Source of the DNA: Desulfobulbaceae bacterium
Lineage (GTDB): Bacteria; Desulfobacterota; Desulfobulbia; Desulfobulbales; Desulfocapsaceae
Direction: 5' to 3'
NCBI GenBank assembly: GCA_026988015.1
Contig: JALSMA010000039.1
Span: forward strand, 1-49,993
Length of the DNA stretch: 49,993 bases
Both the position numbers and the translations under genes were made by a program. The notes beneath the pieces are model-generated. The model was not told the origin of the DNA and searched no databases. It saw nothing but the letters and a program-made list of their open reading frames with translations. Shown one piece after another: positions 1-49,993 of this stretch (within the stretch, counting starts at the first letter, position 1; the number at the start of each line of letters is the position of its first letter).

Positions 1-21
1 TACCGTGTTACTATGAGCCAT
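1..21 (-). CDS. Partial CDS, first 7 codons only; possibly an IS4-type transposase
   Basis: A leftward gene starts here and runs off the window. The ATG (complement of 19-21) is preceded on the minus strand by AAAGGAG about 9 nt upstream, a strong ribosome site. Only MAHSNTV can be read. From memory, IS4-family transposases with an N-terminal DUF4372 domain often open with a Met-Ala-His-x-Asn-Thr-like sequence, so a transposase is my best guess, but seven residues cannot prove it. The short inverted repeat GGCCTGAA (22-29) / TTCAGGCC (84-91) could belong to an element end. Confidence 0.4.
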
Positions 22-132
22 GGCCTGAATCTCCTTTTGTTATAGGCTGTTAGGGGTAACAACACTATACACAAAAGTAGCCCTTCAGGCCGTATCTATT
101 TCCTTAACCGGACAGCAGTGAATAAGAGTAGA

Positions 133-678
133 ATGAAAAAAAGTATCTATCTTATAGGAGGGCGTGCCGTTGGTAAGTCCAGTATTGGTAAGGAGCTCGC
201 GCAGCATCTCGGTTATGATTTTTTAGATTCTGACAGGATGATAACGGAACGGCACGGTTCTTCAGTGGCAGAGATAGTTCAGCGTGAGGGATGGAATGCC
301 TTTCGTGAGTACGAGAAACAGGTGTTGCTTGATCTTGTTGGAAAAGAGTCTTGTGTTGTGGCTACGGGAGGCGGCGCGATTTTACATCGGGAGCTGTGGC
401 CGCAGATCAGAAAGCATGCCATTGTGGTCTGGCTGCAAGCGGATCTGGAAACACTTGCAAAGCGGATCATGGGTGACGGTAATTCTACAGCGCAGCGTCC
501 CAGTCTCACTGGAAAAGATGTTTGTCAGGAGATGGAAGAGGTTTTACGGGAACGAAATCCCCTATACAAAGAGACAGCAGATTGTATAATTGATAGTGGT
601 GCAATGATGGTTTATGATGCTGTGCGGGAAATTGATCAGTTTTGCAGACAGTTTGAGAAAAAAAATAAAGAGGAATAA
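133..678 (+). CDS. aroK: Shikimate kinase
   Basis: ATP-dependent phosphorylation of shikimate at the 3-hydroxyl, fifth step of the chorismate pathway, cytoplasmic. Visible: P-loop GGRAVGKSS near the N-terminus, the DSD motif after the second strand (substrate/Mg site), the ATGGGA shikimate-binding glycine motif, and the lid arginine in AQRPSL. At about 181 residues it has normal family length. The frame also offers a GTG at 118, five codons upstream; I prefer ATG 133 because family members usually start two or three residues before the first strand. Neither start has a strong Shine-Dalgarno. It ends 5 nt before aroC, so the two genes are almost certainly cotranscribed. It could equally be named aroL. 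Confidence 0.93.
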   Translation: MKKSIYLIGGRAVGKSSIGKELAQHLGYDFLDSDRMITERHGSSVAEIVQREGWNAFREYEKQVLLDLVGKESCVVATGGGAILHRELWPQIRKHAIVVWLQADLETLAKRIMGDGNSTAQRPSLTGKDVCQEMEEVLRERNPLYKETADCIIDSGAMMVYDAVREIDQFCRQFEKKNKEE

Positions 679-683
679 GAGTA

Positions 684-1763
684 ATGGCAGGAAATACGTT
701 TGGTAAAGCCTTTCGGGTGACCACCTGGGGCGAATCGCACGGGACAGGTGTTGGAGCAGTAATTGATGGCTGTCCTCCTGGAATCGTGTTGGACCCTGCG
801 GTGTTGCAGGCTGAAATGGACAGGCGCAAACCCGGTCAGGGAGGAGCGTCGAGTCCTCGAAAAGAGCCTGATAAACTCGAAATCCTGTCTGGAATTTTTA
901 CTCCTGAAGGTGAGGATCTGCCCCGTACCACGGGCACGCCAATTTCCCTTGCTGTCTATAATAAGGATGCCCATTCAAAGTCGTACGACAATCTTCGTGA
1001 TATCTTTCGGCCGGGTCATGGTGATATCAGCTACTTGGCCAAATATGGTATTCGGGATCATCGTGGTGGCGGACGGGCGTCGGCTCGTGAGACCGCCGCC
1101 CGCGTCGCTGCAGGTGCTGTGGCCAACCAAGTGCTTGAGCAGACCGGAATCAGTGTACTTGCTTATACTGTAGCTCTTGGTGGGGTGAAGATCACCGAAA
1201 GAAATTTTGAAGAAATTACCGGTAACCGATTTTTCTGTCCTGATGCGGCGGCTGCAGCAAAGATGGAAGAGCGGGTAATTGAAGTGCGCAAGCAGGGCGA
1301 CACCGTAGGGGGCATAGTTGAGATTGTTGCAGATTGCCCGGCGGGGCTTGGAGAGCCTGTTTTTGATAAACTTGAAGCTGAGCTTGCCCATGGGCTGATG
1401 TCCATCGGTGCGGTGAAAGGGGTGGAGATTGGAGCCGGATTCAAGGTTGCGGACATGCTAGGCTCAGAAAACAACGATGCCATAACCCCTGAGGGGTTTA
1501 CAGGAAATAATGCCGGAGGAATCCTGGCTGGTATTTCCAATGGCAATGAAATTGTTGTCCGGGTGGCTGTCAAGCCCATTCCATCTATTTCAAAAAAGCA
1601 GCAGAGTGTGAATCTTAAAAATGATGCGGTGACGATCCAGGTGGGTGGAAGGCATGATATTTCAGCAATTCCTCGTATAATTCCCGTTTGTGAGGCAATG
1701 GTGCGCCTCACCTTGGTAGACCATCTACTGCGGCATATGGCCATCGCATTTCCACAGGATTGA
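684..1763 (+). CDS. aroC: Chorismate synthase
   Basis: Converts 5-enolpyruvylshikimate-3-phosphate to chorismate using reduced FMN, last step of the shikimate pathway. The 359-residue protein has typical length. Family signatures are clear: the N-terminal GESHG, FRPGHGD followed by the RGGGRASARET segment in the first third, and GAVKGVEIGAGF in the middle, with conserved FMN-contacting serine and histidine residues. The start lies 5 nt after the shikimate kinase stop, preceded by a GAGGAATAAGAG purine tract. No terminator is visible after it. The 151 bp to glgA show nothing I can name. Confidence 0.97.
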   Translation: MAGNTFGKAFRVTTWGESHGTGVGAVIDGCPPGIVLDPAVLQAEMDRRKPGQGGASSPRKEPDKLEILSGIFTPEGEDLPRTTGTPISLAVYNKDAHSKSYDNLRDIFRPGHGDISYLAKYGIRDHRGGGRASARETAARVAAGAVANQVLEQTGISVLAYTVALGGVKITERNFEEITGNRFFCPDAAAAAKMEERVIEVRKQGDTVGGIVEIVADCPAGLGEPVFDKLEAELAHGLMSIGAVKGVEIGAGFKVADMLGSENNDAITPEGFTGNNAGGILAGISNGNEIVVRVAVKPIPSISKKQQSVNLKNDAVTIQVGGRHDISAIPRIIPVCEAMVRLTLVDHLLRHMAIAFPQD

Positions 1764-1914
1764 ACGACCGGGACCGTGGGTGAGATAATTTCAGGGAGCC
1801 GTGTGGATTTTTCATATCTGGTTTGTGTTCCTTCTGTTGCGACAAATTATATGTTGGATAGTGAAATGCATAAAACTGTTACGGGGTTAGGGAGAAGCTT
1901 TAAGGAGTTGGAGA

Positions 1915-3543
1915 ATGGCTAACAAACAGGTGCCCATCCGTGAAATATGGATGCTCAGCCGAGAATATGGTGACCTGGCAGGTGCGGGCGGGGTCAAGGA
2001 TGTTGTTTCACAGCTTTCTGTTACCTTGGCCCGCTGGTCTGGACGTTCTGTCCATGTGGTACTGCCCCGTTACGGTTTTATGGAGCCTGAAAAACTCGGC
2101 TTTACCCTCTTGGCAGACCCTGCTTTTCCTGAAAAGGAACTGCTCTTTGAGGTTGACCTTAACTACCCGGATGAAGAGCGGCGTGAAGAGGTAAGGATAT
2201 GGTGGGCACGGATTAACCGTGTAACTCTTTACCTGGTAGATGCGGAACGTTTTCGTGAAAAGCAGAATGTTTATACCTACACCGCAGACGAAGAGGAAAA
2301 TTTCTCCTGGCAGAAAATGGGTGAGGGTCATATCGACTATTTTGCCATGAATATTCTGCTGCAGAAGGCTGCCGTTGATCTGATGGTTCTTCTTGGGACT
2401 CGCCCCGATGTGATTCACTGTCATGACGGGCACACTGCTGTGCTGCCTGCAATTATTTCCGAATATCCAGGTTTAAGGCATTATTTTCGTAACACCGGCT
2501 GTGTGATAACTGTTCACAACGCGGGACAGGGATACCATCAGGAGGTTGCCGATATTCCCTTCGCCCAGGCCAGTACCGGGTTGCCCTTATCCCTGATTCG
2601 CAGCTCCCTGCTTGAAGACTGCTTCGATCCTTTTCTGGCTGGCGCCCCCTACGCGATACTGAATACGGTGAGTGAAAATTATGCAAGAGAACTTCGGGAA
2701 ACCATAGATGATCACCTCACAGGATGGCTTGGCCATACCCTGCTTGAGAGGGGGGTCGTTCTTGAGGGGGTTACTAATGGAATAGATCCGGAGGCATTTT
2801 CTGCAAAAGATCCGGAGCGCAGCCAGATCGCGGCCGAGTTTGATCCTCTGGGTGATTTGGCCCTCGATGGAAAGCTCGCCTGTAAAACTGCGTTGCTTCA
2901 GCAGCTGCTGGATGAAAAGGGCTTTCCTGGGATTCGGCAGTCCGGTATTCTTATGGTAGATCCCGGGATCCCTCTTATTACATTTATCGGGCGGCTCAGT
3001 GCTCAGAAAGGGGTCGGGGTGCTCACAGGTGCCATTAAAGAGCTACTGGCAGGAGAAGAGGACTTCCAGTTTCTGCTTCTTGGTACGGGGAGTCGGTATG
3101 ATGAGGCGGGACTTGTACGCCTTGCCGAAAAGAAAGAGAACCGGGGCCGTGTCTGTATTCTGCGTGGTTTTGATACAATTCTTGCCAATAAGGTTTTTGC
3201 CGCAGGGGATTTCTTCCTTATTCCTTCCCAGTATGAGCCATGTGGCCTCACCGATTTTATGGCTCAGCTTTTTGGTAATCTTCCCATCGTTCATGCAGTG
3301 GGCGGACTGGTGAAGGTGGTCGATGGCAAAACCGGTTTTACTTATGGGTTGCAGAGTGTTGCCACTTTAAAAAGGGCCATAGAGCGGGCTCTTGAATTGT
3401 ATAAAAATGACCCTGCAAACATCAGGAAGATGCAACGGCAAGCAGTGGAACTGATCCATGAATGCTATACCTGGGCCACTGTGAGTCGGAAATATCTGGA
3501 TCTCTATAAGAGGGCAAAGCGAAACAGAGTACATGCACCTTGA
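1915..3543 (+). CDS. glgA: Glycogen (starch) synthase, GT5 family
   Basis: Transfers glucose from ADP-glucose to the growing alpha-1,4-glucan. The 542-residue protein is somewhat longer than the roughly 480 of the E. coli enzyme. The N-terminal GT5 domain carries the glycine-rich nucleotide-sugar loop as GAGGVKDV instead of the classic KTGGLADV. Later come VIHCHDGHTAVLP, the VTNGID junction, the C-terminal Rossmann motif FIGRLSAQKG and the PSQYEPCGL catalytic segment. The ATG has GGAG 6-10 nt upstream. Proximity to gap suggests a carbon-storage/central-metabolism neighbourhood, but no other glg gene is present. The altered loop could mean a different donor preference within GT5. Confidence 0.92.
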   Translation: MANKQVPIREIWMLSREYGDLAGAGGVKDVVSQLSVTLARWSGRSVHVVLPRYGFMEPEKLGFTLLADPAFPEKELLFEVDLNYPDEERREEVRIWWARINRVTLYLVDAERFREKQNVYTYTADEEENFSWQKMGEGHIDYFAMNILLQKAAVDLMVLLGTRPDVIHCHDGHTAVLPAIISEYPGLRHYFRNTGCVITVHNAGQGYHQEVADIPFAQASTGLPLSLIRSSLLEDCFDPFLAGAPYAILNTVSENYARELRETIDDHLTGWLGHTLLERGVVLEGVTNGIDPEAFSAKDPERSQIAAEFDPLGDLALDGKLACKTALLQQLLDEKGFPGIRQSGILMVDPGIPLITFIGRLSAQKGVGVLTGAIKELLAGEEDFQFLLLGTGSRYDEAGLVRLAEKKENRGRVCILRGFDTILANKVFAAGDFFLIPSQYEPCGLTDFMAQLFGNLPIVHAVGGLVKVVDGKTGFTYGLQSVATLKRAIERALELYKNDPANIRKMQRQAVELIHECYTWATVSRKYLDLYKRAKRNRVHAP

Positions 3544-3650
3544 ACGGTAAAGAATATTCTCCTGTTCAAGGGGCGCAGCTTTTGATTTAATGAGTGGAGA
3601 CTGACCAAAAAATGAAGTGATACGCTTTTAATTTTATCTGGAGGTACAAC

Positions 3651-4655
3651 ATGACAATCAAAATCGGTATTAACGGCTTTGGTCGTATTGGCAGAAGTAT
3701 GTTTCGGGCACTCACAAAAGATCCGGATTTTGCTGATATAGAAGTTGTGGCGATCAATGATCTCACTGATAATGCAACTCTGGCCCATCTCCTTAAATAC
3801 GATTCGGTAATGGGAGTGTATGAACCTGAGGTTGGAAGCGATGAACATGGGATAAGTATTGATGGACACCATATACAGGTGACAGATCATCGTGATCCTG
3901 CAGATATTCCTTGGGGGGATGCCGGTGTTGGGTATGTCGCTGAGTGTACCGGGTTATTCCGTGACAGCGATTCTGCTCAGAAACATATCAGTGCCGGCGC
4001 CGCAAAGGTGGTGATTTCCGCTCCTGCAAAAGGAGAGGTGAAAACGTTTGTAATGGGAGTAAATGAGGATGAGTATGACCCTACCATCCATCATGTGGTT
4101 TCCAATGCCTCCTGTACCACTAACTGTCTGGCGCCGTTTGCAAAGGTAATTCTGGATAATTTTGGCATTAAACATGGGCTTATGACAACGGTACATGCCT
4201 ATACCGGAGATCAGCGACTTCTTGATTTTCCCCATTCGGACTTGCGGCGGGCACGGGCAGCAGCACTGTCTATGATCCCCACTTCTACTGGTGCTGCCGC
4301 CGCTGTGGCATTGGTTATTCCGGAGTTAAAGGGTAAGTTTGATGGTCTGGCAGTACGGGTTCCTACTCCTAATGTTTCTCTGGTTGATGCTGTGATGGAG
4401 GTGGAGCAGTCCACAACTGTACCTGAGGTAAATCAGGCCCTGAAGGAGGCGGCAAATCGCTATCTTGGGTATTCCGATCTGCCCCTAGTCTCCATCGATT
4501 ATCAGGGAAATCCCCATTCTTCCATTGTTGACGGACAGTCCACCAAGGTCATCGGAACCACAGTGAAGGTGATGAGTTGGTACGACAACGAGTGGGGGTA
4601 CTCTAATAGAATGTTAGATCTTATTCTTCATATGGATGCCAATAAGGCCCTGTAG
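3651..4655 (+). CDS. gap: Glyceraldehyde-3-phosphate dehydrogenase, type I
   Basis: Oxidises glyceraldehyde 3-phosphate to 1,3-bisphosphoglycerate with NAD(P) in glycolysis, or the reverse in gluconeogenesis. At 334 residues it is full length. GINGFGRIGR forms the dinucleotide fold; an Asp after the second strand (AINDLTD) favours NAD. The catalytic cysteine is Cys155 in SNASCTTNCLAPFAK, followed by the conserved histidine in TVHAYTGDQ, and WYDNEWGYSNR closes the C-terminal domain. The start is fixed by GGAGG 7 nt before the ATG. It stands 107 bp after glgA in the same direction. Confidence 0.97.
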   Translation: MTIKIGINGFGRIGRSMFRALTKDPDFADIEVVAINDLTDNATLAHLLKYDSVMGVYEPEVGSDEHGISIDGHHIQVTDHRDPADIPWGDAGVGYVAECTGLFRDSDSAQKHISAGAAKVVISAPAKGEVKTFVMGVNEDEYDPTIHHVVSNASCTTNCLAPFAKVILDNFGIKHGLMTTVHAYTGDQRLLDFPHSDLRRARAAALSMIPTSTGAAAAVALVIPELKGKFDGLAVRVPTPNVSLVDAVMEVEQSTTVPEVNQALKEAANRYLGYSDLPLVSIDYQGNPHSSIVDGQSTKVIGTTVKVMSWYDNEWGYSNRMLDLILHMDANKAL

Positions 4656-4791
4656 GTTGGTAATAGGAATTATAAGTATGTAATATGTGGTTGATTTTTA
4701 TTGTGAAAAGATGTAGTACCTCCTGTTTAGAAGCCCATTCCTGACGGTCTGGGTGGTATACTAATATTTTTATTCATCAGGAGGATGAAGT

Positions 4792-5538
4792 ATGAAAAAG
4801 ACGATTATCGCCACAGCTTTTACTGGATTATTGTTTGCCGGAACCGCATTTGCGTCAGGGCATGGTGCGCACTGGGGATACACAGGACATGATGGACCCG
4901 AGTTCTGGGGGGATCTGTCCAATGAGTTTGCAGTGTGCAAGAGTGGCAAAAACCAGGCTCCCATTGACATTGATGGAATGACCGAGGCTGAACTCAGTCC
5001 CATTGTGTTTCACTATGCCAGCACCCAGATGGATATCGTGAACAATGGCCACACCATTCAGGTGAATTATGCTCCGGGTTCCACTATCACAGTGGATAAT
5101 CATACCTTTAACCTGCTCCAGTTTCATTTTCACACCCCAAGTGAGAACACTGTGAAAGGGCAGTTTTTTGCCATGGAGGCGCATCTGGTTCATGCCGATA
5201 AGGATGGGAACCTTGCTGTGGTAAGTGTCTTGTTTGAAGAAGGTGCGTCCAATCCACTAATAGATACTGTCTGGGCCTCCATGCCTGAAAAGACAGGAGA
5301 AAGCAAAATGGTTTCTGAGGTGAGTCTCAATGTGGCAGATATGCTTCCATCAAATAAGGCTTATTACAGATTCAATGCCTCATTGACAACACCACCCTGT
5401 ACTGAAGGGGTGCGCTGGATGGTTATGAAGGTTCCGGTGAATGTTTCTAAAGCCCAGGCGAAGAAGTTTAACGATGTGATGGGTGGTGATAATAACCGTC
5501 CTGTTCAGCCGGTAAATGCACGGCCGATTCTGAAGTAA
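4792..5538 (+). CDS. Periplasmic alpha-class carbonic anhydrase
   Basis: Reversible hydration of CO2 outside the inner membrane. Residues 1-21 form a Sec signal peptide ending AFA before SGHG. The zinc ligands typical of the alpha class are visible as His112 and His114 in QFHFHTPSE and His131 in MEAHLVHAD. Cys49 and the cysteine of TTPPCTEG are placed as the disulfide pair seen in bacterial alpha enzymes. The 248-residue length is normal. AGGAGG lies 9 nt before the ATG. A terminator follows at about 5649. In an anaerobe such an enzyme would supply CO2/bicarbonate exchange in the periplasm; that role is inference. Confidence 0.94.
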   Translation: MKKTIIATAFTGLLFAGTAFASGHGAHWGYTGHDGPEFWGDLSNEFAVCKSGKNQAPIDIDGMTEAELSPIVFHYASTQMDIVNNGHTIQVNYAPGSTITVDNHTFNLLQFHFHTPSENTVKGQFFAMEAHLVHADKDGNLAVVSVLFEEGASNPLIDTVWASMPEKTGESKMVSEVSLNVADMLPSNKAYYRFNASLTTPPCTEGVRWMVMKVPVNVSKAQAKKFNDVMGGDNNRPVQPVNARPILK

Positions 5539-5648
5539 TCTTTTTTGCATCGCTCTGAATCCGTGATGGATTCAGGCCGGGGTTCTGCAGCGTTGTACCC
5601 TGTTTGACAGTGTGTCTGTGTGGCAGGATAGGAGGTCGCCTTTTGGGA

Positions 5649-5687
5649 AACGCCTTGGGGAATATTTTCGCCAGGGCGTTTTTTCTT
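5649..5687 (+). terminator. Rho-independent terminator after carbonic anhydrase
   Basis: Stem AACGCCTTGG / CCAGGGCGTT with one G-T pair, a 12-nt loop, then TTTTTTCTT. It lies 110 bp after the carbonic anhydrase stop and separates it from the dikinase-like gene. A smaller hairpin, CTGAATCC/GGATTCAG, sits at 5555-5575. Confidence 0.7.
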
Positions 5688-5826
5688 GTCCGGTGAGAAG
5701 ATCCTTGAACTTGCAGGATAAATGTTTGATACTTGAATTCAGTTGTTGTTTGTTTCAGTCCGGTAATCCTGTTCCGTAGCGCATCGGCGTAAGGTGCGTG
5801 TCGGCCATCAGCCAGAGCATTAAAAG

Positions 5827-8800
5827 ATGATAGAGAAAAAAGAGAAAATAGAATCGGATGCCCTCGTAGCAAATCTACTGGAGACAGCAGAAGAGGTGGT
5901 TATCGAGAGTAGATTACAGCCTCTTCTTGATGTGGTCAGCCGTTACAAAGGGCTTTATATGACCCTTGAAAATCTTCTCTATGAAATATGTCATCCTTAC
6001 CGCAACTGGAACATCCTGGTTCCTCAATTACGGAGTTTTGTTCTTAAAAACAGTAATTATTATGTTCGTCACAAAAAGGGGCCAGAGGCCTTTACCCTGT
6101 TTGCAGGGCTCTTTGTGGAGGCCATGAAAGACAGCGAGAAGAATTCCAAGCTTCTCTCGCAGATTATCGAATCGCAGGTGGCCTGGGTTGCCAAGATGGT
6201 CAGTATTTTTTCAGTGGATGACCTGTATCGCTATCAGGATGTCTTGAATAATTATTTTAAGGAGTTGCGGGGTCTGGATGACGGGGAAAGCCCCATCATG
6301 ATGCATATTGTCCAGGGCCAGCATCCCATGAAGAAGTTGGCAACCTCGTTACTGGCCTTTGTTGAGAAAGGGGCCACAGATTTTAATTATTATCAAATGG
6401 CAGAGCTGATGCAGGCCATTTTGAAGCGAAATTACGATTACTGGCTTCAGGAAGAGGACCCGCTGCCCTGGTTTCTCGATCATTGCGGAGATCTTTGTAA
6501 GGATTTTCACTCGGGTCAGCTCTTTTCTGCCATATCCCATGAGGCAATGACAGAAAATAAGCGTGCGGTAATGAATATAGATATCAGTTCTGATCCCGTC
6601 TCTGCCCTTACTGAAATACTGGCATTACCGGCCCACGTCGATATTGTACGTCTCTATAAAGAGATCCCGGCCCGATTGGCCCAGGCTGATGAGGCTGAGC
6701 TTGGAAAGGTTAAGGAACAGGCCCTGCCTCTGAACCGCTTTGCTGAAAACCAGAAACTGCTTTTCCTCTTTCGGATTATGGATACCAAGGGTCTGTACCT
6801 TATTCATGAGGAGACCCTGCGCGAGATCAACCGCTCCCTGGTTCAGCTTATCCGGCTCCAGAAATTCGAGGAAATTGAGGAATTTCTCATCACAGCCTTT
6901 CACCTTCTGAAAGCCAACGTACGAAGATACCCCCACACTTCACTGCAATGTATTCAGGTGCTTGGGGGGGAGGTATTCCAGCGTAAAAACGGCAGGATGG
7001 TTGAGACCTTTCTCTGGGAGGCGGTGCGTTTCGGGTTTCAGTATGCCAATGTTATGGGGGTGGATGAAGACTGGCAGCCTATTACCAATCCGGCCCATCT
7101 TGCCAATATCCGAGTCTGGCTGAACCTTATCATGCAGGAACCCAAGTGGTGCGCCACTCTCTTCTCTGCGCTGATCATTAATATCAAGCTCTCAGGTACC
7201 TGTGTAAAAGATACGGATCTGTTCCAGCGTGATATCACCAATCTCCTTAATCATCCAATTGAACCTGTCTATAATCTCACCAAGCAGTTTACCAAACTCA
7301 TGCCTGTGTTCTTTAATGAAATTGGCGCAGAAGGGGATCTACGTGAGGTGTCGACAGAGCTTGATGAGATCCATAAACGAAGGGATCTGCTCATTCATTT
7401 TCTGCGAAAGCAGAGCCATGTAGAGAGCTCCAACCTTATTGTTGACTTTATTCGGGCAATTTTTGTCTTCTGGCTGACCCTTGACAAAAAGGTACTGCAG
7501 CCCTTTCTTCCGGAAGAGGTGTACAGTGAGGTTCCCCTTGAAGGAAAGTTTATTGATGACCAGCATATCATTGCCAACCGCATCCACAAGGAGCTGGATT
7601 TCGGAGGGGTTGACGATCTGCTCTCCTGGAAACAGGAGGAGCGACAGAAATACCTGGCCAGCCAGCAAGATATCAAACCAGCAGAACTGCGTCGTTTTGA
7701 CCTGCTAGTTCACATGTTCCAGCTTCTGAACCAGAAGTATAATCTTGGTTTTCAGGAGCTTCGTTCTGAGCTTGAACATGCAGCTCAAGAAGGATTTCCG
7801 GAAATGGAGGAGCTTCTTGACACCCTTGAAAACTGTGAAACAGTGGAATGCGTCGAGGCACTGCTTGACACCCTTGAGGGTTTAAAGGAAATTATCCTCT
7901 CAAGTGAGGTTTTTGAGGCCCGGGAAGATATCTACTATAAGCGTCATATTGCTGTGGATATTCCATCAGTGTATGGTAAATACCGGGAAAAGAAATTCGA
8001 TAGCCTGTCCTTAAGTTTCCGCCTTGAAAATCTCACCAACATTTATCTGGAACGCCTTCCTGAGACAGTGAATCTCTCCATTATCACCCAGGCCACTTTT
8101 TACCGTATTGTGAAGTGCCTGAAGCTCTATTTACGAGCCCTGCGGGTGGATGGTATATCTTCGAGACGGCTGGATATCTATATTTCACTTCTTAGCAGTT
8201 CTCTGAAAATCAGGCGATTTTCTTATACCCAGTACCTTGATATATTCCGAGGTCTGTCAGAAGGAGTGAAGGATGTAATTTACTCCTATTACACCAACAT
8301 ACACCAGAATAATCTCTCCATTGTAATACCCCAGATTGGGGCCGGTAACCTTCTTACAAACTACCGTTCCCTGTGGAATGATGACGAGGTGACTAATTCA
8401 ATTCACAGTCTCTCAGAGGCATTTTTACGGGATCTGATTGCCACCACCTTCGGCCTGCAGCACCTTGATAATTTTATAACAAGAGTGATTGGAACACTTG
8501 AGAGCCAGAGGGAAATTCTTGACGAGCGCCGCCTTGACCTGCTTATGACCTATAATCCGGAGTGTGCCATTTCCCAGCTCCACAGAAGTAATCCCTACAC
8601 CCATGATCTTATCCATCTTGGCAATAAGGGTTTTAATCTGGTGGTACTCAGTGATGATAACAAGCCGGTGCCACCCGCCTTCATCATAACCACAGAAGTT
8701 TTTCGCTGCAGAGAGGTGATCTACAGCTTTGATAAGGCCAGGGATGAGTTTATGCAGCGGGTCAGGACTTCTCTTACCGAACTTGAAAAACGTACCGGCA

Positions 8801-10098
8801 GGGTGTTTGCTACTCCTAAAAGTCCACTGCTTCTCTCAGTGCGCAGCGGTGCCGCAGTATCCATGCCCGGGATGATGGCTACGGTTCATAATGTCGGGAC
8901 CAATGAGGAACTGATTGAGGAGGCGGCCGAGGAGCATGGCGATTCTTATCTTGCCTGGGATAATTACCGCCGTTTTCTACAATCCTGGGCCATGACTTCG
9001 GGAGTCCCGCGTGAAGAGTTCCAGATCCTGATGAATCAGGCCAAAAAACGACACAATGTGAGCATGAAAGGGCATTTTTCGCCGCAGCAAATGAAGGAGC
9101 TTGCCTTGGAGTATCAGAAAGTGATTCGCAAACAGGGGCTAGGAATTCCAGATGATCCATGGTTGCAGTTGGTGACTGCCATTGAGATGGTATTTGACTC
9201 CTGGGAGACAAATAAGGCTTCAGATTATCGTAAAATCATGGATGTCTCTGACTCCTGGGGAACGGCCGTTATTGTCCAGGCCATGGTCTATGGCAACAAG
9301 AGTCAATCGTCGGGATCTGGGGTGCTGTTTACGGCTCATCCCTATCGAAAGGTACAGAGGGTTGCGCTTTGGGGTGATTATGCATATGGTGATCAGGGGG
9401 AGGATATCGTTTCCGGTCTGGTGACCAGTTATCCTATTTCTGTGGAACAGGCAGAACTTGATGGAAGAGCGGTTGATAAGACCCTTGAAGTGCGGTATCC
9501 TGACATATACCAGGAGCTTCTCAGCATCTCCCGGGAGTTGGTGTATGAGAAACGCTGGAATCCGCAGGAAATTGAATTTACCTTTGAAGGTCCGGACGCC
9601 AGTCAGCTCTACCTGTTGCAGACCCGTGATATGATAACCATTAAAAAGCAGGAACGGTTCCATGTGTTTGCGGATGCTGAAGAGGTTGAAAAGGCTTACC
9701 TGGGCAAGGGGATCGGGGTGTCTGGGTCCGCTCTGTCGGGGCGTGCGGTGTTCACCGAAGAAAATATCAGGGAACTGCGGCTTTCCGATCCAGATACGCC
9801 GTTGATTCTTATTCGTTCAGATACTGTGCCTGAGGATATCAAGGTTATTAATATGGCAGAAGGACTTCTCACCTCCAGGGGCGGCCAGACTTCCCATGCT
9901 TCGGTTGTTGCGGTGCGCCTCGAGAAAACCTGTATTGTTGGCTGTAAACATCTGAAGGTGTATGAGACAAAGACATATTGTGAGATGGGGGATACTGTGA
10001 TCAGGTTTGGTGATCCGGTCTCCATCGATGGCAGAAGTGGCCAGGTATTGACTGGATTGCATGAAACCCGTGAAGAAATGCATATCCTGCCGATCTGA
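5827..10098 (+). CDS. Pyruvate-phosphate-dikinase-like protein without the PEP/pyruvate barrel
   Basis: A 1423-residue protein. Residues 1 to about 920 are a long, apparently helical region I do not recognise. From about 930 an ATP-grasp domain of the PPDK type begins (GNKGFNLVVL, then SVRSGAAVSMPGMM and later a GNKSQSSGSGV loop). The swivelling phosphohistidine domain follows, with the catalytic His near residue 1357 in TSRGGQTSHASVV. The protein stops soon after, so the C-terminal TIM barrel that binds PEP/pyruvate in PPDK and PEP synthase is absent. It should be able to phosphorylate its own histidine from ATP, but the final acceptor is unknown. Related architectures without the barrel include glucan, water dikinase and rifampin phosphotransferase, both with other domain orders. 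glgA lies 2.3 kb upstream, which makes a glucan acceptor worth considering only as a guess. Confidence 0.85.
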   Translation: MIEKKEKIESDALVANLLETAEEVVIESRLQPLLDVVSRYKGLYMTLENLLYEICHPYRNWNILVPQLRSFVLKNSNYYVRHKKGPEAFTLFAGLFVEAMKDSEKNSKLLSQIIESQVAWVAKMVSIFSVDDLYRYQDVLNNYFKELRGLDDGESPIMMHIVQGQHPMKKLATSLLAFVEKGATDFNYYQMAELMQAILKRNYDYWLQEEDPLPWFLDHCGDLCKDFHSGQLFSAISHEAMTENKRAVMNIDISSDPVSALTEILALPAHVDIVRLYKEIPARLAQADEAELGKVKEQALPLNRFAENQKLLFLFRIMDTKGLYLIHEETLREINRSLVQLIRLQKFEEIEEFLITAFHLLKANVRRYPHTSLQCIQVLGGEVFQRKNGRMVETFLWEAVRFGFQYANVMGVDEDWQPITNPAHLANIRVWLNLIMQEPKWCATLFSALIINIKLSGTCVKDTDLFQRDITNLLNHPIEPVYNLTKQFTKLMPVFFNEIGAEGDLREVSTELDEIHKRRDLLIHFLRKQSHVESSNLIVDFIRAIFVFWLTLDKKVLQPFLPEEVYSEVPLEGKFIDDQHIIANRIHKELDFGGVDDLLSWKQEERQKYLASQQDIKPAELRRFDLLVHMFQLLNQKYNLGFQELRSELEHAAQEGFPEMEELLDTLENCETVECVEALLDTLEGLKEIILSSEVFEAREDIYYKRHIAVDIPSVYGKYREKKFDSLSLSFRLENLTNIYLERLPETVNLSIITQATFYRIVKCLKLYLRALRVDGISSRRLDIYISLLSSSLKIRRFSYTQYLDIFRGLSEGVKDVIYSYYTNIHQNNLSIVIPQIGAGNLLTNYRSLWNDDEVTNSIHSLSEAFLRDLIATTFGLQHLDNFITRVIGTLESQREILDERRLDLLMTYNPECAISQLHRSNPYTHDLIHLGNKGFNLVVLSDDNKPVPPAFIITTEVFRCREVIYSFDKARDEFMQRVRTSLTELEKRTGRVFATPKSPLLLSVRSGAAVSMPGMMATVHNVGTNEELIEEAAEEHGDSYLAWDNYRRFLQSWAMTSGVPREEFQILMNQAKKRHNVSMKGHFSPQQMKELALEYQKVIRKQGLGIPDDPWLQLVTAIEMVFDSWETNKASDYRKIMDVSDSWGTAVIVQAMVYGNKSQSSGSGVLFTAHPYRKVQRVALWGDYAYGDQGEDIVSGLVTSYPISVEQAELDGRAVDKTLEVRYPDIYQELLSISRELVYEKRWNPQEIEFTFEGPDASQLYLLQTRDMITIKKQERFHVFADAEEVEKAYLGKGIGVSGSALSGRAVFTEENIRELRLSDPDTPLILIRSDTVPEDIKVINMAEGLLTSRGGQTSHASVVAVRLEKTCIVGCKHLKVYETKTYCEMGDTVIRFGDPVSIDGRSGQVLTGLHETREEMHILPI

Positions 10099-10133
10099 TA
10101 CTTGAAAAAAGGTGGTTAAACAAGGAGCGTGTC

Positions 10134-10361
10134 ATGGCAAAAAAAATAAAAAAACAAAAACTTCTGAAAGGGTCGCCATTGTCAGCCTATGCGAGAAAAA
10201 AGGCACAGGAACTGGGGCTTGACGGAAAAGGTATGAAGCTTGCCAATCTTGTCTGGATGATACAGGAGAAAGAGGGGCATAGCAGTTGTTTTAAGAGAGA
10301 GAAGAGTTGCACTCAGTCCGGCTGCTGCTGGCAACTCTCCTGCGGGGCCAAAATGGAATGA
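10134..10361 (+). CDS. Small Lys-rich, Cys-rich protein (SAP-like helix-extension-helix)
   Basis: 75 residues with a very basic N-terminus (KKIKKQK) and a segment KGMKLANLVWMIQEKEGH resembling a SAP-type or Rho-N-like helical module. The C-terminus holds five cysteines spaced CF-x5-C-x4-CCW-x4-C, which could bind a metal. I recall similar small proteins in Desulfobulbaceae with a conserved pattern of Glu-Gly, Cys-Phe, then Cys-x-Trp and a final Cys; their function is unknown to me. The start has AAGGAG about 8 nt upstream. It begins 35 nt after the dikinase-like gene and is probably cotranscribed with it. A terminator-like hairpin follows. Confidence 0.65.
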   Translation: MAKKIKKQKLLKGSPLSAYARKKAQELGLDGKGMKLANLVWMIQEKEGHSSCFKREKSCTQSGCCWQLSCGAKME

Positions 10362-10373
10362 TGACCTTCGGGG

Positions 10374-10407
10374 GGGAAGCGCTTGTCCGGAAGTGGCCCT
10401 TTTTTCT
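10374..10407 (+). terminator. Probable Rho-independent terminator
   Basis: An imperfect stem with outer GGG/CCC pairs and inner CGCTT/AAGTG, followed by TTTTTTCTT. It lies 12 bp past the small Cys-rich gene and would end the dikinase-like transcript. The stem has a bulge and a mismatch. Confidence 0.5.
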
Positions 10408-10562
10408 TGACTTGTCCTTGCTTTAGAGTTTTGTCGTTGTAATATTAGACATATATCTGCCGTGAAATTTCTTCTACGCCTCGATAGAGAAGAAAAAGTC
10501 CCCTTTTCTGGATGGACACTGGTTAGGTTTACAAAGCCCCCTGCTCACTTCTCGCGCTTTTC

Positions 10563-10901
10563 TTAAATGTTAAAATCTTCCTGGATTTTTTCCATCTGGC
10601 TTTCCAGTCCTATCACCTGTTCAACTGGGAGAACAAAGGCTATTCCTGTTCCAGGTTTGTGGAATTCCCCTTTGTCCCGGATTGCCTCAAGAATCTCATC
10701 CACATGATGCTCTCCCACCAGAAGCATCACAATATCTGTCTGAGCCTCAAGGGTGAGTCCGAAAAATGACTTGGCCTCATGGATACCTGTTCCCCGGGCG
10801 TGGATGATTGTGGCTCCTGTGGCTCCTGCTGCCTTAGCTGCATCTACGATTTTGTCGGTGATATCCGGTTTGACAGAGGATAAAATGACTTTAAAGCGCA
10901 T
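10563..10901 (-). CDS. P-II-family-like regulatory protein
   Basis: 112 residues with the ferredoxin-like fold pattern of P-II: the GATGATIIHARGTG segment matches the conserved stretch before the T-loop, and FHKPGTGIAFVLPVEQV matches the C-terminal signature strand. P-II proteins sense ATP/ADP and 2-oxoglutarate or other metabolites and bind membrane transporters. This one lacks the classic uridylylated tyrosine region and is not adjacent to amtB or glnA. It overlaps the end of the upstream DUF1538 gene by 11 bp, suggesting translational coupling, and is the last gene of the unit. It probably controls the DUF1538 proteins (inference). Confidence 0.8.
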   Translation of the reverse strand: MRFKVILSSVKPDITDKIVDAAKAAGATGATIIHARGTGIHEAKSFFGLTLEAQTDIVMLLVGEHHVDEILEAIRDKGEFHKPGTGIAFVLPVEQVIGLESQMEKIQEDFNI

Positions 10902-11685
10902 TGGGTTTCTCCAGTGTTTTTTTGTTACGTTTACCTTTCAGGTCCATCAGCTGTGCGTATCCCATCACAGCAATGATGGGGAAGAGGCTGGCAAAGGCGA
11001 TCAGCCCGAAACCGTCAAGGGCGGGATTACGTCCCGGAACTGCTGCAGAGAGGCCAAGGCCCAGTGCGGCAACTAGGGGGACAGTTACTGTTGAGGTGGT
11101 GACACCTCCGGAATCATAGGCAAGGGGAACAATACTTTTGGGTGCAAAAAACGTTTGGACAATAACGATCAGGTAGCCTGCCATGATGTAGAGGTAGAGT
11201 GGGGTTCCGCTGACAATACGGAAAGTTCCAAGGCTGATTCCAAAGGCAACTCCAATGGCAACAGTAATTCGCAGTCCCCAGGTGGAGATTGTTCCTGCTG
11301 AAACTTCGTTGGCCTTGAAGGCAACTGCAATGAGGGAAGGTTCTGCAATGGTGGTGGCAAATCCAATCATGGCTCCAAAGAGATAAACCCAGCTATAGGC
11401 CATCCAGTCGGAACTGTTTGCAGCTCCTTCAGATCCAAAAATAAAGGCAGGGTCTGAGAGTTGAGTGGCCATGATTTTCCCAAGGGGAAACAGGGCCTTT
11501 TCAAGTCCTGCCAGAAACATGGTGAGGCCTAAGATTACATAGAGGGCACCGTAGAGCAGCTGTTTCAGATTGGGTATCTTTTGTCGCAGTACCAGGAGTT
11601 GGAATACTGTTATCAGGATAATGATGGGTAACACGTCCCGACAGGTACTGAGAAGGATTAAGGTGAAATCGTGTATGAAAGTCAT
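10891..11685 (-). CDS. DUF1538 family membrane protein, second copy
   Basis: 264 residues with about six or seven hydrophobic segments. Diagnostic motifs shared with the next gene are AEPSLIAVA in the middle and SGGVTTSTVTVPLVAALG followed by RNPALDGFGLIAFAS near the C-terminus. The family has no established function that I know of; the fold suggests an inner-membrane transporter or channel. The ATG has GGGAGAG 8 nt upstream. It lies 18 bp after the first DUF1538 gene and overlaps the P-II-like gene. Some bacteria carry both halves fused in one polypeptide, so the pair probably works as a heterodimer. Confidence 0.8.
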   Translation of the reverse strand: MTFIHDFTLILLSTCRDVLPIIILITVFQLLVLRQKIPNLKQLLYGALYVILGLTMFLAGLEKALFPLGKIMATQLSDPAFIFGSEGAANSSDWMAYSWVYLFGAMIGFATTIAEPSLIAVAFKANEVSAGTISTWGLRITVAIGVAFGISLGTFRIVSGTPLYLYIMAGYLIVIVQTFFAPKSIVPLAYDSGGVTTSTVTVPLVAALGLGLSAAVPGRNPALDGFGLIAFASLFPIIAVMGYAQLMDLKGKRNKKTLEKPNAL

Positions 11686-11703
11686 GGTGTCACTCTCCCG
11701 GTA

Positions 11704-12438
11704 TTATCCAAAGATGATCAGTCCATAGCCCATGACAAAAATCATGGGCAGGAGAGAAGCCAGAGCAATGAGGCCAAAGCCGTCGATCAGCGGGCTTCTG
11801 CCACGGATGGTTGAGGCAAGACCCACACCAAGTGCTGCAACCAGAGGAACTGTAATTGTTGAGGTGGTGACACCTCCTGCATCATAGGCAATGCCGATAA
11901 TCTCTTTGGGGGCGACAATGGTCATCAGCATAACCAGAGAGTATCCACCAATGATCAGGTAGTGGATGGGCCAGCCGCGCAAAATACGTAACACTCCGAT
12001 TAGAATTGCAAAGCCCACCGAAAAAGCAACGGACATTCGCAACCAGAATGCGTACTGTTTGAGAGATTCGGGGCTTGGGTCTATAAGACCGCCACGAGCG
12101 GCAATGTCGGCAGATTTGGCTGCTACCGCAATGAGTGCCGGTTCGGCCACTGTGGTAGAAAATCCTAAGGCAAAAGCAAAGCACAGGAGCCAGAAAAGGC
12201 TGCCTTTTCGGGCTAGGGCGTGAGCCATGGCTTCACCGATGGGGAAGAGGCCCATTTCAAGGCCCTGGATAAAAAAACTCAGTCCCAGAACGACAAGAAG
12301 AGCACCCAGAAGAACCTCTCCCATTTGGGGGAGAGGTTGCTTCAGGACAATAATCTGAAAAAAAGCAATTACCAGAACTATGGGAAGCAGGTCGGTAACA
12401 GCAGTCTTAATTCTACCAAGGATTAACGTTATAATCAT
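11704..12438 (-). CDS. DUF1538 family membrane protein, first copy
   Basis: 244 residues, strongly hydrophobic. It carries the same motifs as its downstream neighbour: AEPALIAVAAKSADI in the centre, DAGGVTTSTITVPLVAALG, then RSPLIDGFGLIALAS. The two proteins are clearly paralogous and of near-equal length, which points to tandem duplication followed by divergence. Glycine-threonine-serine-rich stretches inside the membrane could line a substrate path, but no substrate can be read from sequence. It sits 47 bp after the DUF2892 gene; the Shine-Dalgarno is weak. Confidence 0.8.
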   Translation of the reverse strand: MIITLILGRIKTAVTDLLPIVLVIAFFQIIVLKQPLPQMGEVLLGALLVVLGLSFFIQGLEMGLFPIGEAMAHALARKGSLFWLLCFAFALGFSTTVAEPALIAVAAKSADIAARGGLIDPSPESLKQYAFWLRMSVAFSVGFAILIGVLRILRGWPIHYLIIGGYSLVMLMTIVAPKEIIGIAYDAGGVTTSTITVPLVAALGVGLASTIRGRSPLIDGFGLIALASLLPMIFVMGYGLIIFG

Positions 12439-12485
12439 GTGGGACTGCCGGTTGTTCTCTTAAAGATGTGCTAATTTTTTATGAC

Positions 12486-12704
12486 TCAGGTTCTATTTTC
12501 GGGTACACCGAGTGCCTTTAAAATAAGCCCCAAAGGACAGAATTTGGTGAATCCGAATTGAAAAAGATTCAAGCCGACAAAAGCTGTACCAAAGAGCCAG
12601 TATTTGTGCATGAAAAGCGGATTGTTGCCACAATCAATGCCAAGTGCCATGGTGAGTAGGATAAAAAAACCAGCTATGGTGTGTATCCAGTCTGTAACTA
12701 TCAT
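12486..12704 (-). CDS. DUF2892 (YgaP-type) small membrane protein
   Basis: 72 residues with two membrane segments and the family C-terminus FGFTKFCPLGLILKALGV, as in the membrane part of the YgaP rhodanese and stand-alone DUF2892 proteins. The conserved cysteine is present. It is the first gene of the minus-strand unit leading into the two DUF1538 genes; the ATG has GGGGA 6 nt upstream. A role together with the DUF1538/P-II genes is plausible but not demonstrated. Confidence 0.75.
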   Translation of the reverse strand: MIVTDWIHTIAGFFILLTMALGIDCGNNPLFMHKYWLFGTAFVGLNLFQFGFTKFCPLGLILKALGVPENRT

Positions 12705-12741
12705 GATATGTCCCCTTAGGAAAAAAGTGAATAAAAATATG

Positions 12742-12990
12742 TGATGGACTCGTAAAAACTCATTATCTCTTTCTTTACTGTAAATTTCTTATCATAGTGA
12801 GGTTGTGAAAAATCTTCACCAGCTGCGTTTTGCGCCCTTTAGGAAAGTACCCTTAGGTACATTTCTGTTTAATTTCGGCGTACCCCGGTACACCGAAATT
12901 AAACAACAAATACGCACCTCGCAGCTGAGGTTTTTCGGAGTCTACCCTTATCTGCCTATTCATCTCTTAACTGACCTTTTTACGAGATTG
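12742..12990. repeat. Palindromic intergenic repeat element (MITE-like), full copy
   Basis: About 240 bp of nested inverted repeats fill most of the 390-bp gap 12705-13094. Outer ends: CTCGTAAAAA (12749-12758) and TTTTTACGAG (12977-12986). Middle: CAGCTGCG (about 12820) and CGCAGCTG (about 12920). Centre: a near-perfect palindrome at 12867-12904 with arms GTTTAATTTCGG / CCGAAATTAAAC. A small GTACC/GGTAC hairpin lies at 12848-12861. No coding potential. A partial related copy is near 47.1 kb. The remainder of the gap, to 13094, shows nothing else I can identify. Confidence 0.7.
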
Positions 12991-13094
12991 TCTTATTTAA
13001 GAATAGCATAAATCCGGAAAGTTCGATAATATCTATTATTATTCATGGATAATAGTACTGCCAATCTATTTTGTCCAGCAGTTAAAGGGAGTTC

Positions 13095-14177
13095 TTACAT
13101 TCTTCTTGTATGCCATTTGCTTTTGCTACGTCTTTTAAATATATAAAAATTGAGGCTGGCGCATAGGAGAAAGCCGGTGAGCAGACCAAAGAAGAACTTA
13201 TCCCAGCCACTTGATGCGGATTCTTTGTGGAAGGGATCATTTTGTTTTGCCGGAGCACTGATCTCTGCTGAGACTGGCTCCACCGGAATTTTTTCATCAA
13301 CCTGAATGACAGCTGCGGGTGGTGCATTACTCCTGGGTACCTTTGCAAAACCATTGGCCAGCAGTTTGATTGCTTCGGCATCCCGCACCTTACGTTCCTT
13401 GCTTCCCATGACAATAGCGATTATTCGTACCCCATTTTTTTTGGCAGTGGCAGCAATTGAGAATCCGGCTTTTGAAAAATACCCAGTTTTAAAACCATCA
13501 CATCCGTCCACTTTTTTCAAGAGATGGTTATGGGTACGCATTACAAATTTACCATCCCTGAAGTCTCTCACTTTTGTTCCGGTGTATGCATAGACCTCGG
13601 GTTTTTTACTGAGATAGAGGCAGAGGGTGGCAAAGTCGCGTGCTGTGGTTACGTCAACCTTTTGCCCCTTGGCGGGTGGCAGGCCGTGTACTGAATAGAA
13701 TCGGGTGTTTTGCATACCAAGCTCTTCTGCCTTTTTATTCATCAATTCCACAAATTCTTCTGTGGTACCGGCAATATGGGTGGCAAGGGCTACGGCGGCA
13801 TCATTTGCCGATTGAATCATCAGGGCATAAAGAAGATCTTCGACAGAGAAGCTCTCTTTGGGATCAAGATAGACCTGCGAGCCTCCCATTCTGTAGGCAT
13901 CGACTGTAACCTGCACCATCTCATCAAGCTGCAGTGTTCCCTGTTCGATTTTTTCAAGGATAACGAGGAGCACCATTAGTTTTAAGGTGGATGCGGGATA
14001 TACCTGCAGGTCCGCGTTTCTGGAAAACAGGGTTTCACCACTGTGCGCGTCGACCACAATGGCTGAGGCATAAGGAGATGTTGCTACAGTTCTTATTGGA
14101 GCCCGACTTGCGGTGCCAGGATGGGCTGAAAAAAAGATGAAGAGCAGGGGGATGGTAATGTAGAATGTAATTCTCAT
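13095..14177 (-). CDS. dacA: D-alanyl-D-alanine carboxypeptidase (peptidase S11, PBP5/6 type)
   Basis: Removes the terminal D-alanine from peptidoglycan pentapeptides in the periplasm. Residues 1-24 look like a signal peptide. The active-site triad is complete: Ser63-x-x-Lys66 in PASTLKLM, Ser123-Ala-Asn125 in IQSAND, and KTG in DGFKTGYFSKAG. Near the C-terminus a hydrophobic stretch (FFFGLLTGFLLCASLNFYIF) followed by basic residues suggests a membrane anchor, in place of the amphipathic helix of E. coli DacA. The ATG overlaps the stop of the upstream phosphodiesterase gene by 4 bp, so the two are translationally coupled. Confidence 0.92.
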   Translation of the reverse strand: MRITFYITIPLLFIFFSAHPGTASRAPIRTVATSPYASAIVVDAHSGETLFSRNADLQVYPASTLKLMVLLVILEKIEQGTLQLDEMVQVTVDAYRMGGSQVYLDPKESFSVEDLLYALMIQSANDAAVALATHIAGTTEEFVELMNKKAEELGMQNTRFYSVHGLPPAKGQKVDVTTARDFATLCLYLSKKPEVYAYTGTKVRDFRDGKFVMRTHNHLLKKVDGCDGFKTGYFSKAGFSIAATAKKNGVRIIAIVMGSKERKVRDAEAIKLLANGFAKVPRSNAPPAAVIQVDEKIPVEPVSAEISAPAKQNDPFHKESASSGWDKFFFGLLTGFLLCASLNFYIFKRRSKSKWHTRRM

Positions 14178-16030
14178 GGTGAGTCGTCACGATATTTTTT
14201 AGTGGGGGTAGGTTTGTTTATCAGCGCCGCAGTGTGTATCAGAATGCGTTCTACAGGTGTCATTTCCATGTTGCGGTTGTGTATTTGTCGGGCCAGTGCG
14301 GGCTCGTCGGTGATGATAGCGTCAACACCTAGGGCCATAATCCGTGACATGGATGCCGGGTCGTTGACGGTCCATACAAAAATCTGTTTTCCGGATTCTT
14401 GAATACGCCTTATGTAGGCTGGTTTGGCAGATGTCATATTGATTGCAAGAAAGTCTACCTCAATCTCAGAGATTTTACCAATGGCTTTAGAGAGCAGCAG
14501 ACCGACAGGCCAGTCAGGTCGGAGACTGCGAAATTTTTCAATTCCCTTGTATTCCAGTGACATGATGGCTATTTCACCGACCATGTCCAACTTTTCCACA
14601 ATTTCAGCAACTCGTCTTTCCAGATGTTGGTTGTGGCCATAGTATTTCAGTTCAATGAGCACCCTGCATCGACCTCTGGCAAGTTCCAGAACTTCCTGCA
14701 GGGTTGGAACCCGTTCTCCTGAAAATTGCGGGCCAAACCAGGAACCGATATCGAGCTGTTTGATTTCCTCCAGACTACCATTCCAGACGTTGAGAGGATT
14801 ATTTGACAGCTTCATGAAATCGCTGTCATGGATAACGAGGATTTCTCCATCCTCAGACTCCTGCACGTCTATCTCAATCCAGTCGGCACCGTCCTTTATG
14901 GCAGATGTGAGTGCTGCGATACTGTTCTCCGGTGCCTTCCCGGCCGCTCCACGGTGGGCAATCACCATGGTGTTGTTTGGGGCAGGGATGTCTTTTACTA
15001 GGAGTATCCCTGTGAGAAGTGCTGCTGAGAGGGTGGGGATTAGAATAAGTATAATCAGGTGTCCGGATAAGCGGTTCTTCGGTAGTGGTTCTGGTTCAAT
15101 GATTGGCTCGCAGATATCCTTCTTTGTTCCATAAAAGAGGACGGAAATGGCAGCAATGCTTCCCGACGTAAATGTGGTTATAAAAAGGTTGCCAAGAAAC
15201 CAGAGCCCCATGAAGATACCAAGGACTGTAACCAGAATGTTGATGGAATTGAAAAAAAATGGTGCCAGCAGAGATGCTGCAGCCTGGAGGGATACAAGAA
15301 AAATACCACTGATGAGCGTACTTATCAGAAACCAGATGCTGATTGCGGAGAAAAGAAGATTGCGATGTCCGTGGGTGAGTTCTTCGCTTCTGGTGAAACA
15401 GTGTCCAGGGCTCTCGTTACTGAAGAGGGTGAGTGGCAGTGCCAGTGCCCAGCTGGCAAGGTTACGGATTAGGACGTAAATCATGGTTGCAACTATTGCT
15501 GCAATGGTGATTGCTGCAATGAAAAATATGGGTGGTTTCAAGGCCAGATAGTAGTTGATATCGTAGTCTGAGAGCATAACCCAGACGATGGCCACGGCCA
15601 TCCCAAGAAACGGCAGGGTGATAAAAAGCAGACGAATAACAAGTCTTACGGCATATGAAAAAATAACCCGTATTCGTTTGAAGGTGAAAAGCAGGGCCGC
15701 GGTGGTAGTGAGCGGTTTCTGGTTGACAGTGGCAAGGCAGATGGCCATTAACGATGCCTGCTCGAAGATGAGAATGGTGAGGCCGAGTGAGGCCAGAAAT
15801 ATTGTTGTGGCCATCCCGACAGGTGTGAGGAAAAAATAAACAATATCAAGGTCAGCCAACATCGGCTTACCGGACAGCTCCAGCAGAAATTGTCCCAGTA
15901 GTCCTGTCAGTGGGGCAAATAAGGTGCTCCCAACTGCAACGAAAAAGAGGTGGATTGCAAAAACCTGCCGGAACGCTTTTTTGAGGGTCAGAAGAGTTTC
16001 TTTCCCAATATCTTGAATGGTCTTTATCAT
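14174..16030 (-). CDS. Membrane-bound glycerophosphodiester phosphodiesterase
   Basis: 618 residues. The first ~340 contain several long hydrophobic segments forming the glycerophosphodiesterase membrane domain. A GDPD TIM barrel follows, opening with VIAHRGAAGKAPENS and GADWIEIDVQ, then VIHDSDF, which carry the conserved His-Arg and Glu-x-Asp metal residues and the second catalytic His. It ends with FVWTVND and GVDAIITDEP, also typical. Expected reaction: hydrolysis of glycerophosphodiesters to glycerol 3-phosphate and an alcohol, at the membrane. Overlaps dacA by 4 bp. The last membrane segment (about residues 325-345) directly precedes the catalytic domain. Confidence 0.9.
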   Translation of the reverse strand: MIKTIQDIGKETLLTLKKAFRQVFAIHLFFVAVGSTLFAPLTGLLGQFLLELSGKPMLADLDIVYFFLTPVGMATTIFLASLGLTILIFEQASLMAICLATVNQKPLTTTAALLFTFKRIRVIFSYAVRLVIRLLFITLPFLGMAVAIVWVMLSDYDINYYLALKPPIFFIAAITIAAIVATMIYVLIRNLASWALALPLTLFSNESPGHCFTRSEELTHGHRNLLFSAISIWFLISTLISGIFLVSLQAAASLLAPFFFNSINILVTVLGIFMGLWFLGNLFITTFTSGSIAAISVLFYGTKKDICEPIIEPEPLPKNRLSGHLIILILIPTLSAALLTGILLVKDIPAPNNTMVIAHRGAAGKAPENSIAALTSAIKDGADWIEIDVQESEDGEILVIHDSDFMKLSNNPLNVWNGSLEEIKQLDIGSWFGPQFSGERVPTLQEVLELARGRCRVLIELKYYGHNQHLERRVAEIVEKLDMVGEIAIMSLEYKGIEKFRSLRPDWPVGLLLSKAIGKISEIEVDFLAINMTSAKPAYIRRIQESGKQIFVWTVNDPASMSRIMALGVDAIITDEPALARQIHNRNMEMTPVERILIHTAALINKPTPTKKYRDDSP

Positions 16031-16113
16031 TATTGGATATCCGTGAGATGGTGACGCTCAAAACCCTGAAGTGGGTACGAGATCAGGATTATAACAGGGC
16101 GGCTCGGCAGGGG

Positions 16114-16708
16114 CTAAAAGTAAAGGCGTATGCCGGAAATGAAATTCCATCCGCTTATCTGCTCATTTGTATTGTAGACCTGGGTGTCATCGGCTGTTTG
16201 TACGTTATCCATTGCAAAGTATTCAAAGCCAGCCATCAGTTTTAATTTATGTTGATAGCGGAGGTAGTTCAGTCCAAGGTAGTAGGAGTTGTATTGTCAT
16301 CATAACCGGAACTGACCACTCTTTCGTAACGTTTATTAAAATTCAGACCGCTATCATCACTGCTTGAGGCATGATGATAGCGGAGGGCCAGTTGGAGTGT
16401 GTCGCAACTGAGAATGAGGTTGTTGGCAACATCCCAGGTACATTTAGCAGTTTTCCCAGTCTTTTTCCTGCAGGTCGTTGGAATCGGCGACCCAGTACTG
16501 GCCGTGACAACATCCAATTGCTGCAAAGGACTGAACCCAGGGGGCTCGTTGTTTTCGTATAATTTTGGGCTATCTCAGATGGAGGTGAAATTGGCAGGGC
16601 AATACTGGTCATCTGTGTCCTGTGTGGCAGGAAGTGGGCAGGGTGGATGAAAGACAACAGAATAACTAGGAAAACGAAGGTTATTATCACTTTGTTTCCA
16701 GAGAACAT
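16114..16708 (-). pseudogene. Frameshifted remnant of an outer-membrane porin
   Basis: Reading the minus strand gives porin-like protein scattered over more than one frame. The final segment, ending at a TAG at 16114-16116, reads YYLGLNYLRYQHKLKL ... FISGIRLYF, with alternating beta-strand pattern and a terminal aromatic residue as in outer-membrane barrels. The preceding segment (DTLQLALRYHHASSSDD ... NFNKRYERVV) is in a different frame that stops a few codons after the junction near 16285. A further break lies near 16440. A signal-peptide-like start is at 16708. Equivalent length is only about 200 residues against roughly 400 for phosphate-selective-type porins, so it is both truncated and frameshifted. 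Family assignment (OprO/P-like) is from memory of the strand patterns. Confidence 0.65.
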
Positions 16709-16817
16709 ATTTTTGACTCCGTATTGTGTTGTGCCGAATGCTGGCTGACAGCTTATGGAGTTTCTTGCTGAGTTATTCGATATCTGGCCCCTTTATGACA
16801 CCATCAGTTTTGAAGAA

Positions 16818-16842
16818 CAGGGAGATAACAACCATCTCCCTG
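16818..16842 (-). terminator. Hairpin terminator after the ArsR-type gene
   Basis: Perfect 9-bp stem CAGGGAGAT / ATCTCCCTG with a 7-nt loop, 20 bp past the stop of the ArsR-type gene. On the minus strand it is followed by TTCTTC, a weak T tract. Confidence 0.55.
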
Positions 16843-16862
16843 CTGTCCTCTTGAAAAATATT

Positions 16863-17153
16863 TTACTGAATACTGGGGCAGAACAGCGCCTGCATCTTCT
16901 GCATCAGCTCGATGATTCGTGGGTCGTGGATGCGGTTATAGATAAAGTTGGCGTCCTTACGATAGTCAATAATTCCCTGGCCGCGAAGGATGTTGAGGTG
17001 CTGGGATACGTTGGCATTGGTGGTCTTTACCTGCTCTCTGATATCACCCACAGACATTTCTTTGTCCTGGAGCAGGCAGAGAATCTTCAGGCGGATTGGA
17101 TGAGACATGGATTTCAGGAGTTTGGACATTGCCTCTATTTGTTCGTTTTCCAT
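16863..17153 (-). CDS. ArsR-family winged-helix transcriptional regulator
   Basis: 96 residues with the ArsR/SmtB helix-turn-helix: SHPIRLKILCLLQDKEMSV, then VGDIREQVKTTNANVSQHL as recognition helix region and a wing at GIIDYRKDANFIYNRI. The classic ELCVC metal site of arsenic/cadmium sensors is absent; cysteines remain only at LKILCLL and near the C-terminus, so the inducer cannot be named. GAGG lies 7 nt before the ATG. It is 28 bp downstream of the small membrane protein gene and ends in a hairpin. It may regulate that gene or the divergent acetate module (inference). Confidence 0.85.
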   Translation of the reverse strand: MENEQIEAMSKLLKSMSHPIRLKILCLLQDKEMSVGDIREQVKTTNANVSQHLNILRGQGIIDYRKDANFIYNRIHDPRIIELMQKMQALFCPSIQ

Positions 17154-17181
17154 GGAGAACCTCTAAAGCTAAAATTTTGTT

Positions 17182-17661
17182 TTAATGTGCCGGATAACGT
17201 AACTGCTCACTCTTTGGAAAGAGAAATAGGTAGAGTGCACCGGATAACACTGCCATGCTGATATACATATACGCGTCCGGAAGAATTCTGTTTTCCAGGC
17301 GAAAAAGGGCAAGAATGGAGAGCAGGGGCAGGATCTGGTAGGCCAGTCTGTGACTGAGGAGCAGTTCCCGCATAATGTACACATGAATTATCGGGCCAAT
17401 GAAACCGAGTATCAGGGAGACATTGGAGTTTTCATGGAGGTAGATAAAGAGCAGCTGTTTTGTGGTCAGCAGCGCAAGGAGCAGAACGAGAAACAGGGTG
17501 ATGAGAAAAGTTTTTGTTCTGCGATTTCGTGTGGGTAGATTGTTGAGCAGATGGATTAGTTCATGCTTGTTTGTCTCAGTAATAAGAACCTTGTAGACTT
17601 CCTCTTTGCTCTTATCCTTCCAGAGCATCTTTTTTATTTCTTTTTCCAGGGGTTGGCGCAT
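17182..17661 (-). CDS. Unrecognised small membrane protein
   Basis: About 159 residues. A charged N-terminal helix (LEKEIKKMLWKDKSKEEVYKV) precedes three or four hydrophobic segments, beginning at TFLITLFLVLLLALL and ending at YMYISMAVLSGALYLFLF. I do not recognise the family. The frame extends to a TTG at 17688, but I prefer ATG 17661, with GGATGG about 10 nt upstream. Likely cotranscribed with the ArsR-type regulator 28 bp downstream. Confidence 0.65.
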   Translation of the reverse strand: MRQPLEKEIKKMLWKDKSKEEVYKVLITETNKHELIHLLNNLPTRNRRTKTFLITLFLVLLLALLTTKQLLFIYLHENSNVSLILGFIGPIIHVYIMRELLLSHRLAYQILPLLSILALFRLENRILPDAYMYISMAVLSGALYLFLFPKSEQLRYPAH

Positions 17662-17831
17662 TTTTTTATTTATCCATCCGATTTGCAACTTTTTTTCGAG
17701 TCCATCATTTACTGGTAGTGTTTACACAAAAAGATTCTGCCACGTTACAAAAAGTAGCCTATCATTACTGCTTCTCAAAGAGAAAGAAAAGGGAAAAAGC
17801 ATATTCTAACATAAGTGAAATTGATAGAGAG

Positions 17832-17875
17832 ATCAAACTTTTTGATTTGACAGGAGACTTATAAAAGGGAATAAA
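17832..17875 (+). promoter_or_regulatory. Candidate promoter with operator-like palindrome before acs
   Basis: TTGACA at 17847-17852, 17-bp spacer, AATAAA at 17870-17875 (4 of 6 to TATAAT). The palindrome ATCAAA-CTT-TTTGAT (17832-17846) abuts the -35 box and could bind a regulator. It lies in the 355-bp divergent region between the membrane protein gene and acs. Confidence 0.4.
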
Positions 17876-18016
17876 GTAGAATTTTTTAAGAATGTATGTT
17901 TTTTTGCAGGTATGCAGAGTAAGGATTGATGTTGCCGGGTAGTATCCAGTTGTCAGCCTGATTGATAGCTGCTTATCTGCTATTTGACAAAACCGAATCT
18001 GAATGGAGAAATACAC

Positions 18017-20008
18017 ATGAGTTCAAGTGATGATAAAATTACAAGCCTGTTGAGTGAAGGAAGGGTTTTTGAGCCACCCACCAAAGGAAAAGATGCTGCT
18101 GCCATCGGAAGCCTTGAGGCCTACCAGGAAGCTTACAAAAAATCCATGGACGATCCCGAGGGATATTGGGCGGAACGAGGTGCAGAACTCATAAGCTGGG
18201 ACAAAAAATGGGATACCGTTCTTGAGGCTGACTTTGATAAACCGGAATTCAGTTGGTTTAAGGGCGGCAAGATGAATGTCTCCTATAATTGCCTTGATCG
18301 TCACCTGGAAAATGGTCGCCGTAATAAGGCTGCTCTTATCTGGCAAGGTGAACCAGAAGAAGACGTAAAGGTATTTACCTACCAGATGCTTCACACCGAA
18401 GTGTGTCGTTTTGCCAATGTGTTGAAGAAAAAAGGTGTGAAAAAAGGGGATCGTGTTGCTGTTTATCTGCCCATGATTCCCGAGTTGTCCATTGCACTTC
18501 TTGCCTGTGCCAGAATTGGCGCCATGCATTCGGTTGTGTTTGCAGGATTTTCTTCCGTTGCCCTTCAGAGTCGTATACAGGATTGCGAGGCCAAAGTATT
18601 GGTAACCGCTGACGCTGTTCTTCGTGCCGGTAAAACCATTCCTCTGAAACCAAACGCAGATGAAGCCTTGAGTGAATGTGATACCATCGAGAGCTGTATT
18701 GTTGTTAAACGCGGTGGCAATGATGTTTCCATGACTGATGGACGCGACAGCTGGTGGCATGATGAAGTGACTGCGGAAGGCATTGCTCCAACCTGTGAGC
18801 CTGAGTCCATGGATGCCGAGGACATCCTTTTTATTCTTTACACCTCCGGGTCCACCGGAAAGCCAAAAGGCGTGGTTCACACAACCGCAGGATATCTTAC
18901 CTATGCCATGCATACCTGTCAGTACGTCTTTGATATGAAAGATGATGATGTCTATTGGTGTACCGCAGATATCGGCTGGGTCACCGGACACTCCTATATT
19001 CTTTATGGTCCCCTTGGGCTTGGCGCAACCTCCGTTATGTTTGAGGGGGTACCCACCTATCCCGGACCAGATCGTTTCTGGAAAATTGTAGAAAAGTTTC
19101 AGGTAAATACCTTTTATACTGCGCCCACTGTAATTCGTGCTCTGATGCGGGATGGTGACGGCCCGACCAAACGTTATGACCTCTCCAGTCTTCGTATTTT
19201 AGGGTCTGTTGGTGAACCGATTAATCCTGAAGCATGGATGTGGTATCATGTGAACATTGGTAAAGAGAAACTGCCCATCGTTGATACCTGGTGGCAGACC
19301 GAGACCGGTGGAATTATGATTTCTCCGCTTCCATACGCTACTCCCTTGAAACCTGGTTCTGCAACACTGCCCCTTCCGGGTATTGACGCGGCCATCTATA
19401 ATGAGGAAGGCGAAGAGGCTGCTCCCAATGAAGGTGGACATCTTGTTATCCGTAAACCATGGCCCGGGATGCTCCGTGGCGTTTTTGGCGATCCGGCACG
19501 GTACAAGAAAGCATACTTCAGCCGTTATAAGAACACTTATGATCCGGAAGATGGCGCCCGCAAGGATGAGGATGGCTATTTCTGGATCATGGGGCGTCTT
19601 GACGATGTTGTGAATGTTTCCGGTCACCGGCTGGGAACGGCTGAGATTGAGTCAGCTCTGGTTTCCTATCCGCAGATTGCAGAAGCTGCAGTTGTGGGCA
19701 TGCCACATGCGATTAAGGGCCAGGCAATTTATGCCTTTGTTACTCCAAACACGGGAGTGGAGCACAGTGCCGAGTTGCTTGCTGAGCTGAGAGTTCATGT
19801 TCGTAAGGAGATCGGGCCAATTGCTACGCCCGATGCGATCCAGTACGCACCAGGGCTTCCCAAGACCAGAAGTGGTAAAATCATGCGCCGCGTCCTGAGA
19901 AAGATAGCTGCGAATGATTTTGAGAACTTTGGTGATACCTCCACCCTGGCAGATCCTTCAGTTGTGGATGACTTGATCAGCGGCAAGAAGGCTCTGGATA
20001 AGAAATAG
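18017..20008 (+). CDS. acsA: Acetate--CoA ligase (acetyl-CoA synthetase)
   Basis: Activates acetate to acetyl-CoA via acetyl-AMP. The 663-residue protein shows the AMP-binding signature YTSGSTGKPKGVVHT, the DTWWQTETGG motif that shapes the acetate pocket, the GRLDDVVNVSGHRLGTAEIE hinge, and C-terminal PKTRSGKIMRRVLRK with the lysine commonly acetylated in this family. I place the start at ATG 18017 because GGAGAA lies 6 nt upstream; the frame extends to a TTG at 17984 without ribosome site. It leads a plus-strand set with a signalling protein and an acetate-type symporter, supporting an acetate substrate. Confidence 0.96.
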   Translation: MSSSDDKITSLLSEGRVFEPPTKGKDAAAIGSLEAYQEAYKKSMDDPEGYWAERGAELISWDKKWDTVLEADFDKPEFSWFKGGKMNVSYNCLDRHLENGRRNKAALIWQGEPEEDVKVFTYQMLHTEVCRFANVLKKKGVKKGDRVAVYLPMIPELSIALLACARIGAMHSVVFAGFSSVALQSRIQDCEAKVLVTADAVLRAGKTIPLKPNADEALSECDTIESCIVVKRGGNDVSMTDGRDSWWHDEVTAEGIAPTCEPESMDAEDILFILYTSGSTGKPKGVVHTTAGYLTYAMHTCQYVFDMKDDDVYWCTADIGWVTGHSYILYGPLGLGATSVMFEGVPTYPGPDRFWKIVEKFQVNTFYTAPTVIRALMRDGDGPTKRYDLSSLRILGSVGEPINPEAWMWYHVNIGKEKLPIVDTWWQTETGGIMISPLPYATPLKPGSATLPLPGIDAAIYNEEGEEAAPNEGGHLVIRKPWPGMLRGVFGDPARYKKAYFSRYKNTYDPEDGARKDEDGYFWIMGRLDDVVNVSGHRLGTAEIESALVSYPQIAEAAVVGMPHAIKGQAIYAFVTPNTGVEHSAELLAELRVHVRKEIGPIATPDAIQYAPGLPKTRSGKIMRRVLRKIAANDFENFGDTSTLADPSVVDDLISGKKALDKK

Positions 20009-20087
20009 GAGTATCGGTTGCTATGATGGAAAATACAGTTCGAAAGAGGCCTTTTTTGTATATATTTTGAGCTGTAAATGAGTACAG

Positions 20088-20126
20088 AAAACGGGGTTTT
20101 CTTTTTGAAGGGAATCCCGTTTTTTG
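20088..20126 (+). terminator. Rho-independent terminator after acs
   Basis: AAAACGGG / CCCGTTTT inverted repeat with a 20-nt internal region that can pair further (TTTTC/GAA), ending in a T run. It lies 80 bp after the acs stop and 31 bp before the next ATG, so it may only attenuate readthrough. Confidence 0.6.
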
Positions 20127-20156
20127 TTTCATCAAAATTAACTCTTCGGAAAGGCA

Positions 20157-22085
20157 ATGGAGCAGAACTCAGATGTCCATGTAGTTGCACCTGAAATGGC
20201 AGTTTCGTTTTTTAGAAGTATATTGCCTTTTAATGGTCTTGATGATGCGACGTTACATGATATTGCCCGCCATTGTCGGGTGGATTTCTACCCTAAGGGA
20301 ACCCGTCTTTTCACTGTTGGAGAAACAGAGATAACCCACCTCTACCTTATCCAGCGCGGTGGGGTAAAGGCTTTTATTGAGGACGAACAGGGGGTGGTTA
20401 CTCTCAAGGATTTTCGTGGTGAGGGAGACTATATCGGCGCGCTTGGTATCATTCGCGGGACTCTTGCTAATCTTAATATCGAAACTGTTGAAGACACCTT
20501 CTGCTTTCTTCTGCCACGTGAAATTTTTCTCAATCTTGTGGAACAGCAGTCATCCTTTGCCCACTATTACTTGAAGAGTTTTTCCGAAAAGGTTGTGGCT
20601 ACCGCCTACAATGAATTACGCTACCATAAGGTTTCGAAACGCAGTGGCGATGATCTGTACCTCTTTTCTGTTCGGGTTGGCGATCTTGTTAAAAAGCTCC
20701 GGAAAGTGGCAAGTGACAGATCCATACAAGAGGCCGCAGCTGCAATGGCTGAATATCGGGTGGGTAGTCTTCTGGTGCATGATCCCGAGGATGAAGAAAA
20801 CGTTGTCGGTATCATCACTGACCGGGATCTGAGAGGGAAAGTGGTTGCCGCAGGGCTTGATTACCAGCTTCCTGTGAAGACTATCATGACCGGGCCGGTT
20901 CAGACCGTACTCTCCCAGGCTCTCTGTTTTGATGTGCTTTTAAAAATGATGGCTACCTCTATACATCATCTGGCTGTGGAGCGTGGTGGGAAAATCATCG
21001 GGGTGGTAACCTCCCATGATATCATGCTTCTTCAGGGACACTCACCCTATTATCTGTTTAAGGAGATCCGTGGCCAGCAGACAATCAGTGGACTGTATAT
21101 CCTGGCCCAGCGGATTCCAGAAGTTATTCGGGGTCTCATAAGGGAAGGGGCCAAGGCCGGCAATATCACTCAGATGATTGCGATCTTAAACGATCACATT
21201 CTGGAGCGCATGTTGAGTCTGCTCGAAGATGAGCTTGGGTCGCCTCCATTGGCCTATTGCTGGTTGCTCATGGGCAGTGAAGGGCGGCGGGAGCAGACCT
21301 TTAAGACCGATCAGGATAACGCCATTCTTTATGCTGATCCTGAAAATGAGGACCAGAAGGAGAAGGCTGAGGCATACTTCAAGGTATTTGCAGGAAAAGC
21401 AATAGATCATTTGGTGAAATGCGGTTATCCTCTTTGTCCCGGTGAGATAATGGCCACCAATCCAAAATGGTGCCAGCCGCTTTCTGTGTGGAAAAGCTAT
21501 TTTTCAACCTGGATCAATGCTCCGGACCCGGAAGAGTTACTTAATGCTACGATCTTCTTTGATTTCCGGTCTGGGTTCGGCGATGCAGGTCTTGCGCGGG
21601 AACTGCGAACGTATCTTAATGCGCAGGCGCGGCAGAAAGACATATTCCTCTTTCATCTGGCTCGGCAGTGTATGGCCACTCGTATTCCACTGTCTTTTTT
21701 TAAAAATTTTATTGTGAACAGGGACGGGGAACATAAAAACCAGTTGGATATTAAACACCAGGGATTGACCCCTTTTGTGAATTTTGCAAGGGTTCTTGCG
21801 TTGAAATTCGGGATCAGCGAAACGAATACCCTGGCTCGGTTAAAGGCTCTGTATGATGCGGAATTTATAAACCGTGAACTTTGGGCATCGGCCAATGATG
21901 CTTATGAACTGCAGATGCAGCAGCGTCTGATTCATCAGTTGTCGCAGATGGAGAAAGGGGGGATGCCGGATAATCACATTAATCCGGAACAGCTCACCGA
22001 TCTTGAAAAAAGAATGCTGAAAGATGCCTTTACGGTCATTGAACGGCTGTACTCTGTCCTTGATAAGATGTATCCGGTTGCCTGA
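20157..22085 (+). CDS. cNMP-binding / tandem CBS / DUF294 nucleotidyltransferase-like protein
   Basis: 642 residues, cytoplasmic. Residues ~20-140 form a cyclic-nucleotide-binding domain (FYPKGTRLFTVGE ... GDYIGALGI). Residues ~175-290 hold two CBS domains (GSLLVHD ... VVGIITDRDLR; HHLAVERGGKIIGVVTSHD), which usually bind adenylates. Then comes a DUF294 nucleotidyltransferase-like domain with GSEGRREQTFKTDQDNAI, resembling the GlnD active site, and a helical DUF294 C-terminal domain. Such proteins occur beside acetyl-CoA synthetase and acetate symporters in many bacteria and are thought to sense energy or cAMP and control acetate use; biochemical function is not settled. It ends 2 bp before the exonuclease gene. 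Confidence 0.88.
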   Translation: MEQNSDVHVVAPEMAVSFFRSILPFNGLDDATLHDIARHCRVDFYPKGTRLFTVGETEITHLYLIQRGGVKAFIEDEQGVVTLKDFRGEGDYIGALGIIRGTLANLNIETVEDTFCFLLPREIFLNLVEQQSSFAHYYLKSFSEKVVATAYNELRYHKVSKRSGDDLYLFSVRVGDLVKKLRKVASDRSIQEAAAAMAEYRVGSLLVHDPEDEENVVGIITDRDLRGKVVAAGLDYQLPVKTIMTGPVQTVLSQALCFDVLLKMMATSIHHLAVERGGKIIGVVTSHDIMLLQGHSPYYLFKEIRGQQTISGLYILAQRIPEVIRGLIREGAKAGNITQMIAILNDHILERMLSLLEDELGSPPLAYCWLLMGSEGRREQTFKTDQDNAILYADPENEDQKEKAEAYFKVFAGKAIDHLVKCGYPLCPGEIMATNPKWCQPLSVWKSYFSTWINAPDPEELLNATIFFDFRSGFGDAGLARELRTYLNAQARQKDIFLFHLARQCMATRIPLSFFKNFIVNRDGEHKNQLDIKHQGLTPFVNFARVLALKFGISETNTLARLKALYDAEFINRELWASANDAYELQMQQRLIHQLSQMEKGGMPDNHINPEQLTDLEKRMLKDAFTVIERLYSVLDKMYPVA

Positions 22086-22087
22086 CC

Positions 22088-22801
22088 ATGATGAATTTGT
22101 TAAACCCCGGAAGCTGGTTTGGGCATCCAGCACCCCTGCTGCAAGCCAACAAGAAGTGTTTCATTAACTTTGATCAGAGGCGACCCCTCGGTGAATACAC
22201 CTTTGTTGTCTGTGATACAGAGCTCACCGGGTTGAATAAAAAAAAGGATGAACTTATATCCATCGGGGCTGTGATGGTCAGAGATCTGCAAATTGACCTC
22301 TCTTCCATGTTTCACTGTTTTATCCGGCCCATGAATATGGATCCCACTCAGGCAACTCTGGTTCATCGTATTACTCCTGAACAGCTTGAGACCGCGGAAC
22401 CTTTAAGTGAAGTTTTGCCGAGATTTGTGGAATATATTCATGGCAGCCTTCTGGTTGGGCATCATCTGCCGCTGGATATGCATTTTCTGAATAAGGCCAC
22501 CCGTCTCGTAATGGGAGGCACCCTTTCCAACCCCGGAGTGGATACAATGCGTATGGCCCAGGGGTATAAAAGGGTACGCCTTGGCCATTACCATGAGCAT
22601 AACCCGAGAACCACCAGTTATACTCTGGATGATCTCGGAAGGGAGTATCGTCTGCCTGAGTTTAAGCCCCACGATGCCCTGGAAGATGCCCTGCAGACGG
22701 CTTATCTTTTTCTTTATTTTATTAAAAAGTTTCGTAAGGGCGGTTTGATTACGTTAAAAGATATCTTCCAGTCAGGGAGGGTTGGAAGTTTCCGATATTA
22801 G
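22088..22801 (+). CDS. DnaQ-like 3'-5' exonuclease (DEDDh)
   Basis: 237 residues. The three exonuclease motifs are present: Exo I as VVCDTELTGL (Asp and Glu), Exo II as VGHHLPLDMHFL (Asp), and Exo III as PHDALEDALQTA (His and Asp, DEDDh type). Related to the proofreading subunit of DNA polymerase III, but the protein is encoded directly after a DUF294 protein, a recurring arrangement in acetate modules. Substrate is unknown. The ATG starts 2 bp after the preceding stop, with translational coupling likely; a second ATG follows immediately at 22091. Confidence 0.87.
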   Translation: MMNLLNPGSWFGHPAPLLQANKKCFINFDQRRPLGEYTFVVCDTELTGLNKKKDELISIGAVMVRDLQIDLSSMFHCFIRPMNMDPTQATLVHRITPEQLETAEPLSEVLPRFVEYIHGSLLVGHHLPLDMHFLNKATRLVMGGTLSNPGVDTMRMAQGYKRVRLGHYHEHNPRTTSYTLDDLGREYRLPEFKPHDALEDALQTAYLFLYFIKKFRKGGLITLKDIFQSGRVGSFRY

Positions 22802-22888
22802 CCGATAATACGATTTGCCGGTGATTGGATTCCGTGTCGGGTACTGCAGTTTCTCTGGAATGGCCTTAAAGCCTTTGCCGGTCAGGCA

Positions 22889-22918
22889 TTGACACTGATT
22901 AAGAAGCTATGGTATGAA
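22889..22918 (+). promoter_or_regulatory. Candidate sigma70 promoter before the symporter genes
   Basis: TTGACA at 22889-22894, 18-bp spacer, TATGAA at 22913-22918. It lies in the 173-bp gap before the DUF4212 gene and could drive the symporter pair separately from acs. Confidence 0.4.
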
Positions 22919-22974
22919 TCATTGTTTTATGAGGAGAACGTTTCACTTAATTCCAATAAGGAGGAGAAGAAATT

Positions 22975-23229
22975 ATGAGTGATGCTCAGAAGTATTGGCA
23001 GGCGAACATTCGATTGGTTATTGGATGTCTTGTCATCTGGTTTGTGGTCTCGTTTGGCTGTGGTATTTTATTTGCCGAGCAGTTGAACAGCATCCGTATT
23101 TTGGGTGGTTATCCACTTGGTTTTTGGTTTGCCCAGCAAGGTTCTATTTATACCTTCGTGGTTCTGATCTTTTTTTACGCCTGGCGTATGAATCAGCTTG
23201 ATAGAAAATTCAACGTCGATGAAGACTAA
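22975..23229 (+). CDS. DUF4212 small subunit of a sodium:solute symporter
   Basis: 84 residues with two transmembrane segments (IRLVIGCLVIWFVVSFGCGI and GSIYTFVVLIFFYAWRM) and the family features YWQANIRL at the N-terminus and LGGYPLGFWFAQQGSI between the helices. DUF4212 proteins are found directly upstream of one group of sodium:solute symporters and are regarded as small partner subunits, analogous to YjcH beside ActP. AAGGAGGAGAAG precedes the ATG. It ends 14 bp before the symporter gene. Confidence 0.9.
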   Translation: MSDAQKYWQANIRLVIGCLVIWFVVSFGCGILFAEQLNSIRILGGYPLGFWFAQQGSIYTFVVLIFFYAWRMNQLDRKFNVDED

Positions 23230-23243
23230 GGAGAAATGAAGGA

Positions 23244-25022
23244 ATGACTAATCTACAATTATGGACCTACTGCGTTGTCGGGGCGACCTTTGCCCTTTAT
23301 ATCTTCATTGCCATCAAGGCTCGTGCATCAACTACCGGTGAGTTTTATGTCGCCGGCAAAGGTGTGCATCCTGTCCTGAATGGTATGGCTACCGGCGCTG
23401 ACTGGATGTCCGCAGCCTCATTTATTTCCATGGCCGGTCTCATTGCCTTCAAGGGCTATGATGCTTCCGTTTATCTCATGGGCTGGACAGGTGGATATTG
23501 TCTGCTTGCCATGCTCCTTGCTCCATACCTCAGAAAGTATGGTAAATTTACTGTTCCCGAGTTCATTGGAGACAGGTTCTACTCTCAGACTGCCCGTGTT
23601 GTTGCTGTTATCTGTCTAATTGTAGCCTCTCTCACGTATGTTATCGGTCAGATGAAAGGTATCGGTGTTGCATTTTCCCGTTTCCTTGAGATTCCATTTA
23701 ACTATGGACTTTTTCTTGGTATGGGAATCGTGTTCATCTACGCCGTTCTTGGTGGAATGAAGGGTGTTACTTATACCCAGATTGCCCAGTACTGTGTTCT
23801 TATTTTTGCATACACCGTACCTGCAATCTTTATCTCCCTGCAGCTTACAGGAGTTGCCCTGCCTCAGCTTGGGCTCGGTTCCACCATGGCTGACGGTTCC
23901 GGGGTATTTCTGCTTGATAAACTGGACAAAACGCTGTTGGATCTAGGATTTAACGCCTACACGACGCAGAAGGGGAGTACCTTGAATATGTTCCTCCTCA
24001 CCCTGTCGTTAATGATTGGTACTGCCGGGCTTCCCCATGTTATTACCCGGTTTTTCACCGTACCTAAGGTTCGTGACGCACGTTCCTCTGCCGGTTGGGC
24101 CCTTGTTTTTATCGCGATCCTGTACACCACTGCCCCTGCTGTTGGTGCCATGGCTCGTTTGAATCTGATCCATACTATTCAAGCCGATTCTATTGCTCCT
24201 GACACGTCTCAGAACCTGCAGATTGACGCACTCCCTGCCTGGTTTACCAACTGGGAAAAAACAGGCCTTTTGAAACATGAGGATAAAAATGGTGATGGCC
24301 GTATTCAGTATGTTGGTAAGAATTTTACCGGTACCGATACCAATGGCAATGTGGTCCTCAATGAGATGACCAAGGTTGATCGTGATATCATGGTTCTTGC
24401 TAATCCGGAGATCGCAAACCTTCCCAACTGGGTAATTGCCCTTGTTGCCGCTGGTGGTATTGCTGCTGCCTTATCCACCGCTGCGGGACTGCTACTTGCC
24501 ATCTCCTCAGCAATCTCCCATGACATCGTCAAGGGTATTATTGCCAAAGACATCGATGACAAAACTGAACTGATGGCTGGACGTATTGCCATGGCAGGTG
24601 CCATCGTTGTAGCCGGGTATCTTGGTTTGAATCCTCCCGGATTTGCGGCGCAGGTTGTGGCACTGGCCTTTGGTCTGGCCGCATCTTCCATTTTTCCGGC
24701 TCTTATGATGGGAATCTTTGCAAAACGTGTGAATAATATTGGAGCTGTATGCGGTATGCTTGCAGGTCTTGGCAGTACCCTTGTGTACATCTTCTGGTTC
24801 AAGGGCTGGTTTTTTATTCCAGGAACTGCCATGGCAGCCGATACGGCCTCCAACTGGGTTCTTGGGATCTCTCCAGGTTCCTTTGGTGCTGTTGGTGCCT
24901 TGATCAACTTTGTTATTGCTCTCAGTGTGTCAAGTGTAACAGCACCACCTCCAGAGCATATCCAGCATCTTGTTGAGGATATTCGTGTTCCCATGGGATC
25001 AGGGTCTGCTGTGGATCACTGA
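23244..25022 (+). CDS. actP: Sodium:solute symporter, probable cation/acetate symporter
   Basis: 592 residues with about 13 hydrophobic segments of the SSS family. Visible family features are FYVAGKGVHPVLNGMATGADWMSA near the N-terminus and GTAGLPHVITRFFTVP in the middle, both typical of acetate/pyruvate-type symporters. Between helices there is an extended loop (about residues 330-385) with DKNGDGRIQ, a degenerate EF-hand-like sequence. GGAG is 9 nt before the ATG. The link with acs and DUF4212 supports acetate, or another short monocarboxylate, as substrate. A strong terminator follows. Confidence 0.9.
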   Translation: MTNLQLWTYCVVGATFALYIFIAIKARASTTGEFYVAGKGVHPVLNGMATGADWMSAASFISMAGLIAFKGYDASVYLMGWTGGYCLLAMLLAPYLRKYGKFTVPEFIGDRFYSQTARVVAVICLIVASLTYVIGQMKGIGVAFSRFLEIPFNYGLFLGMGIVFIYAVLGGMKGVTYTQIAQYCVLIFAYTVPAIFISLQLTGVALPQLGLGSTMADGSGVFLLDKLDKTLLDLGFNAYTTQKGSTLNMFLLTLSLMIGTAGLPHVITRFFTVPKVRDARSSAGWALVFIAILYTTAPAVGAMARLNLIHTIQADSIAPDTSQNLQIDALPAWFTNWEKTGLLKHEDKNGDGRIQYVGKNFTGTDTNGNVVLNEMTKVDRDIMVLANPEIANLPNWVIALVAAGGIAAALSTAAGLLLAISSAISHDIVKGIIAKDIDDKTELMAGRIAMAGAIVVAGYLGLNPPGFAAQVVALAFGLAASSIFPALMMGIFAKRVNNIGAVCGMLAGLGSTLVYIFWFKGWFFIPGTAMAADTASNWVLGISPGSFGAVGALINFVIALSVSSVTAPPPEHIQHLVEDIRVPMGSGSAVDH

Positions 25023-25066
25023 AGTATGATAGGGTAGTATTCTAGGTTCTGTCCTGTGACAGAGAG

Positions 25067-25102
25067 AGCGCATCCGTGAATTTTTATGGATGCGCTTTTT
25101 TG
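25067..25102 (+). terminator. Rho-independent terminator after the symporter
   Basis: Perfect 9-bp stem AGCGCATCC / GGATGCGCT with a 12-nt loop, followed by a T run. It ends the acetate module. Confidence 0.85.
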
Positions 25103-25225
25103 TTTCAAGGAAAAGTATTAGGATGAATCTTTTTTACATGGCATCCTGCTCTGTTGGCTGCCGTGGGTTTGCCTGTGTCTGTGTGTTTTCTTTATTTCAA
25201 TATGTTATTGAGAGAGGCAATTTAC

Positions 25226-25245
25226 GAAGCCGTCACGGATGCAGG
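25226..25245 (+). repeat. Short dispersed repeat GAAGCCGTCACGG-type
   Basis: GAAGCCGTCACGGATGCAGG matches 18 of 20 bases at 49442-49461, and a more distant relative is at about 5557-5577. All copies are intergenic. This one lies 28 bp before the isochorismatase-like gene. Confidence 0.5.
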
Positions 25246-25273
25246 GATGTAAAATAGAATATGGTGAAAGATT

Positions 25274-25831
25274 ATGCGTCGTAAGTTGTTGAAATCCGAG
25301 AATTGTTATCTCCATGTGGTTGATCCGCAGGAAAGGCTGATGGCTCAGATTCATGAATCTGAGAGAGTTATTGGGACCATCAAAAAGATGGTGCGTTGCG
25401 CCGAAATTATTGGTATTCCAATTATTGCAAACACTCAGTACAAAAAAGGCCTTGGCCTTTATGTTGAGCCACTCGAAGAGCTGCTGGTGGATGTACCACG
25501 GCCTGATAAGGTAGAGTTTAACGCCATTGCCAATCCAGAAACTCTGGCCCTGGTAAATGATCTGGCGCCGACTGTTGATACTGCTCTTTTAGTGGGTGTC
25601 GAAACCCATATCTGTATTTATCAGACGGCCATGGGGCTGCTGGAAAAAGGAATTGTTCCCTGGGTAGTGGCGGATGGAGTCTCGTCACGCTCTGAAGTGA
25701 ACAGTCATTTTGGATTAGCGCATCTTCGTGATGTCGGAGCCATTGTCGTGCCAGCGGAAATGATCATCTATGAACTGTTGAAAAAGGCTGGTACTGCTGA
25801 GTTTAAGGCGGTACTTCCACATATTCTATAA
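25274..25831 (+). CDS. Isochorismatase/nicotinamidase-family hydrolase
   Basis: 185 residues. The cysteine-hydrolase triad is readable: Asp in HVVDPQERL, Lys in DKVEFNA, and the nucleophilic Cys in GVETHICIYQTA. The family cleaves amides or enol ethers (isochorismate, nicotinamide, N-carbamoyl compounds), and sequence alone does not say which substrate. There is no menaquinone, siderophore or NAD salvage gene beside it. The Shine-Dalgarno is modest. It ends 27 bp before alaS and may be cotranscribed with it. Confidence 0.85.
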   Translation: MRRKLLKSENCYLHVVDPQERLMAQIHESERVIGTIKKMVRCAEIIGIPIIANTQYKKGLGLYVEPLEELLVDVPRPDKVEFNAIANPETLALVNDLAPTVDTALLVGVETHICIYQTAMGLLEKGIVPWVVADGVSSRSEVNSHFGLAHLRDVGAIVVPAEMIIYELLKKAGTAEFKAVLPHIL

Positions 25832-25858
25832 ATCTTTAACAAAAATCACGTTATTATT

Positions 25859-28504
25859 ATGAAAGGAAAAGAAATACGCAGCCGTTTTATTGAATATTTT
25901 CAAAGAAATAATCACACCCAGGTGGAAAGTTCATCTCTGGTCCCACAGGATGATCCCACTCTGCTCTTTGTTAATGCCGGAATGGTGCAGTTCAAAACGG
26001 TGTTTATGGGAGAGGAAAAGCGTGATTATAACCGTGCTGTGACCAGTCAGAGGTGTGTGCGGGCGGGTGGAAAACATAATGATCTTGAAAACGTGGGCTA
26101 CACTGCCAGGCACCACACCTTTTTTGAGATGCTGGGTAACTTTTCTTTTGGCGATTACTTCAAAGAAGATGCCATCAGGTTTGCCTGGGAGTTTCTCATT
26201 AAAGAACTGAAGCTGCCTGCAGAACAGATGTGGATCTCTGTTTACACCGATGATGATGAGGCCTTTGAGCTGTGGGAGAAGGTAGAAGATCTGCCAAAGG
26301 GGCGAATTGTACGCCTTGGTGAAAAAGATAATTTCTGGGCCATGGGTGACACAGGGCCTTGTGGCCCATGTTCTGAAATTCATATTGATCAGGGACCAGA
26401 TACCGGTTGCGACAGGCCTGATTGTGCAGTTGGCTGTGATTGCGACCGCTTTCTGGAGCTTTGGAATCTTGTTTTTATGCAGTTTAACCGGTCTGTAGAT
26501 GGGACCATGACCCCATTGCCCCGGCCAAGTATTGATACTGGAATGGGGCTTGAGAGGGTGGCTGCTGTTCTCCAGGGAAAATTAAATAACTATGATACCG
26601 ATCTCTTTCAACCTGTAATTGCAAGACTGGAAGAGCTGTCAGGCAAGAGGTACCTTGCTGATCAAGCAGATACAACTGCTATGAGGGTGATCGCTGATCA
26701 TGCCAGGGCCACCACCTTCCTGGTGGCGGACGGGGTACTTCCTTCAAATGAAGGGCGGGGATACGTGTTGCGTCGAGTGATGCGTCGTGCCATCAGGTAT
26801 GGTCGTAACCTCGGTCTCAGCAAAGCATTTATGGATGCTGTGACTGCAGTGGTGACGGAGACAATGAAAGATGCTCATTCCCATCTTGAGGGTTGTGCAG
26901 ATCTGCTGGCTAAGGTGGTTACCAATGAAGAAATCCGTTTTAGCGAGACTCTGGAACATGGCCTGACCATACTTGATGAAGAGATTGACCGGCTCAACAA
27001 GGATGGTGATACCCTTATCAAAGGGGACTTTATTTTTAAACTCTATGATACCTTTGGCTTTCCAGTTGATATTGTCCGGGATGTTTCCCTGGAACGGGGG
27101 GTGGAATTTGATGCCGAGGGTTTTGAAGAGGCAATGGAGAAACAGCGCAGCCAGTCACGCGCATCGCGTAAGGGTGAAAATGTACGTCTACTTGGTCAGG
27201 GTGTGAAAGAACTCATTGAGAGGGGAGAAAAAAGTGAGTTTGTCGGGTATGACACACTGGAGAGTGAAGCTGAGGTTTACGGGCTGCTAAACAGTGAAGG
27301 ACAAGTGGTGGATCAGCTTGACGTCGGAATGGATGGGCAGCTTTTTGTGAGCAGGACACCATTTTATGCCGAGTCCGGTGGTCAGGCGGGTGATAAGGGA
27401 AAACTCTTCTGGGATGGTGGTGAGGCTGAAATCCTGACCACTGTGACAGAGGGTGAGGGGATCATCCTGCACGCACTCAAGGTGACCAAGGGGACTTTGC
27501 AAAGAGGAGGTACTGTGACGCTGCTGGTCACCAGGAGTGATCGCAATGATACAGCAGCCAATCATACAGCGACCCACCTTTTGCAGGCAGCCTTGAAAGA
27601 ACTCCTCGGGGACCACGTGAAACAGGCAGGATCGCTGGTGACTCCTGACAGGCTGCGTTTTGACTTTACCCATTTCTCGCAATTGAGTCGTGAGGAAAAG
27701 GAGGCGATAGAGCGCCGGGTGAATGAGAAGATTCGCGAAAATATCGTCAGCAATACTGCACTCCTTAATCGTGATCAGGCGATAGAGGAGGGTGCCACAG
27801 CTCTTTTTGGTGAAAAATATGGGGACTCTGTACGGGTGGTGAGTCTGGGAGATTTTTCCAAAGAACTCTGTGGTGGAACCCATGTGCCGGCAACCGGAGG
27901 AATCGGACTCTTCCGGATCGTCAGTGAAGGAGGTATAGCAGCTGGCGTACGGAGGATTGAGGCTGTTACCGGACGCGCCGCCCAGGCGCAGGTACAGGAT
28001 ATGGCCCGGCGGGAACAGGATCTGTGCGAGATGTTGAATGTGCAGCCTAAAAATGTACTTGAACGTCTGGAAGCTCTTTCTGCAGCAAACAGAAAGCTTG
28101 AAAAACAGGTGGCGGAGTTGTCCACCCAGCTTGCCACATCAGATCTTGGTGAACTCCTTGGGGGTGTGCAGGAGGTAAATGGGATAAAAGTTGTTGCCGC
28201 AGTGATCCCGTTGGATTCTCCCAAAACATTGCGTGAGGTAGGTGATAAGGTCCGTGATGAGATGGGAAGTGGGGTTGCGGTCCTGGCCGGTGAAATCAAC
28301 TCCAAGGCAGCTCTTCTCGCAATAGTTTCAAAGGATCTTACAAAACGTATTAAAGCTGGTGATCTTGTGAATAAAGTTGCTGCTGTTGTGGGTGGGAAAG
28401 GTGGCGGTCGTCCAGATATGGCGCAGGCAGGAGGGAGCATGCCGGACAAACTGAATGAGGCCATTTCAGCAGTCGCCGATCATGTGCGTGAACTGTTAAA
28501 TTAA
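25859..28504 (+). CDS. alaS: Alanyl-tRNA synthetase
   Basis: 881 residues, full length. Class II aminoacylation domain at the N-terminus (EIRSRFIEYF, RCVRAGGKHNDLENVG, FFEMLGNFSFGDYFK), editing domain with the zinc/catalytic motifs NHTATHLLQ around residue 566 and ELCGGTHV later on, and the C-terminal C-Ala domain with GGGRPDMAQAGG. Charges tRNA-Ala and clears mis-acylated Ser/Gly. The start is fixed by family homology, but there is no recognisable Shine-Dalgarno in the AT-rich stretch before it, which is unusual for this window. Confidence 0.98.
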   Translation: MKGKEIRSRFIEYFQRNNHTQVESSSLVPQDDPTLLFVNAGMVQFKTVFMGEEKRDYNRAVTSQRCVRAGGKHNDLENVGYTARHHTFFEMLGNFSFGDYFKEDAIRFAWEFLIKELKLPAEQMWISVYTDDDEAFELWEKVEDLPKGRIVRLGEKDNFWAMGDTGPCGPCSEIHIDQGPDTGCDRPDCAVGCDCDRFLELWNLVFMQFNRSVDGTMTPLPRPSIDTGMGLERVAAVLQGKLNNYDTDLFQPVIARLEELSGKRYLADQADTTAMRVIADHARATTFLVADGVLPSNEGRGYVLRRVMRRAIRYGRNLGLSKAFMDAVTAVVTETMKDAHSHLEGCADLLAKVVTNEEIRFSETLEHGLTILDEEIDRLNKDGDTLIKGDFIFKLYDTFGFPVDIVRDVSLERGVEFDAEGFEEAMEKQRSQSRASRKGENVRLLGQGVKELIERGEKSEFVGYDTLESEAEVYGLLNSEGQVVDQLDVGMDGQLFVSRTPFYAESGGQAGDKGKLFWDGGEAEILTTVTEGEGIILHALKVTKGTLQRGGTVTLLVTRSDRNDTAANHTATHLLQAALKELLGDHVKQAGSLVTPDRLRFDFTHFSQLSREEKEAIERRVNEKIRENIVSNTALLNRDQAIEEGATALFGEKYGDSVRVVSLGDFSKELCGGTHVPATGGIGLFRIVSEGGIAAGVRRIEAVTGRAAQAQVQDMARREQDLCEMLNVQPKNVLERLEALSAANRKLEKQVAELSTQLATSDLGELLGGVQEVNGIKVVAAVIPLDSPKTLREVGDKVRDEMGSGVAVLAGEINSKAALLAIVSKDLTKRIKAGDLVNKVAAVVGGKGGGRPDMAQAGGSMPDKLNEAISAVADHVRELLN

Positions 28505-28601
28505 AATTGGCAGTATGTTAACCGGATGAAATAGAGAAACTTTTTTTGTAAAGTGGCGCCGAAACGGTAAAATTTAGGTCGGCGATATTTCTATAAAAAA
28601 G

Positions 28602-28630
28602 TTGACAGTAATGCATATATGCGTTACAAC
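28602..28630 (+). promoter_or_regulatory. Candidate sigma70 promoter of the atp operon
   Basis: TTGACA at 28602-28607, 17-bp spacer containing the palindrome GCATATATGC, and TACAAC at 28625-28630. It lies 73 bp upstream of the first ATP synthase gene, in the 198-bp gap after alaS. Confidence 0.6.
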
Positions 28631-28702
28631 CGTTTTTCGTGTTGTGAATCACCATTCATTTTGGGCGATTTTTTTGAGTTATCTTAGCTAGGAGCAGAGA
28701 AA

Positions 28703-29128
28703 ATGGTTTCAATGGATATCACCCTGTTTCTTCAGATCGTAAATGCTTTCGTTCTGATGTTTCTTCTTAATGGAATCATCTATAAGCCGGTTCTGAAGAT
28801 ATTAAAGGAAAGGGCCACGAAGTTGCAAAGCATGCGTGATGAGGTGACTAAGTACGAGGACAACGCCCGCAGACGCCAGGAAGAAGTTGATAAAAAAATT
28901 CACAAGGCCTCGACCCAGGCCAAGGCTGCGCTTGATAACGCTCGCGCCGGGGCGAAGGCTGCCGGAGAGGAAAAACTCGCTGCCATAAAAGCTGAAGCTG
29001 ATGCTAAAAAAGATAAACAGTTGGCAGATATCAAGGCCCAGTTCGATGCTGCTCGTAAAGAGCTGCAAGCGGGACTTGATGGATTTGCAACTGCCATGGC
29101 AGGAAAAATTTTGGGAAGGAGTCTGTAA
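28703..29128 (+). CDS. atpF': ATP synthase Fo subunit b'
   Basis: 141 residues: one N-terminal membrane helix (ITLFLQIVNAFVLMFLLNGIIYKP) followed by a long Ala/Lys/Glu-rich helix, the peripheral-stalk design of b-type subunits. It is short and sits immediately before a second b-type gene, which marks it as b'. AGGAGCAGAG precedes the ATG. It is the first gene of the operon and ends 2 bp before atpF. Confidence 0.9.
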   Translation: MVSMDITLFLQIVNAFVLMFLLNGIIYKPVLKILKERATKLQSMRDEVTKYEDNARRRQEEVDKKIHKASTQAKAALDNARAGAKAAGEEKLAAIKAEADAKKDKQLADIKAQFDAARKELQAGLDGFATAMAGKILGRSL

Positions 29129-29130
29129 GG

Positions 29131-29907
29131 ATGAGGGAGATGAAGCGAACAATCGGGACGGGTGCACTGGTTGCGCTTCTCCTGTGGTTTGCCCTGGCAG
29201 CTGGGAGTGTCTGGGCATCAGGCCATGGGGAGCAAGCGATTACTGGTGAAGGAATGCCTACTGCGGATGTCCATGAGGCAACCGTTATGGCGGGTGAAGC
29301 GAATGCCGGGCATGCAGTGGTTCAGGATCATGCTGCAGAGGTTGCTGCCATTCATGGCGAAGAGGCTGCCGCTGGTGGTCATGGCGCGGCTGCAGGTGCC
29401 CATGGTAAACCGGATAGTCTTTCTCCGGCCAAACTGAAAGATCTTGGCTTCAGGATAATAAACTTTATCGTTCTTCTCATTATTCTGGTGAAATTTGGTG
29501 CTAAGCCAATTGCAAACGGACTAGGAGCACGTCGGAAACAGATTCGGGAAGAGATCGAAGAGCTCGAAGCAAAGAAAGTCAATGCGGAAAAAGAGTACAA
29601 AGAGTTCTCTGCAAAGCTTGAATCTGTGGAAAAAGACGTTGGCAGTATTGTTGAGAAAGCAGTGGCTCAGGCGGAAATAGAGAAAACCAGAATCATAGAA
29701 GCAGCTGAAAAGTCTGCCGAAGATATCAAGCGTTCTGCTGAAATGGCAATTGCCAACGAGGTTACTGCTGCGAAACGTACCCTGAAAGTTGAAGTCACTG
29801 AGCAGGCGGCGGTTATGGCTGAAGAGTTAATCATTAAGAATCTGACAGCTGACGATCAGGTCAAGATTATCGAAGATTACTTAGATAAAGTAGGGGCCGT
29901 ACAGTGA
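29131..29907 (+). CDS. atpF: ATP synthase Fo subunit b with a signal-peptide-like, His-rich extension
   Basis: 258 residues, long for subunit b (usually ~160). Residues ~4-30 are a signal-peptide-like stretch ending SVWASGHG. Residues ~31-95 are rich in Ala, Gly, Glu and His (for example AAGGHGAAAGAHGKP). The true stalk begins around residue 105 with the membrane helix LGFRIINFIVLLIILVKFGA, followed by a charged coiled-coil (EEIEELEAKKVNAEKEYKE). Geobacter-type b subunits also start with a signal-like segment and a short His-containing stretch, as I recall; here the stretch is much longer. AAGGAG is 9 nt before the ATG. Its stop overlaps the atpH start. Confidence 0.92.
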   Translation: MREMKRTIGTGALVALLLWFALAAGSVWASGHGEQAITGEGMPTADVHEATVMAGEANAGHAVVQDHAAEVAAIHGEEAAAGGHGAAAGAHGKPDSLSPAKLKDLGFRIINFIVLLIILVKFGAKPIANGLGARRKQIREEIEELEAKKVNAEKEYKEFSAKLESVEKDVGSIVEKAVAQAEIEKTRIIEAAEKSAEDIKRSAEMAIANEVTAAKRTLKVEVTEQAAVMAEELIIKNLTADDQVKIIEDYLDKVGAVQ

Positions 29908-30449
29908 AACAGATAATTTTAGCAAGACGATACGCAAAAGCGCTCTTTGCTGTGGGCAAAGAGGAAGGAAAATATGAGGAGTACAGTGCAGCTCTTCAGG
30001 GGCTTGCAGAGGTTTATGCCTCCGATGTGGGACTGGCAGATTCACTGACAAATCCCCTTTACCCAATGGACGTGAGATCAAAGGTCATGGAAGGTGTTGT
30101 TGCTTCCATGGGAGTTGATAGCGTTATGAGTAAATTTCTCAACCTGTTGGTGGAGAAAAAACGTGCTGGAGTTCTTCCTGAGATAGCTGAAGAATTTCAG
30201 ATCATGGTTGACGAAGAACAGAATGTCAGTCACGGCAGCGTGGTCTCGGCAGTAGAGTTGAGTGATGAATTGCAGGCCAAAGTGCAGGCAACATTAGAAA
30301 AGCTTACTGGCAAGAAGGTGGAACTGACAACAAGCGTAGATCCTTCAATCATTGGTGGTGTAATTGCCAAAGTTGGTGATCTTGAACTAGATGGCAGTAT
30401 TAAAACACAACTTGCAAGTTTAAAAGATTCCATAAAGGGGAGAGAGTAG
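29904..30449 (+). CDS. atpH: ATP synthase F1 subunit delta
   Basis: 181 residues. The family is recognised from the N-terminal [21 protein letters not shown], the helical middle domain, and the C-terminal [22 protein letters not shown]. It joins the peripheral stalk to the top of F1. It begins with GTG overlapping the atpF stop (GTGA), so it is translationally coupled, and ends 2 bp before atpA. Confidence 0.96.
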
Positions 30450-30451
30450 AA

Positions 30452-31975
30452 ATGCAAATCAAAGCCGAAGAAATCAGTCAGATTATAAAAGATCAGATTG
30501 GTGAGTACGAAACCAGTATTGACCTGAATGAGACCGGTACCGTTATCTCCGTTGGTGATGGTATTGCACGTGTTTACGGAGTCCAGAATTGTATGGCCAT
30601 GGAACTTCTTGAGTTCTCTGGTGGAATAATGGGACTTGCCCTCAACCTTGAGGAAGATAATGTGGGTTGTGCCATTCTTGGTTCTGTGACAGGGATTAAA
30701 GAGGGTGACCTAGTTAAGCGTACTGGGAAAATAGCTGAGGTTCCGGTTGGACCTGAAATGGAAGGTCGTGTTGTTGATGGTATTGGTTTTCCCATCGATG
30801 GTCAGGGAGACATCAATGCGAAACTCTCTTCTAAAATTGAGGTTCTTGCTCCAGGTGTTATTGCCCGTAAGGGTGTTCATGAGCCATGTTACACAGGTGC
30901 AAAGGCAGTTGATGCCATGACTCCAGTTGGACGTGGACAGCGAGAGTTGGTTATTGGCGATCGTCAGATCGGTAAGACAGCCCTTTGTGTAGACGCAATC
31001 ATCGCCCAGAAAGATACCGACGTTCACTGTATCTATGTAGCTGTTGGTCAGAAAAAATCAACCGTTGCTCTTGTTGTTGAAGCGCTTAGAAAGCATGGTG
31101 CCATGGAATACACCACTGTTGTTGCAGCATGTGCCTCTGATCCTGCACCAATGCAGTACATTGCGCCATTTGCGGGCACATCCATGGGCGAATATTTTCG
31201 CGATAATGGTCAGCATGCACTGATTGTTTATGATGATCTTTCAAAACAGGCAGTTGCCTATCGTGAGCTTTCACTGCTGCTTCGTCGTCCACCAGGACGT
31301 GAAGCATATCCTGGAGATATTTTCTTTAACCATTCCCGTCTCCTTGAGCGTTCCTCCAAGGTAAACGATGAGCTTGGTGCCGGTTCTCTTACTGCGCTGC
31401 CCATCATCGAAACCCAGGCTGGTGACGTTTCTGCATTTATTCCCACAAACGTTATTTCCATTACAGACGGCCAGGTTTACCTTGAGCCCAATCTGTTCTT
31501 CTCAGGTGTCCGTCCAGCCATTAATGTCGGGCTCTCCGTATCCCGTGTAGGTGGCGCCGCTCAGGTAAAAGCCATGAAGCAGGTTGCAGGAACTCTGCGT
31601 CTTGATCTTGCCCAGTATCGTGAGCTTGCAGCCTTTGCAGCCTTTGGCTCTGATCTGGATGCTGCAACTCAGGCACAGCTTACTCGTGGTGAGCGTCTCG
31701 TTGAGATTCTAAAACAACCTCAGTATTCCCCGTTGTCAATGGAGAAACAGGTTACCATTCTTTATGCAGGTGCAAATGGATACCTTGATTCTCTTCCTGT
31801 AGAAACCATGCGGGACTATGAGGATGAGATGTTTGCATATATTGATTCCAATGATCCCTCAATCTTTGCTGACCTCAAAGAGCAGGAAGAATTCACAGAT
31901 GCCATTAAAGAAAAACTGAATAAAGCACTTGATGCATTCGGTGAAACTTTTAAGGCAACCAAGGGTCTCAAATAA
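30452..31975 (+). CDS. atpA: ATP synthase F1 subunit alpha
   Basis: 507 residues. P-loop [10 protein letters not shown] near residue 170, the alpha-specific QKKSTVA stretch, and [17 protein letters not shown] near residue 365 as the ATPase alpha/beta signature. Provides the non-catalytic nucleotide sites of F1. GGGGAGAG precedes the ATG. Confidence 0.98.
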
Positions 31976-31993
31976 TAGAGGGGGACGCTTGAT

Positions 31994-32869
31994 ATGCCCA
32001 GTTTAAAAGACGTTCAAGATAAGATCGTTGGTGTCAAAAAGACAGCACAGATCACATCAGCCATGAATATGGTTGCCTCGGCTAAGCTCCGTGGCGCTCA
32101 GGATAAGATGGAAAAATTCCGTCCTTATGCTGACAAATTCAATGAGGCTATGTCAAATCTGTCAGGTGGAGGTAACACCGATGCTTTCCCCCTTATGGAA
32201 GTAAGGGATGTAAAGAATGTTGAAATCGTAGTTATTACATCTGACAGAGGACTCTGTGGCTCTTTTAATGCCAATATTGTTAAGCTCGCCAATGCGAAAA
32301 TGCGCGAGTATGAGGCAGAAGGAAAAAACGTAAACTTCGTCTGTGTAGGAAAAAAAGCAAATCAGTCACTGAAGAAGACAGGCAAAGTTCGCACCCGGTT
32401 CCTTGACATCATGGCTGATTTTCAGATGTTTAATGCCCGGGAAATTGCCCAGGATGTGGCTACCAATTTTCTCAATGGCTCATCTGATAAAGTGGAAGTT
32501 TTATATGGTCATTTTCAATCAGTTGCTGTGCAGAGACCTGTTGCTCAGGATATGCTCCCCATTACTCCCATTGAGGAAGAGGATGGAGCTGCAGAAAAAC
32601 AGGAGATTGGTGATTACATTTATGAGCCTTCAACAGAAGAGATCATGGATGTTATGCAGCCATTGTACCTGAACGTAATTATCTACAATGCCATGCTTCA
32701 GGTTGGTGCCTCCGAGCATGCTGCCCGTATGACTGCCATGGATAACGCAACAAACGCATGTAAGGATATTGTTAGTGATCTGACCCTTGTATACAACAAG
32801 GCCAGGCAGGCAGCAGTTACCGGCGAATTGATGGATATTGTCGGCGGTGCCGAGGCCCTTAAGGGATAA
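31994..32869 (+). CDS. atpG: ATP synthase F1 subunit gamma
   Basis: 291 residues. N-terminal helix MPSLKDVQDKIVGVKKTAQI followed by MNMVASAKLR, the conserved ITSDRGLCGSFNANI in the Rossmann-like part, and a C-terminal helix RMTAMDNATNACKDIV with family signature. It is the central rotor shaft inside the alpha/beta hexamer. Lies 18 bp after atpA. Confidence 0.97.
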   Translation: MPSLKDVQDKIVGVKKTAQITSAMNMVASAKLRGAQDKMEKFRPYADKFNEAMSNLSGGGNTDAFPLMEVRDVKNVEIVVITSDRGLCGSFNANIVKLANAKMREYEAEGKNVNFVCVGKKANQSLKKTGKVRTRFLDIMADFQMFNAREIAQDVATNFLNGSSDKVEVLYGHFQSVAVQRPVAQDMLPITPIEEEDGAAEKQEIGDYIYEPSTEEIMDVMQPLYLNVIIYNAMLQVGASEHAARMTAMDNATNACKDIVSDLTLVYNKARQAAVTGELMDIVGGAEALKG

Positions 32870-32896
32870 TAACCATACGCAAATTTTCTTTTTTAA

Positions 32897-34336
<1,440 letters not shown>

Positions 34337-34365
34337 GTTAACTGATAAGTATACGAGGATAAATC

Positions 34366-34779
34366 ATGGCGCAACAAATACATTTAGAAGTAGTGACTCC
34401 GTCTGGAGCTGTTGTTAACGAGGAAGTTGATATCGTTAACGCACCCGGATATGGTGGTGACTTTGGTGTGTTGGCCAATCATGCTCCTTTCCTTTCCACC
34501 ATTAAGATAGGACTTTTGACCTACGAACAGGGTAAAGATCGTCATAATCTTATGATCAGCGGTGGTTTTTCCGAGGTTTCCAATAACAAGATCACCTTTC
34601 TTGTTGAGAGTGCCGAATTTGGAAAAGAAATTAATGTAGATAGAGCAATGAAGGCTAAAGAGCGTGCAGAAAAGCGTCTTGCACAGGCTGCAGCTCAGGG
34701 TGATAACTTTAATCAGGCAAGGGCTGAGGCAGCCCTTCAGCGTGCCCTTGCACGAATCAAGGCAGCTAAGATTGCCTGA
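34366..34779 (+). CDS. atpC: ATP synthase F1 subunit epsilon
   Basis: 137 residues: N-terminal beta-sandwich ([33 protein letters not shown]) and a C-terminal two-helix domain ([33 protein letters not shown]) that can inhibit ATP hydrolysis. It is the last gene of the cluster, with a strong terminator 20 bp downstream. The a and c subunits (atpB, atpE) are not in the window. Confidence 0.96.
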
Positions 34780-34801
34780 TTAAGTAATTTATTGTAATAT
34801 G

Positions 34802-34834
34802 AAAAGGTCGTCCTTTGGGACGACCTTTTTTTTT
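34802..34834 (+). terminator. Rho-independent terminator of the atp operon
   Basis: Perfect 12-bp stem AAAAGGTCGTCC / GGACGACCTTTT, TTTG loop, then further T residues. Textbook terminator, 22 bp after atpC. Confidence 0.95.
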
Positions 34835-34889
34835 ACCTTTTTGTATCACTAATTTTGATATCTTCAATTCATTCTTTTGAGGTGTTTTT

Positions 34890-36311
34890 ATGAAAGCTAA
34901 GGAACGCATGGCAATAGCCAGGCAGATGCCAGTTGAAATGACTCCGGCAGAGCGTGTTAAAAATTTTGATGAAATAGTTTCTGGTTACAGTGAGTCCACA
35001 GCAATTCTTGAAGCAGAGCGTTGTCTGCAGTGTAAAAAACCATCCTGTAGGAAAGGATGTCCAATTCATAATGATATTCCAGCTTTCATTGCGTTGCTTC
35101 GTGAAAAACGGTTTGAAGAGGCCTATTGGAAAATCCGTGAGACTTCATCCATGCCTGCAGTGTGTTCCAGGGTGTGTCCCCACGAATTTCAGTGTGAAGG
35201 TTCATGTGTTCGAGGAAAGGGCAAAGGACAGTCTGTTGCTATCGGGATGCTTGAACGTTTTGTTGCCGACTGGGTGGTTGATAATAATAAGAATATGGAC
35301 ACCGAATGTGCAATTCCTGGTGATAAAAAGGTTGCTATTATAGGGTCAGGTCCTGCAGGAATGACTGTAGCGTATCATCTCGCCCATAAGGGCATTCCCT
35401 GCACTATTTTTGAATCACTTCCTGTTTATGGAGGAATGCTCACCGTTGGCATTCCTGCATTCAGGCTTCCAAGGGATATCATTGAAGCCGAAATAAGAGC
35501 CTTGAAAAGTTGTGGTGTTACCTTGCACACCAATGTGGTAATTGGTAAAGATAAGACCATAGAAGACCTACGTTCTGAGGGTTTTGATGCGATCTTTAAT
35601 GGTGTTGGGGCACATGCAAGTCGTAAACTGGGTCTTGATAATGAGGAGACTACAGAGGGTGTACTTCACGGAGTAGATTATCTGAGACGCATTAATCTAG
35701 GGGAAGATCTTGATCTTGGAAAAAAGGTGGTTGTTGTTGGTGGTGGAAATGTTGCAATTGATGTTGCAAGAACCGCACTTCGCTATGGATCTAAAGATGT
35801 TTTTATCCTGTATCGGCGAAGTCGTGAGGAAATGCCTGCATCTGTGGCCGAGATACATCATCTTGAGGAGGAGGGCGTGCGCATAGAGTTTCTTGCAGCT
35901 CCCATTACCATACATTCAGAGAATGGAAAACTGACCAGAGTCGAATGTGTCCGCATGGAGCTCGGTGAACCTGATGAGTCAGGCCGACGCCGCCCCGTTG
36001 TTCAAAAAGATTCCAATTTTATGATTGAGGCGGATTCCATTGTTCCTGCAATCAGTCAGAATGTTGACCATACTGCTGATAAGGGAATTGATGTTGAGTT
36101 GATGTCCTGGGGAACATATCATACTGATCCGAGAACTCTCCAGACATCCCTTGAGTATATGTTTGCTGGTGGTGATAATGTACTCGGTCCTCAGACTGCT
36201 GCAAAGGCAGTATTTCAGGGGAAGGTTGCAGCCGAATCCATTGAACGGTATCTCAACGGCCAGGATCTGAAGGAAGATCGTGAGTTCCTTTGTGATCAGA
36301 TTGACTGGTAG
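34890..36311 (+). CDS. GltD/NfnB-type NAD(P)-dependent flavoprotein oxidoreductase
   Basis: 473 residues. Cysteine clusters for two [4Fe-4S] centres lie in the first ~110 residues (RCLQCKKPSCRKGCP; CSRVCPHEFQCEGSC). An FAD Rossmann fold follows (AIIGSGPAGMTVAYHLA) and an NAD(P) fold (VVVVGGGNVAIDVARTA). The C-terminal FAGGDNVLGPQTAAKAV closes the FAD domain. This matches the small subunit of glutamate synthase and the large subunit of NADH-dependent ferredoxin:NADP oxidoreductase (NfnB). Neither gltB nor nfnA is next to it, so it could be a homomeric GltA-like enzyme or pair with a distant partner. GAGG lies 9 nt before the ATG. Confidence 0.85.
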   Translation: MKAKERMAIARQMPVEMTPAERVKNFDEIVSGYSESTAILEAERCLQCKKPSCRKGCPIHNDIPAFIALLREKRFEEAYWKIRETSSMPAVCSRVCPHEFQCEGSCVRGKGKGQSVAIGMLERFVADWVVDNNKNMDTECAIPGDKKVAIIGSGPAGMTVAYHLAHKGIPCTIFESLPVYGGMLTVGIPAFRLPRDIIEAEIRALKSCGVTLHTNVVIGKDKTIEDLRSEGFDAIFNGVGAHASRKLGLDNEETTEGVLHGVDYLRRINLGEDLDLGKKVVVVGGGNVAIDVARTALRYGSKDVFILYRRSREEMPASVAEIHHLEEEGVRIEFLAAPITIHSENGKLTRVECVRMELGEPDESGRRRPVVQKDSNFMIEADSIVPAISQNVDHTADKGIDVELMSWGTYHTDPRTLQTSLEYMFAGGDNVLGPQTAAKAVFQGKVAAESIERYLNGQDLKEDREFLCDQIDW

Positions 36312-36340
36312 ATACTTAGCACCTATATCAGTCTACATCT

Positions 36341-36374
36341 ATTCCCGGTCCCTCAATGGGACCTGGAATTTTTG
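36341..36374 (+). terminator. Terminator between convergent genes
   Basis: Long stem: ATTCC plus GGTCCC pairing with GGGACC plus GGAAT, one internal mismatch, TCAAT loop, followed by TTTTTGG. It lies 30 bp after the flavoprotein stop. On the minus strand it is 51 bp beyond the amidase stop and could serve both directions. Confidence 0.8.
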
Positions 36375-36424
36375 GTTGTATGGTTTGGTTCAGGGAGGAG
36401 TTAACTGGGGTGGCGTGCTGGAGG

Positions 36425-38266
36425 CTAAAGGCTAGCGGCTGTGGAGTGAATATAGCTCTGGACTCCGGTTACAATATCACTAGCTATAATGTCAAGAAAG
36501 GCATCTGAGCTGAGGTTGTCAGAGTCTGAAGGGTTGGTAATAAAGGCTATTTCAATCAAAATTGCAGGCATTTCAGCGCCGATTAAAACGTAGAATGGTG
36601 CCTGTTTCACCCCAAGATTCTTAAAGTTACTTTTCTGGATGCCCTCAATTCCATTACTCAACGAATTGTGGACGAAACCGGCAAGTCTCGAAGACTCATT
36701 GATCTTGGAATTCTTCATAATATCCGAGAGAATATCCTGGAGGTCACTCATCTGATGGGTGGATGTGGCATTTTCAAAGGCCGCAACACGCATGGCTTCA
36801 GCATTGGTGGATAAATTGAGATAGTAGGTTTCAAGACCGTGGACTTTTGAGGATGGGTGGGCGTTGATGTGAAGGGATATAAACAGATCAGCGTCATTGG
36901 TGTTTGCAATTGCGGTACGCTCTTCGAGGGATATGAACACATCGGAATCCCGGGTGAGGATCACTTCGGCACCAGTTTGTTCCTCAAGAACCGGGACAAG
37001 TTTCTTGGCAATACTTAAAACAATATCCTTTTCTTTCAGTCCAAAAGCTGAAGCTCCGGGGTCCTTCCCGCCATGTCCTGGATCCACGACGATTGTACGT
37101 ACCCCAAGACCGAGCTGTTGGGCAAGTGAGATCTCAGCGGTATTCATTCTTTCGTCATCAATGGTCGGATCCTCAGCCACTGTATTGCGGCGAGTCACTG
37201 CGTTTGATTCGACCTTCTTGAAATCTTCAAGCACAATCAGTTCTGCGGATTGAGGTTGGTCGATATTGGCGATGTCAGCATCTGATTGCACGTGGCCTGG
37301 AGGTTTAGGGAGAGTTTTGGCCGGTTGAACCTTGTCGGGCAATGATTCACCGCGAACATCAATAACAACCCGAAACGGGTCAGGCAGACTGAAGATCTTG
37401 TAGTCGGAGATAGACTCAATATCAAGCACCACCCGCACAACTTCAGGTGTGAACTGACCGGTGCGAATCTGTTTCAAAAGACCGTCTTCGATGGGGATTG
37501 GCGATCGGTATTTCGGGTCAATATACGATTCCTGAAAGTCAATGTAGAGCCTTCTCGGTTTGGAACCATTTTTTTCAAGCAGTCTCTCACGGTATCGGAC
37601 AGGGCCCGATGCTTTGATAACCACTCTGGTATAGTTGTTTGAGGACCAGTATTTAACTGGTAGAACATTGTTTAGGTTTTGTAGATAGGTTCGCTTGAGC
37701 ATGGCATCTGGCAACGGAATATCATGCTCCTTGGATAGGGATTTTAATTTATCCGAGGCGTGGGCGTACATATCACCATTGCGATAGTTTGCAATAATCC
37801 GAGTGTAACTTGCAGCAGCTCTGCGTGGATCATTCTTTTTGTTGAGGTAGAGATTGCCGACAGCATACAGGGCATCATCAGCAAGGCTGTTGTCAGGAAA
37901 GAGCTCTGAAACATCGCGGTAATAGGAAATTGATTCCTTCAGATCCATCTTGTTGTCAAAGCGGAGGTACATCTTGGCATACATGCGACCAAGCATGTAG
38001 AGACTCGGGGCAGCAAAATCAGACTTCGGGCCGGAGAGGTATATTTTCCTGAAGTTCCTCACTCCATTCATCCAGTTATCACGTGAAGCACCTAGTGAGT
38101 TGCTGGTGTGAAGTTCGTTGTAGTAAAACTTAGCCTGCTGATAACGTTTTTCAATGGAAACAAAATCAGCGACTTCTTTACCGGTTTCCTCGGCGTTACT
38201 GGAAACTATGCCGCAGAGCAGGGAAAGGACAAGGAAAAAAATAAAAATGGGAAAAGATCGCAGCAT
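36425..38266 (-). CDS. amiC: N-acetylmuramoyl-L-alanine amidase with TPR-like and AMIN domains
   Basis: 613 residues, exported by a signal peptide (residues ~1-25, SIFIFFLVLSLLCGIVSS-like hydrophobic core). Residues ~35-190 contain TPR-like repeats (APSLYMLGRMYAKMY, DDALYAVGNLYLNKK). An AMIN domain for septal or peptidoglycan targeting follows (YTRVVIKASGPVRY to PFRVVIDVRG). The C-terminal Amidase_3 domain carries the zinc ligands in VVDPGHGGKDPG, KEKDIVL and FISLHINAH, and the catalytic Glu in AILIEIAFITNP. Cleaves the amide between MurNAc and the stem peptide during cell separation. Length above 600 reflects the added TPR-like part. Confidence 0.93.
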   Translation of the reverse strand: MLRSFPIFIFFLVLSLLCGIVSSNAEETGKEVADFVSIEKRYQQAKFYYNELHTSNSLGASRDNWMNGVRNFRKIYLSGPKSDFAAPSLYMLGRMYAKMYLRFDNKMDLKESISYYRDVSELFPDNSLADDALYAVGNLYLNKKNDPRRAAASYTRIIANYRNGDMYAHASDKLKSLSKEHDIPLPDAMLKRTYLQNLNNVLPVKYWSSNNYTRVVIKASGPVRYRERLLEKNGSKPRRLYIDFQESYIDPKYRSPIPIEDGLLKQIRTGQFTPEVVRVVLDIESISDYKIFSLPDPFRVVIDVRGESLPDKVQPAKTLPKPPGHVQSDADIANIDQPQSAELIVLEDFKKVESNAVTRRNTVAEDPTIDDERMNTAEISLAQQLGLGVRTIVVDPGHGGKDPGASAFGLKEKDIVLSIAKKLVPVLEEQTGAEVILTRDSDVFISLEERTAIANTNDADLFISLHINAHPSSKVHGLETYYLNLSTNAEAMRVAAFENATSTHQMSDLQDILSDIMKNSKINESSRLAGFVHNSLSNGIEGIQKSNFKNLGVKQAPFYVLIGAEMPAILIEIAFITNPSDSDNLSSDAFLDIIASDIVTGVQSYIHSTAASL

Positions 38267-38456
38267 TACACCTTATCAGGGGAGTGAAACATCTCAGAAT
38301 TATAATTCTGTAGGTCATAAATGATATGAAATTATGCATATCATTCAATTTATTAAAAGAAGTATACCTAAAAGATCCACTGATGGCAAAAGAAAATAAC
38401 GTTGCGCTCCTAATATCAATATTAGAGTCTTTGTTGAATAAAGTGAGAGAAGATTG

Positions 38457-41126
38457 TCAATCCATGGTCTTCTTCATTTCATATAATAAATCAAGGGCCT
38501 GGCGGGGGCTTAAATCGTCCACATCAACCCCTGTAAGCAAACTGTGGACGGGGCTTACTTCAGGTCTAGGAAAAAGAGATAACTGGTTGGGGTGACTTTT
38601 GCTGCGCTGCTTCCGTGTTTTTTGGCCTTTGGCAATTGTGGGGGTGCCATCCTGGCTAAATTCACCGGATTCAATGTTTGTCAAAATTTCCTTGGCTCTT
38701 TTGACAACCCTGGCAGGTACTCCGGCAAGGCCGGCAACCTGAATCCCGTAGGATCGATTTGTCCCTCCTTTTACCAGTTTATGAAGAAAGATAATGGTGT
38801 CATTCCATTCCCGAATAGCAATAGAGTAGTTGCGAACCCTTTTTTCAGTACGGGAAAGGTCGGTGAGTTCATGATAATGGGTGGCAAACAGGGTTTTAAC
38901 ACCTTTGCTGTTTTTGTTAACCAGATCTTCTGCAACTGCCCAGGCAATGGCCAGGCCGTCAAAGGTAGATGTGCCTCTGCCGATTTCATCAAGAATGACA
39001 AGGCTCTTTTCGGTGGCATTGTTTAAAATGTTCGCGGTCTCATTCATCTCAACCATGAACGTTGACTGACCCCGCCGCAGGTCATCCATGGCGCCTACCC
39101 TGGTGAAAATCCGATCCACCACCCCGATGGTGGCACTTTCCGCAGGAACAAATGAACCCATCTGGGCCATGAGTACGATGAGGGCTGTCTGGCGCAGGAT
39201 GGTGGATTTCCCGGCCATGTTTGGACCTGTGATGATAAGGACCTCCTCGCTACTCTGGTCGAGATACACATCATTAGGGACAAACTTACCAGTGGGTAGA
39301 GAACGTTCGATCACGGGATGACGTCCTTCAATAATATCAATAATCTCAGCATCATTCACAACAGGGCAGTGGTAACGATGCAACTGGGCCACTTCGGCAA
39401 GGCAGGCCAGAAGGTCAGTGCTGGCAAGCAGTGCAGCACTTTTTAAAAAGCGTGAGCTTTCTGCAGCCAGATTTGACCTGATTTGGGTGAAGAGCAGGTA
39501 TTCAAGCTCCAGACGTCGTTCCTGGGCACTGAGAACCTTGGTTTCAAATTCTTTCAGTTCAGGGGTGATAAATCGTTCGGCATTAACCAGGGTTTGTTTC
39601 CTGATATAGTTCTCAGGAACATTTGCAGACTGGAGCTTGCTGACCTCTATAAAGTAGCCAAAGACTTTATTGAAACCAACTTTCAGTTTGGCGATACCAG
39701 TGGCTTTGCGTTCCTGATTTTCAAGGTCAAGAATCAGTTGCTTGCCATGTTGCTGAATATGGACAAGCTCGTCGAGTTCCTGATTCTGCCCTGGCTTGAT
39801 CAGTCTACCGTCACGCAGGGTAATGGGAGCTTCTTCGTGGATGGTATCTTCAAGGATCTGGTGCAGGTCGGATAGCGTATCAAGTGCGGCACCAAGCTCC
39901 TGGATGTGGTCGGAATCACATTGAAGCAGTAATTCTTTTATGGCCGGGAGTTTAGCAATGGAATGTTTCAGGGCAAGCATGTCACGGCCATTTCCATTGC
40001 CGAGGACCATACGGCTGTTGAGGCGCTCAATGTCGTAAATTGAGGTGAGTAGCTCCCGAAATCTGGTGCGAATATGACTGTGCTTATAGAGGAATTGGAC
40101 AGCCTGGAGGCGGCTGTTGATTCTGGTGACATCGCGCAGGGGAAAAAGGATCTCCTGTTTGAGGAGTCTTGCACCCATGGGAGTGCAGGTGTGATCAAGT
40201 ACCGAGAGAAGTGAACCTTCTCGCTTGCTGCCGATGATGGTCTGGGTCAATTCAAGATTTCTTCTGGATGAATCGTCAATCTGCAGAATCAGGTCAAGGT
40301 CGATAGGAGTCAGCCTCTCAATATGGCTGATATCGCTTTTCTGAGTCTCAATAATGTAGTCAAGCAATACACCCGCAGCTGAAATTCCAAGCTTGTAGGC
40401 ACCACAGCCAAAACCAGCAAGATTTGTAACCTGAAATTGTTCAATGAGCAATTCTTCACAGCTTTTTAAGTGGTATCTGTTTGCAGGGCGTGTGGTAATA
40501 CAGATTCCAGGTAACAGGGTCGCAGCCGTGTCGAGCAGTGGTGCCAGAGTATCCGTGTCATCATCATTGACAAGAATCTCGGCAGGTGTCATTCGGGTGA
40601 GCTGATCAAGTATTGCTTCTCCGGTATGTTCAGGATCTTCAAATTCGCCGACTAGAAAAGCACCGGTTGAAAGATCAAGGAAACTGATTCCGTAGAGTAT
40701 CTGCTTACCTTTTTTCATAAAACTCAATGAGGCAACAAAAAGATTATCCTTGTCGTCGAGGAGTCCGGAATCGGTGACAACACCAGGGGAAATGATACGA
40801 ATTACTTCACGGCGCACGATTCCTTTAGCTTCGCTGGGGTTTTCTGTCTGCTCACAGATGGCAACCCGGCGTCCGGCCTTAACGAGCTTGGCCAGATAAT
40901 TTGTTGCGGCATGATAGGGGATACCGCACATGGGAACCCTGTTAGACTCGTTTTTGTTGTTTCGAGAAGTGAGGGTGATGCCAAGTATTTTTGAGGCAAT
41001 CTCGGCATCCTCAAAGAACATCTCGTAAAAATCACCCATCCTGTAAAAGAGAATGGTGTCAGGATGTTGTTCCTTGATACCAAGGTACTGTTGAAGCATG
41101 GGGGTGATTTTTGCTGGTTTACTCAT
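38457..41126 (-). CDS. mutS: DNA mismatch repair protein MutS
   Basis: 889 residues from the preferred start at 41126. The mismatch-reading Phe-x-Glu is at residues 33-35 (GDFYEMF). The Walker A motif GPNMAGKSTILRQ is near residue 635, followed by DEIGRGTSTFDG and the helix-turn-helix. The C-terminus ends YEMKKTMD. The frame is open to 41345, but those extra 73 codons overlap the HIT gene and lack MutS character. The chosen ATG overlaps the HIT stop by 8 bp (ATGAGTAA). Binds mismatches and recruits MutL. It is the last gene of a yfcE-HIT-mutS unit. Confidence 0.97.
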   Translation of the reverse strand: MSKPAKITPMLQQYLGIKEQHPDTILFYRMGDFYEMFFEDAEIASKILGITLTSRNNKNESNRVPMCGIPYHAATNYLAKLVKAGRRVAICEQTENPSEAKGIVRREVIRIISPGVVTDSGLLDDKDNLFVASLSFMKKGKQILYGISFLDLSTGAFLVGEFEDPEHTGEAILDQLTRMTPAEILVNDDDTDTLAPLLDTAATLLPGICITTRPANRYHLKSCEELLIEQFQVTNLAGFGCGAYKLGISAAGVLLDYIIETQKSDISHIERLTPIDLDLILQIDDSSRRNLELTQTIIGSKREGSLLSVLDHTCTPMGARLLKQEILFPLRDVTRINSRLQAVQFLYKHSHIRTRFRELLTSIYDIERLNSRMVLGNGNGRDMLALKHSIAKLPAIKELLLQCDSDHIQELGAALDTLSDLHQILEDTIHEEAPITLRDGRLIKPGQNQELDELVHIQQHGKQLILDLENQERKATGIAKLKVGFNKVFGYFIEVSKLQSANVPENYIRKQTLVNAERFITPELKEFETKVLSAQERRLELEYLLFTQIRSNLAAESSRFLKSAALLASTDLLACLAEVAQLHRYHCPVVNDAEIIDIIEGRHPVIERSLPTGKFVPNDVYLDQSSEEVLIITGPNMAGKSTILRQTALIVLMAQMGSFVPAESATIGVVDRIFTRVGAMDDLRRGQSTFMVEMNETANILNNATEKSLVILDEIGRGTSTFDGLAIAWAVAEDLVNKNSKGVKTLFATHYHELTDLSRTEKRVRNYSIAIREWNDTIIFLHKLVKGGTNRSYGIQVAGLAGVPARVVKRAKEILTNIESGEFSQDGTPTIAKGQKTRKQRSKSHPNQLSLFPRPEVSPVHSLLTGVDVDDLSPRQALDLLYEMKKTMD

Positions 41127-41643
41127 CGGACTGTTCAGGGGCTGTAGTGGTCTGTTGGAGTGCCTGGAAATGTGGGAGTAATCTGTCGTAGGTGGTGAGG
41201 AGATGTTCCGGGACTGAGCGAACTTCTCCAATAACGGCCATGAAATTGTGGTCTCCCTCCCAGCGGGGAACAATATGGAAATGGAGATGATCAGCAATGC
41301 CTGCACCGGCAACCTCTCCCTGGTTGCAGCCAATGTTGAATCCATCGGGACGGAGTTCCTTCTGAAGTATGTTTGTGGCAGAAGAAACCGTGTCCATCAG
41401 AGCAGACAGAGAAGGGCTGTCAAGTGATACAATAGAGTCAATATGATCAATTGGTGCAACGAGGAGGTGGCCATTAGTGTAGGGAAATCGGTTCAGGAGT
41501 ACAACTGTGCACTTATTTCGAAACAGCAGAAGCCGGTCTCTTGAATGGCTGCAGTTGCCAGGAGGCTCAAAAAGGCATCCGGTTAATTTTGCAGCTTCTC
41601 CCGCAACGTGCTCCATGCGCCAGGGGGCCATGAGAGTCTTCAT
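41119..41643 (-). CDS. HIT-family nucleotide hydrolase/transferase
   Basis: 174 residues with the histidine triad HLHFHIVPRW and the strand TVVLLNRFPYTNGHLLVAP typical of the Ap4A-phosphorylase-like branch of the HIT superfamily. The middle His of the triad forms the nucleotidyl intermediate. Start at ATG 41643, which overlaps the phosphoesterase stop (ATGA); the upstream extension of the frame to 41847 lies entirely within that gene and is rejected. Likely substrates are dinucleoside polyphosphates or nucleotide adducts. Confidence 0.9.
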   Translation of the reverse strand: MKTLMAPWRMEHVAGEAAKLTGCLFEPPGNCSHSRDRLLLFRNKCTVVLLNRFPYTNGHLLVAPIDHIDSIVSLDSPSLSALMDTVSSATNILQKELRPDGFNIGCNQGEVAGAGIADHLHFHIVPRWEGDHNFMAVIGEVRSVPEHLLTTYDRLLPHFQALQQTTTAPEQSDE

Positions 41644-42140
41644 GAAATGTTCTCTGTAAACTGGTACAGTGCAGCTGTTATGCCATTCCGAGAGATATTG
41701 AGAATGGCATAGCTTCCTGGTGCTCCGTAGCGGCCTGTACTGGAAAATGAACCGGGATTGATAAACAGAGTGTCTGCAAATTGATGGTTTGCAGCAAAAT
41801 GAGTGTGGCCATAAACGATACAGTCGACTGTGGGGAAGAGGTCCCACATTCTCTCTTCTATATTGTGTCTGGATCCTGCACCATGGCAGAGTCCAATTGT
41901 ATATCCTTCAATTTCTATGACTTTACTGGTGGGGAGGGTCCGGAAGGATGATTGTTCACACATGTTTCCGTGTACTGCGTGGACTTCCTTGTCCTTGAAA
42001 ACATCGAGAATGGAGATGTCGGTCAGGTCTCCTGCGTGGAGGATGATGGGGCAGTTTTTAAATGCCTGATGGACTTGTTCGGTGAACAATGGCGAAGGAC
42101 TACTTATGTGGGTGTCTGAGAGGATTCCGATTTGAGTCAC
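41640..42140 (-). CDS. YfcE/MJ0936-type metallophosphoesterase
   Basis: 166 residues. Metal-binding motifs of the calcineurin-like family are all present: ILSDTHI at the N-terminus, ILHAGDLTD, VHGNMCE, GLCHGAG and YGHTHFA. Enzymes of this group hydrolyse phosphodiesters in vitro; the natural substrate is generally unknown. First gene of the minus-strand unit leading to the HIT protein and mutS, transcribed divergently from lon. The 255 bp separating it from lon hold no promoter I can name with confidence. Confidence 0.9.
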   Translation of the reverse strand: MTQIGILSDTHISSPSPLFTEQVHQAFKNCPIILHAGDLTDISILDVFKDKEVHAVHGNMCEQSSFRTLPTSKVIEIEGYTIGLCHGAGSRHNIEERMWDLFPTVDCIVYGHTHFAANHQFADTLFINPGSFSSTGRYGAPGSYAILNISRNGITAALYQFTENIS

Positions 42141-42395
42141 GGTACTGCTGGCTCCAGATGTTTTGTTGTTTTGATAAGTGTGCTTGAGAACTGTCGAATC
42201 GTAATTAGTATAACTTGTAGGAGTTTATGAAGCACCTGAAAAATTTTTCTTTTTTTACTGGAACTGATAGGCTTGATATAAGAGATCCAGAATCCGGAAT
42301 CTCCTGCTGCGCTTATCCGGGCCGGGGGACCATATAAAAGACAGTTGAAATCGAACAGTTTACCGCGGAGAGGCAGGCGGTTGGAAGGAGTATAT

Positions 42396-44813
42396 ATGAC
42401 TGACAGAAATGCAATTCATGCAGAAGTTGAAGTGATAAATGAGGGCGGTGAGCAAAACAATAATATTGCCCTTCCAAGCAGGATACTCCCTCAGCATCTT
42501 TACCTGATTCCCATAGCTACCCGGCCATTTTTTCCTGGTCAGATGCAGCCCATTGTCCTTTCAGGGGAGTATTGGAAAGAGACTATCCAGAAGGTTGGTG
42601 AGACCGACCAGAAACTGGTGGGGCTAGTTTATACTAATAATATACCTGCCCAGGAAACCGCTCCTGAGGATTTCGCAAGCATTGGATGCGTGGGAAAGAT
42701 TTTGAAACCAACAATGCAGGAGTCCAACATCCATTTTATTTGTCAGGGAATGTATCGCTTCCGTATTAAACGCTGGCTGGGAACCAAGGTTCCTTTTCTG
42801 GTGGAGGTTGAGTATCCTGAAGACGTGGAAAAAGCCACTCTGGACGACACAGAAGTTCGGGCCTATGCCCTGTCCATTATCGCTGCAGTAAAGGAGTTGG
42901 TGCAGGCAAATCCTCTCCATGGTGAAGAGTTGAAACAGGCCCTGCAATACTTTTCCCCAAGTGAGCCTGCTCCGTTGACCGATTTTGCGGCAACACTTAC
43001 CACTGCCACAGGAGAGGAACTCCAGAAAGTTCTTGAGACATTACCGGTACTTGAACGGATGCAGCGTGTCTTTCCACTCTTGCACAAGGAGGTGGAGATT
43101 ACCAAACTTCATGGGGAGATCAGTAAGGATGTAAATACCAAAATCAACAAACGGCAGCGACAGTTTTTTTTAAAAGAGCAGCTGAAAACCATCCAGAAAG
43201 AGCTTGGTATCACAAAAGATGACCGGAAGTCCGATGCTGAAGAGTTTGAAAAGCGTCTGGAGAAACTGAACCCTCCAGTGGCTGTGGCTGAACGAATCGA
43301 AGATGAAATGAATAAGTTGAGTTTCCTGGAGAAGGGATCCCAGGAATATGCTGTGACCAGGAATTATCTTGATTGGATGAGTTCCGTTCCCTGGGGAGTT
43401 TTTTCTGAAGATAAACTGGGTATAAAAGAGGCTAGGAAAATACTCGATCGGGACCATGATGGTCTTGATGATGTGAAAGAGCGGATTGTTGAGTTTCTGG
43501 CAGTAGGGGCTTACAAAAGAGAGGTGTCCGGTTCTATTATGCTGCTTGTTGGTCCGCCTGGTGTCGGTAAAACCTCCATTGGCCTCTCTGTGGCCGATGC
43601 CATGGGACGTGAATTTTATCGTTTCAGTCTCGGTGGAATGCGGGACGAGGCTGAGATTAAAGGACACAGACGTACCTATATCGGGTCCATGCCGGGTAAG
43701 TTTGTTCAGGCCCTCAAGGAGGCAAAAACCTCTAATCCCGTGATCATGCTCGACGAGATTGACAAGATCGGGGCATCGTTTCGGGGTGATCCGGCCTCGG
43801 CACTTCTTGAGGTTCTTGATCCCGAACAGAACTCCGGATTTCTTGACCATTATCTAGATCTCAGGGTGGATTTGTCAAAAGTCCTTTTTATCTGTACAGC
43901 CAATCAGCTTGATACCATCCCTGGCCCACTGCTCGACCGCATGGAGATCATCAGGCTTTCCGGTTATATTACAGAAGAAAAGATGACCATTGCCAGAAAT
44001 CATCTCTGGCCCAAATCCCTGCAGAAAGCCGGTTTGAAAAAGAGTCAGTTGACAATAAGTAATGCTGCGTTGCGACTGCTGGTTGAGGGGTATGCTCGAG
44101 AGGCTGGTGTGCGAAAAACCGAGAAACACCTGCTGAAGATAGTGAGAAAGGCTGTGGTACGCTTTCTTGAGGATCCGGATCTTAGCATATCAGTTACTGT
44201 CAAAAACATCGAAGAGTTTCTGGGCAAGCCATTTTTTAAAAAGAAATCTCTGATTACCGGTGTCGGGGTCATAACCGGGTTGGCTTGGACTGCACTGGGA
44301 GGAGTTACTCTGGCTGTTGAGGCGGCAGCAGTCGAACGAAAGGGTGGAGGTTTTAAACAGACCGGACAGCTTGGCGATGTGATGCGCGAATCCTCTGAAA
44401 TCGCATATAGTTTTTTACTCTCAAACGCAAAACGTTATGGGATAAAAGATACGTTTTTTCAGGATCATTTTGTTCATCTCCATGTCCCTGAGGGTGCAAC
44501 CCCCAAGGATGGACCGAGTGCCGGAGTGACGATGGCTTCAGCGCTGTTGAGCCTAGGGCTTGGGAAAAGAATGAAACACAATCTCGCCATGACCGGAGAG
44601 CTGACTCTCACCGGACAAGTTCTTCCTGTGGGAGGAATTAAGGAGAAAGTGATTGCCTCAAAACGATGCGGAATTACGGAACTGATCCTGCCGGAAGCGA
44701 ACAGGGATGACTTTGAGACTCTTCCCGAGTATGTTAAGGAAGGGTTTGATGTCCATTTTGCAGAACGATATGATCAGGTGGCAAAAGTGGTGTTAGCAGC
44801 TCTGAATGGCTGA
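42396..44813 (+). CDS. lon: ATP-dependent protease Lon
   Basis: 805 residues from ATG 42396, chosen because GGAAGGAG lies 6 nt upstream; the frame extends 17 codons further without ribosome site. N-terminal substrate domain (LPSRILPQHLYLIPIATRPFFPG), coiled region with FFLKEQLKTIQKELG, AAA+ domain with Walker A GPPGVGKTSIG at residue 386, and S16 peptidase domain with the catalytic Ser708 in DGPSAGVTMA and Lys751 in GIKEKVIASKRCG. Degrades misfolded and regulatory proteins in the cytoplasm. Confidence 0.97.
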   Translation: MTDRNAIHAEVEVINEGGEQNNNIALPSRILPQHLYLIPIATRPFFPGQMQPIVLSGEYWKETIQKVGETDQKLVGLVYTNNIPAQETAPEDFASIGCVGKILKPTMQESNIHFICQGMYRFRIKRWLGTKVPFLVEVEYPEDVEKATLDDTEVRAYALSIIAAVKELVQANPLHGEELKQALQYFSPSEPAPLTDFAATLTTATGEELQKVLETLPVLERMQRVFPLLHKEVEITKLHGEISKDVNTKINKRQRQFFLKEQLKTIQKELGITKDDRKSDAEEFEKRLEKLNPPVAVAERIEDEMNKLSFLEKGSQEYAVTRNYLDWMSSVPWGVFSEDKLGIKEARKILDRDHDGLDDVKERIVEFLAVGAYKREVSGSIMLLVGPPGVGKTSIGLSVADAMGREFYRFSLGGMRDEAEIKGHRRTYIGSMPGKFVQALKEAKTSNPVIMLDEIDKIGASFRGDPASALLEVLDPEQNSGFLDHYLDLRVDLSKVLFICTANQLDTIPGPLLDRMEIIRLSGYITEEKMTIARNHLWPKSLQKAGLKKSQLTISNAALRLLVEGYAREAGVRKTEKHLLKIVRKAVVRFLEDPDLSISVTVKNIEEFLGKPFFKKKSLITGVGVITGLAWTALGGVTLAVEAAAVERKGGGFKQTGQLGDVMRESSEIAYSFLLSNAKRYGIKDTFFQDHFVHLHVPEGATPKDGPSAGVTMASALLSLGLGKRMKHNLAMTGELTLTGQVLPVGGIKEKVIASKRCGITELILPEANRDDFETLPEYVKEGFDVHFAERYDQVAKVVLAALNG

Positions 44814-44824
44814 GGAGAAATGGT

Positions 44825-45265
44825 GTGAAAAATAAAAAGAGTGTTTTGCTGGCCGGTTTTGCCCTGCTGATCTATCTTTTAGCTCAGCAGGGAGAGGATC
44901 TGGCCCGCGCATTACCTGAAAAATCCCCTGGTTCCAATATTGTTTTGCAGACAGCTTTTAGCAAAAGACAGTCTGATCTTCAGGTAAAGGGGCAGGGTAT
45001 TGTCAAAAAAGTTCTCCCCGACGACTTGAAAGGCTCACGACATCAGAAGTTTATTCTCCAGGTCAACCCGAACCAGACGGTTCTGGTTGCCCATAATATT
45101 GATGTCGCTCCACGCCTGCCGGGGCTGAAACGAGGAGACAGTGTTGCATTTTATGGAGAATATGAATGGAATAAGCGGGGTGGGGTGATCCATTGGACCC
45201 ACCACGACCCTGGTGGTCGCCACATTAACGGCTGGTTGAAATATAATGGACAAATCTACTGGTAA
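44825..45265 (+). CDS. DUF3465 family exported protein
   Basis: 146 residues. An N-terminal hydrophobic stretch (VLLAGFALLIYLLAQQG) is a signal or anchor. The remainder is a small OB-like domain with DLKGSRHQKFILQV, VAHNIDVAPRLPGLKRGD and FYGEYEWNKRGGVIHWTHHD, the hallmark of DUF3465. Function is not known to me; the fold suggests nucleic-acid or ligand binding outside the cytoplasm. GTG start with GGAG 10 nt upstream. The gene begins 11 bp after lon and overlaps dgkA by 20 bp, so the three are probably cotranscribed. Confidence 0.82.
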   Translation: MKNKKSVLLAGFALLIYLLAQQGEDLARALPEKSPGSNIVLQTAFSKRQSDLQVKGQGIVKKVLPDDLKGSRHQKFILQVNPNQTVLVAHNIDVAPRLPGLKRGDSVAFYGEYEWNKRGGVIHWTHHDPGGRHINGWLKYNGQIYW

Positions 45266-45620
45266 TATCATTCAAAGGCGGTTGCTCAGGAGTTTTGGCC
45301 ACTCCATTCAGGGATTACTGGCTACTTTCAAGGAGGAAGAGGCCTTTCGGGTTGAGGTACTTCTGGCTCTGCTTCTTGTGCCACTGGGCCTGTATCTTGG
45401 AGAAACTGGAGTTGCCAAGGCGCTGCTGGCAGGAAGTGTCTGCCTGGTGTTGATTGTTGAGATAGTTAATTCTGCTGTTGAAAGTGTGGTGGACAGATTC
45501 GGAACAGAGTACCACGAGCTTTCCGGGCGGGCCAAAGATCAGGGATCCGCAGCAGTATTTCTGGCACTGTTTCTGGTATTGCTTGTCTGGGGGACGGTGT
45601 TGTGGCCAGGGATTATATGA
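45246..45620 (+). CDS. dgkA: Diacylglycerol kinase, DgkA type
   Basis: 124 residues with three membrane helices. The family motif EIVNSAVESVVDRFG carries the catalytic glutamate and metal-binding residues, preceded by an amphipathic EEEAFRVEVLLAL. Phosphorylates diacylglycerol in the inner membrane, recycling lipid from periplasmic polymer synthesis. The start lies within the end of the DUF3465 gene. No clear terminator follows. Confidence 0.93.
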   Translation: MDKSTGNIIQRRLLRSFGHSIQGLLATFKEEEAFRVEVLLALLLVPLGLYLGETGVAKALLAGSVCLVLIVEIVNSAVESVVDRFGTEYHELSGRAKDQGSAAVFLALFLVLLVWGTVLWPGII

Positions 45621-45730
45621 CTGGCATGATTCCTTGTCTGTGTCAAAAAACAACTTAAAACGTTGTTTCGCTCCATTGTAAAATCGAAACTCCATAAGTT
45701 TTTGACTATTCTTCCACAGATGCTGCTCAG

Positions 45731-45889
45731 CTATAGATTGTTCTGGTTAAACCGAACAGCTTTAACAACTCCGAAGATACTCCCGGCAACACACGACCAG
45801 TAAGCAATCCAGAGTCCAAAGTGGGAGCCCAGCCACCATCCAATCCAGCCGTAGAGCGATATGCTCAGCAGGATGATAAGTTTTTTCAT
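45731..45889 (-). CDS. 52-residue hydrophobic membrane protein
   Basis: A short frame in the 410-bp gap between dgkA and azlD. It encodes two hydrophobic segments: KKLIILLSISLYGWIGWWLG, then a second one through YWSCVAGSIFGVVKAV. The GWIGWWLG turn and small-residue spacing resemble short hypothetical membrane proteins I recall from other deltaproteobacteria. The frame could start seven codons earlier at 45910. Neither start has a convincing Shine-Dalgarno. The rest of the gap shows only a weak AACAAC/GTTGTT hairpin near 45650. Confidence 0.55.
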   Translation of the reverse strand: MKKLIILLSISLYGWIGWWLGSHFGLWIAYWSCVAGSIFGVVKAVRFNQNNL

Positions 45890-46030
45890 GACTTTGATGT
45901 GATTGTTCATGTTGGATTAGAAGAAGGGGAGGCAATATCAGTTAATGATTGTTTTTCTGCGCGGGTATGGTGTTTTGGGCAAGTCCGTCAATATTGTATA
46001 ATATGATAAGTTTTTTCCCCATGTGGCATA

Positions 46031-46357
46031 TTATTGTAAAAGGTAACCTGACAGCCAGTATAATCCCATTCCAACCAGTACTGTAGCTCCGAGGCTTTTT
46101 GTCTTCAGAGCAAAGAACAGAGTGGGGATGGCCACAAGAAACTCAGGTTTTCCAAGGTCGAGGGTTCTAGTGCTCTGGTCTGTGAAGAGAATGGGAGCAA
46201 GGAGCGAGCAGAGGATGGCTACTGGAATCATGCTCAGCCAGTCGATCAGCCACTGAGGGAGTTTTCGTTGTGCCAGGTAAAAAAGGGGGAGCCAGCGTGG
46301 CAGGTAGGTTACAAGGCCCATTCCACCAAAAAGAATAATGTAATCTGAAAAGTTCAT
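46031..46357 (-). CDS. azlD: AzlD-family branched-chain amino acid exporter small subunit
   Basis: 108 residues with three or four membrane segments and the family feature LVTYLPRWLPLFYL near the N-terminus. AzlD works with AzlC as a two-component exporter of branched-chain amino acids. Its ATG overlaps the azlC stop by 4 bp. Confidence 0.88.
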   Translation of the reverse strand: MNFSDYIILFGGMGLVTYLPRWLPLFYLAQRKLPQWLIDWLSMIPVAILCSLLAPILFTDQSTRTLDLGKPEFLVAIPTLFFALKTKSLGATVLVGMGLYWLSGYLLQ

Positions 46358-47064
46358 TTGTGCCTGTCTTGATAGCGTTTAAAAAAATATCCAATGGTGG
46401 CTGCACTGACGGAAGCCCCGAGAATATAACTGTCTCCGGGGATGAACAGATACCAGAGGGTTGCTATGAGCAGTGCTGCAAATCCGGTGAGAAAAAAGGT
46501 GATATTGTGGAGTTGGAAGAGCAGCAATGCCAGGAACATGGCAGTGAGGGCATAATCGGTACCAAAGGCCCCACGGGGTATGAACTGGCCTAAGAGAGCG
46601 CCGCAGGTGGTGGACAGAATCCAGGCCATATTGGAGAGCTGGTTTACGGTTAATGCACGTTTGAAATCCCAGTTTCCTGTGCGAAAACGAGCCATGTTCA
46701 CCGCAAAGCTTTCATCGGTGATGCCATAGGCGAAAAAGCTAAGCAGCAGGCGTTGCAACCCGCTTAAGTATACCGCGACAGCAGAACTCATGAGAAAATG
46801 GCGGAGATTAACAACAAAGGTTGTGAAAAGTATGGCCCACAATGAGGCTCCTGCTGTGAGCATGGCTACGCAGATGAATTGGGCCGAGCCGGCAAAGACC
46901 ATTATGGACATCATGGTCACTGCCCACACCGGGAGACCGGCCTGGTTTCCCAGCACGCCAAGTGCAAGTCCTATGGGGATATAGCCAAAACAGATGGGCC
47001 AGGCTGCCATGGCCCCTTCCCGAAACCAGGAATCGTCATCTTCGGTGGCTGCGCTGTCTGTCAT
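46354..47064 (-). CDS. azlC: AzlC-family branched-chain amino acid exporter large subunit
   Basis: 236 residues with about six or seven membrane segments. Family features: FREGAMAAWPICFGYIPIGL at the N-terminus, VFAGSAQFICVAML, and the ITDESFAVN segment. Exports branched-chain or similar amino acids with AzlD. Leftward, beginning just after a repeat-rich intergenic region. Confidence 0.92.
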   Translation of the reverse strand: MTDSAATEDDDSWFREGAMAAWPICFGYIPIGLALGVLGNQAGLPVWAVTMMSIMVFAGSAQFICVAMLTAGASLWAILFTTFVVNLRHFLMSSAVAVYLSGLQRLLLSFFAYGITDESFAVNMARFRTGNWDFKRALTVNQLSNMAWILSTTCGALLGQFIPRGAFGTDYALTAMFLALLLFQLHNITFFLTGFAALLIATLWYLFIPGDSYILGASVSAATIGYFFKRYQDRHK

Positions 47065-47099
47065 AATAATTATAATTTAAGTCGTGATGGTTTTTTGCT

Positions 47100-47182
47100 A
47101 AATTGCGGCGTACTCGGGTAAATCGAATCAAACAAAAAATGAAGCAACGAAGTAGGTGGAAATTTTTTTACGCCGTCATTAG
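47100..47182. repeat. Partial copy of the palindromic repeat
   Basis: AATTGCGGCGTACTCGGGTA and the following bases to about 47182 align with 12871-12986 of the full copy: shared CGGCGTAC, GGTA, CGAA, AAACAA and a closing TTTTTTTACG. The left half of the palindrome is not evident here. It lies in the azlC-efp divergent gap. Confidence 0.55.
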
Positions 47183-47254
47183 GTTCGAGTAACTCTTTTC
47201 TATCTGTTCGGCTGCTGCTACAGCTTTCTCCAGAGTCGTTCTTTCTTTTATGGG

Positions 47255-47284
47255 TTGCCAAAGAGGTGTTCCCGTGGGTATAAT
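47255..47284 (+). promoter_or_regulatory. Sigma70-type promoter of efp
   Basis: TTGCCA at 47255-47260 (5 of 6), 18-bp spacer, perfect TATAAT at 47279-47284. The efp ATG is 80 bp downstream. Confidence 0.7.
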
Positions 47285-47364
47285 AGCAGATTTTGAGGAA
47301 AATATACGTTTTTGTATGAGAATAAAATCCCTTATCGGGGATCTGTAATTTGTGGAGATGGATT

Positions 47365-47928
47365 ATGTTAAGTGCTTCTGATTTGCGTAAAGGGCTGAAG
47401 ATACAGATTGATGGTCAGCCATATATTATAACTCATTTTGAGTTTTCAAAGCCTGGAAAGGGCCAGTCTCTTTATCGTTGTAAGATGCGAAATATGATCA
47501 CCGGAAATCAGTTCAGCCAGACATATCGTTCCAATGAGAAATTTGAGAAGCCAGCCCTTGAAGAGCGAAAAATGCAGTATTTGTATAATCAGGGTGATGA
47601 GTACCATTTTATGGACACTGAAAACTATGAGCAGACATTTATTACCAGGGAACAGCTTGGTGAAAATGTGAGTTTTCTCCAGGATAACATGGAACTGGAT
47701 GTTCTTTTTTTTGATGAGAAACCCATTGATGTAACTCTGCCTATTTTTGTGAATCTTGTGGTTACCGTGGCAGAACCCTGGGCTAAGGGGGACACTTCCG
47801 GAAATGATACCAAACCGGTTACAGTCGAAACCGGCTATGTGCTCCAGGTCCCTCCTTTTGTTGTTGAAGGTGATAAAATTCAGATAGATACCAGAACCGG
47901 AGCGTATGTGACCCGGGTGAAAGAGTAG
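47365..47928 (+). CDS. efp: Elongation factor P
   Basis: 187 residues from ATG 47365, chosen because GGAG lies 11 nt upstream and homologues start at this point; the frame opens five codons earlier. The modification loop reads SKPGKGQ, with Lys32 placed like the beta-lysylated Lys34 of E. coli EF-P. Then come KFEKPALEERKMQYLY and the C-terminal VPPFVVEGDKIQIDTRTG. Relieves ribosome stalling at polyproline. The modifying enzyme epmA is the next gene. Confidence 0.96.
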   Translation: MLSASDLRKGLKIQIDGQPYIITHFEFSKPGKGQSLYRCKMRNMITGNQFSQTYRSNEKFEKPALEERKMQYLYNQGDEYHFMDTENYEQTFITREQLGENVSFLQDNMELDVLFFDEKPIDVTLPIFVNLVVTVAEPWAKGDTSGNDTKPVTVETGYVLQVPPFVVEGDKIQIDTRTGAYVTRVKE

Positions 47929-48023
47929 TTCTGATTCAGGGAAGATTTATAAACGACTCGTCACTGTTGCCTTTCCGCGTATTACTACAATGGTTTTTTG
48001 TATAAATATTTTTCCCCTCAGTT

Positions 48024-48914
48024 ATGCTTGAGATTAAAATGCTGCATCAGCGTGCAGCATTTTTTCAGGCAATCCGAAGATTTTTTCAGGGACAGGGATT
48101 TCTTGAAGTAGACACCCCTGTCCGTCAACCTCTTGTCATTCCCGAACAGAATATCGTTCCGATCCCTTCAGCGGGTCATTTCCTGCAGTCTTCTCCAGAG
48201 TTATATATGAAGCGCCTCCTGGCAGGTGGCTGTGAAAAAATTTTTCAGATTTGCCACTGCTTCAGATCCGGTGAACGGGGACGGCTTCATCTCGAAGAGT
48301 TTGTGATGCTGGAATGGTACCGGTTGGATTGCGGCTACACCAAGCTTATGGGGGATTGTGAATGTCTGTTTGAGTTCCTGGAATCACGGGTGACTCCATG
48401 GCATTTTCCGGTTTCTCTGTGTACTCCCTGGCAACGGATAACGGTGGAAGATGCGTTTCACAAATACTGTTCAATGACTCCAGCTCAGGCTTTGGATCAA
48501 GGGATTTTTGATCTGCTGCTGGTGGAGAAGGTTGAAGCGAATCTGGGCGATAAAACACCCACATTTCTCTACGATTATCCACTGGAACTGGCATCGTTGG
48601 CCCGTTCCAAAGTTGAGAATCCTGGAATTGCAGAACGCTTTGAACTGTATGTTGCGGGGGTGGAGCTTGCCAATGGCTTTTCAGAACTCACGGATCCTGT
48701 TGCACAGCGCGCTCGTTTTATGGAGGAATATGCAGGAATGGAGAATTTTCCTGAAGGTGAAAAAAAGATGCCGGAACTGTTCCTGAAGGATCTTGGGAAA
48801 ATTGAGAGTGCCGCTGGTATTGCAATGGGTCTGGATCGATTGTTCATGCTGATATCTGGGCAGGGGAGTGTGGATGATGCAGTTACTTTTGCACCGGATG
48901 ATCTTGATGTCTAA
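48024..48914 (+). CDS. epmA: EF-P--(R)-beta-lysine ligase
   Basis: 296 residues, a truncated class II lysyl-tRNA synthetase without anticodon-binding domain (EpmA/GenX/PoxA). Motif 2 region CHCFRSGERGRLHLEEF, then ELANGFSELTDP, and motif 3 GIAMGLDRLFML. Attaches beta-lysine to the loop lysine of EF-P. It lies 95 bp after efp in the same direction. The aminomutase EpmB that makes beta-lysine is not in the window. No clear Shine-Dalgarno at ATG 48024; ATG 48039 is an alternative. Confidence 0.94.
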   Translation: MLEIKMLHQRAAFFQAIRRFFQGQGFLEVDTPVRQPLVIPEQNIVPIPSAGHFLQSSPELYMKRLLAGGCEKIFQICHCFRSGERGRLHLEEFVMLEWYRLDCGYTKLMGDCECLFEFLESRVTPWHFPVSLCTPWQRITVEDAFHKYCSMTPAQALDQGIFDLLLVEKVEANLGDKTPTFLYDYPLELASLARSKVENPGIAERFELYVAGVELANGFSELTDPVAQRARFMEEYAGMENFPEGEKKMPELFLKDLGKIESAAGIAMGLDRLFMLISGQGSVDDAVTFAPDDLDV

Positions 48915-48937
48915 TGAATTTGTTAAATAGAATCTTT

Positions 48938-48965
48938 TTGACAAGGACAATTGAAATGTGATAAT
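48938..48965 (+). promoter_or_regulatory. Strong consensus promoter of the UGA-containing peptide gene
   Basis: Perfect TTGACA at 48938-48943, 16-bp spacer, GATAAT at 48960-48965 preceded by TGT, an extended -10 (TGTGATAAT). It is the best promoter match seen in this window, 94 bp before the peptide ATG. Confidence 0.75.
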
Positions 48966-49058
48966 GTTTCTTAGTTAAGGGGTCAGTTGTTATATTTCTG
49001 ACTCTTTCCTGTCCTTTTCAAAGGGAAGAGGGCATATCTTAAATGTGGAGATTGAACC

Positions 49059-49364
49059 ATGGACACAAAGGAACTGAAAAAGGTCCTTGCTGGAATCGGT
49101 GTCGTCGGCTTGCTGGCCGGTGGCGGTGTTGCCGTTCCAGGTAGTGCCGGGGCCAGCGGTTGAGGTGGTGAAAAACCCAGTGCAGTTGGCACTGACACAC
49201 CCGCAGCCGGTAGTGGCTGAGGCGGAACCAAAGACGACGCAGTTAGCGTCGAAGAACACGCCCAAGATGCTGCCGAAGCAGCTGAAGAAGCAGTTGGAAA
49301 TGCAGAAGAAGCAGTTGAAGATGTGAAAAAAACGCTTCCTCAGCAGAGTGGCTGAAGTGGTTAA
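49059..49364 (+). CDS. Selenocysteine-containing RiPP precursor, SbtA-like (three in-frame UGA codons)
   Basis: A 102-codon frame from ATG 49059 (GGAG 8 nt upstream) to TAA 49362-49364. Read with UGA as selenocysteine (U) it gives a 101-residue peptide. Residues 1-8 are charged (MDTKELKK). Residues 9-33 are a Gly/Val/Leu-rich hydrophobic leader. U35 and U54 each sit in SGUGG. An Ala/Glu-rich helix spans ~62-92 (DAAEAAEEAVGNAEEAVED). The tail is QQSGUSG with U99. TGA codons are at 49161-49163, 49218-49220 and 49353-49355. Each is followed after exactly 14 nt by a hairpin (see separate entries). The leader and repeated Gly-U/Cys-Gly motif match what I recall of the SbtA 'selenobiotic' precursors, modified by the radical SAM enzyme SbtM to thio(seleno)oxazole. 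No maturase or sel gene is in the window. A 34-residue peptide ending at the first TGA is the alternative reading. Confidence 0.82.
49178..49194 (+). promoter_or_regulatory. SECIS-like hairpin for UGA codon 35
   Basis: Stem CAGTGC / GCACTG, loop AGTTG, beginning 14 nt after the TGA at 49161-49163. The total of 17 nt equals the minimal upper stem-loop of the E. coli fdhF SECIS, and the loop has the GU expected for SelB binding. Confidence 0.75.
49235..49251 (+). promoter_or_regulatory. SECIS-like hairpin for UGA codon 54
   Basis: Stem CGACGC / GCGTCG, loop AGTTA, again beginning 14 nt after its TGA (49218-49220). Stem bases differ from the first hairpin while length, loop and spacing are kept. 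Confidence 0.75.
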
Positions 49365-49369
49365 TCTGT

Positions 49370-49385
49370 AAGTGCGGTCGCACTT
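49370..49385 (+). promoter_or_regulatory. SECIS-like hairpin for UGA codon 99, downstream of the stop codon
   Basis: Stem AAGTGC / GCACTT, loop GGTC, beginning 14 nt after the TGA at 49353-49355 and 5 nt beyond the TAA. Being outside the coding region, it is free of protein constraint. It is followed by CTTATTTG, not a run of T, so a terminator role is less likely. Confidence 0.72.
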
Positions 49386-49441
49386 CTTATTTGAATCCGT
49401 AAGCGTTTGATGGTGAGAGTATATTATCAAGGCACAATCAA

Positions 49442-49461
49442 GAAGCCGTCACGGGTTCAGG
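49442..49461 (+). repeat. Short dispersed repeat GAAGCCGTCACGG-type, second copy
   Basis: GAAGCCGTCACGGGTTCAGG, 18 of 20 bases identical to 25226-25245. It lies immediately before a perfect 17-bp palindrome, between the UGA-containing gene and the GGDEF remnant. Confidence 0.5.
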
Positions 49462-49469
49462 CGGATGGA

Positions 49470-49505
49470 AAATACCGATAATGACAAATGTCATTATCGG
49501 TATTT
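49470..49505. terminator. Perfect 17-bp inverted repeat, probable bidirectional terminator
   Basis: Arms AAATACCGATAATGACA / TGTCATTATCGGTATTT with a 2-bp spacer, followed by TGTCTT. It lies between two convergent genes, 105 bp after the peptide stop and 29 bp below the GGDEF stop. The A-start/T-end would give a U-rich tail in both directions. Confidence 0.6.
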
Positions 49506-49534
49506 GTCTTATGGGAGATGTGGTTACTCCTGTC

Positions 49535-49897
49535 TTAGATTCTGAACACTGTTTTGTTGCGTCCTGAACCTTTTGCCTTATAAAGTAACCTGTCTGCTCT
49601 GTGTAGCAGCTCATCAAGGTTTTTCACGTTCTCATCGGCTTTTATAACACCTGTACTGATGGTGCACTGAATTACAGATGCGCTGCCTGTTTTGATCTTC
49701 AGGGCTGCAACTTTTTCTCGTATGTTCTCCAGCTGTTTTATGACATTCTCCTCAATGGAGTATCTGCAGAGAATGGCAAATTCTTCTCCGCCCAGCCTGC
49801 CAAAGATGGCATCCTGGTGTATACATTTGCCGATGGTTTCCGTCACTGTTTTGATGACAATATCTCCGTAAGCGCCACAACAACCCCATCTTTTTTC
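49535..49897 (-). pseudogene. GGDEF-domain (diguanylate cyclase) C-terminal fragment
   Basis: The minus-strand frame encodes the second half of a GGDEF domain: YGDIVIKTVTETIG, the catalytic loop RLGGEEFAIL (GGEEF), ISTGV, and a helix RADRLLYKAKGSGRNKT. The first half, including the Asp-x-Asp-x-Phe metal motif and the Asn-Asp segment before the Tyr-Gly turn, is missing: the frame meets a TGA at 49898-49900 a few residues before YGD. The only usable start inside is a GTG at 49846, within the domain. A different frame just upstream encodes a short stretch (DTARLEKKDGVVVALTEI) that might be a relic of a sensor domain. Either a deletion/frameshift relic or a sequencing problem; the gene runs towards the window edge. 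Confidence 0.55.
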
Positions 49898-49993
49898 TCA
49901 AGGCGCGCTGTGTCATAATGAGTCCCATTGGAAACCATATCCAGGGAGGATTCAGGTGGCAGAGTACAAAAATATCAGGAAGCGGTCAAGATC

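Follow-up and report, generated by a model that had tools for sequence, protein, structure and literature searches.

The SbtA/SbtM system for thio(seleno)oxazole RiPPs, with the precursor family TIGR04081 and the maturase family TIGR04082, was reportedly described by Lewis et al. in 2021. Section 14 of PMC11002830 reports that an SbtM removes four hydrogens from both Cys-bearing and Sec-bearing substrates, and that a thiooxazole is present in the product made from Cys. A 2026 review already lists the family, in a row of Table 1 that reads 'Selenobacteriocin, TIGR04081, SGUG, 2 Sec', and the review's account of multi-Sec proteins places two to three Sec in a small subset of prokaryotic selenoprotein families (PMC13188914). 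Related chemistry is found in the bufferins, described as having Sec-type signal peptides and as holding periplasmic copper by Cys-derived thiooxazoles (PMC12452194). The 5-thiooxazole peptides have been grouped as copper-associated captophorins, and the modified SbtM peptide is listed there among the 305-nm absorbers (PMC12668002). For 5-thiooxazoles derived from Cys, an absorption maximum near 305 nm has been reported. RiPP-lipoproteins have also been reported (PMC12636315).

In our study, a locus of this type was analysed in a stretch of 49,993 bases, the whole of which is called the window and which forms a complete contig. The gene (sbtA) starts with ATG at 49059. A preliminary description had read its frame through TGA codons 35, 54 and 99 to TAA codon 102 (49362–49364), and re-reading of 49059–49364 bore this out. 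With TGA given as U, the product is MDTKELKKVLAGIGVVGLLAGGGVAVPGSAGASGUGGEKPSAVGTDTPAAGSGUGGTKDDAVSVEEHAQDAAEAAEEAVGNAEEAVEDVKKTLPQQSGUSG. The start does not lie further upstream, because an in-frame TGA (49053–49055) stands two codons 5′ of the ATG. The proposed kinship with SbtA-type precursors was supported by the leader, which matched the NCBIfam model TIGR04081 (SbtA family thio(seleno)oxazole RiPP natural product precursor) over residues 1–27, scoring 45.6 bits where the cut-off is 30.5; sbtA was the sole place above this cut-off in its own genome (G000). After the leader, where the family carries Sec (UGA) or Cys in SG(U/C)(G/S), three UGA codons were found in SGU(G/S)G. An SbtM was present in the same genome, its neighbourhood to the precursor gene being usual in the family and not defining.

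The locus shares with the described SbtA/SbtM system the leader family, the SGUG motif, the in-frame UGA and the SbtM homologue in the genome. It differs in having three Sec (up to five in relatives) against the 2 Sec of the review's table (PMC13188914), in the hairpin that belongs to each Sec, the last one past the stop codon, and in the separation of precursor and maturase in the window's genus. The bufferins and captophorins, as presented in PMC12452194 and PMC12668002, are alike in the 5-thiooxazole-type chemistry, the several sites per peptide and the likely export signal. They are made from Cys by MNIO enzymes, whereas the window's system has a radical SAM enzyme, Sec, and no match to MNIO (PF05114) in a search of its own genome, so it is not a member of these groups. 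With the multi-Sec prokaryotic selenoproteins outlined in PMC13188914 it shares several UGA codons per gene; here, in contrast, Sec and hairpin are repeated as a cassette in a small peptide rich in Gly, Ser, Ala and Glu. The DAG-RiPPs, RiPP-lipoprotein hybrids in the account of PMC12636315, resemble it through the lipoprotein-like leader of 12 relatives (by motif only), but the window's leader has no Cys and the maturase family is another one. In the literature searched, with Lewis et al. 2021 outside its scope, we found no cassette structure, no SbtA with three to five Sec, no SECIS past the stop codon in the SbtA family, no unlinked layout as in the window's genus and no lipobox leaders. The features of the locus are listed in Table 1.

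Table 1. Features of the sbtA locus in the window.
Feature	Position	Strand	Basis
Candidate promoter TTGACA-16-GATAAT, sigma-70-like	48938..48965	+	11/12 consensus positions; consensus match only
Ribosome-binding site GGAG, 8 nt 5′ of ATG	49047..49050	+	Sequence
sbtA, precursor of 101 codons with three UGA (predicted Sec), stop TAA	49059..49364	+	Frame reading, TIGR04081 match
Leader, residues 1–33, predicted export signal; TIGR04081 match at residues 1–27; Ala-Gly-Ala near end	49059..49157	+	Profile match and relatives' leaders (inferred)
UGA codon 35, predicted Sec (ASGUGG)	49161..49163	+	Frame reading
Hairpin 1, CAGTGC-AGTTG-GCACTG, SECIS candidate for U35	49178..49194	+	Pairing and covariation
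UGA codon 54, predicted Sec (GSGUGG)	49218..49220	+	Frame reading
Hairpin 2, CGACGC-AGTTA-GCGTCG, SECIS candidate for U54	49235..49251	+	Pairing and covariation
UGA codon 99, predicted Sec, third residue from C-terminus (QSGUSG)	49353..49355	+	Frame reading
Hairpin 3, AAGTGC-GGTC-GCACTT, 3′ of TAA stop, SECIS candidate for U99; competing fold exists	49370..49385	+	Terminal hairpins of relatives

The three TGA codons all stand in SGU(G/S)G, and the claim that chance would hardly produce this held up: none of 200,000 codon shuffles of sbtA gave three such contexts, and 339 gave at least one. In the six frames of the whole window, the motif was found at 4 of 2,091 TGA triplets, three of them inside sbtA. 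The 5′ neighbours of the gene were EF-P (47350–47928) followed by an epmA-like gene (48024–48914, PF00152). An epmA-type gene was found near sbtA in nine of the 11 genus genomes compared, the other two starting at a contig edge; to our knowledge, no functional link connects EF-P or the epmA-type gene with sbtA. On the 3′ side, 629 bases separate sbtA from the contig end, and they contain an open frame on the opposite strand (49535–49846). A long inverted repeat, CCGATAATGACAAATGTCATTATCGG, at 49475–49500 of the window is a possible terminator. Rfam gave no match at gathering score anywhere in the window; at E up to 1 near sbtA, four matches far below gathering (the best being RAGATH-8, 19.6 against 86.7 bits) were rejected. 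The sbtA peptide had no Pfam match at E up to 0.001, and two NCBIfam lipoprotein matches far under cut-off were rejected. The protein database assigns PF27804 to most sbtA homologues.

The own genome was found to contain the machinery whose presence the preliminary description had named as a check, each component above its own cut-off: SelA (contig C71, 302–1663, 597 bits), SelB (C1, 42380–44290, 375 bits), SelD (C17, 37204–38145, 374 bits) and tRNA-Sec (C62, 22377–22470, 76.1 against a gathering score of 47). The SelD frame (L100) contains one internal TGA, and this protein is itself probably a selenoprotein. One place above cut-off was found for SbtM (TIGR04082; C6, 2234–3682, 649 against 350 bits). 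It carries Radical_SAM and SPASM domains, and two solved chains matched it by sequence, SkfB and another radical SAM protein.

We consider it likely that sbtA, with its UGAs read as Sec, encodes a 101-residue precursor which SbtM would convert at Ser-Gly-Sec-(Gly/Ser)-Gly to selenooxazoles. The family match and the Sec reading are, on the sequence evidence, almost certain, and ring formation is judged likely from the published SbtM chemistry. SelB and Sec-tRNA would read each UGA by means of a SECIS hairpin 14 nt downstream, and the Sec codon and its hairpin would be duplicated, and would tend to be lost, as one piece. SbtM would carry out a four-electron oxidation in which Sec and the preceding Gly carbonyl give a 5-seleno-oxazole. 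The modified chain would be exported through a Sec-type signal (a lipoprotein signal in some relatives) and cut just before the first SGU. If this is right, a single small gene directs the placing of three Sec (as many as five in relatives), and every one of them has a recoding signal to itself.

With an E-value limit of 0.001, the SbtA search across the order (193 genomes) gave 96 places in 91 genomes. Ninety of these places were extracted, the own gene included, and six were left out (G167:C90, G044:C241, G058, G077, G086 and G121); one extracted frame begins at a contig edge, part-way through the leader. Frames were ended at 260 residues, and also before a TGA directly after a terminal Sec motif. 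Sites with less than 45 nt of remaining sequence were skipped, and three TGAs that G, S, A or P did not precede were excluded. By number of core TGA, the 90 frames divide into 3 with none, 7 with one, 36 with two, 28 with three, 14 with four and 2 with five; of the three frames without core TGA, two have Cys only and one is cut by a contig end. The window's genus had three or four core TGA in 12 of 12. Around the 229 core U, the conserved residues were Ser at position −2 (217), Gly at −1 (197) and Gly or Ser at +1 (218). A scan of named genomes found 23 sbtA loci, including those of Desulfocapsa sp., Desulfobulbus, Desulfofustis glycolicus and Desulfopila; the gene of D. glycolicus DSM 9705 carries four core UGA.

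The hairpin 3′ of each TGA, absent from the preliminary description, is the strongest evidence that we obtained. In the window's gene the hairpins have 6 bp, and the stem begins 14 nt 3′ of each TGA. A stem of at least 6 bp with its loop 17–22 nt after the TGA was found at 195 of the 229 core sites of the order, whereas 30 rounds of dinucleotide shuffling gave such stems at 7.3 sites on average and at 12 at most. A covariation alignment was built from 112 sites of distinct sequence, picked by loop start 20, loop length 5 and at least 4 pairs; the sites come from related genomes, and some genes contribute more than one. Changes on both sides of a pair were found in 127 cells against a shuffled mean of 42, with all six pairs affected, and the covariation score was 0.554 against 0.275, a value of 0.554 being reached in none of 500 shuffles. 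Pairing was present in 98.5% of cells and in at most 43% for slid control structures; the percentage on these 112 sites is inflated by this selection, the unselected figure being 195/229. An initial loose count of hairpins was rejected as a control, 'other' codons having at least 5 bp in 3,109 of 9,546 cases; it was dropped because codons near a real hairpin score too, and the shuffles and the Cys and Gly sites were used instead.

A stem-loop of the SECIS kind was thus found by comparison 3′ of each UGA of the window's gene, the single-sequence fold of the third site being ambiguous. The z-scores of the single-sequence folds were modest at the three sites (−1.20, −2.21 and −2.22). At the third site, a competing pairing was preferred over the local hairpin in a 40-nt fold, and the local hairpin formed in a 55-nt fold.

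A wider search left 7 of the 229 core TGA sites without a 5-bp stem. In three of the seven (G013, G007 and G105 U50), another Sec TGA follows within a few codons, and its hairpin could serve both; in G024, also among the seven, the second site is now Cys and its hairpin is kept. By eye, one mismatch is seen in G156, an internal deletion seems to have affected G106, and a true stop is the probable reading of G105 U95, one of the 229 core sites. In the loci L068, L079 and L093, a pair of UGA separated by a few codons precedes a single hairpin that both may use. At the core Cys sites, no 6-bp hairpin was present in five of seven; it was kept in G016 and G024, and in the latter a TGA 15 nt upstream could use it. 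Neither of the two core Gly sites had a 6-bp stem, G074 retaining one of 5 bp by eye.

In the main hairpin class, codon +6 after Sec pairs with codon +10. The residue pairs at +6/+10 were S/A (33), S/T (28), G/T (19), D/V (18), G/A (10), N/V (3), G/V (1) and S/V (1). These are amino acids with pairable codons, so the stretches SAVGT, DAVSV and DAGSV are best explained by RNA, and we infer that the hairpin would dictate the residues downstream of each Sec. Whole-cassette copies were found in tandem in G041 (period 63) and G035 (period 78). The Sec codon with its hairpin behaves as a cassette, present one to five times per Sec-type gene.

The third UGA of the window's gene needs separate consideration, since the first two UGAs could be Sec and the third mostly a real stop, in which case the usual product would have 98 residues and two Sec, or would be a mixture of lengths. 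The third hairpin lies past the stop codon, the 40-nt fold prefers the other pairing, and the review's table row gives the family 2 Sec (PMC13188914), all of which fit this shorter product. Against it, the last core U was found within 4 residues of the stop in 58 of the 90 frames, and 54 of these 58 have a stem of at least 5 bp (49 of at least 6 bp) in what is mostly untranslated RNA. The terminal stems differ among relatives with compensatory changes (AAGTGC, AAGTAC, TCGTGC, GAACGC, GCGTGCA). We therefore regard the two-Sec product as unlikely and retain the reading with three Sec. The stop codon of the 58 terminal-Sec genes was TAA in 31, TGA in 20 and TAG in 7. In the 20 TGA-stop cases the spacing of the two TGAs is 6 or 9 nt, and nothing but their distance from the hairpin sets them apart; the second TGA of such a pair would be the true stop. 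If this is right, these genes offer a clean natural setting in which to study how SelB distinguishes a Sec codon from a stop codon.

The leaders were net positive at the start (mean +1.7 over 9 residues), and residues 10–24 were uncharged in 86 of 90. Of the 72 Cys-free leaders, 41 had a strict A-x-A near the first U, where shuffling gave 19.7 on average and 32 at most, a motif count only; a loose A-x-A pattern had fitted all 77 leaders without lipobox and was dropped in favour of the strict form with its control. A lipobox-like Cys motif was present in 12 of 89 leaders, all of relatives. Cys occurred within the first 34 residues of 15 leaders, the three without lipobox having it at position 1 or 3, and in eight of the 90 frames a leader Cys comes first and the TGA after. 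The window's own leader has no Cys. Owing to the positive start, the uncharged core, the A-x-A excess and the lipobox-like Cys, the leader is likely an export signal.

Outside the cytoplasm, the exported peptide might bind a soft metal such as copper, like bufferins and captophorins. Such an exported, selenium-based metal-binding peptide is suggested by the export-like leaders, the bufferin/captophorin and SbtM chemistry and the Met-rich relative G046, and we hold it as a tentative proposal, somewhat short of an even chance. More speculative still is the idea that SbtA is an exported selenium counterpart of the bufferins, a multi-selenooxazole chelator in which binding residues multiply by copying of the Sec-plus-SECIS cassette and the hairpin writes the intervening amino acids. 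If right, this would give a testable link of selenium with thiooxazole-type metal-binding peptides. In G046 (L095), 28 Met were found in the 133 residues after the leader, with MMDRDDMPM repeats beside a Sec site. The share of Met was 22% in G046 and 13% in G071 (L081), with a median of 1.4% in the set. Met-rich repeats are copper(I) ligands.

In the 35 compared loci that contain both genes, where neighbours were unannotated, no neighbour family besides SbtM exceeded seven members, and the genomic context therefore gives the metal role no support. The same count bears on the view that the product is a bacteriocin-like antimicrobial, for which the name 'selenobacteriocin' in the review's table row speaks (PMC13188914): no immunity or transport gene is generally attached to the loci, and the lipoprotein-like leaders of 12 relatives would anchor the product to the cell. 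We regard an antimicrobial role as improbable, and the metal-binding proposal is preferred to it.

The occurrence of SbtM was compared with that of SbtA in the 193 genomes, and both were found in 90, SbtA only in 1, SbtM only in 18 and neither in 84 (Fisher p ~4e-35, relatedness uncorrected). SbtM was counted at E up to 1e-60, and 3 of its 108 genomes were under cut-off. The 18 genomes with SbtM and without an SbtA match (for example G004, G028 and G110) perhaps have divergent precursors missed by the query. The linkage count took a single SbtA place from each genome. Outside the window's genus, SbtM lay less than 1 kb from SbtA in 56 of 79 genomes; among the other 23, it was on a different contig in 16, at 1–10 kb in 5 and at more than 10 kb in 1, and 1 had no SbtM. 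Within the window's genus SbtM was never beside sbtA, being on another contig in 11 of 12 genomes and more than 10 kb away in one (G033, ~604 kb). No SbtM was found within ~4 kb on both sides of sbtA in eight genus genomes, nor in the window. Contig ends weaken the non-linkage for some drafts, G140, G151 and G167 having a stretch of ~2 kb and the window 629 bases on the 3′ side. An APH-family phosphotransferase gene (PF01636) was found near SbtM in 8 of the 12 genus genomes.

The separation in 12 of 12 genus genomes could suggest that Sec is present without a ring and that bare selenols act in redox or metal binding. SbtM was nevertheless found in all 12 of these genomes and in 90 of the 91 SbtA genomes of the order, and the residue before Sec, the would-be ring partner, was Gly at 197 of 229 sites. 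We regard bare selenols as improbable and continue to favour conversion by SbtM.

SelB was above cut-off in 82 of the 91 SbtA genomes and in 165 of 193 overall, as judged from E-values. It was weak, and judged under cut-off from the E-value, in G020, G029, G086, G089, G105, G156 and G167, and gave no match in G090 and G155; all nine genomes are drafts, and G029 has Cys only. The tRNA-Sec was above gathering score in 171 of the 193 genomes and in 5 of 14 controls. Only matches above gathering were counted, because weak matches to the model occurred in every one of the 193 genomes and 14 controls.

Two further points of the preliminary description were checked against the relatives, namely whether homologues truly end at codon 34 and whether Sec or Cys is conserved. 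The first was not the case, and the relatives' sites stay TGA or become Cys, rarely Gly. That sbtA is a 34-codon frame ending at the first TGA, with the remainder due to chance or decay, is the way gene callers treat 14 of 22 database homologues, but it is extremely improbable given a TGA after the leader in 88 of the 90 frames, Cys in the other two and TAA or TAG first in none, together with the hairpin covariation and the empty result of the 200,000 context shuffles. Exchanges were found inside single genera: G013 has TGA at a site where G024 has Cys, G062 and G016 differ in the same way at the C-terminal site (TGA and Cys, respectively), and at another site G090 and G097 have TGA, G074 and G026 Gly. 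Between the nearest relative and the window's gene, 5 synonymous and 7 non-synonymous changes were found in the 63 codons after the leader, too few for protein constraint alone to be decisive.

The genes of this family are missed or mis-stated in databases. Among the 22 database homologues, the 14 mentioned end at the first Ser-Gly, that is, at the first TGA, seven have Trp at Sec positions and one has Cys at the first sites. The Trp (P0002–P0007 and P0013) apparently comes from gene prediction under translation table 4, with TGA taken as a sense codon. In two relatives, L084 (G038) and L098 (G029), SbtA was found with Cys only, without a 6-bp hairpin and with SbtM adjacent, and these constitute a Sec-free branch.
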